From: Pseudovibrio ascidiaceicola
GTDB taxonomy: Bacteria; Pseudomonadota; Alphaproteobacteria; Rhizobiales; Stappiaceae
NCBI RefSeq assembly: GCF_900114245.1
Contig: NZ_FOSK01000003.1
Span: 1 to 64,000 of the forward strand
DNA: 64,000 nucleotides
Direction: 5' to 3'
The notes below the pieces were generated by a model. It searched no databases, was not told the origin of the DNA, and saw only the letters and a list, made by a program, of their open reading frames with translations. Below, piece after piece: positions 1 through 64,000 of this stretch. Positions within the stretch are counted from its first letter, which is position 1, and each line of letters begins with the position of its first letter. The position numbers and the translations under genes are program-made.

Positions 1-518
1 GGGTATTGACTTTAGCTATCTTAAAGGGCGGCAAATGCTCGTTAGGCTGGATATGATCCAATCTCTTCTTCTTCAAAACATCATGGGTCCTTCCTGGGCC
101 TTTGCTTGCCTGCGGGTAGTTCGAGACCACGGTGCAAGCGGCTATGTGGTTTTCGCGAGGGCTTGGTATTGAGGTTCTTGTTGCTGTTCTCACATTTTAT
201 CCCGCTAATCCTATGGGATTGTGGAGGAATTCAGTTGCCTTGCATTGACACCTTGCATCAATCATCACATGCCATCCTGCGGCATCGGAACCTCGGCGAT
301 GCGGCACAGCAGCCATTTCTGCGGTCTTTTTGTGTCTGGAGCTAGCTCTCCAAACGCAAACTCTCGCTTATGGGCGGGAGGGCGATGAATAAATTACCCT
401 TTGCAGGGGAATAAACCCGACTGTCTTCGTCAGGTTTCGAACCTCCCGCTCGCCAGTGGGTTGTCGAAAGCTCTCTGTCGAGTGGTTTGTTCAACAAGCC
501 AACGAAGAGGGCTTCGTA
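1..518. other. Intergenic / 5' leader region, no supported gene
   Basis: No convincing coding region is seen here. The open frames lack recognisable protein features and good ribosome sites. The stretch from about 364 to 450 contains complementary arms (gcgggagg near 365-373 and cctcccgc near 442-449) that could fold into a long-range stem. It lies directly before the small gene starting at 519, so part of it may be that gene's structured 5' leader. Anything upstream of base 1 is unknown. Confidence 0.4.
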
Positions 519-782
519 ATGACTGATACTGGTAAAGAGAAATGTGCCCATACATCCCTTCGCAATGAAGTGGACCAGCTTAGCCTAGCAACCAACCACC
601 TCAAAAATCTGGTTTATTCCATGAGTGTGGTTCTGAGTGAACGCATGGAGCACACACAGGAATATGAAGCGTTGCTGACGCTGTTTGATACTGTGCGCAA
701 TCACATTGAAGATGTGCAGGGAAGTAGCGAGAAGATTTCCGTGCTGCTCGAACCTTGTGCGCTGGAAATCTCCAAAGACTAA
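519..782 (+). CDS. Small hypothetical protein (87 aa)
   Basis: The product is an 87-residue soluble, mostly helical protein with no signal peptide or membrane segment. I do not recognise a family. The ATG at 519 is preferred over an upstream in-frame start at 456 because a good ribosome site (GAAGAGG, about 504-510) sits 8 bases before it, while the extra upstream residues look unstructured. The ribosome site lies in a small hairpin (503-507 pairs with 512-516, loop AGGG), which could affect translation. An intrinsic terminator follows at 826-860, so the gene appears to be its own transcription unit. Heptad-like hydrophobic spacing in the middle suggests a helical bundle or short coiled coil. 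Function is unknown. Confidence 0.6.
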   Translation: MTDTGKEKCAHTSLRNEVDQLSLATNHLKNLVYSMSVVLSERMEHTQEYEALLTLFDTVRNHIEDVQGSSEKISVLLEPCALEISKD

Positions 783-825
783 AAATACGGAATGAAGAGA
801 GGTTTTGCCTCTCGCGGACTATTCT

Positions 826-860
826 GGCTTGGGAAGCGTGATGCTTCTCAGGCCCTTTTT
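826..860 (+). terminator. Intrinsic terminator after the small hypothetical gene
   Basis: A 12-bp stem (826-837 with 843-854, two G-U pairs) with a 5-base loop is followed by CTTTTT. A smaller hairpin, gagagg/cctctc, lies just upstream at about 796-812. Confidence 0.7.
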
Positions 861-1100
861 GATCTTTGCCTCAAGCAGATATGCCCTTTATCAAAGGCAC
901 TGAAATTGCGCTCTGACGACAAGCAACAGTTCTCTGACAGCTTTCTAAGGCACTAACTTTATGGGAAGCCTGCATACTGACGACATTAACAGCTTTTCCA
1001 GAATTAATTTGAAAGGGTATTTGTAGGAACTAAGAGAGGTGAAATTGCGCTTTCAAACACTCTCATTTGCTTACATAGTGCTGACACAAAGCTCAAAAGC

Positions 1101-1120
1101 AAAAAACTCCCGGAAGGGAG
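1101..1120 (-). terminator. Terminator of the tRNA-Lys pair
   Basis: Read on the minus strand, CTCCC (from 1116-1120) and GGGAG (from 1107-1111) form a stem with a TTCC loop, followed by six T residues (complement of 1101-1106). It lies about 35 bases downstream of the second tRNA. Confidence 0.6.
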
Positions 1121-1155
1121 CTTTGCTAAACCTCTTTATATACCATGAGGTTAAA

Positions 1156-1231
1156 TGGTGAGCCCGCACGGGTTCGAACCGTGGACCTACTGATTAAAAG
1201 TCAGTTGCTCTACCAGCTGAGCTACGGGCTC
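1156..1231 (-). tRNA. tRNA-Lys (anticodon TTT)
   Basis: A 76-nt cloverleaf is read on the minus strand, with acceptor stem GAGCCCG/CGGGCTC, a D arm with GTAGCTCAGCTGGTAGAGC, anticodon loop CTTTTAA giving anticodon TTT, T arm GGTTCGAACC and an encoded CCA end. It is the second of two tandem lysine tRNAs separated by 20 bases, probably transcribed together from the promoter near 1357-1385. Confidence 0.97.
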
Positions 1232-1251
1232 ACTAAACACGAGACGTCTGT

Positions 1252-1327
1252 TGGTGGGTGCATAGGGATTCGAACCCTAGACCGGCTGATTAAGAGTCAG
1301 CTGCTCTACCAACTGAGCTATACACCC
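1252..1327 (-). tRNA. tRNA-Lys (anticodon CTT)
   Basis: A 76-nt cloverleaf lies on the minus strand with acceptor stem GGGTGTA/TGCACCC, anticodon loop CTCTTAA giving anticodon CTT, T arm GGTTCGAATCC and an encoded CCA. It is the promoter-proximal member of a tandem Lys pair that together reads AAA and AAG. Confidence 0.97.
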
Positions 1328-1356
1328 AAAACGTTTCCCGCCGAAGCGATGGCGGG

Positions 1357-1385
1357 TGTATATAAAGCCTTTTGCGAGAGCGCAA
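1357..1385 (-). promoter_or_regulatory. Sigma70-like promoter for the tRNA-Lys pair
   Basis: On the minus strand TTGCGC (1380-1385) is followed after exactly 17 bases by TATACA (1357-1362). The inferred start point lies about 20 bases before the first tRNA. It is identified by pattern only. Confidence 0.55.
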
Positions 1386-1824
1386 GGCCCTACGTGCAAC
1401 TTTTCGAAAATGTCTTGTGTAAAGTAAACTTATCCCAGACTAACCTATGCAAATCTACGAATTTTCGCAGCACAAACACAATTCAGAAGTGCGAAACGCG
1501 AAAAAACACCGCAATTTTCGCAAAACTGCCTTCTTATCAATTAGTCCAACGCAAAATTTTCACAGATCTCCCTGCCACGGTCTATCTCAAATCTTCTTAG
1601 CAATCACAGGCGTGCACTGCAGCTAAAGTCGCTCCACCATCATCGCACTGCAAAATCCCGTATTTCTGCGGGTTCGCTCAAGCGCAACAATTGCGCTTAG
1701 AAAAGCCAATGCAAACAGAGCGAGTAGAACTTTCCGTGACGCAACTTCTGCAAAGCACGCTGACTGTTGCAGATAACTCAAGAAAACGAGAGGTCTTTGC
1801 GGCGCAACATTAAGAAGAAGCCAC
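1386..1824. other. Intergenic region without supported gene
   Basis: This stretch lies between the tRNA promoter and the ilv promoter. I see no coding potential, tRNA, strong repeat or hairpin followed by a T-run. Confidence 0.4.
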
Positions 1825-1853
1825 TTGACGCTTTTACGTATCTAAGCCTAATC
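1825..1853 (+). promoter_or_regulatory. Candidate ilvB leader promoter
   Basis: TTGACG (1825-1830), a 17-base spacer and CTAATC (1848-1853) fit a sigma70-type promoter. Transcription would start near 1860, giving about 107 nt of RNA before the leader peptide start at 1967. Pattern match only. Confidence 0.45.
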
Positions 1854-1940
1854 TCTCCCCGAATTTCAGAGTTTACCTGAGCGATTCAATGGTGAAGCGC
1901 GGTAATCTCTTTCACGGTTGGAATTATGTTAAGGGAGAGT

Positions 1941-2073
1941 GGAGCCCTGAGGCTCCCAATACCAAAATGCAAACTTCAATTCTTCTTATCGTGGTGGGAC
2001 GCGCGTCGCCGGAGTGAGCAAGCTCACTCGGAACGGTTAGACGCGCACAAGGAGCCAAACGGCTCCTTTTTTT
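1941..2073 (+). promoter_or_regulatory. ilvB attenuator: alternative hairpins and terminator
   Basis: Four six-base segments alternate here: GGAGCC (1941-1946), GGCTCC (1951-1956), GGAGCC (2051-2056) and GGCTCC (2061-2066). Neighbours 1-2 and 3-4 can pair, the latter forming the terminator aaggagcc-aaac-ggctcctt with a T-run to 2073. Segment 2 can instead pair with segment 3 as an antiterminator. Between them a large hairpin (GCGCGTC 2001-2007 with GACGCGC 2040-2046, and an inner GAGTGA/TCACTC stem) overlaps the end of the leader peptide frame. Pairings are read by eye; energies were not computed. Confidence 0.75.
1967..2017 (+). CDS. ilv leader peptide (16 aa, attenuator)
   Basis: This short frame encodes MQTSILLIVVGRASPE and then TGA. 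It contains six consecutive Ile/Leu/Val codons (ATT CTT CTT ATC GTG GTG). The next structures are a GC-rich hairpin and an intrinsic terminator, followed about 110 bases later by acetolactate synthase. This is the classic arrangement for ribosome-mediated transcription attenuation by branched-chain aminoacyl-tRNA supply. The ribosome site is weak (GAGG at 1949-1952, 14 bases upstream). It is far too short for normal gene callers. The role is inferred from codon content and context. Confidence 0.85.
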   Translation: MQTSILLIVVGRASPE

Positions 2074-2184
2074 ATGGCTAATTCGCAGTGATGTTTAAAA
2101 GAGCACCTCTGCAAAACAAACAGTCGGATTGATTGCACACCCTTCAATCAGGCAAAACGAGCAGATACAGGCAACAAGGACTTG

Positions 2185-3960
2185 ATGATGCAACGGGAGA
2201 TGACAGGCGCTGAAATGGTTCTCCAGGCGCTGAAGGACAACGGGGTGGAACATGTATTTGGATACCCTGGTGGTGCAGTTCTACCCATTTATGATGAGCT
2301 GATCCAGCAGGACGCGATCCAGCACATCCTTGTCCGTCACGAGCAAGGCGCAGGCCATGCTGCTGAAGGCTATGCACGCTCTACCGGCAAAGCCGGCATT
2401 GCTCTGGTGACCTCTGGTCCGGGCGCAACCAACATGGTGACTGCCCTGACAGACGCCATGCTCGACTCCATCCCCATGGTCTGCATCACCGGTCAGGTAC
2501 CAACCAACCTCGTTGGGTCTGATGCGTTCCAGGAGTGTGACACCGTTGGCATCACCCGCCCATGCACCAAGCACAACTGGCTGGTGAAGGACGTTGATGA
2601 TCTGCCTCGCATTCTCCATGAAGCATTTTATGTTGCACAATCTGGTCGTCCCGGCCCTGTTGTTGTCGATATTCCAAAGGATGTTCAGTTTGCCACCGGC
2701 ACCTATGAAGGTCCGCAAGCAAACCCAAGCAATCACAAAAGCTATCGCCCGCAGCTGAAAGGCGACATGACTGCCATTCGCGCAGCTGTTGAGCTGATGT
2801 CAAAAGCCAAACGCCCTGTTTTCTATACAGGCGGCGGCGTCATCAACTCCGGCGCGGCTGCAAGTCAGCTGCTGCGTGAGCTGGTGGATCAGACAGGCTT
2901 CCCGATCACCTCCACCCTGATGGGTCTGGGCGCGTATCCGGCTTCTGGCGACCAGTGGCTCGGCATGTTGGGCATGCACGGCACCTATGAAGCCAACATG
3001 GCCATGCACGATTGTGATCTGATGATCTGTATCGGTGCACGCTTTGATGACCGCATCACGGGCCGTCTGGACGCCTTCTCACCGAACTCCACCAAGATCC
3101 ACGTGGACATCGACCCATCCTCCATCAACAAGATCGTCCATGTTGATCTGCCGATCGTTGGCGATGTGGCTCACGTTCTGGAAGACATGGTTCGCATCTG
3201 GCGCGCCTCCAGTTTCCGCTCTCAACCAGAGCTGAAGGGATGGCAGACACAGATCGCCAAGTGGCGTGCGCGGGATTGCTTGTCCTACCGCCACAGCGAC
3301 GATGTCATCATGCCTCAGTACGCATTGCAGCGTCTGAACGCAGCCATCAAAGGCCGCAAGGATGTTTACATCTCCACCGAGGTTGGACAGCACCAGATGT
3401 GGGCGGCCCAGTACCTTGGCTTTGAATCGCCAAACCATTGGCTGACCTCAGGTGGCTTTGGCACAATGGGGTATGGCCTGCCAGCAGCCATTGGCGCACA
3501 GGTTGCCCATCCAGATGGGCTGTGTATCAACGTTGCAGGCGATGCCTCCATCCTGATGAACATTCAGGAAATGTCGACAGCCGTTCAACACGGTCTGGCA
3601 CCTAAAACGTTTATTTTGAACAACTCCTACATGGGCATGGTTCGCCAGTGGCAGCAGCTGCTGCATGGCAACCGCCTGTCCCACTCGTATACTGAAAGCC
3701 TGCCTGACTTTGTAAAACTGGCAGAAGCCTACGGCGGCAAAGGTATTCGTGTTACCAAACCGGGTGAACTGGATGACGCCATTCAGGAAATGATTGAGAC
3801 ACCGGGTCCGGTTCTGTTTGATTGCTGCGTCGCTCAGCTGACCAACTGCTTCCCAATGATCCCATCAGGCAAAGCGCACAACGAAATGCTGTTGCCAGAT
3901 GAAGCAACTGATGAAGCCGTTGCAAACGCCATCGACACCGCTGGCAAGTCATTGGTATAG
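2185..3960 (+). CDS. ilvB: Acetolactate synthase, large (catalytic) subunit
   Basis: This enzyme condenses two pyruvates to acetolactate, or pyruvate with 2-oxobutyrate, in the first common step of Val/Leu/Ile synthesis, using thiamine diphosphate, Mg2+ and FAD. The 591-residue length is normal for the family. The N-terminal domain carries FGYPGGAVLPIYDEL and the catalytic glutamate in HEQGAGHAAEGYAR. The C-terminal thiamine-binding domain carries AGDASILMNIQEMSTA and the ILNNSYMGMVRQWQQ block. A TTG and two ATG codons are in tandem at 2182-2190. AAGGA at 2176-2180 favours an ATG at 2185 or 2188. ilvN follows after 19 bases, so the two subunits are co-transcribed behind the attenuator. Confidence 0.97.
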   Translation: MMQREMTGAEMVLQALKDNGVEHVFGYPGGAVLPIYDELIQQDAIQHILVRHEQGAGHAAEGYARSTGKAGIALVTSGPGATNMVTALTDAMLDSIPMVCITGQVPTNLVGSDAFQECDTVGITRPCTKHNWLVKDVDDLPRILHEAFYVAQSGRPGPVVVDIPKDVQFATGTYEGPQANPSNHKSYRPQLKGDMTAIRAAVELMSKAKRPVFYTGGGVINSGAAASQLLRELVDQTGFPITSTLMGLGAYPASGDQWLGMLGMHGTYEANMAMHDCDLMICIGARFDDRITGRLDAFSPNSTKIHVDIDPSSINKIVHVDLPIVGDVAHVLEDMVRIWRASSFRSQPELKGWQTQIAKWRARDCLSYRHSDDVIMPQYALQRLNAAIKGRKDVYISTEVGQHQMWAAQYLGFESPNHWLTSGGFGTMGYGLPAAIGAQVAHPDGLCINVAGDASILMNIQEMSTAVQHGLAPKTFILNNSYMGMVRQWQQLLHGNRLSHSYTESLPDFVKLAEAYGGKGIRVTKPGELDDAIQEMIETPGPVLFDCCVAQLTNCFPMIPSGKAHNEMLLPDEATDEAVANAIDTAGKSLV

Positions 3961-3979
3961 GTAAGCTGGGAGAACCATT

Positions 3980-4573
3980 ATGAACGCACAGAAAACAGAC
4001 GCTCTATCGGCCTATTTCCTAGCCGAAACCAGCGATGTCCTCGAAACACATACCCTATCTATCATTGTAGACAACGAACCTGGTGTTCTTGCCCGCGTGA
4101 TTGGCCTGTACTCTGGCCGTGGCTACAACATTGACAGTCTCAGCGTCTCTGAAACTGAGCACGAGAAACACGTTTCCCGTATCACGATTGTGACCACAGG
4201 TACTCCTCAGATCATCGAGCAGATCCGCCACCAGCTGGATCGCCTTGTACCGGTGCATATCGTCCGCGACCTGACCGTTGCAGCACGCAACTCCAATCAG
4301 GAAAAGCCGCTTGAGCGTGAGCTCGCCCTGATCAAGGTGCGTGGTGAAGGCGAGAAACGTCTGGAAGCCCTGCGCCTTTCAGAAGCTTTCCGAGCAACTG
4401 TCATTGATGCAACCATCGATCACTTCGTTTTCGAGATCACAGGTCGCACCAATAAAATCGATCAGTTCATCGAAATCCTGACACCACTCGGTCTTGTTGA
4501 GGTTTCACGTACAGGCGTTGCCGCACTTTCACGCGGTTCTCAAGGTCTCAAAGACCTGCAGGATGAAATTTAA
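3980..4573 (+). CDS. ilvN: Acetolactate synthase, small (regulatory) subunit
   Basis: The 197-residue regulatory subunit activates the catalytic subunit and confers valine feedback inhibition in this family. An N-terminal ACT domain (about residues 24-95) is visible through LSIIVDNEPGVLARVIGLYSGRGYNIDSL. It is followed by the characteristic C-terminal domain with RELALIKV and the ending region GVAALSRG. It sits 19 bases after ilvB with a GGGAGAA ribosome site. The N-terminus is about 20 residues longer than in enteric IlvH. Transcription probably ends at the hairpin at 4609-4648. Confidence 0.96.
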   Translation: MNAQKTDALSAYFLAETSDVLETHTLSIIVDNEPGVLARVIGLYSGRGYNIDSLSVSETEHEKHVSRITIVTTGTPQIIEQIRHQLDRLVPVHIVRDLTVAARNSNQEKPLERELALIKVRGEGEKRLEALRLSEAFRATVIDATIDHFVFEITGRTNKIDQFIEILTPLGLVEVSRTGVAALSRGSQGLKDLQDEI

Positions 4574-4608
4574 CAGTTAGAGGACAATTTTGTCCTATTG
4601 ATATTGAG

Positions 4609-4648
4609 CGGCGTCTTTTGCAAGTCTGTGAAGACGCCGTTTTATTTT
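4609..4648 (+). terminator. Terminator of the ilvBN operon
   Basis: A 9-bp stem, cggcgtctt (4609-4617) with aagacgccg (4631-4639), is followed by TTTTATTTT. A small hairpin aggaca/tgtcct precedes it at 4580-4595. Confidence 0.8.
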
Positions 4649-4656
4649 GATAATCT

Positions 4657-4704
4657 AGAGCGTATCCCCGACAGGTGGGAACCGGTTTTCGGGTAAGGAT
4701 GCGT
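4657..4704. repeat. Rhizobiales-type palindromic repeat, copy 1
   Basis: The interrupted palindrome runs from GAGCGTATCCCCGAC through GGTGGGAACCGGTTTTCGG to GGATGCG. The same element type recurs at 13252-13297. I recognise it as the short palindromic intergenic repeat common in Rhizobiales genomes. It lies between the ilvBN terminator and pdxJ. Confidence 0.75.
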
Positions 4705-4773
4705 GAAGAACAAAAAAAGTCAGAGCACAACGCACAAAAGCAACATGCTCTGACTCAAAAAAGAGTATGCCCC

Positions 4774-5532
4774 ATGAAGACGCCTAGCCGCTTATCCGTC
4801 AACGTAAACGCTGTAGCAGTTCTGCGAAATCGCCGCGACGTTCCGTGGCCAAGCGTTACGCATCTGGCGGCCCTCGCTCTCAATGCAGGAGCCAAAGGCA
4901 TCACCGTGCACCCTCGCCCGGATGAGCGCCATATTCGCCGCACCGATGTTGAAGACATCTCCAAGATGCTGCGCGAAGAGCTGCATGGCAAAGAGCTGTG
5001 CCTTGAAGGCTACCCGGATGAGCGCTTCATGGAACTGGTGAAAGAAACCCGCCCGACACAGGTTCTGTTTGTCCCGGACGATCCATCCCAGCAAACCTCA
5101 GACCACGGCTGGGACTTCTCCCAAAACATGGACCTCCTGAAAGATGTGATCGCCACGGCAAAGACTTGGGGCGTCCGCACTTCCCTGTTCGTAGACCCGG
5201 ACCCAAGCCAGCCAGCTCTTGCAGCTGAAGCAGGCGCTGAGCGTATCGAGATCTACACGGGCCCTTACGGTGCCTGTCATTCTGACAAGGAAGCAGAAAA
5301 GGTCGAGCTGGAAAAAGTCGTTGCAACCGCAGAAGCTGCAAAGGCAGCAGGCCTTCTGGTTAATGCAGGCCACGATCTCACCGTTGAAAACCTGCCAGCT
5401 CTGATTGAGCGCGTACCATACATCTCAGAGGTCTCCATTGGCCACGGCTTCACCGCCGATGCCTTGGAACACGGCTTCACCCAAAGCGTCCGCCGCTTCC
5501 GCCACGCTCTCGGCGAGCCTGTAGAGCTATAA
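4774..5532 (+). CDS. pdxJ: Pyridoxine 5'-phosphate synthase
   Basis: PdxJ condenses 1-deoxyxylulose 5-phosphate with 3-amino-2-oxopropyl phosphate to give pyridoxine 5'-phosphate, the last ring-forming step of the DXP-dependent vitamin B6 route. The 252-residue product is the usual length. Signatures are LSVNVNAVAVLRNRR near the N-terminus, GITVHPRPDERHI (phosphate and catalytic region), the ELCLEGYP strand, IEIYTGPYG, and the C-terminal block EVSIGHGFTADALEHG. The ATG at 4774 is chosen because the frame upstream of it runs through the palindromic repeat and shows no PdxJ sequence; the ribosome site is weak. A strong terminator follows at 5553-5588. Confidence 0.95.
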   Translation: MKTPSRLSVNVNAVAVLRNRRDVPWPSVTHLAALALNAGAKGITVHPRPDERHIRRTDVEDISKMLREELHGKELCLEGYPDERFMELVKETRPTQVLFVPDDPSQQTSDHGWDFSQNMDLLKDVIATAKTWGVRTSLFVDPDPSQPALAAEAGAERIEIYTGPYGACHSDKEAEKVELEKVVATAEAAKAAGLLVNAGHDLTVENLPALIERVPYISEVSIGHGFTADALEHGFTQSVRRFRHALGEPVEL

Positions 5533-5552
5533 GAGCCACCGAGTTTAAGAAA

Positions 5553-5588
5553 AAGCCTGCTGTGATCCATTACAGCGGGCTTTTTTTT
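5553..5588 (+). terminator. Terminator after pdxJ
   Basis: The stem aagcctgctgt (5553-5563) pairs with acagcgggctt (5572-5582), one mismatch, and is followed by a run of T residues. It lies between pdxJ and the convergent ligase gene ending at 5606. Confidence 0.85.
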
Positions 5589-5605
5589 GTAGGCCACTAC
5601 AGAGC

Positions 5606-7012
5606 TCAAACCCCTTCAAAATACCGCAGAAACTCGAAGCTGGTGATGTCTTTCTCAATCCACGCTTTGAACGCCTTCAGCTCATTCTCCCGGCTACGCG
5701 CATACTGATCCGCTAGCGACGTACCCAATGCCTCCTTCACAAAGTCACTTTCCCGGAAGAGTTCCAATGACGCTTCCAGAGACCGAGGCAGCTTCTCCAA
5801 GGTTTCATCCTTGCCCGGATCACCAATCAGCATCGCCGGAGGCTCCTCTCTCTTGCGAAGCCCCTCTAGCCCAGCGGCGGCAATCAACGGCACAATGATA
5901 TGCGGATGGGTATCAGCTCCAGGACACCGATGCTCCAAACGGATCGCTTGCGGATCAGGGCTGGAAATCACACGCACCGCACTCACCCGGTGTTCCTCTC
6001 CCCAACACACTTCTTCAGGACACCCTGTAAACCGCGACAGCCGCCGATAAGAGTTGATGGTTGGCCGGAACGCCAGATGAGACGCCTGCATTTGCGCCAG
6101 AAGCCCCGCTACAAAGAACCTTCCCCGCTCACTCAACACCGCCTCCCGATCATAGAACACATTGTGCCCCATCTCGTCGTAGAGGCTGATGTGCACATGG
6201 GTTCCGCACGCAGAATCCTGCCCCATCGGCTGATAACGCGCCATAAAAGTCGCAATCAGATCATGCTCCCGGCAAAGCTCTTTCAGGTGATGACGTGCCC
6301 GCACTGCATTGTCAGCAGCCTGCAACGGCGAGGTTGGCGACAAGGCAACCTCATACATGCCCCAACCAATCTCACTCTCCATTGAGGACACCCCGATGCC
6401 AAGCGAGTCCATACGCACCCGAAACGCTTCCATCAGATCCATGTAATCCGGATCACGATTGACCGAGTCATATTGCAGTGAATGACCAAACGGCTTGAGT
6501 TTATGATGCTCGCCTGCCTCAACCAATGCACGGTCAAAGTGAAAGATCCCAAACTCAAACTCCATCCCAACTTTCATGGTGAACTTCAGCTCGGCAAGTT
6601 TCTCTTCCAGCATTGCCAACGGGCGGCGCACATCCAGTGAAAAGCGCTCTCCACCCCGTTCATAGCAGTTGAGCAGAACCTCAGAGACCTCAGGCCGCCA
6701 CCCCAGTTGGCACAGGGTGTTACCATCTGCCAAACTGTGCAAGTTGCCAAAGCCTGTATGATACCAGACATGCGGAGACTCGTAGATCTGCTCACCTGCC
6801 GGCTGCCCGTCACCGTGAGGGATGAGGTAAAGCGAAGAATTGGTGGAACATCCCTTCTCCAACCCATCCAGAGGCCGAAGTCGGCACCGCAAAAGCCCGT
6901 TCATATCCGGAACCTGCGTGATAACCGAATGTACGCCCCGCTGCTTCAACTGCCCGATTTGCTTGGCCAACGCCTCCTTAGAGGCGGCTTGCTCTTCTGA
7001 AAACGTCATCAT
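5606..7012 (-). CDS. Glutamine synthetase family protein (putative gamma-glutamyl ligase)
   Basis: The 468-residue product belongs to the glutamine synthetase fold family, which uses ATP and glutamate to make a gamma-glutamyl amide with ammonia or an amine. Visible family motifs are the metal-binding GMEFEF near residue 145, ESEIGWGMYEVALSP, the nucleotide and metal motif THVHISL, and the arginine-rich active-site stretch ending IRLEHRCPGADTHPH. I see no adenylylation-loop signature typical of GlnA. It stands alone, with no puu-type catabolic genes or ammonium genes next to it. The substrate is therefore unknown; gamma-glutamylpolyamine or amino-acid amide ligase is possible. The start is placed at the ATG pair at 7012, with TGGAG about 10 bases upstream. 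Confidence 0.85.
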   Translation of the reverse strand: MMTFSEEQAASKEALAKQIGQLKQRGVHSVITQVPDMNGLLRCRLRPLDGLEKGCSTNSSLYLIPHGDGQPAGEQIYESPHVWYHTGFGNLHSLADGNTLCQLGWRPEVSEVLLNCYERGGERFSLDVRRPLAMLEEKLAELKFTMKVGMEFEFGIFHFDRALVEAGEHHKLKPFGHSLQYDSVNRDPDYMDLMEAFRVRMDSLGIGVSSMESEIGWGMYEVALSPTSPLQAADNAVRARHHLKELCREHDLIATFMARYQPMGQDSACGTHVHISLYDEMGHNVFYDREAVLSERGRFFVAGLLAQMQASHLAFRPTINSYRRLSRFTGCPEEVCWGEEHRVSAVRVISSPDPQAIRLEHRCPGADTHPHIIVPLIAAAGLEGLRKREEPPAMLIGDPGKDETLEKLPRSLEASLELFRESDFVKEALGTSLADQYARSRENELKAFKAWIEKDITSFEFLRYFEGV

Positions 7013-7358
7013 GCCTGATCTACTCCAAGATGTACCAAGCACCTTAAAGTCAACGCAGATTGCAAAGCGTGGAAGAATTTGGCGACCTTTAAACTAAATC
7101 CCTTATCCGCAGAAGTTGCAAGTAAAGCATCAAGACTACCTAGGCAGTACAATTGATACACAGGCACCCAAACGCAAATAATCGACAAAAATCACATCAA
7201 CCCCATGAAATGATGAAAATAATAGTGCCTAAACCCACTGTGCAGATCAGCAACACTCGTAGAGATAACTAATAGTTTATTGCCAAAAAATTGTCGGGAT
7301 ACGGATTTCTGCTAAGTTGGACATTCCCTAAGGACACCCCATCAAGAATAATAGAAAC
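7013..7358. promoter_or_regulatory. Divergent intergenic region, about 350 bp
   Basis: This AT-rich stretch separates the divergent ligase gene and the outer-membrane-like gene, so it must hold both promoters. I do not see a convincing operator palindrome, small RNA or leader peptide in it. Confidence 0.4.
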
Positions 7359-8264
7359 ATGCGCTATTTATACCTCCTAGCCTTCCCTATGGCCCTTGCT
7401 GCACATCCCCTCAGTGCGCAGGAAGCCTCCCATCAGACAGAGGCTCCGTTAGAGCTCAACGCAGGCGGTTTCGTCGGCGTCAATGTGGGTCGCACATACC
7501 TTGAGTCTGATCAGGTCGACACCAAAGATCATCAACCGGAAACACTCGGGTTTTACGGCTCCTACGCCATCCCACTCTTCCAGCATTTCAGCCTGCAGGT
7601 AGATGGTGACATCGAATACTATCAGTTCGACACCAAAGACGGCGACAACACCCTCCGCGACGGTCTGGGTGCAGTCCACTTCGCCTACAAAGACCCACAG
7701 CAAGGCCTGTTTGGCGTCTTCGCAGGTGGCGGCGCAACTGTTGACGGTGGCGACGACACGTCCAACAAGACATTCCAGTTCATCGGCCTTGAAGGCCAGT
7801 ATTACCTTCAGGATATCACCCTATTCAGTCAGGCTGGTTTCCTGGATGGTGACGATGATCAGTACGAGACCATCGACAACGGCCTGTTTGCACGCGGTGG
7901 TGCCAGCTACTACTTTACACCAAACACCAAGCTGACTGGCTCTCTGTCTTACGTCACCGGAGATCGCTACAATCGCCCAGGCCCAAGCGATGCACGCGAC
8001 GGCGAAGTGAACATCTTCAGCTGGGGCGCAGAGTTCAAGCAAAGCTTCACTGCTCTGCCAGTTGGTCTCAGCGCGTCCTACAACGGTCATGACTTCCAGA
8101 TCAAAGGGGATGAGTCTGACGAGCCAACCGTCCATGAGTTCCGTTTTGGCGCATTCTTCCAGTTCGGCACCACAACACTGCAGGAAAACGACCGCACTGC
8201 AGCAGGCTCCGATTTGCCTGAGTTGAAACGTTGGATTTCCCTCTCAACCAACGAAGTCGACTAA
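7359..8264 (+). CDS. Putative outer-membrane beta-barrel protein
   Basis: The 301-residue product begins with a cleavable signal peptide of about 20 residues ending in LSAQ/EA. The mature part has alternating strands and polar turns rich in Asp/Gly (for example VDGGDDTSN and GDDDQYE), many aromatic-ended strands (FGVFAGGGA, FARGGASYYFTPN, FRFGAFFQFG) and no helical membrane segments. That pattern fits an outer-membrane barrel of about ten strands, although the last strand is followed by a roughly 30-residue hydrophilic tail ending STNEVD. I do not recognise a named family. The ribosome site before 7359 is weak. A long hairpin follows the stop near 8270-8325. Confidence 0.65.
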   Translation: MRYLYLLAFPMALAAHPLSAQEASHQTEAPLELNAGGFVGVNVGRTYLESDQVDTKDHQPETLGFYGSYAIPLFQHFSLQVDGDIEYYQFDTKDGDNTLRDGLGAVHFAYKDPQQGLFGVFAGGGATVDGGDDTSNKTFQFIGLEGQYYLQDITLFSQAGFLDGDDDQYETIDNGLFARGGASYYFTPNTKLTGSLSYVTGDRYNRPGPSDARDGEVNIFSWGAEFKQSFTALPVGLSASYNGHDFQIKGDESDEPTVHEFRFGAFFQFGTTTLQENDRTAAGSDLPELKRWISLSTNEVD

Positions 8265-8271
8265 ACCTCCA

Positions 8272-8324
8272 GGATGAGGCTGAGCTATGTAGTAATACGC
8301 TATTACCCGCTTAGCCTCATCCCT
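8272..8324 (+). terminator. Hairpin after the beta-barrel gene
   Basis: ggatgaggctgagc pairs with gcttagcctcatcc across a loop of about 25 bases (agtaatacgctattac within it can form an inner stem). There is no long T-run, so termination is probable but not certain. Confidence 0.5.
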
Positions 8325-8362
8325 TGCTAGGTTTCCCTCGCAGCCACATCTGGGAGGGAAAC

Positions 8363-8944
8363 ATGTCTGCCAAAAAAGTCCTTATGATCACCGGTGACTT
8401 CACCGAGGATTACGAAACCATGGTACCATTTCAGACCTTGGGCGCCGTTGGTCATGATGTTCACGCCGTTTGCCCGGATAAAAAGGCAGGCGACACCGTC
8501 GCAACGTCCATCCATGACTTTGAAGGTGACCAGACCTACACCGAAAAACGCGGTCACAACTTCACACTCAACGCCAGCTTTGACGCCATCAACCCGGCGG
8601 ACTATGACGCACTCGTCATTCCCGGTGGCCGTGCACCAGAATACCTGCGCCTGAACCCAGCCGTTCTGGACATGGTGCGTCATTTCTTTAAAGAGAACAA
8701 ACCGGTCGCCGCCATCTGCCATGGCGCACAACTTCTGTCTGCAGCTGGCGTGTTACAGGGCAGAACCTGCTCTGCTTATCCAGCCTGCGCACCAGAGGTC
8801 ACCATGTCCGGCGGTAAGTTCGCTGACATTGACGTGGCTGATGCAGTCACCGATGGCAACTTGGTCACGGCGCCAGCATGGCCAGCTCATCCAGCATGGC
8901 TCAAGCAGTTCCTTGCCCTGTTGAACCAGCCTGCTTATGCTTAA
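8363..8944 (+). CDS. DJ-1/PfpI family protein
   Basis: The 193-residue product has the class I glutamine-amidotransferase-like fold of the DJ-1/PfpI family, which covers glyoxalases, deglycase/chaperones and intracellular proteases. The nucleophile elbow is [10 protein letters not shown] with Cys119 followed by His120. The [15 protein letters not shown] strand-turn is also typical. The ATG at 8363 follows GGGAGGG by 4 bases, which fixes the start. The next gene begins 31 bases after the stop with its own good ribosome site, so the two may share a message. The exact reaction cannot be read from the sequence; a stress-protective or deglycase role is a family-level guess. Confidence 0.88.
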
Positions 8945-8975
8945 GCAGCGGCATTAGACAATTGCGGAGGGGACC

Positions 8976-9356
8976 ATGTGCGAGCTTTTCATCAAAGCAG
9001 ATACTGACCTGTGGGAGAGCACCACACGCTCCCTTCGCATTGACCGCATGGTGACCAGTGTTCGGTTGGAAACCTATTTCTGGACCATCCTTGAAGAAAT
9101 CGCTGAGCGTGATGACATGTCCGTTGGCCAGCTTCTGACACGCCTGCACAATGAATCCATTGAAGCCGGACATGACTTGGGCAATTTCACCAGCTTCCTG
9201 CGCGTGTGCTGTCTCCGCTATCTCTCGCTACAGGTGACAGAGGATATCCCGAAAGACAAATCCGTCCCGATCAGCACCCTCAATGCTCCTCAGTTACTGA
9301 AGAACGAACGTGCCTATCGAGCCAAATCACAGCAGGCAGTCACCGGCACAAGTTAG
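8976..9356 (+). CDS. Ribbon-helix-helix domain protein
   Basis: The 126-residue product carries a ribbon-helix-helix module of the RHH_4 type around residues 24-80. The strand TSVRLETYFWTILEEIAERDDMSVGQLL leads into a second helical part with FTSFLRVCCLRYL. RHH proteins dimerise and bind DNA through the paired N-terminal strands, but this subgroup, common in Alphaproteobacteria, has no assigned regulon that I know of. GGAGGGG precedes the ATG by 3 bases. A second, smaller RHH_4 protein is encoded at 41202-41423. Confidence 0.8.
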   Translation: MCELFIKADTDLWESTTRSLRIDRMVTSVRLETYFWTILEEIAERDDMSVGQLLTRLHNESIEAGHDLGNFTSFLRVCCLRYLSLQVTEDIPKDKSVPISTLNAPQLLKNERAYRAKSQQAVTGTS

Positions 9357-9397
9357 GCTCCCCTCACCTGACACAAGCAAGGGAAGCCAGTTCGCTA

Positions 9398-10930
9398 CTA
9401 CGCAAAGACAAAGTCTTCGGCGCTTAGGCTATGAGTGAACAACCATCCCGTATCCACCTCGAGCACATCATTGCCGTAGGATATGGTGATCCATCCTCCC
9501 AAAACAGTCTCGTTGATATCCAACTCCGAAAATGAGCTTACACCGGCAGCGGAAAGATCAATGGTGTCCTCGCCAACGTCAAAGTCATCAATCACATCCT
9601 TCATGCCATCATCCTCAAAGCAGAACGTGTCGGCACCGTCTCCTCCAACAAGAAAGTCACGGCCCGCACCATCCCGCAATACGTCGTTGCCGTCACCACC
9701 TTCCAGAATGTCATCTCCTGCACCACCGAGCAGCCGGTCATTGCCATCTTCCCCGCGCAGATGATCATCACCTGCAAACCCTTCCAACGCATCATCGCCA
9801 TCGTTCCCACGCAGCAAGTCATCGGAGGCGGAACCAAGGATGTAGGCGTCCTGCCCGTGATGACCGGTTGAATCGAGAGGAATTTGAATATCCTCAACCC
9901 ACGTATCATCACGTTTCTGATCAGAAAGCCCGGAGATGATCAACACACTGTCACGGCTCATCTCACCATAGAACTCGGAGGCATTGATCGCATTGAATGC
10001 TGTGCTGTAATTAAACGGCAGGTGCGCCGACCAGCTCGGTAAGTTGAGCAAACCGCCGCCATCCCAAAACAGCGGTGTATCATACCAATCGTTGAAAATG
10101 ACGATATTACTGGTGTCGTAGCCATAGTCCGTATCATTGCCCGTCAGATCCAGACCATCAGAGGAGATCGTCGAGGGCACCGGATCATTTTCCAGATCAA
10201 AGCTGAAAAGCTCTGCCCCGCTGTCCAGAACAGCAGCTCCGTCCTCAGGCGTATAATGACTCGCAAACGCCATGTAGTTGGCATCTACAAAGAAGCCATC
10301 CAGCCAGTCATTGCTGCGCTCTGCCATGTTGGCAACAGCCCCGCCACCCAGCGAATGGCCCGTCACAACCAGATCACTGCCATCCAGACCATGCCCAACC
10401 ATGAAGTCCTTCAGCGCAGCAAGCAGCCCTCCAAATGCCTCTTCCACGTAATGCGGTTCATCCTTGAAGAACTCAAGATAGTCGATCACGTCCCCAATCG
10501 TGTCGGTAACAATGTTGTCTAATGTCCCCGTCGTTCCACGAAACGCCAGCGCAACCTGCGTGATGTTGCCTTGATCATCATACTTGGCCAACACGTCTGC
10601 CTGAGCATCTTTGAACTTGAACGTCTCTCCCTGAAACGTCCCGTTGTGATCAACGATTGCTCCATCATACTCAAGATCAGCAGCAGAAAGGACCGTCCAT
10701 CCCTTCTCCTCAATCCTGTCGCGTGCCGCTTGTTCACTCTCTCCGCTCAACAATCCGGCCTGATCTTCAGTTCCCCAAAGAGTTCCGACCAGTGTTCCCA
10801 GCGAGAACCCGTTGGCTTGATACGCACTCCCAAGCGCATCATCCAACCCGTGATAACTATAAAGCATCAAGTCCAAAGCATCAGACATGAGCTGTCGCGC
10901 ATCATTCCCTTTATACTCAAATAAAGACAT
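9398..10930 (-). CDS. RTX-type secreted lipase (class 3 lipase fold)
   Basis: The 510-residue protein joins an N-terminal alpha/beta-hydrolase lipase domain to C-terminal calcium-binding RTX repeats. The nucleophile elbow VTGHSLGGGAV fits GxSxG of class 3 lipases. From about residue 380 onward there are seven or more GGxGxDxLx nonapeptides (for example LLGGAGDDILEGGDGND), followed by the acidic, aromatic tail typical of type I secretion signals. No N-terminal signal peptide is seen, as expected for type I export. No ABC transporter, membrane fusion protein or TolC gene lies nearby, so export must use a distant system. Tandem ATGs at 10933 and 10930 follow GGGAGGG; 10930 gives better spacing. 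Substrate lipid is unknown. Confidence 0.88.
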   Translation of the reverse strand: MSLFEYKGNDARQLMSDALDLMLYSYHGLDDALGSAYQANGFSLGTLVGTLWGTEDQAGLLSGESEQAARDRIEEKGWTVLSAADLEYDGAIVDHNGTFQGETFKFKDAQADVLAKYDDQGNITQVALAFRGTTGTLDNIVTDTIGDVIDYLEFFKDEPHYVEEAFGGLLAALKDFMVGHGLDGSDLVVTGHSLGGGAVANMAERSNDWLDGFFVDANYMAFASHYTPEDGAAVLDSGAELFSFDLENDPVPSTISSDGLDLTGNDTDYGYDTSNIVIFNDWYDTPLFWDGGGLLNLPSWSAHLPFNYSTAFNAINASEFYGEMSRDSVLIISGLSDQKRDDTWVEDIQIPLDSTGHHGQDAYILGSASDDLLRGNDGDDALEGFAGDDHLRGEDGNDRLLGGAGDDILEGGDGNDVLRDGAGRDFLVGGDGADTFCFEDDGMKDVIDDFDVGEDTIDLSAAGVSSFSELDINETVLGGWITISYGNDVLEVDTGWLFTHSLSAEDFVFA

Positions 10931-11183
10931 CATCCCTCCCGAATGCAAAGCAACTACATCCTGAAGGAAAACGCCGGTCTCACAATAACCAATAGTAGGA
11001 CTATGAATTCCATATTTCATATATTTGAAATGCAGATGGATGTTCATCCAGAAAACAACAGGTAACCTAACCAACACCAATGAAACTATTGCGTTATATC
11101 TGGATGATCTTGCTGGAAGAACAAATTCATTCAGCTCATCTAAATCACGCTTCCCCTACAAATCCCTCTTGTATATTAGTTTA
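10931..11183. other. Intergenic region between divergent lipase and YeeE genes
   Basis: This AT-rich region between divergent genes must hold the lipase promoter. Apart from the palindrome at its right end (11184-11205), no distinctive structure is seen. Confidence 0.35.
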
Positions 11184-11205
11184 TTAGCATATATTAATAT
11201 ACTAA
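11184..11205. promoter_or_regulatory. AT-rich palindromic operator candidate before the YeeE/YedE pair
   Basis: TTAGCATATATTAATATACTAA is a 22-bp imperfect inverted repeat (8 of 10 arm positions match) about 15 bases before the ribosome site of the YeeE-like gene. AT-rich palindromes of this kind are bound by ArsR-type sulfur sensors of the BigR group, which control YeeE/YedE genes in other Proteobacteria. The link here is by analogy only; no ArsR gene is adjacent. Confidence 0.5.
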
Positions 11206-11232
11206 ATTAAGGAGAGATCGGAGGGCAATCAA

Positions 11233-11754
11233 TTGGATCTTCTCAGGCAAAACGTTTGGTCCCCTTACCTGGCGGGCATAATTATTGGGCTCTTGCAAAT
11301 CCCGGCATTTCTGCTGGTTGATACTGCGCTGGGGGCATCATCCTCTTTCGTCACCGGCACCGGCTTCATCTTCTCGCTGTTTGATTCCAGCATCACGGAG
11401 ATCAAGTACTTCGCCAAGTACATGTCCAAGGACAAGTACTTCTGGCAAAGCGCATTGGTCATCGGCATCGCTCTTGGTGCGCTGATTTCCTACAAAGCAA
11501 GTGGCCGCAAAGCCAGCTTCTCATCCGCCAGCTGGAAGAACATTGGCGCAAGCTCGGCACCAGTTGCCCGCCTCCTGCAAGGTTTCATCGGCGGTTTCGT
11601 TCTGCTGGTTGGCGCCCGCATCGCAGGCGGCTGCACATCAGGCCACGGCATCTCAGGTCTTGCTCAGCTTGGCGTTGGCTCCAGTGTTGCTGTTGCAGCC
11701 ATGTTCGCAGGTGGCATCGTCACCGCCAATCTTCTTTACAAACGCGCATCCTAA
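11233..11754 (+). CDS. YeeE/YedE family membrane protein, first half-transporter
   Basis: The 173-residue protein has about four to five membrane helices and the hallmark GARIAGGCTSGHGISGLAQL with its conserved cysteine. The family imports thiosulfate or other sulfur compounds (TsuA-type) or moves sulfur equivalents. The start is a TTG at 11233, supported by GGAGGG (11220-11225) seven bases upstream; no better ATG exists. It is followed after 11 bases by a second YeeE/YedE-type gene, so the two short proteins probably replace a single long transporter. No persulfide dioxygenase or ArsR regulator is adjacent. Specific substrate is unproven. Confidence 0.88.
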   Translation: MDLLRQNVWSPYLAGIIIGLLQIPAFLLVDTALGASSSFVTGTGFIFSLFDSSITEIKYFAKYMSKDKYFWQSALVIGIALGALISYKASGRKASFSSASWKNIGASSAPVARLLQGFIGGFVLLVGARIAGGCTSGHGISGLAQLGVGSSVAVAAMFAGGIVTANLLYKRAS

Positions 11755-11765
11755 GGAGAGGTCAT

Positions 11766-12368
11766 ATGGAAATTTTCTGGCTTGTTATCCTCGGCCTCAC
11801 CATGGGCATCATCTTCGGTGTCGCACTGGAAAAGTCTCGCGTCATGGAACCCGGCGTGCTCATCGGTCAGTTCCTCTTCAAAGACTACACCATGCTTAAA
11901 ATGTTCCTTGCAGCAACAGCAACTGGTCTGGTCGTTCTCTCTGGCCTGACCGCACTCGGCCTTGCTGAGCTGCACCCGAAAAGCTTTGTTGTTGGCAACA
12001 TCATCGTCGGCGGTACTATCCTCGGTGCAGGCATAGCCATCGCAGGCGCGTGCCCCGGTACAGTCTTCGCCCAGATTGGCCGCGGCTACAAAGACGCATG
12101 GCTCACCATCATCGGCGGCATCATGGGTGCAGCGTTTTATGGCTACAACAAATCCCTCATTGACGGCGTGTTGGACATGGGCAGCCTTGGCAAGATCACC
12201 TACGCAGATCTGTTCCCATCCCTGCCCTTCTGGATGCTCGGCCTCATCACCGCAGCTGCCCTCGTCGTAGTCATGATTGCGCTGGAAATGTACCGCCCAT
12301 GGAAAGTGGATCGTGGCATGGATCAGAACAACGATGCATCTGCCAGCTCAAATGCTGCACATGCATAA
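11766..12368 (+). CDS. YeeE/YedE family membrane protein, second half-transporter
   Basis: The 200-residue protein has five or six membrane helices and the paired family motif GAGIAIAGACPGTVFAQIGRG, whose cysteine matches the sulfur-relay cysteine of the family. It starts 11 bases after the preceding YeeE-like gene with GGAGAGG before the ATG. The two genes are clearly one operon and probably one two-subunit channel or importer for a sulfur compound. The acidic, hydrophilic C-terminus is cytoplasmic by inference. A strong terminator follows at 12410-12450. Confidence 0.87.
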   Translation: MEIFWLVILGLTMGIIFGVALEKSRVMEPGVLIGQFLFKDYTMLKMFLAATATGLVVLSGLTALGLAELHPKSFVVGNIIVGGTILGAGIAIAGACPGTVFAQIGRGYKDAWLTIIGGIMGAAFYGYNKSLIDGVLDMGSLGKITYADLFPSLPFWMLGLITAAALVVVMIALEMYRPWKVDRGMDQNNDASASSNAAHA

Positions 12369-12409
12369 TTTAAGAGCCCCCAACTGAACTGACCTTTGTT
12401 CAGATCAGT

Positions 12410-12450
12410 AATGCCCTGAAGGAGCACAGACCTTCGGGGCATTTTTTTGC
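12410..12450 (+). terminator. Terminator after the YeeE/YedE operon
   Basis: The perfect 13-bp stem aatgccctgaagg (12410-12422) with ccttcggggcatt (12431-12443) is followed by seven T residues. Confidence 0.88.
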
Positions 12451-12568
12451 GTGAATGAGAAATGATCAAACCAAACTCACCCTAAGACACCTAATTTTGT
12501 TGCGCTCACACTGCATTTTCCCTCACTTTCCTGTTGCATCCATTTCGATTCTACGGCATAACCGAACC

Positions 12569-12582
12569 GTACCGTACGGTAC
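12569..12582. promoter_or_regulatory. Perfect palindrome, candidate TetR operator
   Basis: GTACCGTACGGTAC is a 14-bp perfect palindrome about 40 bases before the TetR gene start at 12624. TetR regulators commonly bind such palindromes in their own promoters, so autorepression is likely. An additional ACCG immediately upstream (12561-12564) extends the repeated pattern. Confidence 0.6.
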
Positions 12583-12623
12583 AGAAAATCAAACAAGCCA
12601 AACCGCTGGAATTAGAACCGCAT

Positions 12624-14376
<1,753 letters not shown>

Positions 14377-14409
14377 TCTGATCCTCATCGCAGGATACGC
14401 ATAAAACAA

Positions 14410-14460
14410 AATCAGAGCGGCAGTTGAATTTAATCTCAACTGCCGCTCTGATTGTTTTTA
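14410..14460 (+). terminator. Strong terminator after ilvC
   Basis: The perfect 18-bp stem 14410-14427 with 14436-14453 (core cagagcggcagttga) is followed by GTTTTT. Confidence 0.88.
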
Positions 14461-14496
14461 TAAAGATCAATGCACTGAAGACCTGGTCACCCGGTT

Positions 14497-14976
14497 TTAT
14501 CTCTGCAGGTTCGGCTCAACCTCAAGCTGAATTTTCCCGGCATCAACGGCATCAGGCTGCAAACTGAGCATGTTCTGAAAGAAGCTCTTTTCTTTAATCT
14601 CTATGGTTTTCTTGTCTCGTCTGCTTGCAACACTGCTGGCAGGCAAAGCTTCATCAGAGGGAGCAACCGAAAACTCTTTTGCTAAACCCTCTGGCAGCTC
14701 AATTGAATATTCACCGCTATCAAGATTATAGGCTCTGAAAAAACCCTGATCATCCGTGAACACAGTAATGGCCTTATCGCTATCCTTGTTTTTCAGCAGC
14801 AATGGAGCATTCGCAATAGGTTCATTTTGATCATCAACCGCCTGCCCACACACCGAGGCAGCAGGCGCACCCGTCACGGCATCACTCCCCTCACATCCCC
14901 CCATTGAGAACGCTGGTATACTGACCAAAACCAAGGCGAAAAACATCACAAAACGAGCGAAATGGCGGATCATCAT
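14497..14976 (-). CDS. Exported hypothetical protein with carboxypeptidase-regulatory-like fold
   Basis: The 159-residue product has a signal peptide (hydrophobic FVMFFALVLVSIPAFS, residues 9-24), then MGGCEGSD. The GGC could be a lipobox-like site, though its context is not a strong one. The middle shows SVCGQAVDDQNEPIANAPLLLKNKDSD...FFRAYNLDSGEYSIELPEG, a pattern of Ig-like carboxypeptidase regulatory or prealbumin-like domains. A strong AAGGAGG ribosome site precedes the ATG. It lies 12 bases after the membrane protein gene ending at 14989, so the two form an operon. Function is unknown. Confidence 0.65.
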   Translation of the reverse strand: MMIRHFARFVMFFALVLVSIPAFSMGGCEGSDAVTGAPAASVCGQAVDDQNEPIANAPLLLKNKDSDKAITVFTDDQGFFRAYNLDSGEYSIELPEGLAKEFSVAPSDEALPASSVASRRDKKTIEIKEKSFFQNMLSLQPDAVDAGKIQLEVEPNLQR

Positions 14977-14988
14977 CTACGCTCCTCC

Positions 14989-15540
14989 TTAGCGGTTTTT
15001 GCTCAAAACAACGGTCGGTTTAAACTTCTCGCCTGCATTAAAAAATCGGGGAGCAACATCCGGATCGCCCAACGGGACCAGATACCCGTTATAAGACTTC
15101 CAGTTGCTGGGAACGGTTAACTTGATCTCAAGCTCTTCCTCGTTGCCCCAGCTCTCCACGGAATCCCATTCATCGCTGACAACCGCCAGCGCAACCATGT
15201 TGACAGAGTGCGGTTGCTCAATTCTGACCGTAGCAACAAGCTCAGTTAGGTTGGGAGAATTGCCAAATTGCTGCAGGCAAAAGACAATCAATCCTCCACC
15301 GATGAACGTCACAGCAATCGGCGCCGCGTTTGTTTTCAGCTTGCCAAAAAATGGAAGTTCAAGCTCAACAACGCGCCCCTCATTGTCAACAAATCGCTTT
15401 TCTTTAATCAGCGCATAGACCGACAAGATGGCGATAAGACCGCCAAATAAAATACCCGTAAGAGCAAGAATAAAGGCAAAGAGCATCCAGACCTCCCACC
15501 AATCACTCCAAAAATATCCCAGCCAATTCGAAAAAACCAA
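14989..15540 (-). CDS. Hypothetical membrane protein (183 aa)
   Basis: Two hydrophobic segments are visible, around residues 17-45 (LFAFILALTGILFGGLIAILSVY region) and 75-93 (IAVTFIGGGLIVFCLQ). They are followed by a soluble C-terminal domain of about 85 residues rich in strands, which should be periplasmic. I do not recognise the family. It is first in a two-gene operon with the exported protein downstream, and the pair may act together at the envelope. Confidence 0.6.
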   Translation of the reverse strand: MVFSNWLGYFWSDWWEVWMLFAFILALTGILFGGLIAILSVYALIKEKRFVDNEGRVVELELPFFGKLKTNAAPIAVTFIGGGLIVFCLQQFGNSPNLTELVATVRIEQPHSVNMVALAVVSDEWDSVESWGNEEELEIKLTVPSNWKSYNGYLVPLGDPDVAPRFFNAGEKFKPTVVLSKNR

Positions 15541-15781
15541 CCGTCAATATTCGAGAAGAAAAGCAGCGATGCTCAAACAGAATAAATCCAGCTCACCTTT
15601 ATCCAATCAACAATAATCAATAATCTTCCAAAGGCTTAGAGATCCACGACATCCAGAAAAACCAGAGCCTTCACTGTGTTTTTCTGTGCTTAAAATTGCT
15701 CACTTTACACAACACCCTCATCAGGTAATTTACGTAGTATTAGAGCGATTGGCCCGAAACCATCTTTTGCAAGGTTAGGGC

Positions 15782-16999
15782 GTGGAGTTTTTCTTGAATC
15801 CTATTAGCAGTCCATTACAAAGACTTGATAAGTTCCCAATTTTATTCTTCGCAGTGATGTTTTTTGGCGCATTTTCGATTGCCTTCGTAATCCCATTATT
15901 GAGCACCTACATCATCGAGGAATTACAGGAACCCGCGTTTAATCTTGCGCTGGTCATCGGTGGGTTTTCGGTTGTGTCTCTTGCTACCAACCGCATTTTT
16001 GGTGGTCTGATTGATGGTGGCAACCGCGTCAAACCATTGCTTCTCATCAACATTTGCGCCTTCACTGTTCATGCTCTCATCCAATTGACTGCCCCCTCCT
16101 ACCTGTCTCTCGTCATTCTCGGCATTCCGTTGATCGGCATCAGTGCTGGCGCGCTCTCCACCATGTACTCCACGGGTCGGTTGATTGCCGAGCAGACCGG
16201 ACGCGATCCGGGCACCTTCAACCTTCACATGCGTATTTGCCTGTCGCTTGGGTGGGTCTTTGGTCCGCCTACAGCCTTCCTGCTTTATGGCACCTATGGG
16301 TTTCAGGAAATCCATCTTGCAGCAGCTATTTCAGCCTTCATCTGGCTCACCCTTTGCCTGCTGTTCATCCCCGCAACACTGAAAACTCACATCAAGAAGC
16401 ATGCTCAGGAAAGCAGCACTGCCAACACAGTTCCCATGATGTTGCTGATCGCATGTGTTCCCGTATTTGCCCTGTCCGCCGCAAACAGCGTTTTCTTTTC
16501 GGCAGGCCCCGTTTACTTCATCAAGGAGATGGGCCTCTCGGTCTCCGTCCCCGGCTGGGCTTTTGCAACCAAAAGCCTCTTTGAAGTCATCATCATCTAT
16601 TTTGCAATCAAGCCAACACAGCGGATTGGCGAGCGGAATATGATGTTACTTTCTGGCCTTGGCGCCATGCTCTTCTTTGCAACAATCACAAGCGCTACCT
16701 CTGTTGGACAAGTGCTCATGCTCTGCATCATTGAGGGCATGTACTATGGCATTTGTGCCAGTGTAGGCATCACGTTCATCCAGAACTATGCCCGTCACAA
16801 ACCTGGCATCGCAACCTCTTACTTCGTCAATGCCATCTTCGTCGGCGGCCTAGCTGGCAACGTCCTTACTGGAGTTGTGGCGTCCTACACCACCTTCCAA
16901 AACACAATCTTAAGCAGCGTCGGCCTGGCAGCTCTGGCCACCTTAATCCTATTGGTCATCAAGCCCCCCCAACACCAGCAGCTTGCACAAACATCCTGA
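15782..16999 (+). CDS. MFS transporter, SET-like (sugar efflux type), copy 1
   Basis: The 405-residue protein has twelve predicted membrane helices of the major facilitator superfamily. Blocks such as TNRIFGGLIDGGNRVKPLLLI, STMYSTGRLIAEQTGRDPGTFNLHMRICLSLGWVFGPP and EGMYYGICASVGITFIQNYA resemble sugar efflux (SetA-type) transporters. The start is the GTG at 15782; AAGG lies shortly upstream. A close paralogue, matching along its whole length, is encoded at 17135-18337. Two GNAT acetyltransferase paralogues follow, suggesting export and acetylation of a common small molecule. The substrate is not known. Confidence 0.8.
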   Translation: MEFFLNPISSPLQRLDKFPILFFAVMFFGAFSIAFVIPLLSTYIIEELQEPAFNLALVIGGFSVVSLATNRIFGGLIDGGNRVKPLLLINICAFTVHALIQLTAPSYLSLVILGIPLIGISAGALSTMYSTGRLIAEQTGRDPGTFNLHMRICLSLGWVFGPPTAFLLYGTYGFQEIHLAAAISAFIWLTLCLLFIPATLKTHIKKHAQESSTANTVPMMLLIACVPVFALSAANSVFFSAGPVYFIKEMGLSVSVPGWAFATKSLFEVIIIYFAIKPTQRIGERNMMLLSGLGAMLFFATITSATSVGQVLMLCIIEGMYYGICASVGITFIQNYARHKPGIATSYFVNAIFVGGLAGNVLTGVVASYTTFQNTILSSVGLAALATLILLVIKPPQHQQLAQTS

Positions 17000-17134
17000 G
17001 CATTTGCGCTGGCTGACACAGCGCGCATAAATGCACGGCAACATCTCCTGCTTGCAATTCCTTCAAGGAGATGTATCAATACGTACATTCCCTCGTGACT
17101 CCATAAGCCTTTTCCCCTCACCTTTGGATTCCCC

Positions 17135-18337
17135 ATGCGCTCTATTCCTGCGGCTCTGGCAATGCTGGATCGTTTCCCAATACTGATTCACGCCTACATG
17201 CTCATTGGCTCTTTGGCGATTGCTTGCCTCATCCCGCTCTACAGCTCTTATGTTGTCACAGAGCTAGGCGAGCCAGCATGGAAACTCGCGGTCTACATCG
17301 TTGGTTCAACCGCCATCACTTTGTTTTCAAACCGCTATTTCGGCGCACGTATTGATGCCGGAGCACGGCTGAAGCCTATCTTGATATTCTGCTCCACGCT
17401 TTACATGCTCAACATGGGCCTTCAATCGACGGTACCAGCCTACTGGATGTTGCTGATGGGTGTGCCGCTCATGGGTGTCTCAGGTGGCGTGCTCTCCACC
17501 ATGTTCTCTTTTGGCCGCCTGTTCGCAGAGCAAACCAATCGGGAACCCGCTAAGTTCAACTCACATTTACGCATTGCCATGTCATTAGGCTGGATGGTCG
17601 GCACTCCGCTGGCCTTCACGCTCTACGGCATATTCGGCGTCAGCTCCATTTTCCCGACAGCAGGCGTTATCAGCGTCTTGTGGCTGGCAATGGGCATCTG
17701 GATCGTCCCCAAGAGCTTCACCACCCACCATCCGATCAAAACCAGCGAGAATGGTAGGATTGAGCCAGTTCCGTTCGCCCTCATCCTCGCCTGCCTGCCC
17801 ATATTCGCACTCACCTCGGCCAACGTCATCTTTGTATCCGCAGGTCCCGTCTTCTTCATCGAGGAAATGGGCTTCCCAACGGCAACACCGGGCCTCGCCT
17901 TCTCAGTGAAGTGTTTCGTCGAGGTTTTAGCCATCTTTTTTGTCGTTAAGCCTGCTCAAAAGCTGGGCCAGAAAAACGCTATGCTGTTCTCCGCTCTGCT
18001 TGGAACGCTCTTCTTCCTTCTGATTGTACGGGTAACCGATCCATCTCAAATCTACCTGCTCTGCGCTCTGGAAGGTCTCTACTATGGCATCAACGTCGGG
18101 CTTGGCCTCACATTCATCCAGGCATACGCACCGCATCGACCGGGGGTCGCGACGGCGTCTTACACAAATGCCATTTTCGCAGGCGCCTTGGTTGGCAACA
18201 TGATGACCGGTACAGTGGCAAGCATCACCACATTCGGAAACACCATCCAGTTTTCCGCTCTGCTCACACTGCTCTCCGCCGCAATTTTGCTGATTGTCCG
18301 GGCACCGAAACCTGAAACCAGCCTCCAAACCTCCTGA
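17135..18337 (+). CDS. MFS transporter, SET-like (sugar efflux type), copy 2
   Basis: The 400-residue twelve-helix MFS protein is a paralogue of the preceding gene. It shares the same landmarks: SNRYFGARIDAGARLKPILI, STMFSFGRLFAEQTNREPAKFNSHLRIAMSLGWMVGTP, and EGLYYGINVGLGLTFIQAYAPHRPG. The 135-base gap between the copies holds two hairpins (17007-17025 and 17041-17074). The GNAT gene follows 15 bases after the stop, so this transporter and that acetyltransferase are almost certainly co-transcribed. Confidence 0.8.
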   Translation: MRSIPAALAMLDRFPILIHAYMLIGSLAIACLIPLYSSYVVTELGEPAWKLAVYIVGSTAITLFSNRYFGARIDAGARLKPILIFCSTLYMLNMGLQSTVPAYWMLLMGVPLMGVSGGVLSTMFSFGRLFAEQTNREPAKFNSHLRIAMSLGWMVGTPLAFTLYGIFGVSSIFPTAGVISVLWLAMGIWIVPKSFTTHHPIKTSENGRIEPVPFALILACLPIFALTSANVIFVSAGPVFFIEEMGFPTATPGLAFSVKCFVEVLAIFFVVKPAQKLGQKNAMLFSALLGTLFFLLIVRVTDPSQIYLLCALEGLYYGINVGLGLTFIQAYAPHRPGVATASYTNAIFAGALVGNMMTGTVASITTFGNTIQFSALLTLLSAAILLIVRAPKPETSLQTS

Positions 18338-18352
18338 ACTAAGCAACTCAAA

Positions 18353-18793
18353 ATGACCCAAATTCTGGAAATCGAAATCTCAACCGACAAAGACAAACTT
18401 CAGCGCGATAAGCTCTACCAGTTCCTCTCTAAAGACGCTTACTGGAGCAAGGGCCTGCCGCGTGACGTCTTTGACAGATCCGTAGAAAACTCATTGTGCT
18501 TCGGCCTCTATCTGGCAAACGGAGAACAAGTTGCCTACGCCCGCGTCATCACAGACAAAGCCACCTTTGCTTATCTGTGTGATGTCTTTGTAATCCCCGC
18601 GCACCGGGGCAAAGGCCTCTCCAAACAGCTCATGAAAGCAATCGATACCCACCCCGAGCTGCAAAGCCTCCGCCGCATCCTTCTGGCCACAGCAGACGCC
18701 CACGACCTCTACAAACAATTCGGCTTCACCCCACTTGGCGCCCCCGACCGCATGATGGAACGACACAACAAGACGGCCTATCAGAAAGTTTAG
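18353..18793 (+). CDS. GNAT family N-acetyltransferase, copy 1
   Basis: The 146-residue protein is a compact GNAT domain that transfers acetyl from acetyl-CoA to an amine. The acetyl-CoA loop is visible in VIPAHRGKGLSKQLM (R-G-K-G-L pattern), followed by RRILLATADAHDLYKQFGF, the usual terminal strand-helix. It begins 15 bases after the MFS gene. A second GNAT gene with the same core (YARVITDKATFAYLCDVFV against FARVITDKLTFAYLCDLFV) is located at 18976. Substrate is unknown. Confidence 0.88.
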   Translation: MTQILEIEISTDKDKLQRDKLYQFLSKDAYWSKGLPRDVFDRSVENSLCFGLYLANGEQVAYARVITDKATFAYLCDVFVIPAHRGKGLSKQLMKAIDTHPELQSLRRILLATADAHDLYKQFGFTPLGAPDRMMERHNKTAYQKV

Positions 18794-18975
18794 GAGAGCA
18801 GACGACAACGCACTCCTCCAACAATTTGTTCATATGATATTCGCAGGGCGCTAACCAACAAACCTAGCGTCTTGCGTATTTAAGAGATCACTCAACCGCC
18901 AAGAAATAAACTGCGCAAGAAAGCACCCTCCCTCAATAAAGCGAAGTGTGTTCACATTGAAGCAGAGGCGAACCA

Positions 18976-19398
18976 ATGATCACGTTCAGCACCGATATCT
19001 CCAAAATTGAAAAGGAACGTGTCTACCGGTTCCTCTCTGAGGTATCCGGGCGCTTGGAAGGACTACCACCACAAGCACTCGAAACTGTTCTGAACAATTC
19101 CATCTGTTTTGGCGCTTACTTGCCCAGTGGAGAACAGGTCGCCTTTGCTCGCGTGATCACAGATAAACTCACGTTTGCCTATTTGTGCGACCTATTCGTT
19201 TTTGAAGAACATCGCGGCAAAGGACTATCCAAGCAACTGCTGGAGGAAGTTCTTTCACATCCAGACGTCAAAGAGGTCCAAAGTATCGGCCTTGCAACGC
19301 CCGATGCTCACGACCTGTACAGCCAATACGGCTTTATCCGAGTGGATCCTTCAGAACGGCTCATGGTGCGCTTCAACAAACGCAAACCCTCAACGTAA
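18976..19398 (+). CDS. GNAT family N-acetyltransferase, copy 2
   Basis: The 140-residue GNAT protein is a clear paralogue of the preceding acetyltransferase. The acetyl-CoA loop is EEHRGKGLSKQLLEE, and ATPDAHDLYSQYGF follows. AGAGG lies a few bases before the ATG. The 182-base gap from copy 1 suggests separate or weakly linked expression. The two GNAT and two MFS copies imply an old local duplication with divergence. Confidence 0.88.
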   Translation: MITFSTDISKIEKERVYRFLSEVSGRLEGLPPQALETVLNNSICFGAYLPSGEQVAFARVITDKLTFAYLCDLFVFEEHRGKGLSKQLLEEVLSHPDVKEVQSIGLATPDAHDLYSQYGFIRVDPSERLMVRFNKRKPST

Positions 19399-19524
19399 TA
19401 ACCCGTGGTTGCAGCGTCTCATTAGGCCTTCAGCAACCAAAAACCTCATTTCAAACAGTGGTTGAGCTGAGGCTTTAACCGCACGTCTATAAGGAGAAGG
19501 GCAACTCTACTCTGGAGGTCGGGA

Positions 19525-21570
19525 ATGACGCTCAATAAAACCAAGAAATCCCTTGCCCGCCAAATCCTGTGCACCACTGTCGGCGTAAGCATCGCATGGT
19601 CTGTGTCGCTCACCGCGACCACGGCAGAGACCATCACTAAACCGGCGACACGCTTCACCGGAGATCTTTACGAAAACATCCTGAAGCAGCTGCATTTTTC
19701 CGATGAGCAAGACTTCAAGGATGCGCAGGCAGGTTACCTCGCTCCGCTCCCGGATGGCGGTGTGGTTAAAAATGCCAAGGGAGATATCGTCTACGACCTC
19801 TCCAAGTTTGATTTCATCATGCAAGGCTCCATTGCCCCGGAGACCGTCAACCCTAGCCTCTGGCGCCAATCCCAACTCATTCTGCTGAGCGGCTTCTTTC
19901 AGGTCTCCGAACGTATCTTCCAGGTGCGCGCGGCGGACCTTTCCAACATCACCTTCATTGAGGGCGACGAAGGCATCATCATTGTCGACCCGTTGATCTC
20001 AGAGGAAACCGCCCGCTATGCACTGGAGCTTTATTACGCCCAGCGCGGCAAAAAGCCGGTCAAAGCCATCATCTATACTCATAGCCATGTGGACCACTTC
20101 GGCGGTGTGCGCGGTGTGGTGGATGAAGCTGATGTCGCCAGCGGTAAGGTCAAAATCTATGCCCCTGAAGGCTTCATGGAGCATGCCGTCTCAGAAAACG
20201 TAATGGCTGGCAACGCCATGAGCAGACGCGCCTCTTACATGTACGGCAACCTGCTGCCGCACTCTCCGGAGGGACAGGTCGGCGCGGGCCTCGGCCCAAC
20301 AACATCAAGCGGCACAGTCACACTCATTCCGCCAACTGATATCATCAAGGACAACGGCGAAACCCATAAGATCGACGGCCTGACCTTCGACTTCTGGATG
20401 GCACAGGATTCAGAGGCTCCTTCAGAGTTCTTCTTCTATATTCAAGAGTTCAAAGCCCTCTGCACCGCAGAAGATGCCACTCACACAATGCACAACACAT
20501 ACTCATTGCGCGGTGCGAAACTCAGGGATCCACTGGGTTGGTCCAAATACATCAACGAGGCCATCTACAAATACGGCAAGGACGTTGAAACCCTTTTTGC
20601 CCCGCACCACTGGCATCTGTCTGGCAATGACGTCATCCTGAAACACCTGCGCAACCAGCGTGACCTTTATCGCTACATCAACGATCAGCCGCTGCGCCTC
20701 GCCAACCATGGCTTCCGCATGACTGAGATTGCAGAAATGCTGGAAGTGCCGGAAACATTGCAAAACGACTGGAGCACCCGCGGATATTACGGCTCATTCA
20801 ACCACAACGTAAAATCCACTTACGTTCGGTATCTGGGCTGGTTCAATGGCAACCCCGCCACACTGCACAAATACCCAGAGCGCCTCTCCGGCCCCAAATA
20901 CGTCGAGTTCATGGGCGGCCCGGTGATCCTTCTGCAAAAAGCGCAGGAATCCTTTGACAATGGTGACTATCGTTGGGTGGCAGAAGTGCTCAACCATCTG
21001 GTCTTTGCACAGCCAGATAACAAGGATGCAGCACAGTTGCAGGCGGATGCTTTAGAGCAACTCGGCTATCAGGCAGAATCCGGTCCATGGCGCAACTTCT
21101 ACCTCTCCGGCGCTAAAGAGCTACGCTCTGGCATTCAGGAATTACCTGCCGTTGATACGGCCAGCCCAGACATCATCCGCTCCATGGATGTAGATTTGCT
21201 CTTTGATTACGCAGCCATGCGTTTGAACAACACAAAGGCGGGCGACCAGCAAATCAAGCTGAACTGGGTCTTCCCTGATACGGACCAAAAATATGCAATG
21301 GAACTGCAAAACGCAGCCCTCAGCCATATTGAAGGTTATCAGCTGGATGATGCAGATGCGACGGTGACATTGGACCGAAGCACACTCGACAACATTATGC
21401 TGGGCATGGAAACGTTTGATGAGGCCATCAAATCCGGCATGATCACAGTGGATGGCGAAGCCTCTAAGCTGACTGATCTGCTCGCAATGCTGGACAGCTT
21501 TGATTTCTGGTTCAACATCGTACGCCCCGTTCCACTGGACAAGGCCAACCAGAGTACGCCAAGCAAATAG
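19525..21570 (+). CDS. Alkyl sulfatase (SdsA1/BDS1-type metallo-beta-lactamase fold)
   Basis: The 681-residue protein hydrolyses primary alkyl sulfates such as dodecyl sulfate in characterised relatives, releasing sulfate and alcohol. An N-terminal signal segment (about residues 10-34) suggests export. The metallo-beta-lactamase zinc motif THSHVDH is at residues 185-191. The second metal cluster AEDATHTMHN is near 315-324, followed by SLRGAKLRDPLGW. The C-terminal third holds the dimerisation and SCP2-like lipid-binding domains of the family. The full family length is present. It stands alone between the GNAT gene and a convergent Sel1 gene. A role in using sulfated detergents or algal sulfate esters as a sulfur or carbon source is a family-level inference. 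Confidence 0.92.
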   Translation: MTLNKTKKSLARQILCTTVGVSIAWSVSLTATTAETITKPATRFTGDLYENILKQLHFSDEQDFKDAQAGYLAPLPDGGVVKNAKGDIVYDLSKFDFIMQGSIAPETVNPSLWRQSQLILLSGFFQVSERIFQVRAADLSNITFIEGDEGIIIVDPLISEETARYALELYYAQRGKKPVKAIIYTHSHVDHFGGVRGVVDEADVASGKVKIYAPEGFMEHAVSENVMAGNAMSRRASYMYGNLLPHSPEGQVGAGLGPTTSSGTVTLIPPTDIIKDNGETHKIDGLTFDFWMAQDSEAPSEFFFYIQEFKALCTAEDATHTMHNTYSLRGAKLRDPLGWSKYINEAIYKYGKDVETLFAPHHWHLSGNDVILKHLRNQRDLYRYINDQPLRLANHGFRMTEIAEMLEVPETLQNDWSTRGYYGSFNHNVKSTYVRYLGWFNGNPATLHKYPERLSGPKYVEFMGGPVILLQKAQESFDNGDYRWVAEVLNHLVFAQPDNKDAAQLQADALEQLGYQAESGPWRNFYLSGAKELRSGIQELPAVDTASPDIIRSMDVDLLFDYAAMRLNNTKAGDQQIKLNWVFPDTDQKYAMELQNAALSHIEGYQLDDADATVTLDRSTLDNIMLGMETFDEAIKSGMITVDGEASKLTDLLAMLDSFDFWFNIVRPVPLDKANQSTPSK

Positions 21571-21590
21571 CATGCTTGCACCAATACCTA

Positions 21591-21617
21591 AAAGAGCCGG
21601 CGCAAAACCGGCTCTTT
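21591..21617. terminator. Bidirectional terminator between alkylsulfatase and Sel1 genes
   Basis: aaagagccgg (21591-21600) pairs with ccggctcttt (21607-21616) and is followed by T residues. It lies between convergent genes, and the opposite strand also ends in an A-to-T tract. Confidence 0.75.
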
Positions 21618-21623
21618 TTGCAT

Positions 21624-23102
21624 TTAATTGTTGCTCTGAGTTCTCAGGCGCCATTCAAGCTGACGCAATGCACTCTCTGCTTCGGGATACCCCTGCTCAG
21701 CAGCCATCTTGTAGAAATCACGAGCCTTTACAAGATTACGGCCCAGACATCGCCCGCTTTCATGACAATACCCAAGCAGATAGAACGCTTCTGGCACCCC
21801 TTTGGACGCAGCAAGCAGAAACATCCGCGCAGCTTCACCGGGGTTAGGCTCTTCATTGAAGCCCTGCAAATAAACTTTACCCAGCAGCACGTCCCCTACA
21901 GGCTCCCCTCGTTCAGAGGCCTGCTGAAACAACTTCTTCGCCAAGTCGACATCCTGCCGCACACCGCGCCCGTTCAGATACAGCAGCCCCGCATTGGTCA
22001 GGGCAAACGGAAAACGAGCTGATGAAGCCGTATAGAACTCCAACGCCAACTCATAGGACTGCGGCACCCCCCGCCCATTTTCATAAAGCACACCCAGATC
22101 ATTCAGGGCCTGCGCATTGCCTTGCTTGGCTGCAGTCTTGTAAAGCCGGATCGCCTTTTGCAGGTTTGGTTCTGTCCCCTGCCCCAGCAGATAAAACCGC
22201 CCCAGTGCAAACTGCGATCGCGCCAACCCACGCCGTGCAGCACGCTCGTAATGAAAGAAGGCCAGCTCAAGATCTCGCTTGACCCCGACACCGTCTTCAT
22301 AAAGCGTGCCAAGATAATGGTTGCCCAGCAAATGTCCCTCACCAGCTGCAACACGGTAATGCCGAATTGCAGCAGCAAGGTCCGCCTCGCCGCCATCCCC
22401 ATTCTCCAGCAGCTCACCAAGTGGCACATGCGCATCTATAGAGCCCAGGGAAATAGCTTTGCGATAAAGCACACGAGAACGCGAGGTATCCCGCTCAACG
22501 CCAACGCCATCACGATACAGGCCAGCAAGGTTTTCAATGCCCTGCATCAACCCCGCCATGGCAGCGCCTTTCACCCAATAAAAGGCCAGCTTCGGATTCC
22601 GCGCCACACCAATGCCATGCAGATAAAGAAGGCCAAGGTTGTTCTGCGCCCAGGCATCGCCCCAATCTGCAGCAATCTGATAAAGCTCGCGGGCTTTCTC
22701 CGCATCAGGCGCACCATGCTTGCCCTGCCGATAGATTTCACCCAGATTGTTATAGGCCGCCGCAAGCCCCATCTCGCCGGCTTTTTCATAAAGCTCCATA
22801 GCCGCGGGCAAATCACGCGGCACGCCATGCCCCATTTCATGCGCCACAGCCAGCCCGAAAACAGCCTCTGCATTGCCAGCGAGCGCCTCTGCATTCAAAG
22901 AGGAGATCAGCGCACTCTTGGACATTTCCGCGCGTGTGGAACGATGGATCTTCCCTGCCCGGTTATGAAGAAGCGTCAGCCCGCCAACACCCTTGGTCAG
23001 CAGCAGTTCCTTCTCACTCCCACTTGCCTGCCAACTCACAGCATAGGCAGGCAGGCCATAGGCAACCGCGAGCAAGCAAAGGAGTGACAATAAAATGCGC
23101 AT
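21624..23102 (-). CDS. Secreted Sel1-repeat (TPR-like) protein
   Basis: The 492-residue product starts with a signal peptide (MRILLSLLCLLAVAYGLPAYA). It then carries about ten Sel1-type repeats of 36 residues, recognisable by YNNLGEIYRQGKHGAPDAEKA, NNLGLLYLHGIGVARNPKLA and ALNDLGVLYENGRGVPQSYELA. Such repeats form a helical solenoid for protein interaction. Bacterial relatives include regulators of envelope stress, exopolysaccharide and host interaction. The ATG at 23102 is chosen because GAGAAGG lies five bases upstream and the signal peptide begins there. No partner gene is obvious in the neighbourhood. Confidence 0.85.
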   Translation of the reverse strand: MRILLSLLCLLAVAYGLPAYAVSWQASGSEKELLLTKGVGGLTLLHNRAGKIHRSTRAEMSKSALISSLNAEALAGNAEAVFGLAVAHEMGHGVPRDLPAAMELYEKAGEMGLAAAYNNLGEIYRQGKHGAPDAEKARELYQIAADWGDAWAQNNLGLLYLHGIGVARNPKLAFYWVKGAAMAGLMQGIENLAGLYRDGVGVERDTSRSRVLYRKAISLGSIDAHVPLGELLENGDGGEADLAAAIRHYRVAAGEGHLLGNHYLGTLYEDGVGVKRDLELAFFHYERAARRGLARSQFALGRFYLLGQGTEPNLQKAIRLYKTAAKQGNAQALNDLGVLYENGRGVPQSYELALEFYTASSARFPFALTNAGLLYLNGRGVRQDVDLAKKLFQQASERGEPVGDVLLGKVYLQGFNEEPNPGEAARMFLLAASKGVPEAFYLLGYCHESGRCLGRNLVKARDFYKMAAEQGYPEAESALRQLEWRLRTQSNN

Positions 23103-23403
23103 GAGTACCTTCTCAACTGTGAATGTCACGGGTCAGAAAGAGCGCCATGCGAATGGGCAAACAGGCCATGTTTGCCCGGAAAGCTCTTGTCAGCCTACGA
23201 ACCTCATGCAAATAGTTAATCTCTAATCTTTTCGGGTTGGATATCCTTCAAATCACATTGGTCACTTGAAACCATTTCCTCTTTTGGGCCACTATTGGCT
23301 GGTTGTTTCAACTAGACCGAAAAGAAGACTGGCAAATCTTTGGCCTCGACTTTCTCGGGCTTAAGCACAAAAGGTGCTGGTTGAATTTGGAGAATTAACA
23401 AGA

Positions 23404-24558
23404 ATGCATTGCCAGATGCGGCTTGCCGCAAAAAGCCAAGCCATTGCCCTTACAGATATTATGCACGCTGCCAAAGGCCACTGGGGGTATGACCCGCAGG
23501 ACATGCAGCAGTTTTGCGAGCACTGGAAGATCACCCCGGAAATGATCGAGGCAGATCCGATCCTTGTCATCACCGAGAAGGAAAAGCCGCTCGGCTTTGC
23601 ACGGATCACTAAGGAAAGCACTGAGACCGCAGTATTGGATTGTCTGTTTGTGTTGCCCGAGGCACACGGCAAAGGCTATGGGGCCTGGTTGCTGGAAGGC
23701 GCTGAAGAAGCCGCCAAACGCATGCAATGCACCACAATGCGCCTTGAGTCAGATGCAAACGCAGCCCCTTTTTATCAGCGCCACGGCTATCACAGCACAA
23801 GCAACAGACCCAGTGCCTTCAAAGATGCCGGCCCGATTGAGCACATGCAAAAAGATCTCACCCCACAAATCCACGAGATCGCTGATATTAACCTGAACCT
23901 CAGCGCCTCAGATACTTGGGATTTCGCCACCAATAATCATGAGGCAATCAAGGAAAACTGGCAAACATTGATTTCCGATAACCCGGATCTCTGGGATGGT
24001 AAGGTTCTATCATTGTACCAATACTCCTTAAGCCAGAAACAGTTTTCTGGTGATTTGGTTGAAATCAACTATTCCGAGTTCCTCGCATGGCGCGACTGGG
24101 GCTTCCCTGACAGAGGCGCTAAAAACCTGTTTGGCTGCGCAGTCCTCCGCTCTAGTCAGGGTCATCTCGTTTTTGGCAAAATGGCAGGCAACACGGCAAC
24201 CGCAGGTCAGGTCTACCCACCCGGCGGCAATCTTGACCTCAACGATATCACTCCTACCGGCGAGGTGGATATCTTTGGGTCCATCGCTCGCGAGTTGGAA
24301 GAAGAAACAGGCTTCACGCTGGATCAGGGTGAGCTGGGGGACGTCTTCGCAGTGGAAGACGGACCACGCCTCGCAATCGCGCGTATTTTAACATTGCAAC
24401 TCACCTCAGACGAAATCCTTTCAAAAATTGCACATTTCAACGCAAACCAGGAAAAACCTGAGTTGGAAGAAGCAGTTATCGTGAAATCCCTTGCCGACCT
24501 GAAGGAATACAGCGTCCCCCCATATGCCTTGGCGCTCACCGCACATCTGTTAAATTAA
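23404..24558 (+). CDS. GNAT acetyltransferase-Nudix hydrolase fusion
   Basis: The 384-residue protein joins two enzymes. Residues 1-150 form a GNAT domain with acetyl-CoA loop PEAHGKGYGAWLL and the ending FYQRHGYH. Residues 170-384 form a Nudix-like domain with RELEEETGF (the core REUxEExGU) near 296-304. The upstream glycine-glutamate part of the Nudix box is one residue out of register (GEVDIFGSIARE). The linker has alternating charged segments. It may acetylate and hydrolyse related nucleotide-linked metabolites, but this is a guess. The ATG at 23404 is favoured over a GTG at 23374. The next gene, PhzF-like, is 138 bases downstream in the same direction. Confidence 0.78.
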   Translation: MHCQMRLAAKSQAIALTDIMHAAKGHWGYDPQDMQQFCEHWKITPEMIEADPILVITEKEKPLGFARITKESTETAVLDCLFVLPEAHGKGYGAWLLEGAEEAAKRMQCTTMRLESDANAAPFYQRHGYHSTSNRPSAFKDAGPIEHMQKDLTPQIHEIADINLNLSASDTWDFATNNHEAIKENWQTLISDNPDLWDGKVLSLYQYSLSQKQFSGDLVEINYSEFLAWRDWGFPDRGAKNLFGCAVLRSSQGHLVFGKMAGNTATAGQVYPPGGNLDLNDITPTGEVDIFGSIARELEEETGFTLDQGELGDVFAVEDGPRLAIARILTLQLTSDEILSKIAHFNANQEKPELEEAVIVKSLADLKEYSVPPYALALTAHLLN

Positions 24559-24696
24559 CGAGCTATATTCATTTGCAGACTTGTATTTAGCGCCAAAACA
24601 ATCTTGAGTGGCGCTCAAGCAAACATTTTTCGCAAGTTGCGCTTGTGACGCAAGACCACAAGCGCAGCGCCCAACTGAGATAATTGGACTTCAAAA

Positions 24697-25611
24697 ATGG
24701 CCAGACCTTATGCCCTGCTAGACGTTTTCACTGATAAGGCGCTGGCAGGTAATCCGCTTGCAGTTGTATTGGATGCAAAGGGATTGTCAGACGCTCAGAT
24801 GCAGCAGATCGCCTGTGAGTTTAACCTCTCCGAAACTGTCTTCGTTCTGCCACCAGACAATATCGCTCACAACGCTTCGATCCGCATCTTCACTCCGTCC
24901 ATGGAACTGCCATTTGCAGGCCATCCAACCGTAGGCACTGCCGTGTTGATGGCCGAAAACCGCTTCGGCGCACCGGATAACGATATGGATGCACTGGTGC
25001 TGCTAGAGGAAAAAGTCGGACTGGTACGCTGTGCAGTCGCCTTGCAAAAAGACAAGGCCACCTCTGCCGAGTTTGATGTTCCAAGACTGCCAAAGCCAGC
25101 CCAGAAGCTCGGCGAAAAAGATGTGATTGCTGCAGCACTGTCTCTGGAACCAAATGAAATCACATTCGAAAACCACAAGCCGAAAGCCTGGGAAGCAGGT
25201 TTGCCATTTGCATTTGTTCCAGTTGCAGATATGGACGCGATCAACCGTATCCAGCCAGTTCATAAATACTGGGAAGAGGCATTCGGCACCATCGACCACA
25301 ACAATGCCTTTGCGTACTGCCGCCAGACCATCCACGTAGACAGCGCATTCCACGCGCGCATGGTCTATCTGGAAAACGGCTTGCCACGCGAAGATGCTGC
25401 AACAGGGTCAGCAGTCGCCGCCTTTGCCGGGTCCATCGCAGAATTCGACCAGCCACTGGACGGCACACACAAGTACCTCATTGAGCAAGGCTTCAAGATG
25501 GGCCGCCCCTCCTCCATCTCACTGGAAATGGAAATGCGGTCTGGCGCCATTCACGCTCACCGCATAGGTGGGCAGGCAGTTATCCTCGCCCGAGGCGAAC
25601 TGCTCCTTTGA
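24697..25611 (+). CDS. PhzF family isomerase-like protein
   Basis: The 304-residue protein has the two-lobed diaminopimelate-epimerase-like fold of the PhzF family. Signatures are the start LLDVFTDKALAGNPLAVVLDA, the catalytic glutamate segment EFNLSETVFVLPP, the IRIFTPSMELPFAGHPTVGTA block and the second-lobe GSAVAAFAG. No phenazine genes are nearby, so this is the widespread stand-alone form whose substrate is unknown. Its neighbour upstream is the GNAT-Nudix fusion. A GC-rich inverted repeat follows the stop near 25623-25645 but lacks a T-run. Confidence 0.9.
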   Translation: MARPYALLDVFTDKALAGNPLAVVLDAKGLSDAQMQQIACEFNLSETVFVLPPDNIAHNASIRIFTPSMELPFAGHPTVGTAVLMAENRFGAPDNDMDALVLLEEKVGLVRCAVALQKDKATSAEFDVPRLPKPAQKLGEKDVIAAALSLEPNEITFENHKPKAWEAGLPFAFVPVADMDAINRIQPVHKYWEEAFGTIDHNNAFAYCRQTIHVDSAFHARMVYLENGLPREDAATGSAVAAFAGSIAEFDQPLDGTHKYLIEQGFKMGRPSSISLEMEMRSGAIHAHRIGGQAVILARGELLL

Positions 25612-25960
25612 TCGATAACACTGGAGGAGAGCTCTCCGCCTCCTCCGCATCTCCCGCATATTGGGACTGCTCTGTGAGCCAATTGAGATTATCTCAGCGT
25701 GAGCTGCATATACTTTTGAGTAATCAGAGCCCTGTCTTTGAGTAAAATTCTTGCGTTTAACCCTCATATCCGCTAGGAAAATTACAGATTAGGCAAAAAC
25801 GAGACTTACTCGGTAACGCTACAAGAAGATTTGGCTTGTAATTTCAAACAGGTATCTGACACGTAAGTAGTTGGAAAACTTTGATTCCAAGCCATAGCGA
25901 CGAAAAGGCAGCTGACAGATAATGATCGCGAACCGCGACAATCTGAATGAAAACAGCACC
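25612..25960. other. Upstream region of the leu leader
   Basis: This AT-rich stretch contains a small palindrome TGAGA-TTA-TCTCA at 25684-25696 and presumably the leuA promoter. I do not see a convincing gene or a clear -35/-10 pair. Confidence 0.35.
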
Positions 25961-26017
25961 ATGCGCCCGCATGGCGGCCTCTTCCTACGCGCGCTCCTTC
26001 TACTTAGATGCCCCTAG
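25961..26017 (+). CDS. leu leader peptide (18 aa, attenuator)
   Basis: This short frame encodes MRPHGGLFLRALLLLRCP followed by TAG. Six of its 18 codons are leucine, with four in a row (CTC CTT CTA CTT) just before the stop. It lies 127 bases upstream of leuA. This is the typical design of a leucine-responsive leader peptide, in which stalling at Leu codons changes downstream RNA pairing. There is no strong ribosome site before the ATG. Its function is inferred from codon content and position. Confidence 0.82.
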   Translation: MRPHGGLFLRALLLLRCP

Positions 26018-26099
26018 GCGTCGGCGGCCCCGTATCTGGGCGGGCACTTAGGGGATCACTCTTAAATATCTGAGAATGAAGAAAAATCCCCAGGCGCTA
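26007..26099 (+). promoter_or_regulatory. leuA attenuator region with mutually exclusive pairings
   Basis: Segment A (26011-26018, ccccTAGG) overlaps the leader stop codon and can pair with segment B (26047-26054, CTTAGGGG). B can alternatively pair through GGGGAT (26051-26056) with segment C, ATCCCC (26086-26091). C resembles A in sequence, so the two compete. A GC-rich inner hairpin lies between A and B. Unlike the ilv leader, no T-run follows either hairpin, so classical intrinsic termination is not evident. Confidence 0.55.
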
Positions 26100-26143
26100 T
26101 TCAGGACACATAAGCTGTCGGGGCAAAGTTGAAGGCATCACCA

Positions 26144-27700
26144 ATGACCGCATCCGCTAAAGACCAAGTAGTTATTTTCGACACCACCCTGCGCGACGGA
26201 GAACAATCTCCCGGCGCTTCCATGACCTTGGAAGAAAAGCTGCAAGTCGCAGAATTACTTGACACAATGGGCGTCAACATCATTGAAGCAGGCTTTCCAA
26301 TTGCTTCTCAGGGTGACTTCGAAGCGGTCAGTGAAATCGCCAAACGCTCTAAAAACTCCGTAATCGCAGGCCTGGCCCGTGCAATCCCAGCGGATATTGA
26401 CCGCGCTGGTGAAGCAATTAAGCAGGCAAATCAAGGCCGTATCCATACATTCGTCTCCACTTCTCCAATCCATCTGCAATTCCAGATGAACAAAACAGAA
26501 GAGCAGGTTCTGGAGATCATAACCAAAACGGTAACACAGGCCCGCAACTTGATCGACGACATCGAGTGGTCCGCAATGGACGCCACCCGAACTTCCATCG
26601 AGTACCTGAGCCGCTGTGTTGACGCCGCCATCAACGCCGGTGCAACAACCATCAACCTGCCAGATACCGTTGGCTACGCGACACCTGCTGAGTATCAAGC
26701 CATGTTCGAGCAGGTCATCGCGAATGTTCCGAACTCAGATAAGGCAATATTCTCAGCACATTGTCACAACGACTTGGGCTTGGCCGCTGCAAATTCTCTG
26801 GCTGGTGTCGCAGGCGGCGCACGTCAGATCGAGTGTACCATCAACGGCCTGGGCGAGCGCGCTGGCAACGCCGCGCTGGAAGAAATCGTCATGGCCCTGC
26901 GCACACGTAGCGACGTGCTGCCATATGAATGCACCATCGATCCAGCCTATCTGACCCGCGCCTCTAAGCTGGTCTCTGCAGTCTCTTCCTTCCCTGTCCA
27001 GTACAACAAAGCAATCGTCGGCAAAAACGCATTTGCCCACGAAAGTGGCATTCACCAGGACGGCATGCTGAAGCACGCAGAAACCTACGAAATCATGCGT
27101 CCGGAAGATGTTGGAGTTCGTGCAACCTCTTTGGTCATGGGCAAACACTCTGGCCGCCATGCGTTCAAAGACAAGCTGTCTGAGCTGGGTTATGAGTTGG
27201 GCGACAACGCTTTGCAGGAAGCTTTCCGTCGCTTTAAGGACTTGGCAGATCGCAAGAAAAACGTTTACGACGAAGACATTGAAGCCCTGGTCGAAGACCA
27301 GATCACAATCGAAAGCGAGAACGTCAAGGTTATCGCTCTGACAGTGATCGCTGGTACTGGTGGACCTCAGAAAGCCATCTTGACCATGGACGTCAACGGC
27401 AAGCACGAAACCCGTGAAGCCACAGGCGACGGCCCGGTTGATGCTACCTTCAACGCAATCAAGGCAATTTGGCCGCATGACGCAAACATGTCCCTCTATC
27501 AGGTACATGCAGTGACAGAAGGCACCGATGCTCAGGCTGAAGTTTCCGTTCGTCTGGAAGACAACGGCAAAATCGCAACCGGCAAAGGCGCAGACACAGA
27601 CACTCTGGTCGCTTCTGCCCGCGCCTATGTCTCTGCACTGAACAAGCTGACAATCCGTCGTCAGCGTCAGGTCAACGTCGAAGACGCGATCACCGTTTAA
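26144..27700 (+). CDS. leuA: 2-isopropylmalate synthase
   Basis: LeuA condenses acetyl-CoA with 2-oxoisovalerate, the first committed step to leucine. The 518-residue length fits the family. The TIM-barrel domain shows FDTTLRDGEQSPGASM near the N-terminus, SAHCHNDLGLAAANS (metal-binding HxH) and NGLGERAGNAALEE. The subdomain region has KAIVGKNAFAHESGIHQDGMLK. The C-terminal LeuA regulatory domain for leucine feedback begins about residue 390. The ATG at 26144 has GAAGG eight bases upstream; a TTG at 26129 is a weaker alternative. A terminator follows at 27723-27750. Regulation by the upstream leucine leader is likely. Confidence 0.97.
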   Translation: MTASAKDQVVIFDTTLRDGEQSPGASMTLEEKLQVAELLDTMGVNIIEAGFPIASQGDFEAVSEIAKRSKNSVIAGLARAIPADIDRAGEAIKQANQGRIHTFVSTSPIHLQFQMNKTEEQVLEIITKTVTQARNLIDDIEWSAMDATRTSIEYLSRCVDAAINAGATTINLPDTVGYATPAEYQAMFEQVIANVPNSDKAIFSAHCHNDLGLAAANSLAGVAGGARQIECTINGLGERAGNAALEEIVMALRTRSDVLPYECTIDPAYLTRASKLVSAVSSFPVQYNKAIVGKNAFAHESGIHQDGMLKHAETYEIMRPEDVGVRATSLVMGKHSGRHAFKDKLSELGYELGDNALQEAFRRFKDLADRKKNVYDEDIEALVEDQITIESENVKVIALTVIAGTGGPQKAILTMDVNGKHETREATGDGPVDATFNAIKAIWPHDANMSLYQVHAVTEGTDAQAEVSVRLEDNGKIATGKGADTDTLVASARAYVSALNKLTIRRQRQVNVEDAITV

Positions 27701-27722
27701 GTCATTCAATTTTCATGGAAAG

Positions 27723-27751
27723 AGCGCGGGTCGAAAGCCCGCGCTTTTTTG
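27723..27751 (+). terminator. Terminator after leuA
   Basis: agcgcggg (27723-27730) pairs with cccgcgct (27738-27745) and six T residues follow. Confidence 0.85.
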
Positions 27752-27758
27752 CATCTGC

Positions 27759-28310
27759 TCAGGCTGGAACAGCAAGCTTCTGACAGCTTGGGCTTAGCAC
27801 CTGATAAAATTCGCAGGGTAATCCGTCAACCAGACGCGTCTCACGAAACTCAAAGCCTGCGCGCTTCATGACTTTCTTGGAAGCATGATTTTCTGGATGG
27901 GCAAAGGCCAAAAGGTGCGAGTAATAGGTGTTCTCAAAGAACCATTCCACCAGCGCCTGCGCAATCTCACTACCGAAGCGTTTGTTCCAGAAGTGCTCTA
28001 ACAAAGTGTAGTCCATCTCGACTTCGGCAGTTTTCTCGTAAAGAGAGAAACCTGCACGACCAACAAACTCACCATCATGCGTCGACAGATGCCATTGACT
28101 GAAACCCATCAGCTCCTGAGTCTCAATAAAGCTTGCCAGCCGTTTTTTCACAATCGAAACATCCCAGGCCACATTGGTGGGCTGTAAGTAACGATTGACC
28201 TCTGGATTACTATGAAGACTTACAAGATCTGCCAGATCATCAGAGGTAAAGGGTCGTGCCCGCAGCCGTTTCGTTTCCAGAATTGGGAGTGTCACGCTTG
28301 CTTCCTCCAT
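27759..28310 (-). CDS. GNAT acetyltransferase, RimJ/RimL-like
   Basis: The 183-residue protein is a GNAT of the RimJ/RimL type, which acetylates N-termini or amino groups of small molecules. It shows LETKRLRARPFTSDDLADLVSLHSNPEVNRYL at the N-terminus, a WNKRFGSEIAQALVEWFF acetyl-CoA region and HPENHASKKVMKRAGF, the typical ending motif. The gene is convergent with leuA. The start is uncertain: the ATG at 28310 is chosen, but a GTG three codons upstream (28319) is possible and neither has a strong ribosome site. Confidence 0.88.
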   Translation of the reverse strand: MEEASVTLPILETKRLRARPFTSDDLADLVSLHSNPEVNRYLQPTNVAWDVSIVKKRLASFIETQELMGFSQWHLSTHDGEFVGRAGFSLYEKTAEVEMDYTLLEHFWNKRFGSEIAQALVEWFFENTYYSHLLAFAHPENHASKKVMKRAGFEFRETRLVDGLPCEFYQVLSPSCQKLAVPA

Positions 28311-28319
28311 TATAATCAC

Positions 28320-28904
28320 ACGCCAACCAGCCAGAAAAACTAGCCACGTAAGACCAACAGCCTCAGGTCACATCTGGAGAGTTATCCCTCAGATTACAAC
28401 CGCCTTAATGCATGCAATATGCTTTTAAATACCATCAAAATTCAAAGGCGAATGCTTGATGGCACTTCATTATGTCTAAAAAGCGTCAGAAGTCCTGCTT
28501 CATGCAATCCTTTGAAATTCAGTAGGATTTTCTCGAAGAAAGTATGCAGACAACATTTAATAAGGCGAAATTACGATCTTTAGATACCACAGATTTGCCA
28601 GATAACGCCAATTATGCGAGCCGCACAATGACTTAAGGTAAACCTAGTCTTATACAACTCATCACAATCACTTAAAATTAGTACTGGTCGGTGGAGTATT
28701 CTCACACCGACCAGAGCTCTAAGGAGCCTCAGCTCCGCCGCAAATTAAATTTCTCGGAAGATAGTATGGCTTGTTTGGCGGCCTCTGCCAAACGTGCGCC
28801 TCTCTTTAAAGAAACCATAGAAAGATGTCACTCAGAAATTCATCAGTAAAACTATCTATCTGCCAATTTTAACAAGGTTTTTCGCCAATCAATAAAAGCC
28901 AGCA
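28320..28904. other. 585-bp intergenic region with a structured element
   Basis: No coding region is supported. A perfect 10-bp hairpin, CTGGTCGGTG (28684-28693) with CACCGACCAG (28705-28714), is followed immediately by a second possible stem, gagct/agctc (about 28714-28735). The remainder is AT-rich. The element could be part of a small RNA or a factor-dependent terminator. No T-run follows it. Confidence 0.4.
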
Positions 28905-29903
28905 TTAAGATCGATGAGAAAATGCAGTCTTCACAGTTTCAACAAAAGCTTCAATTTCGCTTGTTTTGAGCGGGTCGATATTTTGCCAGGTCGAAAGTTG
29001 TCCCCTGAAGAACGTGGATTGTCGCTTCGCATAGCGACGCGTCTCAGTCTTAGCTTTCTCAACTGCCCAGTCCATGCTGGTGAGTCCCTGAGCGGCTTCT
29101 GCAAGCTGCTTTACGCCAATCGCCTTCATCACCTGCAAGTTTGGATCAAGACCCTTGGCCCAAAGCGCGCACGCTTCCTCAACCGCTCCCTGCTCCACCA
29201 TCAAATCAAATCGGCGATGGATCCGGTCGTGCAGCACCTTGCGATCTGGCGATAACACCACTCTCACGGATTCATCTGTGCTCAGTAAAGGAGTACTGCG
29301 CTCATTCTGCCAGACTGATAGAGACTTACCTGTCCCCTCAATAACCTCCAGAGCGCGTACAATGCGCTGCGTGTCTGATGGATGCAAACGGTCAGCCATA
29401 ATCTGATCGCGCTCTCCCAGAGCGTTATGAAGCGCCCCTGCTGCTGCATTCTGTGAGAACACTCTCCAATGCTGCCGCACATCCTCAGGGATATCGGGCA
29501 TCAAGGACAGTCCTTCCAGCGCAGACCTGAAGTAAAGACCAGTCCCCCCGACAACAACCAGCGGGCGACCCGCCTGCCGCGCGTCAGACAACAGTTCTTC
29601 AAACTCCGTCAGCCAGTTCATCACACTGTAAGGCTGGTCACTGGGCACATGGCCAAACAGGTGATGCGGTGCCTGCGATTCTTCTTCCACGCTTGGGCGC
29701 GCGCTCAAAATGTGTAGATCAGAATAGATTTGCATGGAATCTGCATTAACAACCCACGCATTCAGCTCTTTTGCCAGCTGAATGGAAAGAGCTGTCTTGC
29801 CGCTGGCTGTTGGTCCGGCTATCAACACCGCAACAGGCCTTTTTCCAGTGCCATTCACTTGCACAGTCCGAGAGCTGCTTATGTCGTTTGTTGTCACGCT
29901 CAT
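28905..29903 (-). CDS. miaA: tRNA dimethylallyltransferase
   Basis: MiaA adds a dimethylallyl group to A37 of tRNAs reading codons that begin with U. About 332 residues is slightly longer than average. The P-loop GPTASGKTALS is at residues 30-40, followed by VVNADSMQIYSDLHI (dimethylallyl diphosphate and tRNA site), VGGTGLYFRSAL, and TRRYAKRQSTFFRGQLS (the RYAKRQxTW-like tRNA-binding motif). It is divergent to serB. The ATG at 29903 lies inside the first codons of serB at 29881. A GTG near 29864 would avoid that overlap, so the start is uncertain. Confidence 0.95.
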   Translation of the reverse strand: MSVTTNDISSSRTVQVNGTGKRPVAVLIAGPTASGKTALSIQLAKELNAWVVNADSMQIYSDLHILSARPSVEEESQAPHHLFGHVPSDQPYSVMNWLTEFEELLSDARQAGRPLVVVGGTGLYFRSALEGLSLMPDIPEDVRQHWRVFSQNAAAGALHNALGERDQIMADRLHPSDTQRIVRALEVIEGTGKSLSVWQNERSTPLLSTDESVRVVLSPDRKVLHDRIHRRFDLMVEQGAVEEACALWAKGLDPNLQVMKAIGVKQLAEAAQGLTSMDWAVEKAKTETRRYAKRQSTFFRGQLSTWQNIDPLKTSEIEAFVETVKTAFSHRS

Positions 29904-30774
29904 TTCCAATCCAGCCAAACCCGCTGTCACTGAGGATCTCGTTGAGAAGGTCAGTGCCCTTCTGCCTACAACGCCTCAGGTTAAGGTTCTCAACCCACAC
30001 ATCGCAGTGGACCTGACAATTGAGGGCCACGCAGAACCTGAAGAACTCGAAAGTTCTATTCGCACAAACCTTGCAGATGCACCAGTTGATGTTTTCATTC
30101 AACCCCAGAATGGCCGCAGAAAGAAACTCCTGATCGCAGATATGGATTCCACCATGATCCAACAGGAGTGCATTGATGAACTTGCAGCTGAGCTGGGATT
30201 GAAAGAGAAAATCTCCGAGATCACCGAGAGCGCTATGCGTGGCGAAATTGAGTTTGAGCCAGCTCTGCGCCAGCGTGTTGCCCTGCTTAAGGGCCTGGGC
30301 ACCGAAGTCATAGGCAAGACCATCGAAAACCGCATCACACTCACACCTGGTGGACGAGAACTCGTGCAAACCATGAAAGCCAACGGCGGATATGCTGCAC
30401 TGGTGTCTGGCGGCTTCACTTCGTTCACGCAGAAGATAGCCGAGATCATCGGTTTCGATGAAAACAAGGCCAACATCCTTCTGGAAGCAGAAGCCAAGCT
30501 TTCTGGTGAGGTTGCTGAACCGATCCTTGGCAAACAAGCGAAACTAGACCGCCTCACCGAGCTAACAGAGGAAAAAAGCATCGCACTGGAAGACGTCATC
30601 GCAGTGGGCGATGGCGCCAATGACCTTGCCATGATCTGCGCTGCTGGTCTGGGCGTTGCTTTCCACGCAAAGCCGAAAGTGGCAGCAGAAGCTCGCGCTA
30701 AGATCAACTACGGCGACCTGACAGCCCTACTCTACATTCAAGGCTACAGCCACGACGAATTTGCAAAGAACTAA
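29881..30774 (+). CDS. serB: Phosphoserine phosphatase
   Basis: SerB hydrolyses phosphoserine to serine, the last step of serine synthesis. The 297-residue product has an N-terminal ACT-like regulatory region (about residues 1-80) and a C-terminal HAD phosphatase. The nucleophile motif DMDSTMIQQECIDELA starts about residue 87. GGFTSFTQKIAE and VGDGANDLAMICAAGLGVAF are the remaining HAD motifs. The ATG at 29881 is chosen because the upstream frame belongs to the opposite-strand miaA sequence. It is followed by a terminator shared with the degP-like gene. Confidence 0.95.
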   Translation: MSFVVTLISNPAKPAVTEDLVEKVSALLPTTPQVKVLNPHIAVDLTIEGHAEPEELESSIRTNLADAPVDVFIQPQNGRRKKLLIADMDSTMIQQECIDELAAELGLKEKISEITESAMRGEIEFEPALRQRVALLKGLGTEVIGKTIENRITLTPGGRELVQTMKANGGYAALVSGGFTSFTQKIAEIIGFDENKANILLEAEAKLSGEVAEPILGKQAKLDRLTELTEEKSIALEDVIAVGDGANDLAMICAAGLGVAFHAKPKVAAEARAKINYGDLTALLYIQGYSHDEFAKN

Positions 30775-30792
30775 GTTTCTTTGCCTTCAAAT

Positions 30793-30827
30793 AAAAAAGC
30801 CGCTCCCAATCTGGAAGCGGCTTTTTT
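30793..30827. terminator. Bidirectional terminator between serB and the DegP-like gene
   Basis: aaaaaagccgct (30793-30804) pairs with agcggctttttt (30816-30827). The A-run and T-run flank the stem, so it can work on both strands for the two convergent genes. Confidence 0.85.
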
Positions 30828-30846
30828 CATGTCTGGTTTAAACAGA

Positions 30847-32331
30847 CTAGTCCTCGATGCGGACCGCCACAAACCGCAGTTCCCCCGATCCATTGGAGAG
30901 CAGCAGTAAGGCAGAGCGACGTTTGTCTGCCTTGAGAGCTTCAACCATAGCAACCACATCTTTCGGCGCGGCAACAGGCTCCTGAGCCACCTCAACGATC
31001 ACGTCACCAGCGCGAACACGTTTATCTTCAGCAGAACTGCCTTCAGCAACGCGGGTAATCACAACGCCTTCGATTTCATCTGACAGGGCAAAACGTTCAC
31101 GCAGAGGCTCATCGATTTTAGCCAGAGACAATCCAAGCACAACGGTTTCATCCGCTTTGCTCTTTGGACTTTCTTGCTCTTCCTCAACCTTCTCAATTTC
31201 AGCCACTTCATCAAGACGTCCGAGAGTAACCTCAAGCTCGACTTCTTCACCACGGCGCAAAACCATAAGCGGAACAGTACTGCCAATCGTTGTGGTCGCA
31301 ACCATACGCGGTAGATCACGCATTTCAGGAACGCTCCGGCCATCAAAGCTCAGCACAACATCACCAGGCATTATGTCAGCTTCCTGCGCTGGTCCACCTT
31401 CAGTCACGCCAGCAATCAAAGCGCCACGCGCACTATCCATACCGAGGCTCTCAGCAATCTCTTCAGTGACGTGCTGAATACGCACACCAAGCCAACCGCG
31501 ACGGGTTTCGCCAAACTCACGCAGCTGCGCAATCACACGGGTAGCAGTCTCTGCAGGAATGGCAAAGCCGATGCCGATAGACCCACCGGAAGGTGAGAAG
31601 ATAACAGTGTTGATCCCGACAACTTCACCATCCATGTTGAACAGCGGACCACCCGAGTTTCCCCGGTTGATGGCAGCATCGGTCTGAATAAAGTTATCAT
31701 AAGGACCAGAATTGATATCGCGGTTTCGTGCAGAAACGATACCTGCTGTGACTGTACCGCCAAGACCAAACGGGTTACCGATCGCCATCACCCAGTCACC
31801 AACACGCAGCACTTCGGAGCTACCAAACTTCACAGAGTCCAAGGTCGACTGAGGCTCAACCTTCAAAACAGCAAGGTCCGTCTTCTCATCAGATCCGAGC
31901 AGCTGTGCTGACAGTTTAGTACCATCATTGAAGTTAACGGTGATCTCATCCGCACCTTCGATCACATGGTTGTTGGTAACAATGATGCCCTTTTCACCGT
32001 CAATGACAAAACCGGAACCAAGCGATTGAACACGCTGCGGGCTTTCACCTTCAGGTTCTTGCCCGTTGAAAAATTCTTCGAAAAATTCCTGAAAAGGAGA
32101 TCCCTCAGGAACATCTGGCAGTTGGAGAGACCGTTTGGCTTTCACCCGTTGCGCAGTCGAAATGTTGACCACAGCATCACCAAGCTCTTCAGCAAGGTCT
32201 GCCAGAGATTCTGGGCCGCTTGCGCGAGCACTGTCGAAGCTGCCGGTCACAGCCGCAACTCCAAGTACACTCGCAAAAACAATTGCCTTGATTGATCGTC
32301 CAAGCTCAAGGCGAGGGAAAACACCGGCCAT
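30847..32331 (-). CDS. DegP/HtrA-family periplasmic serine protease
   Basis: The 494-residue protein is a DegP/DegQ-type protease-chaperone for misfolded envelope proteins. A hydrophobic segment at residues 14-32 ending in ARASG is the likely signal peptide. The trypsin-like domain has its triad at His122 (TNNHVI), Asp152 (TDLAVL) and Ser226 (NRGNSGGPL). Two PDZ domains follow, about 275-370 and 400-485. GAGGAGA lies six bases before the ATG at 32331. It follows DUF2065 and hflC-hflK in the same direction, a typical alphaproteobacterial order. A hairpin at 32398-32427 suggests separate transcription from the hflKC operon. Confidence 0.94.
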   Translation of the reverse strand: MAGVFPRLELGRSIKAIVFASVLGVAAVTGSFDSARASGPESLADLAEELGDAVVNISTAQRVKAKRSLQLPDVPEGSPFQEFFEEFFNGQEPEGESPQRVQSLGSGFVIDGEKGIIVTNNHVIEGADEITVNFNDGTKLSAQLLGSDEKTDLAVLKVEPQSTLDSVKFGSSEVLRVGDWVMAIGNPFGLGGTVTAGIVSARNRDINSGPYDNFIQTDAAINRGNSGGPLFNMDGEVVGINTVIFSPSGGSIGIGFAIPAETATRVIAQLREFGETRRGWLGVRIQHVTEEIAESLGMDSARGALIAGVTEGGPAQEADIMPGDVVLSFDGRSVPEMRDLPRMVATTTIGSTVPLMVLRRGEEVELEVTLGRLDEVAEIEKVEEEQESPKSKADETVVLGLSLAKIDEPLRERFALSDEIEGVVITRVAEGSSAEDKRVRAGDVIVEVAQEPVAAPKDVVAMVEALKADKRRSALLLLSNGSGELRFVAVRIED

Positions 32332-32397
32332 AAGCCATCTCCTCAGATTATCAGGTGAACACAAACACTTCACCAGAACGCATACTGAAAACAAATA

Positions 32398-32427
32398 TGC
32401 CCGCGCTTGGTTAATAAAGCGCGGGCA
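32398..32427 (-). terminator. Terminator of the hflK-hflC-DUF2065 operon
   Basis: tgcccgcgctt (32398-32408) and aagcgcgggca (32417-32427) form an 11-bp perfect stem. On the minus strand it is followed by TATTTGTTTTC. It lies between DUF2065 and the DegP-like gene. Confidence 0.65.
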
Positions 32428-32495
32428 AAACTAACATTTATTTCTTAACTGCGTCAGGCTGATTTCTCGCAGTTGTATCATTGGCAAATCTGCGT

Positions 32496-32690
32496 CTAGC
32501 CACTAAGCGAACGCACCAACCATACAATCAACACGCCCAATCCCATCGCAGCAACACCACCAAGACGGAGAGACTGATCAGGAATTTCCTGAGCTTTCCG
32601 CATGAATTCCTTCAAATGGCCTGGGGCTAGAGCATAAACAACTCCCTCAACAACGAGGACAAGTCCCAGAGCCACAATAAAATCATTCAT
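32496..32690 (-). CDS. DUF2065 (YjeT-like) small membrane protein
   Basis: The 64-residue protein has two membrane helices separated by LAPGHLKEFMRKAQEIPDQSLRLGG, which is the diagnostic pattern of DUF2065, the family of E. coli YjeT. Its start overlaps the hflC stop as TAATG, so translation is coupled. The link with HflKC is conserved in other proteobacteria. The function is unknown; a role in the HflKC-FtsH membrane complex is inferred from context only. Confidence 0.88.
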   Translation of the reverse strand: MNDFIVALGLVLVVEGVVYALAPGHLKEFMRKAQEIPDQSLRLGGVAAMGLGVLIVWLVRSLSG

Positions 32691-33577
32691 TACTGAGGTG
32701 CACCAACCGCCGGAGCACTCCGCGTTCCACTTGGATCGTTGAAGTAGCGGAAGAAGTCAGAGTCAGGAGACAGCACCAGAGACGTATCACCACCTTCCAG
32801 AGCATTGGTATATGCCTGCATGGAACGATAGAACTCGAAGAAGCTTGGGTCTTTGCCATAAGCTTCTGCGAAGATCTGGTTGGCAGCCGCATCACCATCA
32901 CCGCGGATGATATCAGCATCACGCTGTGCTTCAGCAACAAGAACGGTTGCATCACGATCAGCACGAGACTTAATACGGCGAGACTGCTCTTCACCCTGTG
33001 CGCGGATTTCAGTCGCTTCACGCTGACGTTCTGTCTGCATGCGGCGGAAAATTGCCTGAGAGTTTGCCTCTGGCAGATCTGCACGACGGATCTTCACGTC
33101 AATCACATCAATACCGATCGCAGCAGCGCTTTTGTCCACGTCCTGACGGATCTTTTCCATCAGATCGGAACGATCATCACGCACCACTTGTACGAAGGTT
33201 GCTTTTGCCAGTTCAGAACGCAGTGAAGACTGCAGGAACGTCGCAAGACGGCGTGCACCTTCATTTACGTTGTTCACAGACTGGTAGAAGCGCACTGGGT
33301 TGGTGATACGGTAACGAGCAAACGCATCAACAGTCAGACGTTTTTTGTCAGCAACAATTGCTTCCAGAGGAGGCATGTTGAGATCAAGGATACGCTTATC
33401 AAGAACGATAACGTTCTGCCAAGGCAACTTGAATTTCAAACCCGGCTCAGTTTCCTGCGCTTTCACCTCACCAAACTGCAGAACAAGCGCCTGTTCAGTT
33501 GGAGTAATGATGTAAGCCGACCAGTAAAGAACCAGAGCGATAGCAGCTATAACAATGCCAAGAAGACCGCTTTTCAT
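32690..33577 (-). CDS. hflC: HflC, FtsH-modulating SPFH protein
   Basis: HflC together with HflK forms a membrane ring that surrounds and regulates the FtsH protease. The 295-residue product has an N-terminal membrane helix (IVIAAIALVLYWSAYII) and then an SPFH/band 7 domain starting TPTEQALVLQFGEV. A coiled-coil region contains RQREATEIRAQGEEQSRRIKSRADRDA. The start overlaps the hflK stop (TAATG), with AGGAAACAAC upstream. The tail is short and ends with GTRSAPAVGAPQ. Confidence 0.95.
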   Translation of the reverse strand: MKSGLLGIVIAAIALVLYWSAYIITPTEQALVLQFGEVKAQETEPGLKFKLPWQNVIVLDKRILDLNMPPLEAIVADKKRLTVDAFARYRITNPVRFYQSVNNVNEGARRLATFLQSSLRSELAKATFVQVVRDDRSDLMEKIRQDVDKSAAAIGIDVIDVKIRRADLPEANSQAIFRRMQTERQREATEIRAQGEEQSRRIKSRADRDATVLVAEAQRDADIIRGDGDAAANQIFAEAYGKDPSFFEFYRSMQAYTNALEGGDTSLVLSPDSDFFRYFNDPSGTRSAPAVGAPQ

Positions 33578-34746
33578 TAGTTGTTTCCTCCAGCACGTTT
33601 GTTCAGCTGGTCAAGCGGCAGATAAGGCACAACACCATTTTGCTGACCATTTCCGTCGATGATGATTTTCGGATTTTTGCTCAAGACATTTTCCATGGTC
33701 TCAAGATAGAGGCGCTGGCGAATAACGTCAGGAGACTTCGCGTATTCCTCATAAATCTTGCTGAAGCGCTGTGCCTGACCATTTGCATTCGCAATGGTCT
33801 TGTCACGATACGCCTGTGCAGCTTCAGAAACGCGAGCCGCATTACCACGAGCTTCAGGGACGATCTTGTTTGCGTAGGCTTGTGCTTCGTTCTGAATACG
33901 CTCTTGGTCAGCACGAGCTGCCTGAACATCACGGAACGCTTCAATAACCTGCGCAGGTGGATCAACCTTCTGCATCTGAACCTGAGTTACCTCGATACCA
34001 GCTTTGTAGTTATCGAGTGTTTCCTGCATCAGTTTTTGCACTGCAATCTGAATCGGAGCACGGTTTTCAGTCAGAATTGAATCAATGCGGGAGCTACCAA
34101 CAACTTCACGCATCGCGCTTTCAGCGACTGCTTTCACAGTGCCTTCTGGGTTCTGAATATTAAACAGGTATTCCTGAACGCCGGTAGGAGTGTTCTGAAT
34201 ACGCCACTGAACCTTGAAGTCTACGTCAACGATGTTTTCATCGCCGGTCAACATCAGGCTCTCTTCAGGCACATCACGCTGATTGATAGAGCTGCCACGA
34301 ACAAACTCTTCCATACCAACAGTCAATTCGCGAACACGCAGCACTTCTGGAGTGCGCACTTCGCCAACCGGATATGGCCAGTTGTAGTTCAAACCTGGCT
34401 CAGTTTGTCCAACGACCTTACCGAACACAAGTTCCACACCAACTTCACTTGGTTCAACGCGGTAGATACCGGTAGCAAGCCAGATAACAACGGCAACGAG
34501 AATAGCGAACAAAATGCCTTTAAAACCAAGGCCGCCGCCGTCACCAGGTAGAACGGATTTCAGCTGATCCTGACCGCGTTTGAGGATTTCCTCAAAATCA
34601 GGTGGATTACCGCCACCACCGTTTCCGCCGCCACGCTGTGGACCACCGCCGCCGCCCCAAGGGCCACCACCGCCCTTGTTGCCGCCGGAGTTCCCCCAAG
34701 GGCCGCCGTTATTGCCGCCACCTCCGCTTTGATTGCTCCAAGGCAT
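33577..34746 (-). CDS. hflK: HflK, FtsH-modulating SPFH protein
   Basis: The 389-residue partner of HflC has the usual glycine-rich, low-complexity cytoplasmic N-terminus (about residues 6-48, many GG and GGG units). A membrane helix lies at about 75-95 (ILFAILVAVVIWLATGIY). The SPFH domain starts VEPSEVGVELVFGKV. A coiled-coil follows around residues 275-330. AAGGGA lies ahead of the ATG. It is first gene of the hflK-hflC-DUF2065 operon. The promoter must lie in the 34747-35095 interval. Confidence 0.96.
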   Translation of the reverse strand: MPWSNQSGGGGNNGGPWGNSGGNKGGGGPWGGGGGPQRGGGNGGGGNPPDFEEILKRGQDQLKSVLPGDGGGLGFKGILFAILVAVVIWLATGIYRVEPSEVGVELVFGKVVGQTEPGLNYNWPYPVGEVRTPEVLRVRELTVGMEEFVRGSSINQRDVPEESLMLTGDENIVDVDFKVQWRIQNTPTGVQEYLFNIQNPEGTVKAVAESAMREVVGSSRIDSILTENRAPIQIAVQKLMQETLDNYKAGIEVTQVQMQKVDPPAQVIEAFRDVQAARADQERIQNEAQAYANKIVPEARGNAARVSEAAQAYRDKTIANANGQAQRFSKIYEEYAKSPDVIRQRLYLETMENVLSKNPKIIIDGNGQQNGVVPYLPLDQLNKRAGGNN

Positions 34747-35095
34747 AGAGAGATCCCTTTACTAGGTATGCTGCCGGACAAACCGACAAATAGATGAGAG
34801 TTAGACTAAGCCAACTATTACTTGATTAGGGTTATAGGCAAGTTACCAGCGCCTTTCAACGAATGCAGATACGCCAAAAGGCTGCACTTTACGGAAAAAC
34901 ACCAAAACCCCACAGAAACCGGACATTATTGAAGAAGATAAGCCTTCTTTCGCACGTTTCAACCGACGTACAAGAGCCTACCTGCAAATTTCAGCTGTAA
35001 GAATTAGAGGCACAATCAGGCAAATTCTTGCTGTTTTGCTCAACAAAACGTAAACCAAGCCAAGACACAGTAGAAACGTGCAGAGTTTCGGGCTC
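34747..35095. other. Intergenic region upstream of hflK
   Basis: About 350 bases without a supported gene. It should contain the hflK promoter and the end of the ElaA-like transcript. No strong terminator stem or operator was seen. Confidence 0.35.
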
Positions 35096-35560
35096 TCAGC
35101 TTTCAGGCGGCACCCTTAAACGCATATCAATGTGCGGAATACCATCGTCCAGATAGGTCTCCGAAGTGGCGTAAAAGCCAAGTCCGCCATAGAAGTCCTG
35201 CAGATAGTCCTGTGCCTGCAGCTCCACGCGCGCATCATCATTGGTCGCTGCACAGTAAGAAAGCGCAGCATTCATCAACTTGCCGGCAATACCCTGCCCG
35301 CGCGCATCCTTTGAGACCAACACACGGCTAATCTTGAACACATCGCCATCTTCGTATTTCAAGAGGATTCGCAGCGCCCCGAGAATATGCCCGGCATCAT
35401 TCATCACGAGAATGTGTTTACTGACAGGATCGAGCCCATCGATATCTGGATATGCGCACTGCTGTTCAACAATAAACACATCGCAACGTAACTTTAGCAA
35501 AGCATAGAGCTGTTCAACGCTGAACTCGTTGAAGTCTTTAAGCTCAAGAAACTGGGACAT
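35096..35560 (-). CDS. ElaA-family GNAT acetyltransferase
   Basis: The 154-residue protein matches the ElaA subgroup of GNAT enzymes. It begins FNEFSVEQLYALLKLRCDVFIVEQQCAYPDIDG, where the RxDVFxVEQxCxYxDxDxxD pattern is diagnostic. The acetyl-CoA loop is VSKDARGQGIAGKLM. The end carries YGGLGFYATSETYLDDGIPHIDM. The substrate of ElaA proteins is unknown. It is divergent to the PhyH-like gene. Confidence 0.92.
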   Translation of the reverse strand: MSQFLELKDFNEFSVEQLYALLKLRCDVFIVEQQCAYPDIDGLDPVSKHILVMNDAGHILGALRILLKYEDGDVFKISRVLVSKDARGQGIAGKLMNAALSYCAATNDDARVELQAQDYLQDFYGGLGFYATSETYLDDGIPHIDMRLRVPPES

Positions 35561-35753
35561 TCCACCTCAAAAATTTCGCGGCTTACTCCCGAAAAGCAAG
35601 CCTCAAACTCTTATTTATCTTGGTCTTCAGCGTTCAAATTGCAAGTCAATTACTGCCAGAAACTAATCTTTAGGCAGATTTCACAAGCAGAAACAGAAGG
35701 AAAGACCCAAAGCACCGATCCCCTTAACCTCTCGTTAATGAAGAGCGGCGGGG

Positions 35754-36680
35754 ATGCGTATGCGGGCAATAAAGCCAAAACACCTCATGAACAGCTTGCA
35801 ACGCAGGTTTCTGCCTTCGTCCTCCTATCAATCGGAGTGGGACGAAGGAACGATACCCAGTTGGTTTCATAGCGAGCTGACCGATCTCCATAGCCAAAAG
35901 ATTGAAAAGCAGGCAAAACTATACTCGACCCTGCCACTCTCTTGCGCTCAGACATTGCAAACCCATGGCATCTGGATCAAACATGATGTGTTGCCCCGCG
36001 AGTTTTTCCGCAGACTTAAATTTGAGGCCTTCGACTATTTTGTCGGCCAGAGAGACCGTAACAAGCGACTCCTCTCCAACTGGCATAACTCACAAAGCTT
36101 CACACTACCGTTGAACTATACGCACCTTCTCAGGCAACCCTTTTTGCAATCTGCCATTACAGACGAGCTTATTCCGCCACCGCTTCAGTTCTCAGCAGGC
36201 AGAAAAGCCAAACCAGCATATCATCTTGAGGCAATGGCACAATGCACACCGTCCTTCCGCTTTGAAACGGAAGGCAGCAACGCACCACCTTTTGAAATTG
36301 AGCACGATGCATTCTCGCCCGGCGCAATTGCATTGCTTTTTCTGGAAAAAATCACACCAGAAGACGGCGCAATGTTTTACATCCCCGGCTCACATCGCAT
36401 GACAGAACAACGTATTTTCTGGGAGTACCAGCGCCACCTCGATTATACAGAGATAGAAGAAGAGGACGATGAGCCCATCACAGGACTGAGTGATCTGCAA
36501 GATCTGGATCTACCACCTCTCCTACCTTTAAAGGTAGAGGCAAACACACTGCTGATTATGGACCGAACGGGCTTTCATGGCCGCTTGCCGAGCACCAACA
36601 ACGCACGCAACGCCCATACTGCTCACCGCCTTGCCTTGCGCGCTGACCTTTCAACAAAGTCGTCAACGCGCAACAACTAA
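35754..36680 (+). CDS. PhyH-like (phytanoyl-CoA dioxygenase superfamily) protein
   Basis: The 308-residue protein resembles non-heme Fe(II)/2-oxoglutarate oxygenases of the PhyH superfamily in its C-terminal half. FLEKITPEDGAMFYIPGSHRMTEQRIFWEY and the terminal NTLLIMDRTGFHGRLP (distal His and Arg) match. The usual HxD iron motif appears here as EHD (IEHDAFSPG), so the first His position is Glu. Activity may be altered or lost. An acidic insert with EEEDDE sits at about residue 240. The start is uncertain: ATGs at 35754, 35760 or 35787 are possible. It is the only plus-strand gene within the hflK-thyA block and appears to be an insertion there. Confidence 0.65.
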   Translation: MRMRAIKPKHLMNSLQRRFLPSSSYQSEWDEGTIPSWFHSELTDLHSQKIEKQAKLYSTLPLSCAQTLQTHGIWIKHDVLPREFFRRLKFEAFDYFVGQRDRNKRLLSNWHNSQSFTLPLNYTHLLRQPFLQSAITDELIPPPLQFSAGRKAKPAYHLEAMAQCTPSFRFETEGSNAPPFEIEHDAFSPGAIALLFLEKITPEDGAMFYIPGSHRMTEQRIFWEYQRHLDYTEIEEEDDEPITGLSDLQDLDLPPLLPLKVEANTLLIMDRTGFHGRLPSTNNARNAHTAHRLALRADLSTKSSTRNN

Positions 36681-36690
36681 TCAGTGTAGA

Positions 36691-37212
36691 TCAAAGCTTG
36701 CGACGATAGATTTCTAATGAGGAATCTGCAGAGTCTTTTTCACCACGATCAAACGGCGTGCGCTCGGCAAGCTCCCATTCACCCTCATGGATATCCGGGA
36801 ATTTCGTGTCACCGTCTGGCTGAGCATGAATACGGGTAATGTAGAGAGTAGAAGCCTTTGGCATCGCTTCTTTATATATCTGCCCACCACCCACAATCAT
36901 GATCTCATCGACACCGTCATTTTCAGCAATGTCGTTCGCAAGTGTAAGCGCATCACCAAGACTGCTGACCACTTCAACACCTTCATAAGCGTAGTTCGGA
37001 TCACGCGTAATAACGACGTTTTTGCGGTTAGGAAGAGGCTTGCCAAGCGTCGTGCAGATACTCTCAAAGGTCCGACGCCCCATGATCACGGGCTTACCAG
37101 TTGTCGTCTTGCGAAAGAACTTCAGATCGGTAGAAACAGACCATGGCATGTCATTGTTTGCGCCAATCACACCATTTTCAGCCACAGCTGAGATCATCGA
37201 AATTTGCTTCAT
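36691..37212 (-). CDS. folA: Dihydrofolate reductase
   Basis: FolA reduces dihydrofolate to tetrahydrofolate with NADPH, recycling the product of ThyA. The 173-residue product begins ISMISAVAENGVIGANNDMPWSVSTDLKFF (substrate site with the Asp/Met-Pro-Trp block). It carries VIMGRRTFESI, NVVITRD and IMIVGGGQIYKEAM, the cofactor-binding motifs. The ATG at 37212 follows GAGGATAGG closely. It is on the same strand as thyA about 1.5 kb upstream. It is convergent with the PhyH-like gene, with stops only about 10 bases apart. Confidence 0.96.
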   Translation of the reverse strand: MKQISMISAVAENGVIGANNDMPWSVSTDLKFFRKTTTGKPVIMGRRTFESICTTLGKPLPNRKNVVITRDPNYAYEGVEVVSSLGDALTLANDIAENDGVDEIMIVGGGQIYKEAMPKASTLYITRIHAQPDGDTKFPDIHEGEWELAERTPFDRGEKDSADSSLEIYRRKL

Positions 37213-37300
37213 CCTATCCTCAATCGGCAAGAGACAAGTCGTACTCAGTTGATGAGAGCATCAAGCTCCCATCTAAACCAGTTCAGGCAGCAGAAAGAAC

Positions 37301-37912
37301 CTACGGCCTCACATTCCAACTAAGCATTAACGGCTGGCCTTCGTCTGTAACATCGAACACACCATAAGCAGCTGTCTTCAGTTTCAGGTCAGCACCAGCA
37401 CCTTGATCCGCCAATGCTTTCAATGCAAAGCGTGCAATCCCGTTACTGGTCACCACAAGAAGAGTCTTGCCTGGATACTTTTTGGGAGCAGACTTAAAAA
37501 ACTCCTGCCAGCGTCCAATCACAGCGGGCGGGTCAATGTGCCAACCATTCGGCGGCACACCTTCGTCTTCCCACGCGCGAAGAGCTTCATCCCCAATCCG
37601 GGCGCGGACTTCTTCCTCAGGCCTGTTCTCATCGGGCCCGTAATCGATCTCCACCAAAAACGGCAGAACCTTCAGGTCAACCTCTTCGGCCTGCGTTTTC
37701 AGTGCGATCTGCGCCGTTTGCTTCGTTCTCTGTAGCGGAGAGCAGAACGACATATCAAAGGTCACCCCAAGATCAGCAAAGTGCTCAGAGAGCTTCTCAG
37801 CCTGATCCAGGCCAGAAACACTCAGCGGCAAATCTGTACGGCCACCAACGCGCGTAACCACATCGCCCTTATCAAAAGTGTTGCCGTGTCTGAGAATATA
37901 AACGCGCGTCAA
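37301..37912 (-). CDS. Histidine phosphatase / phosphoglycerate-mutase-like protein
   Basis: The 203-residue protein carries the catalytic RHG motif (YILRHGNTFDKGD) near the N-terminus and CSPLQRTKQTAQ. The second histidine lies in the region LLVVTSNGIARFAL, where the usual GH is replaced by SNG. The glutamate EIDYG is present. The missing second catalytic histidine makes true mutase activity doubtful. It overlaps the kdsB stop by 4 bases (ATGA), so translation is coupled. A role in sugar-phosphate handling linked to CMP-KDO synthesis is possible but unproven. Confidence 0.8.
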   Translation of the reverse strand: MTRVYILRHGNTFDKGDVVTRVGGRTDLPLSVSGLDQAEKLSEHFADLGVTFDMSFCSPLQRTKQTAQIALKTQAEEVDLKVLPFLVEIDYGPDENRPEEEVRARIGDEALRAWEDEGVPPNGWHIDPPAVIGRWQEFFKSAPKKYPGKTLLVVTSNGIARFALKALADQGAGADLKLKTAAYGVFDVTDEGQPLMLSWNVRP

Positions 37913-38733
37913 AGGCCAGTCTCCAGATGATCAAACGGATCGCCAAATTTAGCAATCAATTGTGCTGCAAGCTCCGCATCGCTTAGCGTATCCACACCAG
38001 ACATGGAAAGCTTAGGCGGCTGTACTTCTTCTGCATGGACAACCATACCGTTCTCCAGAAAGCGAAGCTGCTCAAGCCCTTCCATCTGCTCGTAATACCC
38101 AAGCCCAAGCTCGTTGAAACGCTCAAGAGCATCAACGCGGTAGCCGTAAAGCCCGATATGGCGGAAGACAGGAGAAAGCTTGTCGGTCTCCCGCAGTTTC
38201 TCTTCTTTGCGAATGGCCGGAAGAATGTTCTTGGAGAACCACAGAGCCGTTCCATCGTCCCTGCGTACGCAAGTTGTACCGGAGAACGGATGGGCTTTCT
38301 TGTGTTCACGAAGAGCGTCCAACCCGTCCCAGTCCAGCCGGATAACAGGCGTGAATACGTCCGCATCAGGGCGCATCGCAGCAGCCTGGATCAACGCAGA
38401 AACATGCTCTGGCGGTGTAAACGGCGCATCACCCTGCAGGTTCAAAACAAACTCAGGATGAGTGCCGTGTACTCTGGAGGCAGCAAGCGCACGATCTGTC
38501 CCGGATGGATGTTCCGGATCAGTCATCACAAAGGGCGCACCTATATGGCGACAATGTTCGGCAACCTCTTCATGGTCCACCGCAACCACATAATCAGAAC
38601 CAGTTTGTTTTGCCGCGACACGAGCGACCTGCACAACGCGCTCCAGCAAGCTGCGTCCACTAATTGGGTGCAGCGGCTTACGCGGAAAACGGGTTGATCC
38701 AATACGCGCCGGAACGCAAATAAGGGTTCGCAT
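37909..38733 (-). CDS. kdsB: 3-deoxy-manno-octulosonate cytidylyltransferase (CMP-KDO synthetase)
   Basis: KdsB activates KDO with CTP for lipopolysaccharide inner core (or capsule) synthesis. The 274-residue product shows the nucleotide-binding start ICVPARIGSTRFPRKPL, the metal and sugar site VLNLQGDAPF (usual QGDEP) and RHIGLYGYRVDALERF. The D-to-E change in the family's QGDEP signature (here QGDAP) is a small departure. AAAAGGAG lies six bases before the ATG at 38733. It is tightly spaced with thyA upstream and the histidine-phosphatase gene downstream, so all may be co-transcribed. Confidence 0.88.
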   Translation of the reverse strand: MRTLICVPARIGSTRFPRKPLHPISGRSLLERVVQVARVAAKQTGSDYVVAVDHEEVAEHCRHIGAPFVMTDPEHPSGTDRALAASRVHGTHPEFVLNLQGDAPFTPPEHVSALIQAAAMRPDADVFTPVIRLDWDGLDALREHKKAHPFSGTTCVRRDDGTALWFSKNILPAIRKEEKLRETDKLSPVFRHIGLYGYRVDALERFNELGLGYYEQMEGLEQLRFLENGMVVHAEEVQPPKLSMSGVDTLSDAELAAQLIAKFGDPFDHLETGL

Positions 38734-38763
38734 GGGAACTCCTTTTAAAAAAACCAAAGACAA

Positions 38764-39558
38764 CTAAACCGCAACAACACCTTTGATGTGTGGGTGCGGG
38801 TCATAACCTTCCAAAGCAAAGTCCTCGTAGCAAAACCCGAAGATATCCTTCACTTCTGGATTGATACGCATAACAGGCAAGGCGCGCAGCTCTCTGGAAA
38901 GTTGAAGCTCAGCCTGCTCCATATGATTGGAGTAAAGATGCGCATCACCAAGCGTATGAACAAAATCACCAGGCTCCAGATCACAAACCTGCGCAATCAT
39001 CATGGTCAGTAATGCATAAGAAGCGATGTTGAACGGAACACCCAGGAACACATCTGCCGAGCGTTGATAGAGTTGGCAGGAGAGCTTGCCGTTTGCCACG
39101 TAAAACTGGAACAGTGAATGACAAGGCGGCAGCGCCATATCGTCAACAAGCGCGGGGTTCCAGGCAGAAACAATCAACCGGCGGCTATCCGGGTTTGTTT
39201 TGATCTGCTGCACCACATTTGCAATCTGGTCGATAGAACCACCATCAGGCTTAGGCCAGGAGCGCCACTGATAACCATAGACAGGCCCCAGGTCGCCATT
39301 CTCATCTGCCCATTCATCCCAGATGCGCACCTTATGATCTTTAAGGTACTTGATGTTGGTATCACCCGCTAAAAACCAGAGCAGCTCATGAATGATAGAT
39401 CGCAGGTGCAGCTTCTTGGTCGTGACAACCGGAAAGCCCTTGGACAGATCAAACCGCATCTGATGACCAAAGACAGACTTGGTGCCTGTTCCGGTACGAT
39501 CTTCCTTGACCACACCTTCATCCATGATACGGCGCATCAGCTCTAGATATTGCTGCAC
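38764..39558 (-). CDS. thyA: Thymidylate synthase
   Basis: ThyA methylates dUMP to dTMP using methylenetetrahydrofolate. The 264-residue product has the E. coli-type length. [11 protein letters not shown] is at the N-terminus, the catalytic Cys146 is in [13 protein letters not shown], and [15 protein letters not shown] and [13 protein letters not shown] follow. It is first gene of the string thyA-kdsB-phosphatase-folA, linking dTMP synthesis with dihydrofolate recycling. Confidence 0.97.
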
Positions 39559-39850
39559 GAAGGATCATCTCCTGTTTTACGATTCGAGTCGCGCACAGTA
39601 TAGCCAATCTACCGAAAATCGCTTCTGTGCCATCTTGCATATGGGGTCTTACCCCAAGCTTCCGTCGATAAAAAGACCGGGAAAATAGCTTGAGCGCTTC
39701 CGCCTTAGGCAAATCCCAGCAAAAGCGTCATTTACAAATCTTCAACACCACCACTTGTTCAAATTGGCCTGTGAATATGCCGCTTTGTCAACAGGTTCTC
39801 TTAGCCCTGCCACAGTAACCGCTATCTTTTGCCCTTCCATTTACCAGTGC
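39559..39850. other. Intergenic region between thyA and tmRNA
   Basis: It must contain the divergent promoters of thyA and of the tmRNA. No gene or strong hairpin was recognised. Confidence 0.35.
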
Positions 39851-39854
39851 GTAC

Positions 39855-40195
39855 ACCTATATTCCCCCTGCCAGTTCGCTGGCTACGGCAATAAATTGCG
39901 AGCGCAATAAACCATTCGGACCCGGGGGCGGTACCCGGCGCCTCCACCAAAGCCCGTTGTACTCCAGCGGTCTTTGGGGGGGCGAAACAGGATCGACGAG
40001 GGCGTAAAGGCTTTGTTTTTGCTCGGCATGGTACCACCGTTATCGGACCAAAATGATAGTTGCAAATGACAACTACGCTATGGACAACGCTGTAGCTGCG
40101 TAATGCAGTTCCGGTAGTCCACTAAGTCCCGTTGGTTAGCACCTTCAGGCGGGGTTCGGAGGCACCTGGCAACAGAAGCCTCCACTTTAGTGTTA
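39855..40195 (+). ncRNA. ssrA: Two-piece (permuted) tmRNA, ssrA
   Basis: This is the permuted tmRNA gene of Alphaproteobacteria. The acceptor piece comes first. It has a T arm CCGGG-GGCGGTA-CCCGG (39920-39937 region), then the 3' acceptor strand CGCCTCC-A with CCA at 39947-39949. After a short spacer (39950-39977) the other acceptor strand begins with GGGGGCGAAACAGGATCGAC at 39978. The tag frame at 40062-40103 reads ANDNYAMDNAVAA and a TAA stop, a typical alphaproteobacterial degradation tag ending VAA. The 5' and 3' ends are approximate. A weak hairpin, agcct/aggct, ending near 40203 may terminate it. sspB follows at 40305. Confidence 0.95.
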
Positions 40196-40304
40196 AAAGG
40201 CTCTTTCCTTATTCTACGCCTATTCAAGGTATAGAAATAAAAGACAGGCCTTTTTGTCGCCTCTACGCTATAGTTAGGCCGAATAAAAACGCAAAGGATG
40301 AGCG

Positions 40305-40925
40305 GTGCCGGACATGGCTGAAGATTTAATCCGCTATGACATCATCATTCAGGACGCGCTGAGAAACGCAGTCCGAAAGATATTGGTTGAGGTCAACCGG
40401 GCAGGACTTCCCGGAGAGCACCATTTTTACATTGCCTTTGAAACCACGGCCCCTGGCGTCAAGATTTCAAACCGCTTAAGGGAACGTTACCCGAAAGAAA
40501 TGACGATCGTGCTGCAGCACCAGTTCTGGGACCTGCAGATCACTGAGCACGCTTTCGAGGTTGGTTTGTCCTTTGGTGGTGTTCCGGAGCATTTGTATGT
40601 TCCGTTCTCTGCAATTAAGGGTTTCTTCGACCCGTCTGTCCAGTTTGCTCTTGAGTTTGAGCCTGGCAAGACCGGTGAAGAACTGCCTGCAGAATTCCGC
40701 ATTGCGGAACGTGATCTGGACTCTGTAGAAGAGTTCCATGCACGTCTGGAATCGGCTGTCGAACAGGACGAAAAAGAAGAAGCTAACGCAGCTGCTTCCG
40801 AAACAGAAGAGACAGCTTCAGACTCTGAGGAAGAGAAAGAGAAAACTGACTCTGACGAGACTTCCAAAGATGACAACGGAAGTGCGCAGGTTGTTTCTCT
40901 GGATGCTTTCCGCAAGAAGAGCTGA
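40305..40925 (+). CDS. sspB: SspB-alpha-like ClpXP adaptor
   Basis: SspB binds the ssrA tag and delivers tagged proteins to the ClpXP protease. The 206-residue product has a substrate-binding domain (about residues 5-130), visible as DIIIQDALRNAVRKILVEVNRAGLPGEHHFYIAFET and VPFSAIKGFFDPSVQFALEFE. A long acidic Glu/Asp/Ser-rich linker (about 140-190) follows. The C-terminal VVSLDAFRKKS is the likely ClpX-docking peptide. The GTG at 40305 has AAGGA seven bases upstream; an ATG at 40314 is an alternative. The gene lies about 110 bases after tmRNA. Confidence 0.93.
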   Translation: MPDMAEDLIRYDIIIQDALRNAVRKILVEVNRAGLPGEHHFYIAFETTAPGVKISNRLRERYPKEMTIVLQHQFWDLQITEHAFEVGLSFGGVPEHLYVPFSAIKGFFDPSVQFALEFEPGKTGEELPAEFRIAERDLDSVEEFHARLESAVEQDEKEEANAAASETEETASDSEEEKEKTDSDETSKDDNGSAQVVSLDAFRKKS

Positions 40926-40982
40926 TCCTTCCGATCAAGATAAGAGCGGTCGGCTCATCAACGTCATGTAATGGGTGATTGT

Positions 40983-41192
40983 ATGAGCGCGACCGTTGTT
41001 AACCTGCGTCAGGCCCGCAAACAAAAGGCCAGAGACAGTAAAGCCCTGTCCGCAGCGGAAAACCGCCGGAAGTTCGGGCGTTCAAAAGCCGAAAAATCTC
41101 AGGAAAATGCAGAAGCAGACCTGCAGACAAAACGCTTTGAAGGTCACAAGTTGGCCTCCGTCTCCTCATCATCACCTACAGATGAAGACTGA
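40983..41192 (+). CDS. DUF4169 family protein
   Basis: The 69-residue, highly charged protein begins with SATVVNLRQARKQKARDSK followed by AENRRKFGRSKAEK. This is the signature of DUF4169, a small alphaproteobacterial family of unknown function. The ATG at 40983 is taken because the conserved block starts there. It follows sspB by about 57 bases and precedes a ribbon-helix-helix gene by 9 bases, so it belongs to the sspB operon. Confidence 0.85.
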   Translation: MSATVVNLRQARKQKARDSKALSAAENRRKFGRSKAEKSQENAEADLQTKRFEGHKLASVSSSSPTDED

Positions 41193-41201
41193 GACATCCC
41201 T

Positions 41202-41423
41202 ATGAGCCTCAAGAAACGTTCCATCACCCTCCACGGACATAGAACCAGCATCACGCTGGAGCCAGAGTTCTGGGCTGGTCTGGAAGATTTTGCGCGAAGT
41301 CAGGGTAAAAATATTACCGCAGCAATCGCCTCAATTGATGATGAGCGGAACCCGGAAAACAACCTCTCAAGCTGTATCCGCGTCGCCGTGCTCAAGCACT
41401 TTCAGAGCCAACTGGTCAGTTAA
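41202..41423 (+). CDS. Ribbon-helix-helix domain protein (RHH_4)
   Basis: The 73-residue protein carries the RHH_4 core RTSITLEPEFWAGLEDFARSQGKN and the terminal NLSSCIRVAVLKHF. It is similar to the RHH domain encoded at 8976. It starts 9 bases after DUF4169. The 3' end overlaps the convergent AsmA-like gene by 8 bases. Its DNA target is unknown. Confidence 0.85.
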   Translation: MSLKKRSITLHGHRTSITLEPEFWAGLEDFARSQGKNITAAIASIDDERNPENNLSSCIRVAVLKHFQSQLVS

Positions 41424-44400
41424 CCTGCAGCAGGCGACCGCCTGGCAGCTCAATGAACTTAGGCGCTCCGCGTTCATCAGTCTGCAAATCAGGCAGCGGT
41501 CCACGTAAGACCTGATTGTCATTGCCTGCCTCAAGCACGCCAAGATTTTTCGGAGCACCTGACTGGATGATAGGCCCAAGCAGGTCAACCTCTCCCGCTG
41601 GCACGGTCGCCTCGTTCACGCCACCAATGGTCACCGGAGCTTCCAATGCAGGTAGGCTGGATTTTGCCCGCGGTTTGGGCGGGTCAACAATTGCAACAGA
41701 GGGGCTAACGGGCTTTTTTGCAGTGGCGTCTCCGTCAAGAACAGACCGAATACGCGCAGTAAAGTCCTGAACTGTACTCTTGTTGGCCTCAGCATCGGCT
41801 TGGACTTTTGCTTCAGCAGCAGCTTTAGCCTCCGCAGCAGCTTTTGCTTCTGCCGCCTTCTGAGCTTCCTCAGCCCGCTTCACAGCCTCAACTGCTTTCG
41901 CCTTGCGCACTTCTTCCTCAGCAGCTAGACGAGCAGCACGGGCTTTCGCCTCTTTGTCTGCCTGCGCCTGTCGCTTACGCTCAGCTGCAGCAGCAGCTTC
42001 GGCTTGACGAGCCTTTTCCGCATCCTCTGCAGCTTGCGCCTTTTGTGCGGCTTCCTCTTCCCGCTTTTTCTTCAATTCATCAAGCATGCGCTCTTGCTCA
42101 GCAATCTTGCGCTGCTCTTCTTCAATGCGTTTCACATTCAACTCAATTGCACGAAGATTGAGGTAGGAGAGCAAAGGCCCGGTATCCAGCTTGCGCACTG
42201 GGTTTTCCAGCGGCCCAGAATACAAGATAGCGACCTGAGGCTCAGCACCGGCAACTTTCTGTGCTTCATCACGGGTCTTCATGGAAACATCGCCTGTCAG
42301 CGCCCACTTCTCCAGATCAACAAGCGCAGAGCCAAACAATGTGGTTCCAGCAGTATCAACGGAGATGTTACGCGCCCGTATCCGCCCACTGGCGATGCCC
42401 AATGAACCGTCAACCCGGTTGAACGCAATAGACCCTGCATCCAGATGGTCCGCAAAGGTGTTTTGAATAGCAGCCTCATCCAGCTCAAGACCCGCATCCG
42501 CTGCCTTGATCACGAGATCAAAGGCCGCTGGGTTGATCCGGCGAATTTCACCATCAGTAACGCTGAAAGTACCACCACCTGAAAGACCTGCAACAAGACC
42601 TGAGATTGTGCGTCCGCTTCCTTCAAACTCAGCAATTGCCTGCAACTGACCAGTGGCTAAAGCACGGCCTTCATCAGTCCAGGCCAGCTCTTCAAAGTCA
42701 GCGTCATCCAACCGTAACCGGCCAGACAGATTCGCCTGCCCCTGATCCCGCCGCAGATCGAAGGCACCCGAGAACTCACCACCCGCAAAACGACCAGTGC
42801 CTTCATTGATAGACAGCTGATCTGAACGTAACCGAAGCTGACCACTGGCGGCATCCAGTCGGAACTCATCACTGAACAAGGCGCGGTCGCTCTTCACATC
42901 AAGCGTCAAATCCACACCATCAGCAAGGCCTTGCCCCAACGCCTGCGAGGACCAGACAGAATCCTCCTGCAGCACACCAGCCCAAACATTGGAACCTAGC
43001 AGCAGTTCACTCAGACTACGCATATCAAGCTCAGACAGTTCCAACTTGCCAGATGCCTCTAAAGGCCCACCCTTTTTCAAAGTACCTTCAAGATCACCAG
43101 AAAGATCCATATTAGCCAGCTGGCCTTTCAGATCTGAGAGCTTAAAGTCCCGCCCACGTCCTTCAAGCTGACCACTCAGGTTTGCTTTGAGAGGACCGGA
43201 GTAAATTGGATAGATCTTGCCAAATGCCAGTCCATAATCCGCCAAATCATCAGACTGCAACGCCACCTTGGCAGACCAGACAGCAGCAGACCGGTTCGGA
43301 ATACGCACGGTCCCATCAGAGAGGATCTTCAGCCCAACAAGATCACTTGAAAACCCAAAGGCAAGTTGATCACGAGGGCTACCAGACAAGGAAAGGCGAA
43401 CCTCTCCCGGTTGCAGTTGCGTAATTGGGATAGCCTCGAACCCAAGCTGACGAAGCACCTTGACGCCATCTTTGCCGCCAAGCGTCATTTCCGCATAAAG
43501 GTCACCTTCTGCGAAGTCATCAATGCGGCCTTCAAAGGTGCCATTCAGATCCAGATCACTGACACCAACCTCACCAAAGAGGTTCAAAGACATATCGGTC
43601 CGCCCCTTCTCAGCATAAGCAGAAAGCTCTGCTTTAAGGTTGGCAGGTGCAAGATCCGGAGCAGCCGTTTTCAAGCGCTCGATCAACGGATGGTCAGGCG
43701 CATATTCTTCCAAAACAGCAACCGCACCACTGAGAGATGACGCAGTCAGCGTGCCTTTGATATTCCCCTGTGGCGTCGTACTCAGATCATCAATACGACC
43801 CTTCATATCAATGTACGCACCAGCAAAATCACGGATCTTCAGCTGCTCAATGGAAAGCGTATCCCGGCTCAGGCTCGCACTCACCGCCATGCTTTTTGCT
43901 TTCACGCCACTGGCAACAAGCTCATCTGCATAAAGCCGCATGGACATATCAACTGCGCTTGGCTTGATCTTTTTGCCTGTAAAAGCTTCCACGTAACGCT
44001 GAATTTCATCCAGATTGACGCGGTCGCTATCCATATCAACGGTGATCAACGGGCTGCGATCCAGCGGATGCTCAAATGAAATTAAGCCTACACTGCGTAC
44101 ATCTCCTGCATCAATCCGAAGATCAGGAAGTCGCAGAGCGCCCGAACCAGCTTCAACACGACCTCTCAACGCAACAGGAGACAGCCGTTTGGAAGCGTCC
44201 TTACGCTCACCCAACCACCAATGCGCCAGCTGATGTGGCTGACGGGAAGAGATTTCCCAGTCACCTTGATACCCGGCAGAACCGCGCAGCTCCAGATAAC
44301 CGCTGGTCTTGAACAAACTACGACCCGGCAACTCTCCAGAGAGCTCATCAATTTTCCAGCCGGTTCCTGTCGATTCAAGTAAGGCACTCAGATTGGAAAC

Positions 44401-45492
44401 AACAGAACCGCCCGCCACCACAACAGGAACGGTCAGATCCATATTGCCTTTCACATCCAGCAGCGGCAACGACTTCAAGCCACCAGCCAGTCGCGTGAGA
44501 ACAACATCGGTCGGGACCAGCGGACGCTGTGGCCCACCGCCGATCATCCGGTCCAGATCAACCTGTTTGAACTGAGCAACAGCCTGAAATTCTGGCTCTG
44601 GCCCAAAACTATAAATCCCGCCACCCTCAGCGGTAATCGGACGATCTTCTGAGCCAAGACGCAACGTGCTCTCAGTCAGTTCCAGTCGCTCACCGTCCAG
44701 ATTAAACTTACTCTTGCCGGCCCATTCCAGCGCGTCAGAGCCTTCACTGACAACAGATTGAACCTCAGCATCTCCGTAATAGGAAACCACACCGTTTTGG
44801 TGTGTCAGGAAGCCATCAGTTGAGAATTGAGCCGCAACATTTGCAGGAGACACCTGCGTCTTAACCCGGATCTGACCATTGCGCTCCACTCGGCCACTAC
44901 CGATTTTCAGCGTGTAAGGCACGCCTTCATAAAGCATTGCGCCTTCCGCTTTGAAAGGCCCCTGCAAACCACCAGCATAAAGTTCAAGGTTCGCATTGCC
45001 TGCGCGGCGCACTTCGCCAGTGCGCGCATCAGTCAGCACGACAGACCCATTTTGAACGCTCACCCCTTCCAGAATAAGCGAGGTCGGATCGATTTCAGAA
45101 ATAACGGAACGGCGGGAATTGGTTTGCAAAACATCAAGACGGCCTTCCTCATCAAGAGAAAGGCTAAGTTCTGGCGCGTTGAGTTTCATCTCGGTGACGT
45201 GCACTTCGCCGCGCAAAAGCGAAGGCAACTCAATACGGCCTTCAAATCCTTTGATGGTCATCAGCGGATCTTCGACAGAACCAACACGAACGTCAGAGAG
45301 CTTCACATACGGAGCAGGCAGCAGCTGGACATCGGTCTCACCGAGGATCGTCACCTGATGCCCCAGAACTTTCTCACCATAGCTTTCAAACAGGGAACGA
45401 TAAGCTGACCAATCGATGACCAAAGGGCCAACAAGCGCGATGACCAGCGCCAAGATCAAAGTCCCACCGACGGTGATGTAAACCGAATTCAA
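41416..45492 (-). CDS. AsmA-family protein with TolA-like charged tail
   Basis: The 1358-residue protein has one N-terminal membrane helix (VYITVGGTLILALVIALVGPLVI) and then AsmA domain repeats predicted as long beta-rich segments in the periplasm. An AsmA_2-like C-terminal domain occurs at about residues 990-1130, with GGGTFSVTDGEIRRINPAAFDLV and ALVDLEKWALTGDVSM. After this comes an Ala/Glu/Lys-rich coiled coil of about 90 residues (1165-1255), then a proline-containing tail. AsmA/TamB proteins move phospholipid or aid outer-membrane assembly. The coiled coil after the AsmA_2 domain is unusual in an AsmA protein. The gene stands alone on the minus strand. Confidence 0.88.
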   Translation of the reverse strand: MNSVYITVGGTLILALVIALVGPLVIDWSAYRSLFESYGEKVLGHQVTILGETDVQLLPAPYVKLSDVRVGSVEDPLMTIKGFEGRIELPSLLRGEVHVTEMKLNAPELSLSLDEEGRLDVLQTNSRRSVISEIDPTSLILEGVSVQNGSVVLTDARTGEVRRAGNANLELYAGGLQGPFKAEGAMLYEGVPYTLKIGSGRVERNGQIRVKTQVSPANVAAQFSTDGFLTHQNGVVSYYGDAEVQSVVSEGSDALEWAGKSKFNLDGERLELTESTLRLGSEDRPITAEGGGIYSFGPEPEFQAVAQFKQVDLDRMIGGGPQRPLVPTDVVLTRLAGGLKSLPLLDVKGNMDLTVPVVVAGGSVVSNLSALLESTGTGWKIDELSGELPGRSLFKTSGYLELRGSAGYQGDWEISSRQPHQLAHWWLGERKDASKRLSPVALRGRVEAGSGALRLPDLRIDAGDVRSVGLISFEHPLDRSPLITVDMDSDRVNLDEIQRYVEAFTGKKIKPSAVDMSMRLYADELVASGVKAKSMAVSASLSRDTLSIEQLKIRDFAGAYIDMKGRIDDLSTTPQGNIKGTLTASSLSGAVAVLEEYAPDHPLIERLKTAAPDLAPANLKAELSAYAEKGRTDMSLNLFGEVGVSDLDLNGTFEGRIDDFAEGDLYAEMTLGGKDGVKVLRQLGFEAIPITQLQPGEVRLSLSGSPRDQLAFGFSSDLVGLKILSDGTVRIPNRSAAVWSAKVALQSDDLADYGLAFGKIYPIYSGPLKANLSGQLEGRGRDFKLSDLKGQLANMDLSGDLEGTLKKGGPLEASGKLELSELDMRSLSELLLGSNVWAGVLQEDSVWSSQALGQGLADGVDLTLDVKSDRALFSDEFRLDAASGQLRLRSDQLSINEGTGRFAGGEFSGAFDLRRDQGQANLSGRLRLDDADFEELAWTDEGRALATGQLQAIAEFEGSGRTISGLVAGLSGGGTFSVTDGEIRRINPAAFDLVIKAADAGLELDEAAIQNTFADHLDAGSIAFNRVDGSLGIASGRIRARNISVDTAGTTLFGSALVDLEKWALTGDVSMKTRDEAQKVAGAEPQVAILYSGPLENPVRKLDTGPLLSYLNLRAIELNVKRIEEEQRKIAEQERMLDELKKKREEEAAQKAQAAEDAEKARQAEAAAAAERKRQAQADKEAKARAARLAAEEEVRKAKAVEAVKRAEEAQKAAEAKAAAEAKAAAEAKVQADAEANKSTVQDFTARIRSVLDGDATAKKPVSPSVAIVDPPKPRAKSSLPALEAPVTIGGVNEATVPAGEVDLLGPIIQSGAPKNLGVLEAGNDNQVLRGPLPDLQTDERGAPKFIELPGGRLLQVN

Positions 45493-45664
45493 CGTTAAGC
45501 TCCTTTACCCACTTCGAACCTCACGCCTTGCCGCGCTGTCCGCCTATGAGCTGCATGCAAACACTTGTTTGTCTATGTGAATTACAGCAGGAACAAGACG
45601 ACAGCAACGACTTAAGGCAATGTTTCCGAACGGAACGAAGCAAGTGCGTATTTATGGCACTTCT

Positions 45665-47086
45665 TTACTCGGTATCTAAGGCAACAATCTTACCAGGGTT
45701 CATTATATTCAGTGGGTCAAGACTACGCTTGATTGCAGCCATCACAGCCACCCCTGCCCCATGTTCCTTTGGCAGATACTTCATCTTGCCCTGCCCCACA
45801 CCATGCTCACCAGTACAGGTTCCACCCAGCTCAATCGCACGGTAATTCAAACGTTCAACAAACGCTTCAGACTTGGCAATGTCCTCAGGGTCAGTCAGGT
45901 CCGTCAACACAAGCACATGAAAGTTGCCGTCACCAACATGGCCAACTATCGGACCTATCAGGCCATTTTCTTCGATGTCATCATGTGTAGCTGTCACGCA
46001 ATCGGCCAGACGAGAGATCGGCACACAGACATCTGTCGACAATCCGGTTCGCTCAGGTGCCAGTCCAAGGCCAGCCCAATAGGCGTCATGCCGCGCGGCC
46101 CAAAGCTTGTTGCGCTCTTCAGGATCCGTCGCCCATTCAAATTTTTTCAGAGAGTTTTCAGCCGCAATCTCACCAAACCGCTCAGCCTGTTCTCTCACAC
46201 CAGCCTCAGAGCCGTGGAATTCCACAAGCAGCAGCGGCGATTCTGGCAAATCCAGCTTTGAGTAAGCATTGACGGATTGGACGGTCAGTGTGTCCAATAG
46301 CTCCATACGGGCAACGGGAATGCCATACTGTACCGCCTCGATAACCGTGTTGCAGCAATCTGCAATGCTATCGAAAGAAGCAATTCCACCTGAAATTGCT
46401 TCAGGTATGCCCTTCAGCTTCAACGTAATCTCAGTGATCACCCCGAGCGTGCCTTCCGAGCCAACCATCAAGCGCGTCAGGTCATATCCCGCAGATGATT
46501 TCTTGGCACGGCTTCCAGTCTTCACAATGGTCCCGTCAGGCATGACAACCGTCAGCGCCAGAACCATATCCTTCATCGTCCCATAAAGCACCGCATTGGT
46601 ACCCGAAGCACGTGTCGCTGTCATACCGCCAATGGTGGCATCAGCGCCCGGATCAATCGGAAAGAACAAGCCAGTATCGCGCAAATAAGCATTGAGCTGC
46701 TTGCGCGTCACACCCGGCTGAACCACACAGTCCAGATCCTCGGCATGAACGGAGACAACCTCATTCATTTGAGAGAGATCCAGCGAGATACCGCCGCCCG
46801 GTGCATTCAGATGCCCTTCGAGAGAAGAACCACTGCCAAACGGAATGATCGGCACATGCAGGTCAGCACAAAGCTTTACGATTTCAGAGACTTCCTCGGT
46901 CGACTGTGCAAAGACAACAGCATCCGGCGGTTGGTTTGGTAGCCATGATGTCGTATGCCCGTGCTGCTCCCGTAAGCTCATGGATGTCTGGCAGCGATCG
47001 CCAAACTTCTCACTCAAGAACGCAATCGCTTTGTCGATCCCCTCGGCATTACGTGTAACATTCAGCTGCATCCCCGTCAGAGACAT
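45665..47086 (-). CDS. FAD-linked D-2-hydroxyacid (D-lactate/glycolate) dehydrogenase
   Basis: The 473-residue protein belongs to the FAD-binding oxidoreductases of the GlcD/D-lactate dehydrogenase (cytochrome) type. It has the FAD_binding_4 motif PIIPFGSGSSLEGHLNAPGGGISLDL and the flavin site GADATIGGMTATRASGTNAVLYG. HVGDGNFHVLVL and CTGEHGVGQGKMKYL are the C-terminal FAD-oxidase signatures. It would oxidise D-lactate or a related acid to the oxoacid and pass electrons to cytochrome c or quinone. No glcE/glcF partners are present, which favours a stand-alone D-lactate dehydrogenase. Confidence 0.9.
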   Translation of the reverse strand: MSLTGMQLNVTRNAEGIDKAIAFLSEKFGDRCQTSMSLREQHGHTTSWLPNQPPDAVVFAQSTEEVSEIVKLCADLHVPIIPFGSGSSLEGHLNAPGGGISLDLSQMNEVVSVHAEDLDCVVQPGVTRKQLNAYLRDTGLFFPIDPGADATIGGMTATRASGTNAVLYGTMKDMVLALTVVMPDGTIVKTGSRAKKSSAGYDLTRLMVGSEGTLGVITEITLKLKGIPEAISGGIASFDSIADCCNTVIEAVQYGIPVARMELLDTLTVQSVNAYSKLDLPESPLLLVEFHGSEAGVREQAERFGEIAAENSLKKFEWATDPEERNKLWAARHDAYWAGLGLAPERTGLSTDVCVPISRLADCVTATHDDIEENGLIGPIVGHVGDGNFHVLVLTDLTDPEDIAKSEAFVERLNYRAIELGGTCTGEHGVGQGKMKYLPKEHGAGVAVMAAIKRSLDPLNIMNPGKIVALDTE

Positions 47087-47395
47087 GGCAGACCTCCCTT
47101 ATATTCCAGATACTTCCCCCCGGAAGCACACTTCCAAGCATATAGTCGAAACTTCGAGACACGCCTCGGCATTTATTGGAATTATAGTATTCTGCATGGT
47201 CAGCATAATTGAGCTTTTGGCAAGGCTGAACCCACCTTGACGTTGCGGCCTCTTGAGGTTCCTTAAGTGTTTCTCAGTGCTTATCGAAAATAATGATCCG
47301 AAATCCGAAGATCAGAGCATATCCTGATTAGCGTTTGCCGGGGAATCTCGTTAAAGACAGTGCCAATCATTCATTGTCGTATCGCTTAATCTATT
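47087..47395. promoter_or_regulatory. Divergent intergenic region
   Basis: About 310 bases between the divergent dehydrogenase and ClC genes. It must hold both promoters, but no clear operator or RNA element was recognised. Confidence 0.35.
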
Positions 47396-49036
47396 ATGCC
47401 AAACCAAGCTAACCCGCTGAAAATCGCAATGCGTATAGCCTATAAATGGGTCGAACCTAACTTACGTTTGTTCATGTCATCGCGGCTCCCGCTTGTCTGG
47501 CTCCTTGCGCTGATCATCGGAGCTGCTGTGGGCGGGTCAGCGATCCTGTTTCGCATTGGCATCGGTCTGGTTCAGTGGTTATCGCTCGGCACTGTCTCCG
47601 AACGCATGATAAGCGCGGCCAACGCGCAACCATGGTATGTGATTGTTCTGGCACCCGTCATAGGCGGCGCAATTGTGGGCCTCCTTTTGCAAACCATCCA
47701 GAAGAAGCAACGTGCTGGCGGCGTAGCAGACGTGATTGAAGCACGAGCCCATGGAGGAACCGGCCTGCCCTTTTGGCCCGGCCTCAGTTCCGCACTCATC
47801 ACAGTCATCTCACTCGGCAGTGGCGCCAGCGCAGGTCGTGAAGGCCCCATGGTTCACTTGGGCGCCACACTCGGCACCTCTGTCTTCTCCAAGCTGAAAC
47901 TCCCCGATTCAACAATGCGCATCCTGCTCGCTGCAGGTGTCGCAAGTGCAGTTTCCGCAAGCTTTAACGCACCAATCGCAGGCGTACTGTTCGCACACGA
48001 GGTCATCCTCGGCCACTACGCAATGTCCGCTTTCGTTCCAATCGTGCTCTCCTCAGCCATGGGAACACTGGTGTCTCGCCTCTATTTTGGCGAAGCGGTG
48101 GCTTTCATTCTTCCCCACTACCAGATCAACACATACTGGGAATTCCCGGCTTTCGTGCTGCTCGGCATCATTTGCGCAATTGTTGCCATCTCCTTTCAGT
48201 TCGCACTGATCGGCTCAGACTGGCTTGCCAGAAACATCAAAATGCCAATCTGGCTTCGCCCGATCATCGGCGGCGCATTGGTTGGCTCTATCGCTGTCTT
48301 CTATCCAGAGATCATCGGCGTTGGTTACGAAGCAACCGATGGGGCGCTCAACTCAGAACTGCCACTCACATTGATGCTCTCATTGCTCGTTGTAAAAACA
48401 ATAGCAACAGCCATCACACTCGCCTCCCGCTTCGGCGGCGGCATCTTCTCACCCTCGCTGTATCTGGGCGCTATGACAGGTGGCGCCTTTGGCCTGATCG
48501 CGGCAAATCACCTGCCCGAAATGGCTTCCAGCCACGGCCTCTACGCTATTTTAGGCATGGGAGCGGTCGCCTCAGCTGTCCTTGGCGCACCAATTTCAAC
48601 CACCATGATCGTGTTCGAGCTGACAGGTGGTTACGAATTGTCCATTGCACTACTGATCGCTGTCTCCATTTCCACTGGCCTCAATCAGGCAATCCATGGC
48701 CGGTCCTACTTCCACTGGCAGCTGGAAATGCGCGGTGTCATGCTGCAAGACGGTGCCCACAAATGGCTCGTCCGCATTGTTCATGTTGAAGATTTCGCAG
48801 ATCCGCCAAGGCCGGATTCCGATACAACCTTCGACCCAGAGTCAGAAGAGCCGTTCCTGGCACCGCTGGATACGCTCGAAAAAGCACTCAGAACCTTCGA
48901 TGATGCTGGCAAATCCACCCTGCCCGTCATTGACCCCAAGAACCCGACGGAAATTGTTGGTTACGCAAGCCACGTGAAGGCGTTACGTTACTTCAATTCA
49001 GCCCTCATTCAGGCGAATGTTGAGGAGCACCGCTAG
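47396..49036 (+). CDS. ClC-family chloride channel/transporter with CBS-like tail
   Basis: The 546-residue protein has the ClC membrane core (about residues 30-450): SLGSGASAGREGPMVHLGA with the gating glutamate, FNAPIAGVLFAHEV, and the third ion-binding motif GGGIFSPSLYLGAMTGGAFG. The internal proton glutamate position of E. coli ClC (E203) is Val here (FAHEV), a residue found in ClC channels. After the core, residues 460-546 hold a cytoplasmic CBS-like segment, TLEKALRTFDDAGKSTLPVIDPKNPTEIVGYAS. The start at the first ATG (47396) lacks a strong ribosome site. Confidence 0.9.
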   Translation: MPNQANPLKIAMRIAYKWVEPNLRLFMSSRLPLVWLLALIIGAAVGGSAILFRIGIGLVQWLSLGTVSERMISAANAQPWYVIVLAPVIGGAIVGLLLQTIQKKQRAGGVADVIEARAHGGTGLPFWPGLSSALITVISLGSGASAGREGPMVHLGATLGTSVFSKLKLPDSTMRILLAAGVASAVSASFNAPIAGVLFAHEVILGHYAMSAFVPIVLSSAMGTLVSRLYFGEAVAFILPHYQINTYWEFPAFVLLGIICAIVAISFQFALIGSDWLARNIKMPIWLRPIIGGALVGSIAVFYPEIIGVGYEATDGALNSELPLTLMLSLLVVKTIATAITLASRFGGGIFSPSLYLGAMTGGAFGLIAANHLPEMASSHGLYAILGMGAVASAVLGAPISTTMIVFELTGGYELSIALLIAVSISTGLNQAIHGRSYFHWQLEMRGVMLQDGAHKWLVRIVHVEDFADPPRPDSDTTFDPESEEPFLAPLDTLEKALRTFDDAGKSTLPVIDPKNPTEIVGYASHVKALRYFNSALIQANVEEHR

Positions 49037-49125
49037 CCAAACCCCAGATAATCTCCATTGACCCATCCGTAAAAAACAGCAATCTCATTCAAGACATCCT
49101 TGTCTTCGCTGGATAAATTGGGTCT

Positions 49126-49995
49126 ATGAAGCCGGTCACTCAAAAAATTGCCTTAGAAGCAACTCCGCTCAATTCGGGAGAGAACGCACAATTCTGGCGT
49201 GCGCCTCGCTTTGATGGGTTGGAATGCCTTGCGGCAAGTTTCAGAACCCATGTCTACGAACCTCACACTCACGATACGTTCGTTGTCGGTGGTATTCTCT
49301 CGGGCTGTCAGTGCTATTGGCAACGCGGACAGCAGATATTCGCTGGCCCTGGAGATCTGGTCTTCGTCAATCCGTTCGAGCTTCATGACGGCATACCGGA
49401 GGGCTACGGTTACACCTACCGGATGACCTATCCCAGCATCTCCCTGTTGCAGAAGATCGCAGAGGATCTGACGGACAAACCACAAAGCGGAACACCTTAT
49501 TTCCCGGAGGCCTGTGTCCATGACCCAGAGCTCTGTCAGGAATTCGTCGAAGCGCACAAATCCATACAGAACCGCTCCATTGATCTGGAAGCTGAAGAGC
49601 CGCTCTATATGATCTTCGCCAAGATGCTCGCAAAACACGGCAGCTTCACTGACAACATCACCGGATCAAAAGATCCTGTCGCGATCACGCGAGCGCGGGA
49701 GTATCTGGAAGAAAGCTTCATGGGCACCGTGCATCTGGATGATCTGGTGAACATCTCGGGCCGCTCAAAGTACCATCTCATCCGCTCCTTCAAGAAAGCG
49801 ACTGGGCAAACACCACATGCCTACCTGACCGACGTGAGGGTACGAAATGCCAGACGCCTGCTTGTTCGTGGAACCTCTCCAAGCGAGACGGCATCGCTTT
49901 GCGGCTTTGCAGATCAGGCTCATCTCACGCGTCAGTTCAAATCCCGCGTAGGCACCACACCAGCAGCGTTCCAGCGATCTGTGATTTCCATTTAA
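49126..49995 (+). CDS. AraC-family regulator upstream of azlCD
   Basis: The 289-residue protein has an N-terminal cupin-like ligand domain (EPHTHDTFVVGGILSG...FAGPGDLVFVNPFELHDGIP) and a C-terminal AraC DNA-binding domain. The two helix-turn-helix units are VHLDDLVNISGRSKYHLIRSFKKATGQTPHAYL and SETASLCGFADQAHLTRQFKSRVGTTPAAF. It is followed after about 90 bases by the AzlC/AzlD exporter genes in the same direction. Regulation of amino acid export by this protein is likely from position. Confidence 0.92.
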   Translation: MKPVTQKIALEATPLNSGENAQFWRAPRFDGLECLAASFRTHVYEPHTHDTFVVGGILSGCQCYWQRGQQIFAGPGDLVFVNPFELHDGIPEGYGYTYRMTYPSISLLQKIAEDLTDKPQSGTPYFPEACVHDPELCQEFVEAHKSIQNRSIDLEAEEPLYMIFAKMLAKHGSFTDNITGSKDPVAITRAREYLEESFMGTVHLDDLVNISGRSKYHLIRSFKKATGQTPHAYLTDVRVRNARRLLVRGTSPSETASLCGFADQAHLTRQFKSRVGTTPAAFQRSVISI

Positions 49996-50082
49996 TCACA
50001 GCGGCATACCAGAAGCGCAATTTCATTCAAGACGACACCGGTCACTCTGACCTAAAACCACTCCATGCTCTAGGAGGGTTTT

Positions 50083-50832
50083 GTGAAAAGCAATCAGAAC
50101 AAATCAGCGGTCAACGCTGGCCCTAATGAATTTTTTCTCGGTGTAACAACGTTCTTCCCGTTGATCTTCGCCGCGACACCTATCGGCCTGTTGTTTGGCG
50201 CTCTCGCGGCACAAAAGGGTATGTCTCCTTTGGAAGTATTGCTGATGGGCTCCTTCGTGTTTGCAGGTGGCTCTCAGTTCCTCGCGTTGGACTTGTGGTC
50301 TGACCCGCTCCCATGGCTCACCATTGCCTTCTCCACGTTTCTGATCAACCTGCGCCACGTGCTTATGAGTGCATCGCTTGCCCCCAAACTCGGCCATTGG
50401 ACACCCCTGCAAAAATACCTCGGCTTTTTCATATTAGCCGACGAAGTCTGGGCACTGTCTGAGCAACGTGCCATGAAACAGCACACAACCTTCAGCTTCT
50501 ATCTGGGTGTCGGTCTCACCCTCTTCGTCACATGGCAAGCCGCTTCAGTCGCAGGAAGCCTGATAGGTGCTGTCATGGGCGATCCATCCCGCTACGGTCT
50601 GGACTTTGCCTTTACCGCTCTCTTCATCTGTCTGGTCATGGGCTTCTGGCAAGGCCGCAAAACGGGCGTAGTCCTCGCAGCCAGCGGTCTTGCTGCTGTT
50701 CTCACACACAAGTTCGTGCCGGGTGCCTGGTACATAATTGCAGGCGCTATTGCTGGTGTTATTGCAGCAGCCATTCAGTATGACGACAACCCAAATAGGC
50801 TCCAGAAACCTGCGGAGGCACTTCAGTCATGA
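50083..50832 (+). CDS. azlC: AzlC-type branched-chain amino acid exporter, large subunit
   Basis: The 249-residue protein belongs to AzlC/YgaZ, whose partner AzlD/YgaH forms an exporter for branched-chain amino acids. It has about seven to eight membrane helices. Family blocks are FFPLIFAATPIGLLFGALAAQKGMSP, LLMGSFVFAGGSQFLALDLW and INLRHVLMSASLAPKL. The GTG start at 50083 is fixed by AGGAGGG six bases upstream. Its stop overlaps the azlD start. In this window it is the export counterpart of ilvBN, ilvC and leuA, although it is far from them. Confidence 0.92.
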   Translation: MKSNQNKSAVNAGPNEFFLGVTTFFPLIFAATPIGLLFGALAAQKGMSPLEVLLMGSFVFAGGSQFLALDLWSDPLPWLTIAFSTFLINLRHVLMSASLAPKLGHWTPLQKYLGFFILADEVWALSEQRAMKQHTTFSFYLGVGLTLFVTWQAASVAGSLIGAVMGDPSRYGLDFAFTALFICLVMGFWQGRKTGVVLAASGLAAVLTHKFVPGAWYIIAGAIAGVIAAAIQYDDNPNRLQKPAEALQS

Positions 50833-51152
50833 TGTCAGAAGTCTTCGCAGTTGATCCGCTCGTCCTCTTCACCATTCTGGTCATGGCAGCAGGAACTTAT
50901 CTGACCCGCATAGCAGGGCTGGTGCTGACAAAGTTCGTCACGTTCTCGGGTAGAACTGAGGCGGCATTACAGGCCGTTCCACCAGCAATCCTCATGTCGG
51001 TCGTGGCCCCAACGGCCTTCGCAACCGGCATCGCAGAGACCGCCGCAACAGCGATCACCGCGATTGCAGCCCTGCGCCTACCAATGCTGGCAGCTATGAC
51101 ACTGGGTGTCGTCAGTGTTGTCGTGCTCAGATTGGCACTCACTGTCATCTAA
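50829..51152 (+). CDS. azlD: AzlD-type branched-chain amino acid exporter, small subunit
   Basis: The 107-residue protein has three or four membrane helices and the AzlD pattern VMAAGTYLTRIAGLVL and ALQAVPPAILMSVVAPTAFATG. The ATG overlaps azlC by four bases (ATGA), so the two are translationally coupled. An intrinsic terminator follows at 51157-51184, ending the AraC-azlC-azlD unit. Confidence 0.92.
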   Translation: MMSEVFAVDPLVLFTILVMAAGTYLTRIAGLVLTKFVTFSGRTEAALQAVPPAILMSVVAPTAFATGIAETAATAITAIAALRLPMLAAMTLGVVSVVVLRLALTVI

Positions 51153-51156
51153 ACAA

Positions 51157-51184
51157 AAAACCCCGCTCCATGAAGCGGGGTTTT
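51157..51184. terminator. Bidirectional terminator between azlD and the aminopeptidase gene
   Basis: aaaaccccgct (51157-51167) pairs perfectly with agcggggtttt (51174-51184); A and T runs flank it on both sides, serving two convergent genes. Confidence 0.85.
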
Positions 51185-51212
51185 CTATATCTCAAAGAAA
51201 AACAAAAGCAGC

Positions 51213-53033
51213 TTAGGAAACCGGACGTGTCGCCTCTTCCAGCCATGCTTTAGTCTCATCATCCAGCAACGGGCCAACCAACTCACGCACACGTGCATGG
51301 TAAGCATTCAGCCAGTTCAACTCAAATTCAGAGAGAAGTTTGGTGTCCACCATGCGCAGATCAATCGGCGCCAGCGTCAGAGGCTCAAAACCGAGCATCT
51401 TCTGATCTCCGCCTTCGATTGAAGCCGCAGGTGTAACCAGCTCAAGATTCTCAATTCGGATGCCATATTCATCAGCACGGTAATAACCCGGCTCATTGGA
51501 AAGGATCATACCCGGCTTCAGCGCAATGCTGTTTGGTGCTTTGGAAATCCGCTGCGGACCTTCATGCACACCCAGATAAGAACCGACACCATGACCAGTA
51601 CCATGGTCAAAATCGAGACCTTGCTTCCAAAGATCGATACGGGCCAGCGTATCCAGCTGAGACCCAGTCGTCCCAACAGGGAAACGTGCAGTCGCAATTG
51701 CAATGTGGCCCTTCAGAACAAGCGTAAAGTGCTTGCACTGCTCAGCGGTCACAGCCCCAACAGCAAGTGTACGCGTGATGTCTGTCGTACCATCCTCGTA
51801 CTGAGCACCGGAATCGATCAGATACACACTGTTCAGCTCAATCGGCAGATTGCTGTCATAACTCACGCGGTAGTGGCAGATCGCACCATGAGGACCAGCA
51901 GCTGAAATGGTGTCGAAGGAGATGTCCTTCAAAGCACCCGTCTCACGGCGAAACTCCTCAAGCTTCTCAGCCACAACAACTTCGCTCAAGCCGCCAAGAG
52001 GCGCTGTTTTCTCAAACCAAGCAAGGAAGCCAGCGTAAGCAACACCATCACGCAGATGTGCAGCTTTACTACCTTCAATCTCAGCCTGATTTTTAACAGC
52101 CTTAGGCAACAGAGTTGGCTCCTGCCCTTCCACAACATGGCCGCCATTGTCAGCAACCGCATCATAAAGAGCCTGACCAGCAAGACCGGTATCAATGAGA
52201 ACCCGTTTGCCTTCACTACCCAGTGCTTTCAGCGCAGGTGCAAGTTCTGTCGGTCCTGCAATATCTGCAAGAGCACTCAGCTCATCACGCACTTCATTAG
52301 AAAGCTTGCGTCCATCAATAAACAGCGATGGCTTGCCTTTGGTGGGCACCAAAGCGAAAGACAGTGGCAACGGCGTATGCATCACATCACTGCCACGAAT
52401 GTTCAACAGCCATGCAATGGAGTCTGGCTGTGTCAGAAGCGCTGTATCCGCCTCTTTTCCAGCAATCAACTCACCAATACGCTTGATCTTGTCTGCAGCA
52501 CTTTCACCAGCAAACTGCATCGCGTGCATTTTCACTGCACCAAGCGGCGCTTCAGGGCGATCACTCCACACTGCATCAACCGGATTGCTTTCAATGGCAA
52601 TCAGCTGAGCACCGGCCTTTTCACAGGCAGCTTTCAGGGAGCGCACCTGACGAACAGGATGCAACATTGGATCGTAACCGATCTTCTGACCTTCTGCCGC
52701 ATTCTCACGAAGCCAGCCCGTCAGCGGCTCATCAATCAGATGACGATAGGCAAACGCATCTTCGTCCACCTGGTCCCGCACCTGAATGGTGTAGCGGCCA
52801 TCAATAAAAACAGCCGCTTTCTCAGTAAGCACGCCAGCAATGCCGGCAGAACCGGTGAAACCTGTCAGCCATTCAAGGCGGCAGTCACTATCAGGAACAT
52901 ACTCACCTTGGTGAGCATCTGCTCGCGGCACCAAAAAGCCATCAAGCCCACGAGAGGCCAGCTCGTCTCGCAGAGCGGCCAACCGAACCGGCCCACGAGA
53001 TTTATCATTTACTGTGTCAAAGCTCTGAAACAT
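51213..53033 (-). CDS. Xaa-Pro aminopeptidase (aminopeptidase P, M24B)
   Basis: The 606-residue protein removes N-terminal residues preceding proline. Two creatinase-N-like domains (about 20-150 and 165-310) precede the M24 pita-bread domain (about 320-540). Visible metal ligands are the aspartates of LIDSGAQYEDGTTDITRT, the histidine in HGTGHGVGSYLGVHEGP, and the glutamates in ILSNEPGYY and GIRIENLELV. A C-terminal domain of about 60 residues follows, with DTKLLSEFELNWLNAYH, typical of the long eukaryote-like form. It is convergent with azlD. Confidence 0.93.
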   Translation of the reverse strand: MFQSFDTVNDKSRGPVRLAALRDELASRGLDGFLVPRADAHQGEYVPDSDCRLEWLTGFTGSAGIAGVLTEKAAVFIDGRYTIQVRDQVDEDAFAYRHLIDEPLTGWLRENAAEGQKIGYDPMLHPVRQVRSLKAACEKAGAQLIAIESNPVDAVWSDRPEAPLGAVKMHAMQFAGESAADKIKRIGELIAGKEADTALLTQPDSIAWLLNIRGSDVMHTPLPLSFALVPTKGKPSLFIDGRKLSNEVRDELSALADIAGPTELAPALKALGSEGKRVLIDTGLAGQALYDAVADNGGHVVEGQEPTLLPKAVKNQAEIEGSKAAHLRDGVAYAGFLAWFEKTAPLGGLSEVVVAEKLEEFRRETGALKDISFDTISAAGPHGAICHYRVSYDSNLPIELNSVYLIDSGAQYEDGTTDITRTLAVGAVTAEQCKHFTLVLKGHIAIATARFPVGTTGSQLDTLARIDLWKQGLDFDHGTGHGVGSYLGVHEGPQRISKAPNSIALKPGMILSNEPGYYRADEYGIRIENLELVTPAASIEGGDQKMLGFEPLTLAPIDLRMVDTKLLSEFELNWLNAYHARVRELVGPLLDDETKAWLEEATRPVS

Positions 53034-53285
53034 GCCGGAAGGCTAATGCCGATCGGCACGCAACTCAACCACACAAACACGGCTCCTCAGAGGAATTTAT
53101 GCTCTCAATTCAGGTCGAGAGGATACAGAAGTACACAATCCATGCGGTATACGCAGATCTGCTATGTACTCCATGCAAATTCAGATCATGACAATACAGA
53201 GACATGCAAAAAATGCATAAGTGTCATGCGAAACTATCTCTTTTTTTACAAACTAAAATAATAGATAACTCCTCTTGTCGACGGG
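53034..53285. other. Upstream region of the hairpin-array RNA and aminopeptidase gene
   Basis: About 250 bases, AT-rich towards the right end. It must contain the aminopeptidase promoter and, if the RNA model is right, the promoter of the array. TAAAAT at 53254-53259 is a possible -10 but no good -35 is seen. I find no DUF1127 gene here. Confidence 0.35.
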
Positions 53286-53529
53286 GCGCTTCCCTCCCAA
53301 AGCAAACCGGCGGATCACACCTCCTCCCAAAGTGATCTGCACGACAAAAATGGCCGGCATCCATCAGCTGCTGATAAAGCGCTAGAAATGCCACTTATAC
53401 AGCTGGATACCTCCTCCCAGTATCTAGCAAGCTAAGCAAATTCCTCCCAGTTGCTTGGCACACAAAAAAACCTTTGCTTCCCCGGCAATTTCCTCCCAAT
53501 TTGCCGGATCTGGAAGCAAAGGTTTTTTG
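53286..53529 (+). ncRNA. Array of anti-Shine-Dalgarno (CCTCCC) loop hairpins, candidate cuckoo/CcsR-type sRNA
   Basis: Up to five hairpins in a row each present a loop with CCTCCC. H1: gctt/aagc (53288-53291, 53300-53303), weak. H2: gatcac/gtgatc (53313-53318, 53332-53337), loop with CCTCCTCCC. H3: gctggatac/gtatctagc (53402-53410, 53420-53428). H4: gctaagcaa/ttgcttggc (53431-53439, 53451-53459). H5: ccggcaa/ttgccgg (53482-53488, 53501-53507) inside a perfect 17-bp stem (53465-53481 with 53512-53528) ending in TTTTTT. No protein is encoded. CCUCCUCCC-loop RNAs of the cuckoo or CcsR class are known in Alphaproteobacteria, often downstream of a DUF1127 gene; none is seen here. Expression is not shown by sequence alone. 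Confidence 0.75.
53465..53528 (+). terminator. Terminal 17-bp stem of the hairpin array
   Basis: aaaaaacctttgcttcc (53465-53481) pairs perfectly with ggaagcaaaggtttttt (53512-53528). The T-run is part of the stem. The inner hairpin with a TCCTCCC loop is nested in it. Confidence 0.85.
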
Positions 53530-53553
53530 TTTTCTGCATTTCAGCCAGATATC

Positions 53554-53585
53554 AAAAAACCCTCACAGCATAAGCAATGAGGGTT
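53554..53585 (-). terminator. Terminator of prmA
   Basis: On the minus strand aaccctca and tgagggtt (53578-53585 with 53558-53565) form an 8-bp stem followed by a T-run (complement of 53554-53559). Confidence 0.8.
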
Positions 53586-53611
53586 CAGAATTAATGGCAG
53601 TCTGTCAGACC

Positions 53612-54514
53612 TTACGAGTCCCAATTGCCTTTGGCAAAGGTCAGCGTTAACCACCCGTCAATCTCGCGACGATGCACAAGCTTCAATCCCTGCTGCCCAT
53701 ATGCAGAAATGATCCGTGGACCGTGCTCAGTCCGCAAGCCGGAAAGAACCAGCGTGGACTTGTGCGCAAGATTGCTACACAGTTTAGCAGACATCTGCAT
53801 CAAAGGCTTTGCAAGGATATTGGCAACAACCAGATCAAACGGGCCAAACTCGTTAAAGCGTCGATCATCTACACCAGCACCGGTAAACGCTTTGAAGTGA
53901 GGCCCCACATTGTTCTTGCGTGCATTATCAATCGCAGCTTCCACTGCAATAGGATCGATATCGGTCGCCAGAACTTCAGAACTAGTCAGCTTGGCAAGGG
54001 CAATGCCCAGAACACCTGTTCCGGTACCCAGATCCAGCATGCGGTGGTATTTGTGCCGCTTCAACAAACGCTGAAGTTCCAAGAGGCATCCTTCAGTCGT
54101 ACCGTGATGACCGGTACCAAAGGCCTGCGCCGCTTCAATCTCGATACCAATATCAGACTGGCCGACAGCATCACGATCATGCGCACCATGAACGATAACC
54201 CGATCCGCGCGAACCGGCTTCAGACCTTCAAGGGATTTGGCGACCCAGTTGATGTCAGGCAACGCCTCAACTTCAGCAAAGCTTGGAATAACGCCGCCTT
54301 CAAACTGATCAAACAAACGCATTTCAACCAGATTGATTGCGTCATCAACTGTAGATTCCAGAACCAGCACTTCTGCGGTCCAAGTTTTTCCGTCCTTGGA
54401 GCTTTCAAAGACGGCAACTGGGAACCCGTCATCTTCAAAGCGTGCCTCCATAATATCGGAGAGTGCTTTTGCTTCAGCCTCAGGTGCCGGAATGCGAACC
54501 CGGATCGTGTCCAT
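53612..54514 (-). CDS. prmA: Ribosomal protein L11 methyltransferase
   Basis: PrmA trimethylates L11 with S-adenosylmethionine. The 300-residue product has an N-terminal substrate-recognition domain (about residues 1-100) and a class I methyltransferase domain. The SAM site reads MLDLGTGTGVLGIALAKL, preceded by AQAFGTGHHGTTEGCLLELQ, and VVANILAKPLMQM is the catalytic-region NxxY-like block. It appears as a single gene on the minus strand between the antiporter gene and the RNA-like hairpin array. Confidence 0.95.
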   Translation of the reverse strand: MDTIRVRIPAPEAEAKALSDIMEARFEDDGFPVAVFESSKDGKTWTAEVLVLESTVDDAINLVEMRLFDQFEGGVIPSFAEVEALPDINWVAKSLEGLKPVRADRVIVHGAHDRDAVGQSDIGIEIEAAQAFGTGHHGTTEGCLLELQRLLKRHKYHRMLDLGTGTGVLGIALAKLTSSEVLATDIDPIAVEAAIDNARKNNVGPHFKAFTGAGVDDRRFNEFGPFDLVVANILAKPLMQMSAKLCSNLAHKSTLVLSGLRTEHGPRIISAYGQQGLKLVHRREIDGWLTLTFAKGNWDS

Positions 54515-54603
54515 GCAAAATCCCTTAGTTACGATGAGCTAACAAAACTCAGTGAAAACCTTTGCCTAGGCGTATAGAAGGTGCAGCTCCGAAAAGCCAG
54601 TGC

Positions 54604-56421
54604 TCACGAGGTTTTCTCGCGCTCTGCAGCATATTCACAGGGAACAAGGCTAAGTATTGTTGAACCAGAAACCGGCATCGCAGGCTTGGAACCATTCAGC
54701 GGGCGAAGCTTCTTGGTCGGGTCTATCACCATCAGCACAATGGCCGTTTCCGGCAAGGTCTCCTGAAACTCGGTCCAGCCATAAGTCTCTGTCAACTCAC
54801 TGGCTTTGATGAACCAGCCTTCACGGATCTTCGTTTCAAGGTCGTTATAACTGTGTTCTGGTGTCAGGAAGGGGCGACCACCAAGTGTCACAACACGGCG
54901 AAATTTTTCCTTCTCGCTTTGCTCTTCTGAAGGCGCAAACTGATACACCTCCCCTCGCCCCATAAGTGGTCCAAAGTTTGTGGTCACCAACGCATTGTAA
55001 TCATCATTGTCGGTCACAGCGAGCAAAACGCTGTAGTCCTCAAGCGGGAGCTCGTTCTCAACTTCCTCAGAAAGAACCTCGCCATAATGGTTCGCAAGTC
55101 CGGCATTGCGCGAAAGCCGCAGTTTGCCCCAGTTGCGATCAACAGTAAGACTTGGAACATCCAGCGTTTTCAACTTGGTCGCAAGCGCAACGCTAAAACG
55201 GCTCGCCCCTACGATCAGTAAACCCGGCCCGGAATGACTGGAAAGCCCGAGCCACCGCGCAAACGGCCCAAGCGAAAACCCATGCGCAAACACAGTTGCA
55301 ACCACTACAGCAAACGACAGAACCGCCAGCCGCTCCCCATCAGGAGCCCCATGCTCAACAAGCGACCTTGCAAACAAGCCGGAAACTGCAACAGCAACAA
55401 TGCCGCGCGGCGCAATCCACCCAACCAGCAAACGTTCTTTCCAGCTCAGATGAGCACCGATGGTTCCAACCCAAACCGAGATAGGCCGGATCACGAACAA
55501 CAGCACCAGAACAAACGCCAGATCCTCGAAACCAAACTCAGCAAGACTGCCAAGCTGAACGGAAGCTGTAAGCACAATAAACACAGAAGACACCAGAATG
55601 ATCGTGACCGCCTCCTTAAACCGCTTCAGCTCTTCAAGACTGGCAAGACGAGAGTTACCAAGCACCAGCCCAAGAACCGTCACCGTCAGCAGACCAGATT
55701 CTTCCAAGACCAAATCAGAAAGTGCATAGGCGCCCATCACGCTCACAAAAATCAGCGGAACTTTGAGAAACTCAGGAACGCGGCCACCGACAAACAGCCA
55801 GATCAACCCACGCCCCAGCGCCCAGCCACCAACACCACCAAACAGCAGCCCAGCCACGGCCCGGATCGCCAGCACCCAAAAACCATGGTCTCCATGATAA
55901 ACAAGGTAGCCCTCAAACATGAACACCGCGAGCAGCGCTCCAAGCGGATCAGCAAGGATTGCTTCCCAGCGCAACAGCGAACTCACCCGTCGCTCTAGTC
56001 TCGCCTGACGCAGCAGTGGAATGATGACAGTTGGGCCGGTCACAATCAGGATGGCTGCGAACACAAGAGCCGATGGCCAGCTTAATTCAGCTAAGTAATG
56101 AGCATTCAGCGCACCCAATAAGAACGCAATCAACGCACCGATAAGAACGAGCCGCCAAACCGCTTTCTCAACACCGCCAATACGTTGAAAGTTAAGGGAA
56201 AGACCGCCTTCAAACAGAATAACGGCAACGCCAAGCGCAACAGTTGGACGCAATAAATCACCGAACAACGCAGTTGGACTAAGAACACCTGTGGCAGGAC
56301 CAATGAGAAAGCCAGCAACAAGCAGAAGGACGATTGCAGGCAAAGACCATCGCCAGGCAAGCCATTGTGCACCAACACCTGCCACACCAATCATCGCAAG
56401 CGCGAGAACCACCTCATTCAT
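54604..56421 (-). CDS. Cation:proton antiporter (CPA family) with RCK-like domain
   Basis: The 605-residue protein has about twelve membrane helices typical of CPA1/CPA2 antiporters. The N-terminal helices read LALAMIGVAGVGAQWLAWRWSLPAIVLLLVAGFLIGPATG; ilePLLRQARLERRVSSLL, LFEGGLSLNFQ and GWIAPRGIVAVAVSGLFA are Na+/H+ exchanger-like blocks. After about residue 400 a Rossmann-like RCK_N segment (GLLIVGASRFSVALATKLKTL) and a C-terminal soluble region follow. The ATG at 56421 is supported by GGGAGG six bases upstream. It is likely a Na+/H+ or K+/H+ antiporter; the ion is not evident. Confidence 0.9.
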   Translation of the reverse strand: MNEVVLALAMIGVAGVGAQWLAWRWSLPAIVLLLVAGFLIGPATGVLSPTALFGDLLRPTVALGVAVILFEGGLSLNFQRIGGVEKAVWRLVLIGALIAFLLGALNAHYLAELSWPSALVFAAILIVTGPTVIIPLLRQARLERRVSSLLRWEAILADPLGALLAVFMFEGYLVYHGDHGFWVLAIRAVAGLLFGGVGGWALGRGLIWLFVGGRVPEFLKVPLIFVSVMGAYALSDLVLEESGLLTVTVLGLVLGNSRLASLEELKRFKEAVTIILVSSVFIVLTASVQLGSLAEFGFEDLAFVLVLLFVIRPISVWVGTIGAHLSWKERLLVGWIAPRGIVAVAVSGLFARSLVEHGAPDGERLAVLSFAVVVATVFAHGFSLGPFARWLGLSSHSGPGLLIVGASRFSVALATKLKTLDVPSLTVDRNWGKLRLSRNAGLANHYGEVLSEEVENELPLEDYSVLLAVTDNDDYNALVTTNFGPLMGRGEVYQFAPSEEQSEKEKFRRVVTLGGRPFLTPEHSYNDLETKIREGWFIKASELTETYGWTEFQETLPETAIVLMVIDPTKKLRPLNGSKPAMPVSGSTILSLVPCEYAAEREKTS

Positions 56422-56495
56422 TGCCACCTCCCAACACAACTTAGAAGAGAGATAGCACAATCTACCCTAAAGGTAATTAACGCTTGAGTTGCAGC

Positions 56496-58961
56496 TTATG
56501 CCCGCTCAACAAAGCTATCGAGCACTTTCTTTTGGCCAGCTTTCTCAAAATCGACGGTAAGCTTGTTCCCTTCGATATCGCCGATCAATCCATAACCAAA
56601 CTTCATATGGAAGATACGCTCACCGATCGCAAAATCACTTCCTGCCTCAGTCACGCTTTTGGCAACCAGCTCGCCTTCAATGGTCATCGGGCCAGCCTTC
56701 TTAGCCCGACGGCTCTGGTTACCACCATGCATTTTGCCATACTGCTGCCCGGAAGCCTGCGCCTTGCGCGCGCGCTGCCAACCCGGCGTCGAATACTTGC
56801 TCTGGAACGGATCACTGTTGTCAAACCGGCTGGCACCATATCCACCGCCAGCACTGTTCAGACCATACCCACCGTAAGAGCTGGAAGCCTCAACAACCTC
56901 AACGCTGTCTGCAGGCAGCTCATCAAGAAACCGCGAAGGAATACAGGATTGCCAGGACCCATGAATGCGGCGATTGGAGGTAAACCACACCTTCACGCGC
57001 TTGCGGCCACGGGTAACACCCACATAGGCAAGACGCCGCTCTTCTTCCAGACCAGCCTGCCCTGTCTCATCCAATGCCCGCTGGTTCGGGAACACGCCTT
57101 CTTCCCATCCCGGCAGGAAAACCGTATCGAATTCAAGACCTTTAGCGGAATGAAGTGTCATGATGGACACCGCATCCTCTTCCGCATCACTGTCCTTATC
57201 CATCACCAGCGAGATGTGTTCAAGGAAGCCAGCCATGCTCTCAAACTCTTCCATAGAGCGGATAAGTTCTTTCAGGTTGTCCAAACGCCCCGGCGCTTCA
57301 GCAGATCGATCCTGACGCCACATCTGGGTGTAACCACTCTCATCAAGAATGATCTCCGCCAGCTCTGTATGGCTCATGGTCTCAACCTGATTGCGCCAGT
57401 TCTCCAACATGCCCAGCACATCCGCCAGCGCAGCACGAGCTTTCGGGCGCAGTTCATTGGTCTGCACCAACTCTTCCGCAGCAATCATCAGCGGAATAGC
57501 ACGTTCCCGTGCATAAGCATGAACGATTTTCAGCGTGGCTTCGCCAAGCCCACGCTTCGGCGTATTCACGATACGCTCAAAAGCCAGGTCATCTGACGTC
57601 TGCATAACACAGCGGAAATAGGCGAGTGCATCACGGATTTCCATGCGCTCATAAAAGCGCGGACCGCCAATAACTCGGTAGTTCAAACCAAGTGTGACGA
57701 ACCGATCTTCAAACTCGCGCATCTGGAAGGACGCCCGCACAAGAATGGCCATCTCATTTAGGGAATGCCCATGGTTCTGGAGCGCTTCAATCTCATCACC
57801 AATGGAACGCGCTTCCTCCTGAGAATCCCAGGCCGAGGTCACCTGCACCTTCTCTTCTTCCTCAGATCCCATCTGGTCAGTGAAAAGGGTTTTACCAAGA
57901 CGGCCCTGATTGTGGGCAATCAGATGAGAGGCAGCAGATAGGATGTGGCTGGTCGAGCGATAGTTCCGCTCAAGACGCACTACAGTCGCACCCGGGAAAT
58001 CCTGCTCAAATCTCAGAATGTTATCGACCTCAGCACCGCGCCATCCGTAAATGGACTGGTCATCATCACCAACACAGGCCACATTCGGATTGCCCTGCGC
58101 CAGCAAGCGCAGCCACATATACTGCGCGATGTTGGTATCCTGATACTCATCCACCAGCATATAACGGAAGCGATGCTGGAAGCTCTTCAGAACGTCGTCA
58201 TGCTCTTTGAAGATCGTAATGCAGTGCAGCAGCAAATCACCAAAATCACAGGCGTTCAGAATAGATAGTCGTTCCTGATAAGTCTCATAAAGCTTGCGCC
58301 CCAAGCCATTAGCGAAGGACTGAGCTTCACCAGCTGAAATCTGTGAGGGTGTAAGCCCGCGGTTCTTCCAGCTGTCCAGCAGTCCGGCAAAAGTCTTTGC
58401 CGTCCAACGCTTTTCATCCAGACCTTCCGCTTGAATGATCTGCTTGATCAAACGAACCTGATCATCCGTATCCAAAATTGAGAAGGACGACTTCAATCCA
58501 ACAAGCTCAGCATGGCGGCGCAAAATCTTCACACAGATCGCGTGGAATGTGCCGAGCCAGGCCATACCTTCAACGCCATCACCAATATAAGCGCCAATAC
58601 GCGTTTTCATCTCGCGGGCAGCTTTGTTGGTGAAGGTCACAGAAAGGATCTGCCCCGGAGTGGCGTGACCTGTTGCCAGAATATGCGCGATACGTGTTGT
58701 CAGAACACGGGTCTTACCTGTCCCGGCACCTGCAAGCACAAGCACCGGCCCGTTGATCGTTTCAACAGCAAGTCGTTGTTCTGCATTCAATCCTTCCATG
58801 TAGGCTGGGGCGTTGGTTTGCCGTGCAGCCATGGCCCTCGCCGCTATACCACCTGCCTTGGGCTGTGGTGCAGCCAGAGGATCAGCAGGGTGAGCAGGTA
58901 TTTCGCGATGGTGTGGGCCAGAAGAGTTTGCCATTGAGCTCGTTAGATCCTTTGAACGCAT
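56496..58961 (-). CDS. uvrD: UvrD/PcrA-type ATP-dependent 3'-5' DNA helicase
   Basis: The 821-residue superfamily 1 helicase serves in nucleotide excision and mismatch repair and in clearing recombination filaments. Motif I is GAGTGKTRVLTTRIAHIL. Motif Ia has FTNKAAREMKTRI. Motif II/III is LVDEYQDTNIAQY and GDDDQSIYGWRGAEV. Motif IV-VI includes ERNYRST, TLHSAKGLEFD and RRLAYVGVTRGRKRV. The C-terminus (GERIFHMKFGYGLIGDIEGNKLTVDFEKAG) is the UvrD Tudor-like RNA polymerase-binding domain. The N-terminus has a proline/alanine-rich extension of about 55 residues before the Q motif. Alternative start is the ATG at 58934. Confidence 0.95.
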   Translation of the reverse strand: MRSKDLTSSMANSSGPHHREIPAHPADPLAAPQPKAGGIAARAMAARQTNAPAYMEGLNAEQRLAVETINGPVLVLAGAGTGKTRVLTTRIAHILATGHATPGQILSVTFTNKAAREMKTRIGAYIGDGVEGMAWLGTFHAICVKILRRHAELVGLKSSFSILDTDDQVRLIKQIIQAEGLDEKRWTAKTFAGLLDSWKNRGLTPSQISAGEAQSFANGLGRKLYETYQERLSILNACDFGDLLLHCITIFKEHDDVLKSFQHRFRYMLVDEYQDTNIAQYMWLRLLAQGNPNVACVGDDDQSIYGWRGAEVDNILRFEQDFPGATVVRLERNYRSTSHILSAASHLIAHNQGRLGKTLFTDQMGSEEEEKVQVTSAWDSQEEARSIGDEIEALQNHGHSLNEMAILVRASFQMREFEDRFVTLGLNYRVIGGPRFYERMEIRDALAYFRCVMQTSDDLAFERIVNTPKRGLGEATLKIVHAYARERAIPLMIAAEELVQTNELRPKARAALADVLGMLENWRNQVETMSHTELAEIILDESGYTQMWRQDRSAEAPGRLDNLKELIRSMEEFESMAGFLEHISLVMDKDSDAEEDAVSIMTLHSAKGLEFDTVFLPGWEEGVFPNQRALDETGQAGLEEERRLAYVGVTRGRKRVKVWFTSNRRIHGSWQSCIPSRFLDELPADSVEVVEASSSYGGYGLNSAGGGYGASRFDNSDPFQSKYSTPGWQRARKAQASGQQYGKMHGGNQSRRAKKAGPMTIEGELVAKSVTEAGSDFAIGERIFHMKFGYGLIGDIEGNKLTVDFEKAGQKKVLDSFVERA

Positions 58962-59285
58962 ACCCCTCTCAAATCAGAGGGAGAATCTCCAATACTTAAC
59001 GAAGAACAATATAGCAACAACATTGAAGAAGCGAGGCGTCAGCAAAGAGATACACATCGTTTTGTAAGGTGAGACATCTTCACTCAGTAACTCTTGCCTC
59101 ACACTTGCTTTGCTCTGTGATGTTTTATCAAGCCAGATCCCGGATACTTGAAAAACCGGGAGCTGCCTTAGCGATTTGAAGAGGAAGTATGCGTATACCT
59201 TCCACAGGGAATAACTCAGTTTAGCAACGGGAATATCTTCACTTCCGAAAGACAAAAAACACTGTAACAACCTGAAAGAAAAACT
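58962..59285. promoter_or_regulatory. Divergent intergenic region, about 320 bp
   Basis: This region separates the divergent uvrD-like and DUF4142 genes. It should hold both promoters. No LexA-type box (GTTC-N7-GTTC) or other operator was found by eye. Confidence 0.35.
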
Positions 59286-59804
59286 ATGAATACTGGTAAG
59301 TTACACATGACACGCCGGAACGCCCTCATTGGCATCTCCGGTTCCTTACTGGCAGCACCTGCTCTGGTTTCCTCCGCCCAGGCCAACCACCACGGCTCCA
59401 CCGATTACACCAACAAGACGCTGACAATCAGCCCATTTTCACTTGCCATCAGTGAAATGGCGACAATGAAGGCCAGCAATCCATTGGTGCGCCAGTTTGC
59501 AGAGCTGGAAAGCGAAGAACAAACTGCAGTCTCAAAAGTAATTGAATCCACAGGTGCCACACCTCCCCCGCGTCCGGCCGCTCTGGAAGACATCTACAAG
59601 AAGCTGGAAGCCGAAAACGGTGAGGATTTTGACCGTCTATACATCTCCGCTGAAATCACTGGTCATGAGGACTTGCTGAAGGTTCAATCACCGGAAGCAG
59701 GTAAAAAGCCCGTGAACGTGGATGTGGCAACAGCAACTATTCTGGTTGCCTTCATCCATACCCATCTGGCAATGCTGGCAGAGATCCGCAAGCAAATTGG
59801 CTAG
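59286..59804 (+). CDS. Exported DUF4142 family protein
   Basis: The 172-residue protein starts with a Tat-like signal peptide (MTRRNALIGISGSLLAAPALVSSAQA, with the twin arginine of TRRNAL). The mature domain is four-helical with YTNKTLTISPFSLAISEMATMKASNPLVRQFAELESEEQ, and FIHTHLAMLAEIRKQI at the end, fitting DUF4142. Relatives are stress-induced periplasmic proteins of unclear role. It ends before a 13-bp hairpin (59827-59864). Confidence 0.8.
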   Translation: MNTGKLHMTRRNALIGISGSLLAAPALVSSAQANHHGSTDYTNKTLTISPFSLAISEMATMKASNPLVRQFAELESEEQTAVSKVIESTGATPPPRPAALEDIYKKLEAENGEDFDRLYISAEITGHEDLLKVQSPEAGKKPVNVDVATATILVAFIHTHLAMLAEIRKQIG

Positions 59805-59826
59805 GCAACTCATTAAAATACCTTAG

Positions 59827-59864
59827 GAAACGCCGGTGGCGCCGCCGTGCCCCACTGGTGTTTC
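59827..59864 (+). terminator. Hairpin after the DUF4142 gene
   Basis: gaaacgccggtgg (59827-59839) pairs with ccactggtgtttc (59852-59864), including two G-U pairs. There is no T-run, so it may be a weak or factor-assisted terminator. Confidence 0.5.
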
Positions 59865-60021
59865 TAATGGAAAGCCCCTTCAAGCTCTCAATCACATCCT
59901 CAAATTTTGCTCAATTACCGCGGTTTCCTGAGAGATGTCGCTAAGATTTCCTGCCCACTCTCACCCTCATGGATGTTGCTCTTGAAGAACATCTGACCGC
60001 AACTGGAATGGAGCTTGAGAT

Positions 60022-60633
60022 ATGCCGAAGGTCATTTGCAGATATAAAAACTACGACGAGTTCTATAAAAACCGCACAAGCATCTGGGCAGAAATCAGAC
60101 GCCGAATGGATATACATGCTGCGGACACTGCAAGCTTCGACAAACTCATCTTTCAAGGCAAGGCTGCAATCCGGCTGACCTACGACAACCATGTCGAAGA
60201 CGCAGCTGAGATGAAGAAGGCACGGTCTAATATCGCTACGCTTGAAAAAGCAAAAGCAAGAACCTACCGTTTTGTACAGGCTTCCAAATCACTGGAAGAG
60301 GATATCTCGGCAAAACACAAAATGCTCAAAGTGCTGGAAAGCCAGCTGAAGCAGCAGGATAAAGACCCAAAGACTGATCCCAACTATCGCGATACGGCGA
60401 AAGAGCTCAAAAAGCTGCTCAAGGTTCAGCCAGCGGTCAAAAAGAAAATCCGGGAATACGACAGTGCCCTGCAAGCGCTTGAGAAGGCTGAAGCAGATTA
60501 CGACCCGCTGAAGAAGCAGATTGAAAAAACCATCCCAATGAGCGTTCAGACAGACGGCAAAAACATGATGCTCTATATCGGCGGACGTGCCGAAGCATCT
60601 GTCCGCCTAAGAGCAACACTGGCGCAGAAGTAG
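60022..60633 (+). CDS. Coiled-coil hypothetical protein (203 aa)
   Basis: The soluble protein has no signal peptide or membrane segment. Two long charged helices with heptad spacing (about residues 65-125 and 125-180) point to a coiled-coil hairpin. The N-terminus MPKVICRYKNYDEFYKNRTSIW and the C-terminus MMLYIGGRAEASVRLR may form short strands. I do not recognise a family. A terminator follows at 60657-60690. It stands alone, convergent with ligA. Confidence 0.6.
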   Translation: MPKVICRYKNYDEFYKNRTSIWAEIRRRMDIHAADTASFDKLIFQGKAAIRLTYDNHVEDAAEMKKARSNIATLEKAKARTYRFVQASKSLEEDISAKHKMLKVLESQLKQQDKDPKTDPNYRDTAKELKKLLKVQPAVKKKIREYDSALQALEKAEADYDPLKKQIEKTIPMSVQTDGKNMMLYIGGRAEASVRLRATLAQK

Positions 60634-60656
60634 GTTTTGCCGCAAACCTACCAATG

Positions 60657-60690
60657 CAGCGAGAGGAGCCCCAAAGCTCCCTCGCTCTTT
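60657..60690 (+). terminator. Terminator after the coiled-coil gene
   Basis: gcgag and ggagc (60658-60669 region) pair with gctcc and ctcgc (60675-60686 region), followed by TCTTTTGTT. It may also serve ligA's convergent transcript. Confidence 0.7.
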
Positions 60691-60692
60691 TG

Positions 60693-63060
<2,368 letters not shown>

Positions 63061-63079
63061 GTATAAGGGCGGCACAGGC

Positions 63080-64000
63080 TCAGGTCGCCCCAAACCCTTC
63101 ATCCTTTTTACGCTCATCCGAAAGGGAGTTATCCCCCTCCTCAATATCGTCCGCTACACTAACTTGCATGTCATCAACACCCACCAGCCGCGTTAGCACC
63201 GCAGCCAGTGCCAGCGCCGTAAAGATTGGTCCCACCGGGAAGCCATGGGCCGCCAGCGCGATATTGACGATTGGCAGAAGATAAACCGCAAACAAAAGGA
63301 GCGGCGCCACAAAAGGAGAATCCGCATCATCATCAAACAGACCGGTCCGCGTCGCATAAAGGTAGAGCGCCGGAGAAAGCACTGCATAGTCCCAGAGAAA
63401 CAGGAAAGGCGTTGCCAGCAAAACACAAAGTGTCACGGCAAGATTGCGGGCAATCGGTTCACGCTCACGCATAAACAGCCAGAACACCACCACGAACGCC
63501 AAAACCGTAAAGGGCAATTGCACAAGATATCCAGCCGTCGCAGAAAATCCAAGCGCACGCATCGCACCAAATGCAGACGGGATCAGATAAAGGAAACTGC
63601 CATCACCCTGGTCCATGACAGTTGCCAGCAAGGACGGAACCGTATCCAGATAGATCCACCAAAGACCAGACCCAAAGAACACAGCAGAGGCATCAACAAG
63701 AAACGCCACCGTCGCCACACAGGCACACAGCGCGATAATACTGCGGTGCGCAATCAGTATAATCGGGATCAGCATAAACAGCTCAGGTTTGATGGAAACA
63801 CACCCAAGTAACACACCCGCCCACGCCGGATGCCGATCCAGCAAGCGCAACCCGCCATAAAGGAACCCGCCAGCCAACATCCCAAACTGACCGTAAAACA
63901 GGTTCACCAGAGTTGCTGGGGCAAAAATGAAGAAGGTGAAAGCTCGAATAGGTGCTTTTCGGCTGAAAGCAACACCAAACGAGAGCAACGCTCCCATTCC
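63080..64000 (-). CDS. GT87/DUF2029-type polyprenyl-dependent mannosyltransferase-like membrane protein (partial)
   Basis: The reading frame is open to the window edge, so the N-terminus is missing; at least 306 residues are visible. There are about eight hydrophobic helices. The motif FYGQFGMLAGGFLYGGLRLLDRHPAWAGVLLGCVSIKPELFMLIPIIL matches DUF2029/GT87 proteins, which transfer sugar from a polyprenyl phosphate donor. After the last helix comes an acidic tail (DDIEEGDNSLSDERKKDEG). The gene ends 195 bases before the ligA start, on the same strand and upstream of ligA. Sugar and target are unknown. Confidence 0.75.
   Translation of the reverse strand, partial: GMGALLSFGVAFSRKAPIRAFTFFIFAPATLVNLFYGQFGMLAGGFLYGGLRLLDRHPAWAGVLLGCVSIKPELFMLIPIILIAHRSIIALCACVATVAFLVDASAVFFGSGLWWIYLDTVPSLLATVMDQGDGSFLYLIPSAFGAMRALGFSATAGYLVQLPFTVLAFVVVFWLFMREREPIARNLAVTLCVLLATPFLFLWDYAVLSPALYLYATRTGLFDDDADSPFVAPLLLFAVYLLPIVNIALAAHGFPVGPIFTALALAAVLTRLVGVDDMQVSVADDIEEGDNSLSDERKKDEGFGAT

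Follow-up and report, generated by a model that had tools for sequence, protein, structure and literature searches.

The hairpin array lies on the + strand of the window (the whole 64,000-nucleotide stretch of DNA that was analysed), in the intergenic region between pepP (51213-53033, - strand), whose product is an M24 peptidase, and prmA (53612-54514, - strand), whose product is 98% identical to the PrmA proteins of Pseudovibrio sp. Ad37 and Alg231-02. Within 205 nt of this region the + strand carries CCTCCC five times, at 53293, 53323, 53413, 53443 and 53492, as compared with a mean of 0.17 and a maximum of two in shuffles of the intergenic sequence 53034-53611, none of 2000 of which reaches five. 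No other 250-nt stretch of the window contains a second CCTCCC on one strand, and window-wide the hexamer is not enriched (19 matches on both strands vs 27.6 expected). Folding of 53240-53560 on the + strand yields -103.4 kcal/mol (z -7.5), a value equalled by none of 100 shuffles, and motif count and fold together bear out the initial annotation, which had described up to five hairpins displaying this motif. Scans of 53000-53640 for a consensus sigma-70 promoter and for a simple terminator returned no match. Elsewhere in the window, a permuted alphaproteobacterial tmRNA is recognized at 39831-40186 (+) by Rfam RF01849 with 300.6 bits.

Fold and promoter-box spacing (see below) predict an sRNA of about 254-255 nt at 53276-53529 (+). 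At its 5' side an outer helix (53276-53346, +; 53276-53280 paired with 53342-53346), whose 5' arm begins 10 nt before the left end initially annotated (53286), encloses the first two motif hairpins and occupies the place of an open reading frame (ORF) found in relatives. H1 (53282-53309, +), seen in the fold and the alignment, has a weak stem of 4 bp plus 3 bp and the loop CCCTCCCA, and H2 (53310-53340, +), seen in fold and covariation, carries CCTCCTCCC in the loop of a 9-bp stem. A sixth, motif-free hairpin (53356-53392, +) follows and aligns, in a pairwise comparison made without a control, with sequence that comes after the truncated ORF of a congener, genome G005. Covariation then delineates H3 (53402-53428, +; 9-bp stem, loop CTCCTCCCA), H4 (53431-53459, +; 9-bp stem, loop ATTCCTCCCAG) and H5 (53482-53507, +; 7-bp stem, TTTCCTCCC in the loop), the last of which sits inside a terminator-like 17-bp stem evident in sequence and fold (53465-53528, +; 53465-53481 paired with 53512-53528) and ending in T6. 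The stems of H2-H5 thus have the 6-9 bp or more first ascribed to them, and the nesting of the last hairpin in a perfect 17-bp stem with a T-run is likewise borne out; as for the loops, CCTCCC is indeed present in all five, but the full motif CCTCCTCCC is confined to H2 and H3, with shorter forms in H1, H4 and H5. No conserved small ORF is found in the window RNA, the longest frames differing among the nine genomes compared. An 11-aa frame in the motif-free hairpin, kept in eight of the nine and broken in G015, and aligned in G005 with a stretch lacking its ATG, was set aside as a conserved ORF and is taken as a by-product of that hairpin.

Covariation was assessed in an alignment (A3) of nine orthologues, from the window genome (G000) and G002, G003, G004, G006, G007, G009, G010 and G015, with a mean column identity of 94% and with G005 and the named duplicates L003-L009 omitted. 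Without exception the nine share TCCTCCCA in H2-H5 and CCTCCCA in H1, and standard pairs occupy 98.4% of the 700 pair cells, as opposed to 33-40% of cells in slid structures used as a control. Both sides of a pair have changed in seven of 78 pairs (eight cells; H2 one, H3 three, H4 one, H5 two), compared to 2.0 in shuffles, none of 500 of which reaches seven; these changes are few because the rows are close relatives. The remaining helices of the nine orthologues (H1, outer helix, terminator stem and motif-free hairpin) lack such changes, and further pair types show no excess (18 vs 18.8 in shuffles). As the hairpin scan required a 5-bp stem, it missed H1 in eight of the nine window-clade genomes, and the presence of five loops in all nine rests on alignment A3. 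The expectation that relatives would combine constant loops with compensatory stem changes thus passed its test, and the result bears directly on the reading of the locus as a terminator region only, where the self-complementary stem would serve prmA on the - strand while the other hairpins idle. In its favour, an A-run and a T-run flank the 17-bp stem on opposite sides, and the stem matches its own reverse complement; however, a separate - strand stem with a T-run lies nearer prmA (about 53558-53585, identified by eye), and the invariant loops and covarying stems would be left unexplained, making this a quite unlikely account. Even less probable, to the point of being negligible, is the titration of a CsrA-type RNA-binding protein put forward in the initial annotation. 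Several hairpins with repeated loops are the general manner of CsrB, and the window array shares this trait; CsrA, however, binds GGA, which is absent from the loops, and no CsrA match was found in the genome at E 0.001, against matches in three of 14 control genomes. With neither a CsrA match at that threshold nor GGA in the loops, the decoy reading was rejected.

Among known RNA families, the Rfam model ar14 (RF02344) matches 53395-53530, covering H3-H5, with 37.0 bits (E 2.4e-5), below its gathering score of 58.8, which is exceeded by no match in the 16 Pseudovibrio genomes; ar15 (RF02345) is not among the seven Rfam matches up to E 10 for 53100-53620. Together with the fold, the invariant loops and the covariation, the ar14 score supports the cuckoo/CcsR-like anti-Shine-Dalgarno (anti-SD) character first proposed, and the window array most likely encodes a noncoding anti-SD sRNA, about 255 nt long, that belongs to the known cuckoo/ar14 kind. 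By mechanism it would be a member of that kind or close to it, while its anatomy is new in having five loops, a shortened motif and one loop inside the terminator. It shares with the cuckoo family consecutive anti-SD-loop hairpins with variable stems, the motif being shortened in three of five loops, and the presence of several copies per genome: four ar14-like places (E 0.1), one AbcR-like, were detected in the window genome upon scoring of 69 of 112 first-look candidates. The initial characterization of such RNAs as typically two-hairpin molecules was too narrow, for a 2011 survey describes anti-SD hairpin sRNAs with two, three and four hairpins and suggests a single family of variable length (PMC3927594).

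Upstream of the array we find an exact copy of the VtlR/LsrB box, given as GCAT-N3-TG-N3-T (PMC7486931, PMC8844928), at 53215-53227 (+; extended conserved form 53215-53231), as is expected of a member of the LsrB/VtlR regulon. This predicted box is present at the locus in all 16 Pseudovibrio genomes, exact in nine, the window included, and one base off in seven. TGCA-N6-GCAT, the LsrB motif given for the nfeR1 promoter (PMC10746234), overlaps it at 53205-53218 (+) and is not significant alone, as the window holds 11 such sites vs 5.3 expected, two of the 11 being the 53205 site read on both strands. In S. meliloti abcR1 the box is located at -61 to -49 (PMC7486931, PMC8844928), a spacing that would place the start of the window sRNA at about 53276. 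A stricter form of the box occurs exactly at four places in the genome, namely before the window array, before a four-hairpin array on contig C23 and twice in likely coding sequence; allowing one mismatch gives 18 places vs seven in the control, so that even the stricter form is only mildly specific. LsrB/VtlR, a LysR regulator, would probably drive transcription of the array. Separately, an AbcR-like RNA of the window genome (L118:1554-1690; contig C27, about 190.1 kb) scores 31.6 bits with ar15 (gathering 40) and has an exact box; the LysR gene beside it (about 188.8-189.7 kb) is probably lsrB/vtlR, and in Agrobacterium trxB, vtlR and abcR likewise adjoin (PMC7486931, PMC8844928).

The C23 array (L116:1716-1867, - strand; about 102.7-102.9 kb) consists of four anti-SD hairpins scoring 49.8 bits with ar14. 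A gene judged by eye to be uvrA-like lies upstream of it, and the box preceding the array differs from the VtlR/LsrB consensus by one base. On contig C32 two strong tandem anti-SD hairpins (L117:1986-2064, - strand; about 160 kb) score 43.0 bits, with no VtlR/LsrB box seen upstream of the pair. None of the four ar14-like places of the window genome is on the same contig as its one detected Pfam DUF1127 gene; each of the seven other genomes searched in the family, taken to be Stappiaceae (G016-G022), has an above-gathering ar14 match no more than about 1 kb from a Pfam DUF1127 gene, at a site other than that of prmA. These RNAs and genes bear on a doubtful but conceivable alternative, in which the window transcript would be a precursor cut by RNase E into separate one- or two-hairpin sRNAs, the DUF1127 function being supplied from elsewhere or not needed. 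Such processing has precedents in CcsR1-4, which RNase E releases from a common transcript in a process involving CcaF1 (PMC10253847), and in a related S. meliloti RNA that exists in several processed forms (PMC3927594); on the other hand, the single Pfam DUF1127 gene detected in the window genome is of a longer form, in addition to lying apart from the ar14-like places.

At the array site itself, five of the 16 Pseudovibrio genomes (G001, G008, G012, G013, G014) hold a DUF1127-like ORF followed by three to six anti-SD hairpins in a CIN1/CcsR-like layout. P. hongkongensis (L011, with the PrmA of G014) and P. stylochi (L012, G001) feature the promoter block, a 72-aa ORF and four anti-SD hairpins; G012 combines the ORF with five hairpins, in G008 the ORF diverges at its end and is joined by six hairpins, with a seventh detection upstream, and P. 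flavus (G013) has two ORFs with arrays. In G005 a truncated frame of 54 codons precedes four hairpins and scores 17.7 bits (E 0.002) against the family's first half, without being reported at E 0.01 in the genome search. No such ORF is found in the nine window-clade genomes or in G011, and a profile of the family (A1) has no match in the window genome at E 0.01. The initial remark that a DUF1127 neighbour is common for such RNAs and missing here consequently applies to the window and not to its genus, where five congeners have a DUF1127-like gene at the site and a sixth has a truncated one.

The same ORF is convergent with prmA in all seven of G016-G022, where no hairpin array was found at the prmA-side ORF, and in genomes of other families (G041, weakly at E 0.008, G045, G046, G048 and G049). 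Among named prmA loci it lies convergent within 1300 nt in 19 of 26 outside the window clade and in none of seven inside it, L024 and L036 ending too early to judge. The A1 model was built from 11 proteins, five of Pseudovibrio and six of G016-G022, whose matches are by construction; those of G008, G020 and the other families are not. Pfam gives no significant match among four such proteins and NCBIfam none among five, the models tried from both collections failing to recognize the family. A weak hhalign match (probability 20%, E 0.0011, 24 columns) relates its C-terminal sequence, YLLxLDDxxLxxxGYxRxEL, to the end of small DUF1127 proteins, and a few proteins connect the A1 model to A2, which included 10 short of 26 DUF1127 frames: the prmA neighbour of Amaricoccus L037 matches both (0.0018 and 2.8e-9), as do L109/L147 (0.00095 and 0.00015). 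A second copy in G014 matches A1 at 8e-17 and PF06568 with 20.9 bits, below the cut-off of 23.3. Judged from these comparisons, the small protein is DUF1127-like and its identity with DUF1127 is likely. Such second copies off the prmA site are located at G001:C12:247037, G008:C21:234672, G012:C14:63920 and G014:C1:418075.

Alignment of the window with G005 places the H1/H2 domain where the ORF would stand, whereas the promoter block, the last hairpins and the terminator are alignable between the two even though the ORF is retained in G005. On the PrmA tree the ORF state changes twice, and the wide occurrence of the ORF suggests that it is ancestral, in which case both changes would be losses; G011, which has no ORF, is the sister of P. 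flavus (96/98). In G011 the whole prmA-side array gene, box included and without an ORF, is duplicated in tandem (L130:2574-3260, - strand). G005 as the earliest branch of the window clade has weak support, at 84/62 with PrmA and 70/68 with UvrD plus PrmA, and is unresolved with UvrD alone, the UvrD trees holding 12 of the 16 Pseudovibrio. A DNA tree of prmA and its upstream flank, which joined G005 with G007 at 100/100, was set aside as flawed because one inner branch has a length of 1.02, a sign that the flank may lack homology between members of the genus. These comparisons suggest that what was once a coding locus is now a noncoding RNA, the direction of change, loss of the ORF, being the one we infer. 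A different origin, in which the DUF1127-like gene gave way to an anti-SD array brought in from another place or arisen by duplication, so that the present RNA is no remnant, would be in keeping with the second array and its similar box in the window genome, with the multi-copy habit of such hairpin-module RNAs (PMC3927594) and with the tandem duplication in G011. It would not predict the alignment of promoter block, last hairpins and terminator with ORF-bearing G005, nor that the array, when used for a DNA search of its own genome, matches nothing but the window itself and, as a self-complement, the terminator stem, and we consider replacement unlikely.

We place somewhat better than even odds on the specific history in which a CIN1-like coding gene turned into a pure regulatory RNA at least twice in the genus, in the window clade and in G011, with promoter, array and terminator kept, the ORF truncated and then lost, and further anti-SD hairpins formed in its place. 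That the locus is a noncoding remnant of a coding one is suggested by a comparison that includes one weak node, and this history appears to be new: no paper combining DUF1127 and prmA was found, and a literature search for Pseudovibrio with small RNA and sRNA gave only a barnacle genome paper among the matches listed.

Overall, the best explanation, to which we assign a probability of about 0.7, is that the locus encodes a noncoding anti-SD sRNA driven by LsrB/VtlR and left over from a CIN1-like locus. In this model, a CIN1-like locus, with a small DUF1127-like gene followed by an anti-SD array, would have lost its protein gene, while the promoter block, array and terminator remain and the former position of the ORF is occupied by the H1/H2 domain. 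The + strand sRNA, a free-standing noncoding gene of about 53276-53529, would be transcribed upon activation by the LysR regulator LsrB/VtlR, and its five UCCUCCC loops would pair with the Shine-Dalgarno sequences of many mRNAs, blocking their translation as others have shown for NfeR1. As Brucella VtlR activates AbcR2 and three DUF1127 genes (PMC12595884), one regulator for both the old coding locus and the present RNA would be natural. The genome has 113 sites where the loop complement TGGGAGG precedes an ATG by 4-9 nt, vs 18 for the reversed pattern, an excess expected in any genome with strong Shine-Dalgarno sites, and these 113 are possible targets rather than demonstrated ones. Thirty of them were made into loci, 26 of which begin a frame of at least 100 aa, several cut by the locus end; by Pfam, six of the 26 look like transport proteins, four of those solute-binding, and four have no match, a transport share that is only a lead. 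Two genes away from the array, the gene for a Na+/H+ antiporter (54604-56460) carries TGGGAGG at Shine-Dalgarno distance (56415-56433, - strand), which makes it a possible nearby target.

Anti-SD arrays and small DUF1127 proteins co-occur in Alphaproteobacteria, and the question is whether they need each other. Here a single genus supplies a series of gene with array, truncated gene with array, and array alone, making that question testable in culturable marine bacteria. If the remnant reading is true, the protein would not be needed in cis and the array would be the selected part of such loci; a small mRNA would then have given rise in situ to a noncoding sRNA.

Compared with known systems, the window RNA resembles ar14/NfeR1 of Sinorhizobium in its anti-SD loops on differing stems, its terminator and the LsrB-type box upstream (PMC10746234). 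NfeR1, an ar14 member, silences ntrB via three redundant anti-SD motifs (PMC10746234), and in the available account all three of its hairpins carry CCUCCUCCC, whereas the window RNA has five hairpins with the full CCUCCUCCC in two. With SmelA075, SmelA099 and SmelC201, later named cuckoo, it has in common a variable number of anti-SD hairpin modules and several copies per genome (PMC3927594); those comprise two to four modules in the available text, in contrast to five in the window and six in G008, raising the hairpin count above the four reported there, although higher counts may be in print. The separate AbcR-like gene on C27 of the window genome (about 190.1 kb) distinguishes the array from AbcR (ar15), with which it shares the box upstream, an anti-SD loop and, as described for relatives, LsrB control. 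A parallel in gene order is CIN1 (ccaF1-CcsR1-4) of Rhodobacter sphaeroides, where a DUF1127 gene precedes the anti-SD hairpins, as does the DUF1127-like gene in five congeners of the window species; the window clade differs in having no DUF1127-like gene beside the array, and its box is LsrB-like as opposed to the RpoHI/RpoHII promoter reported for ccaF1.
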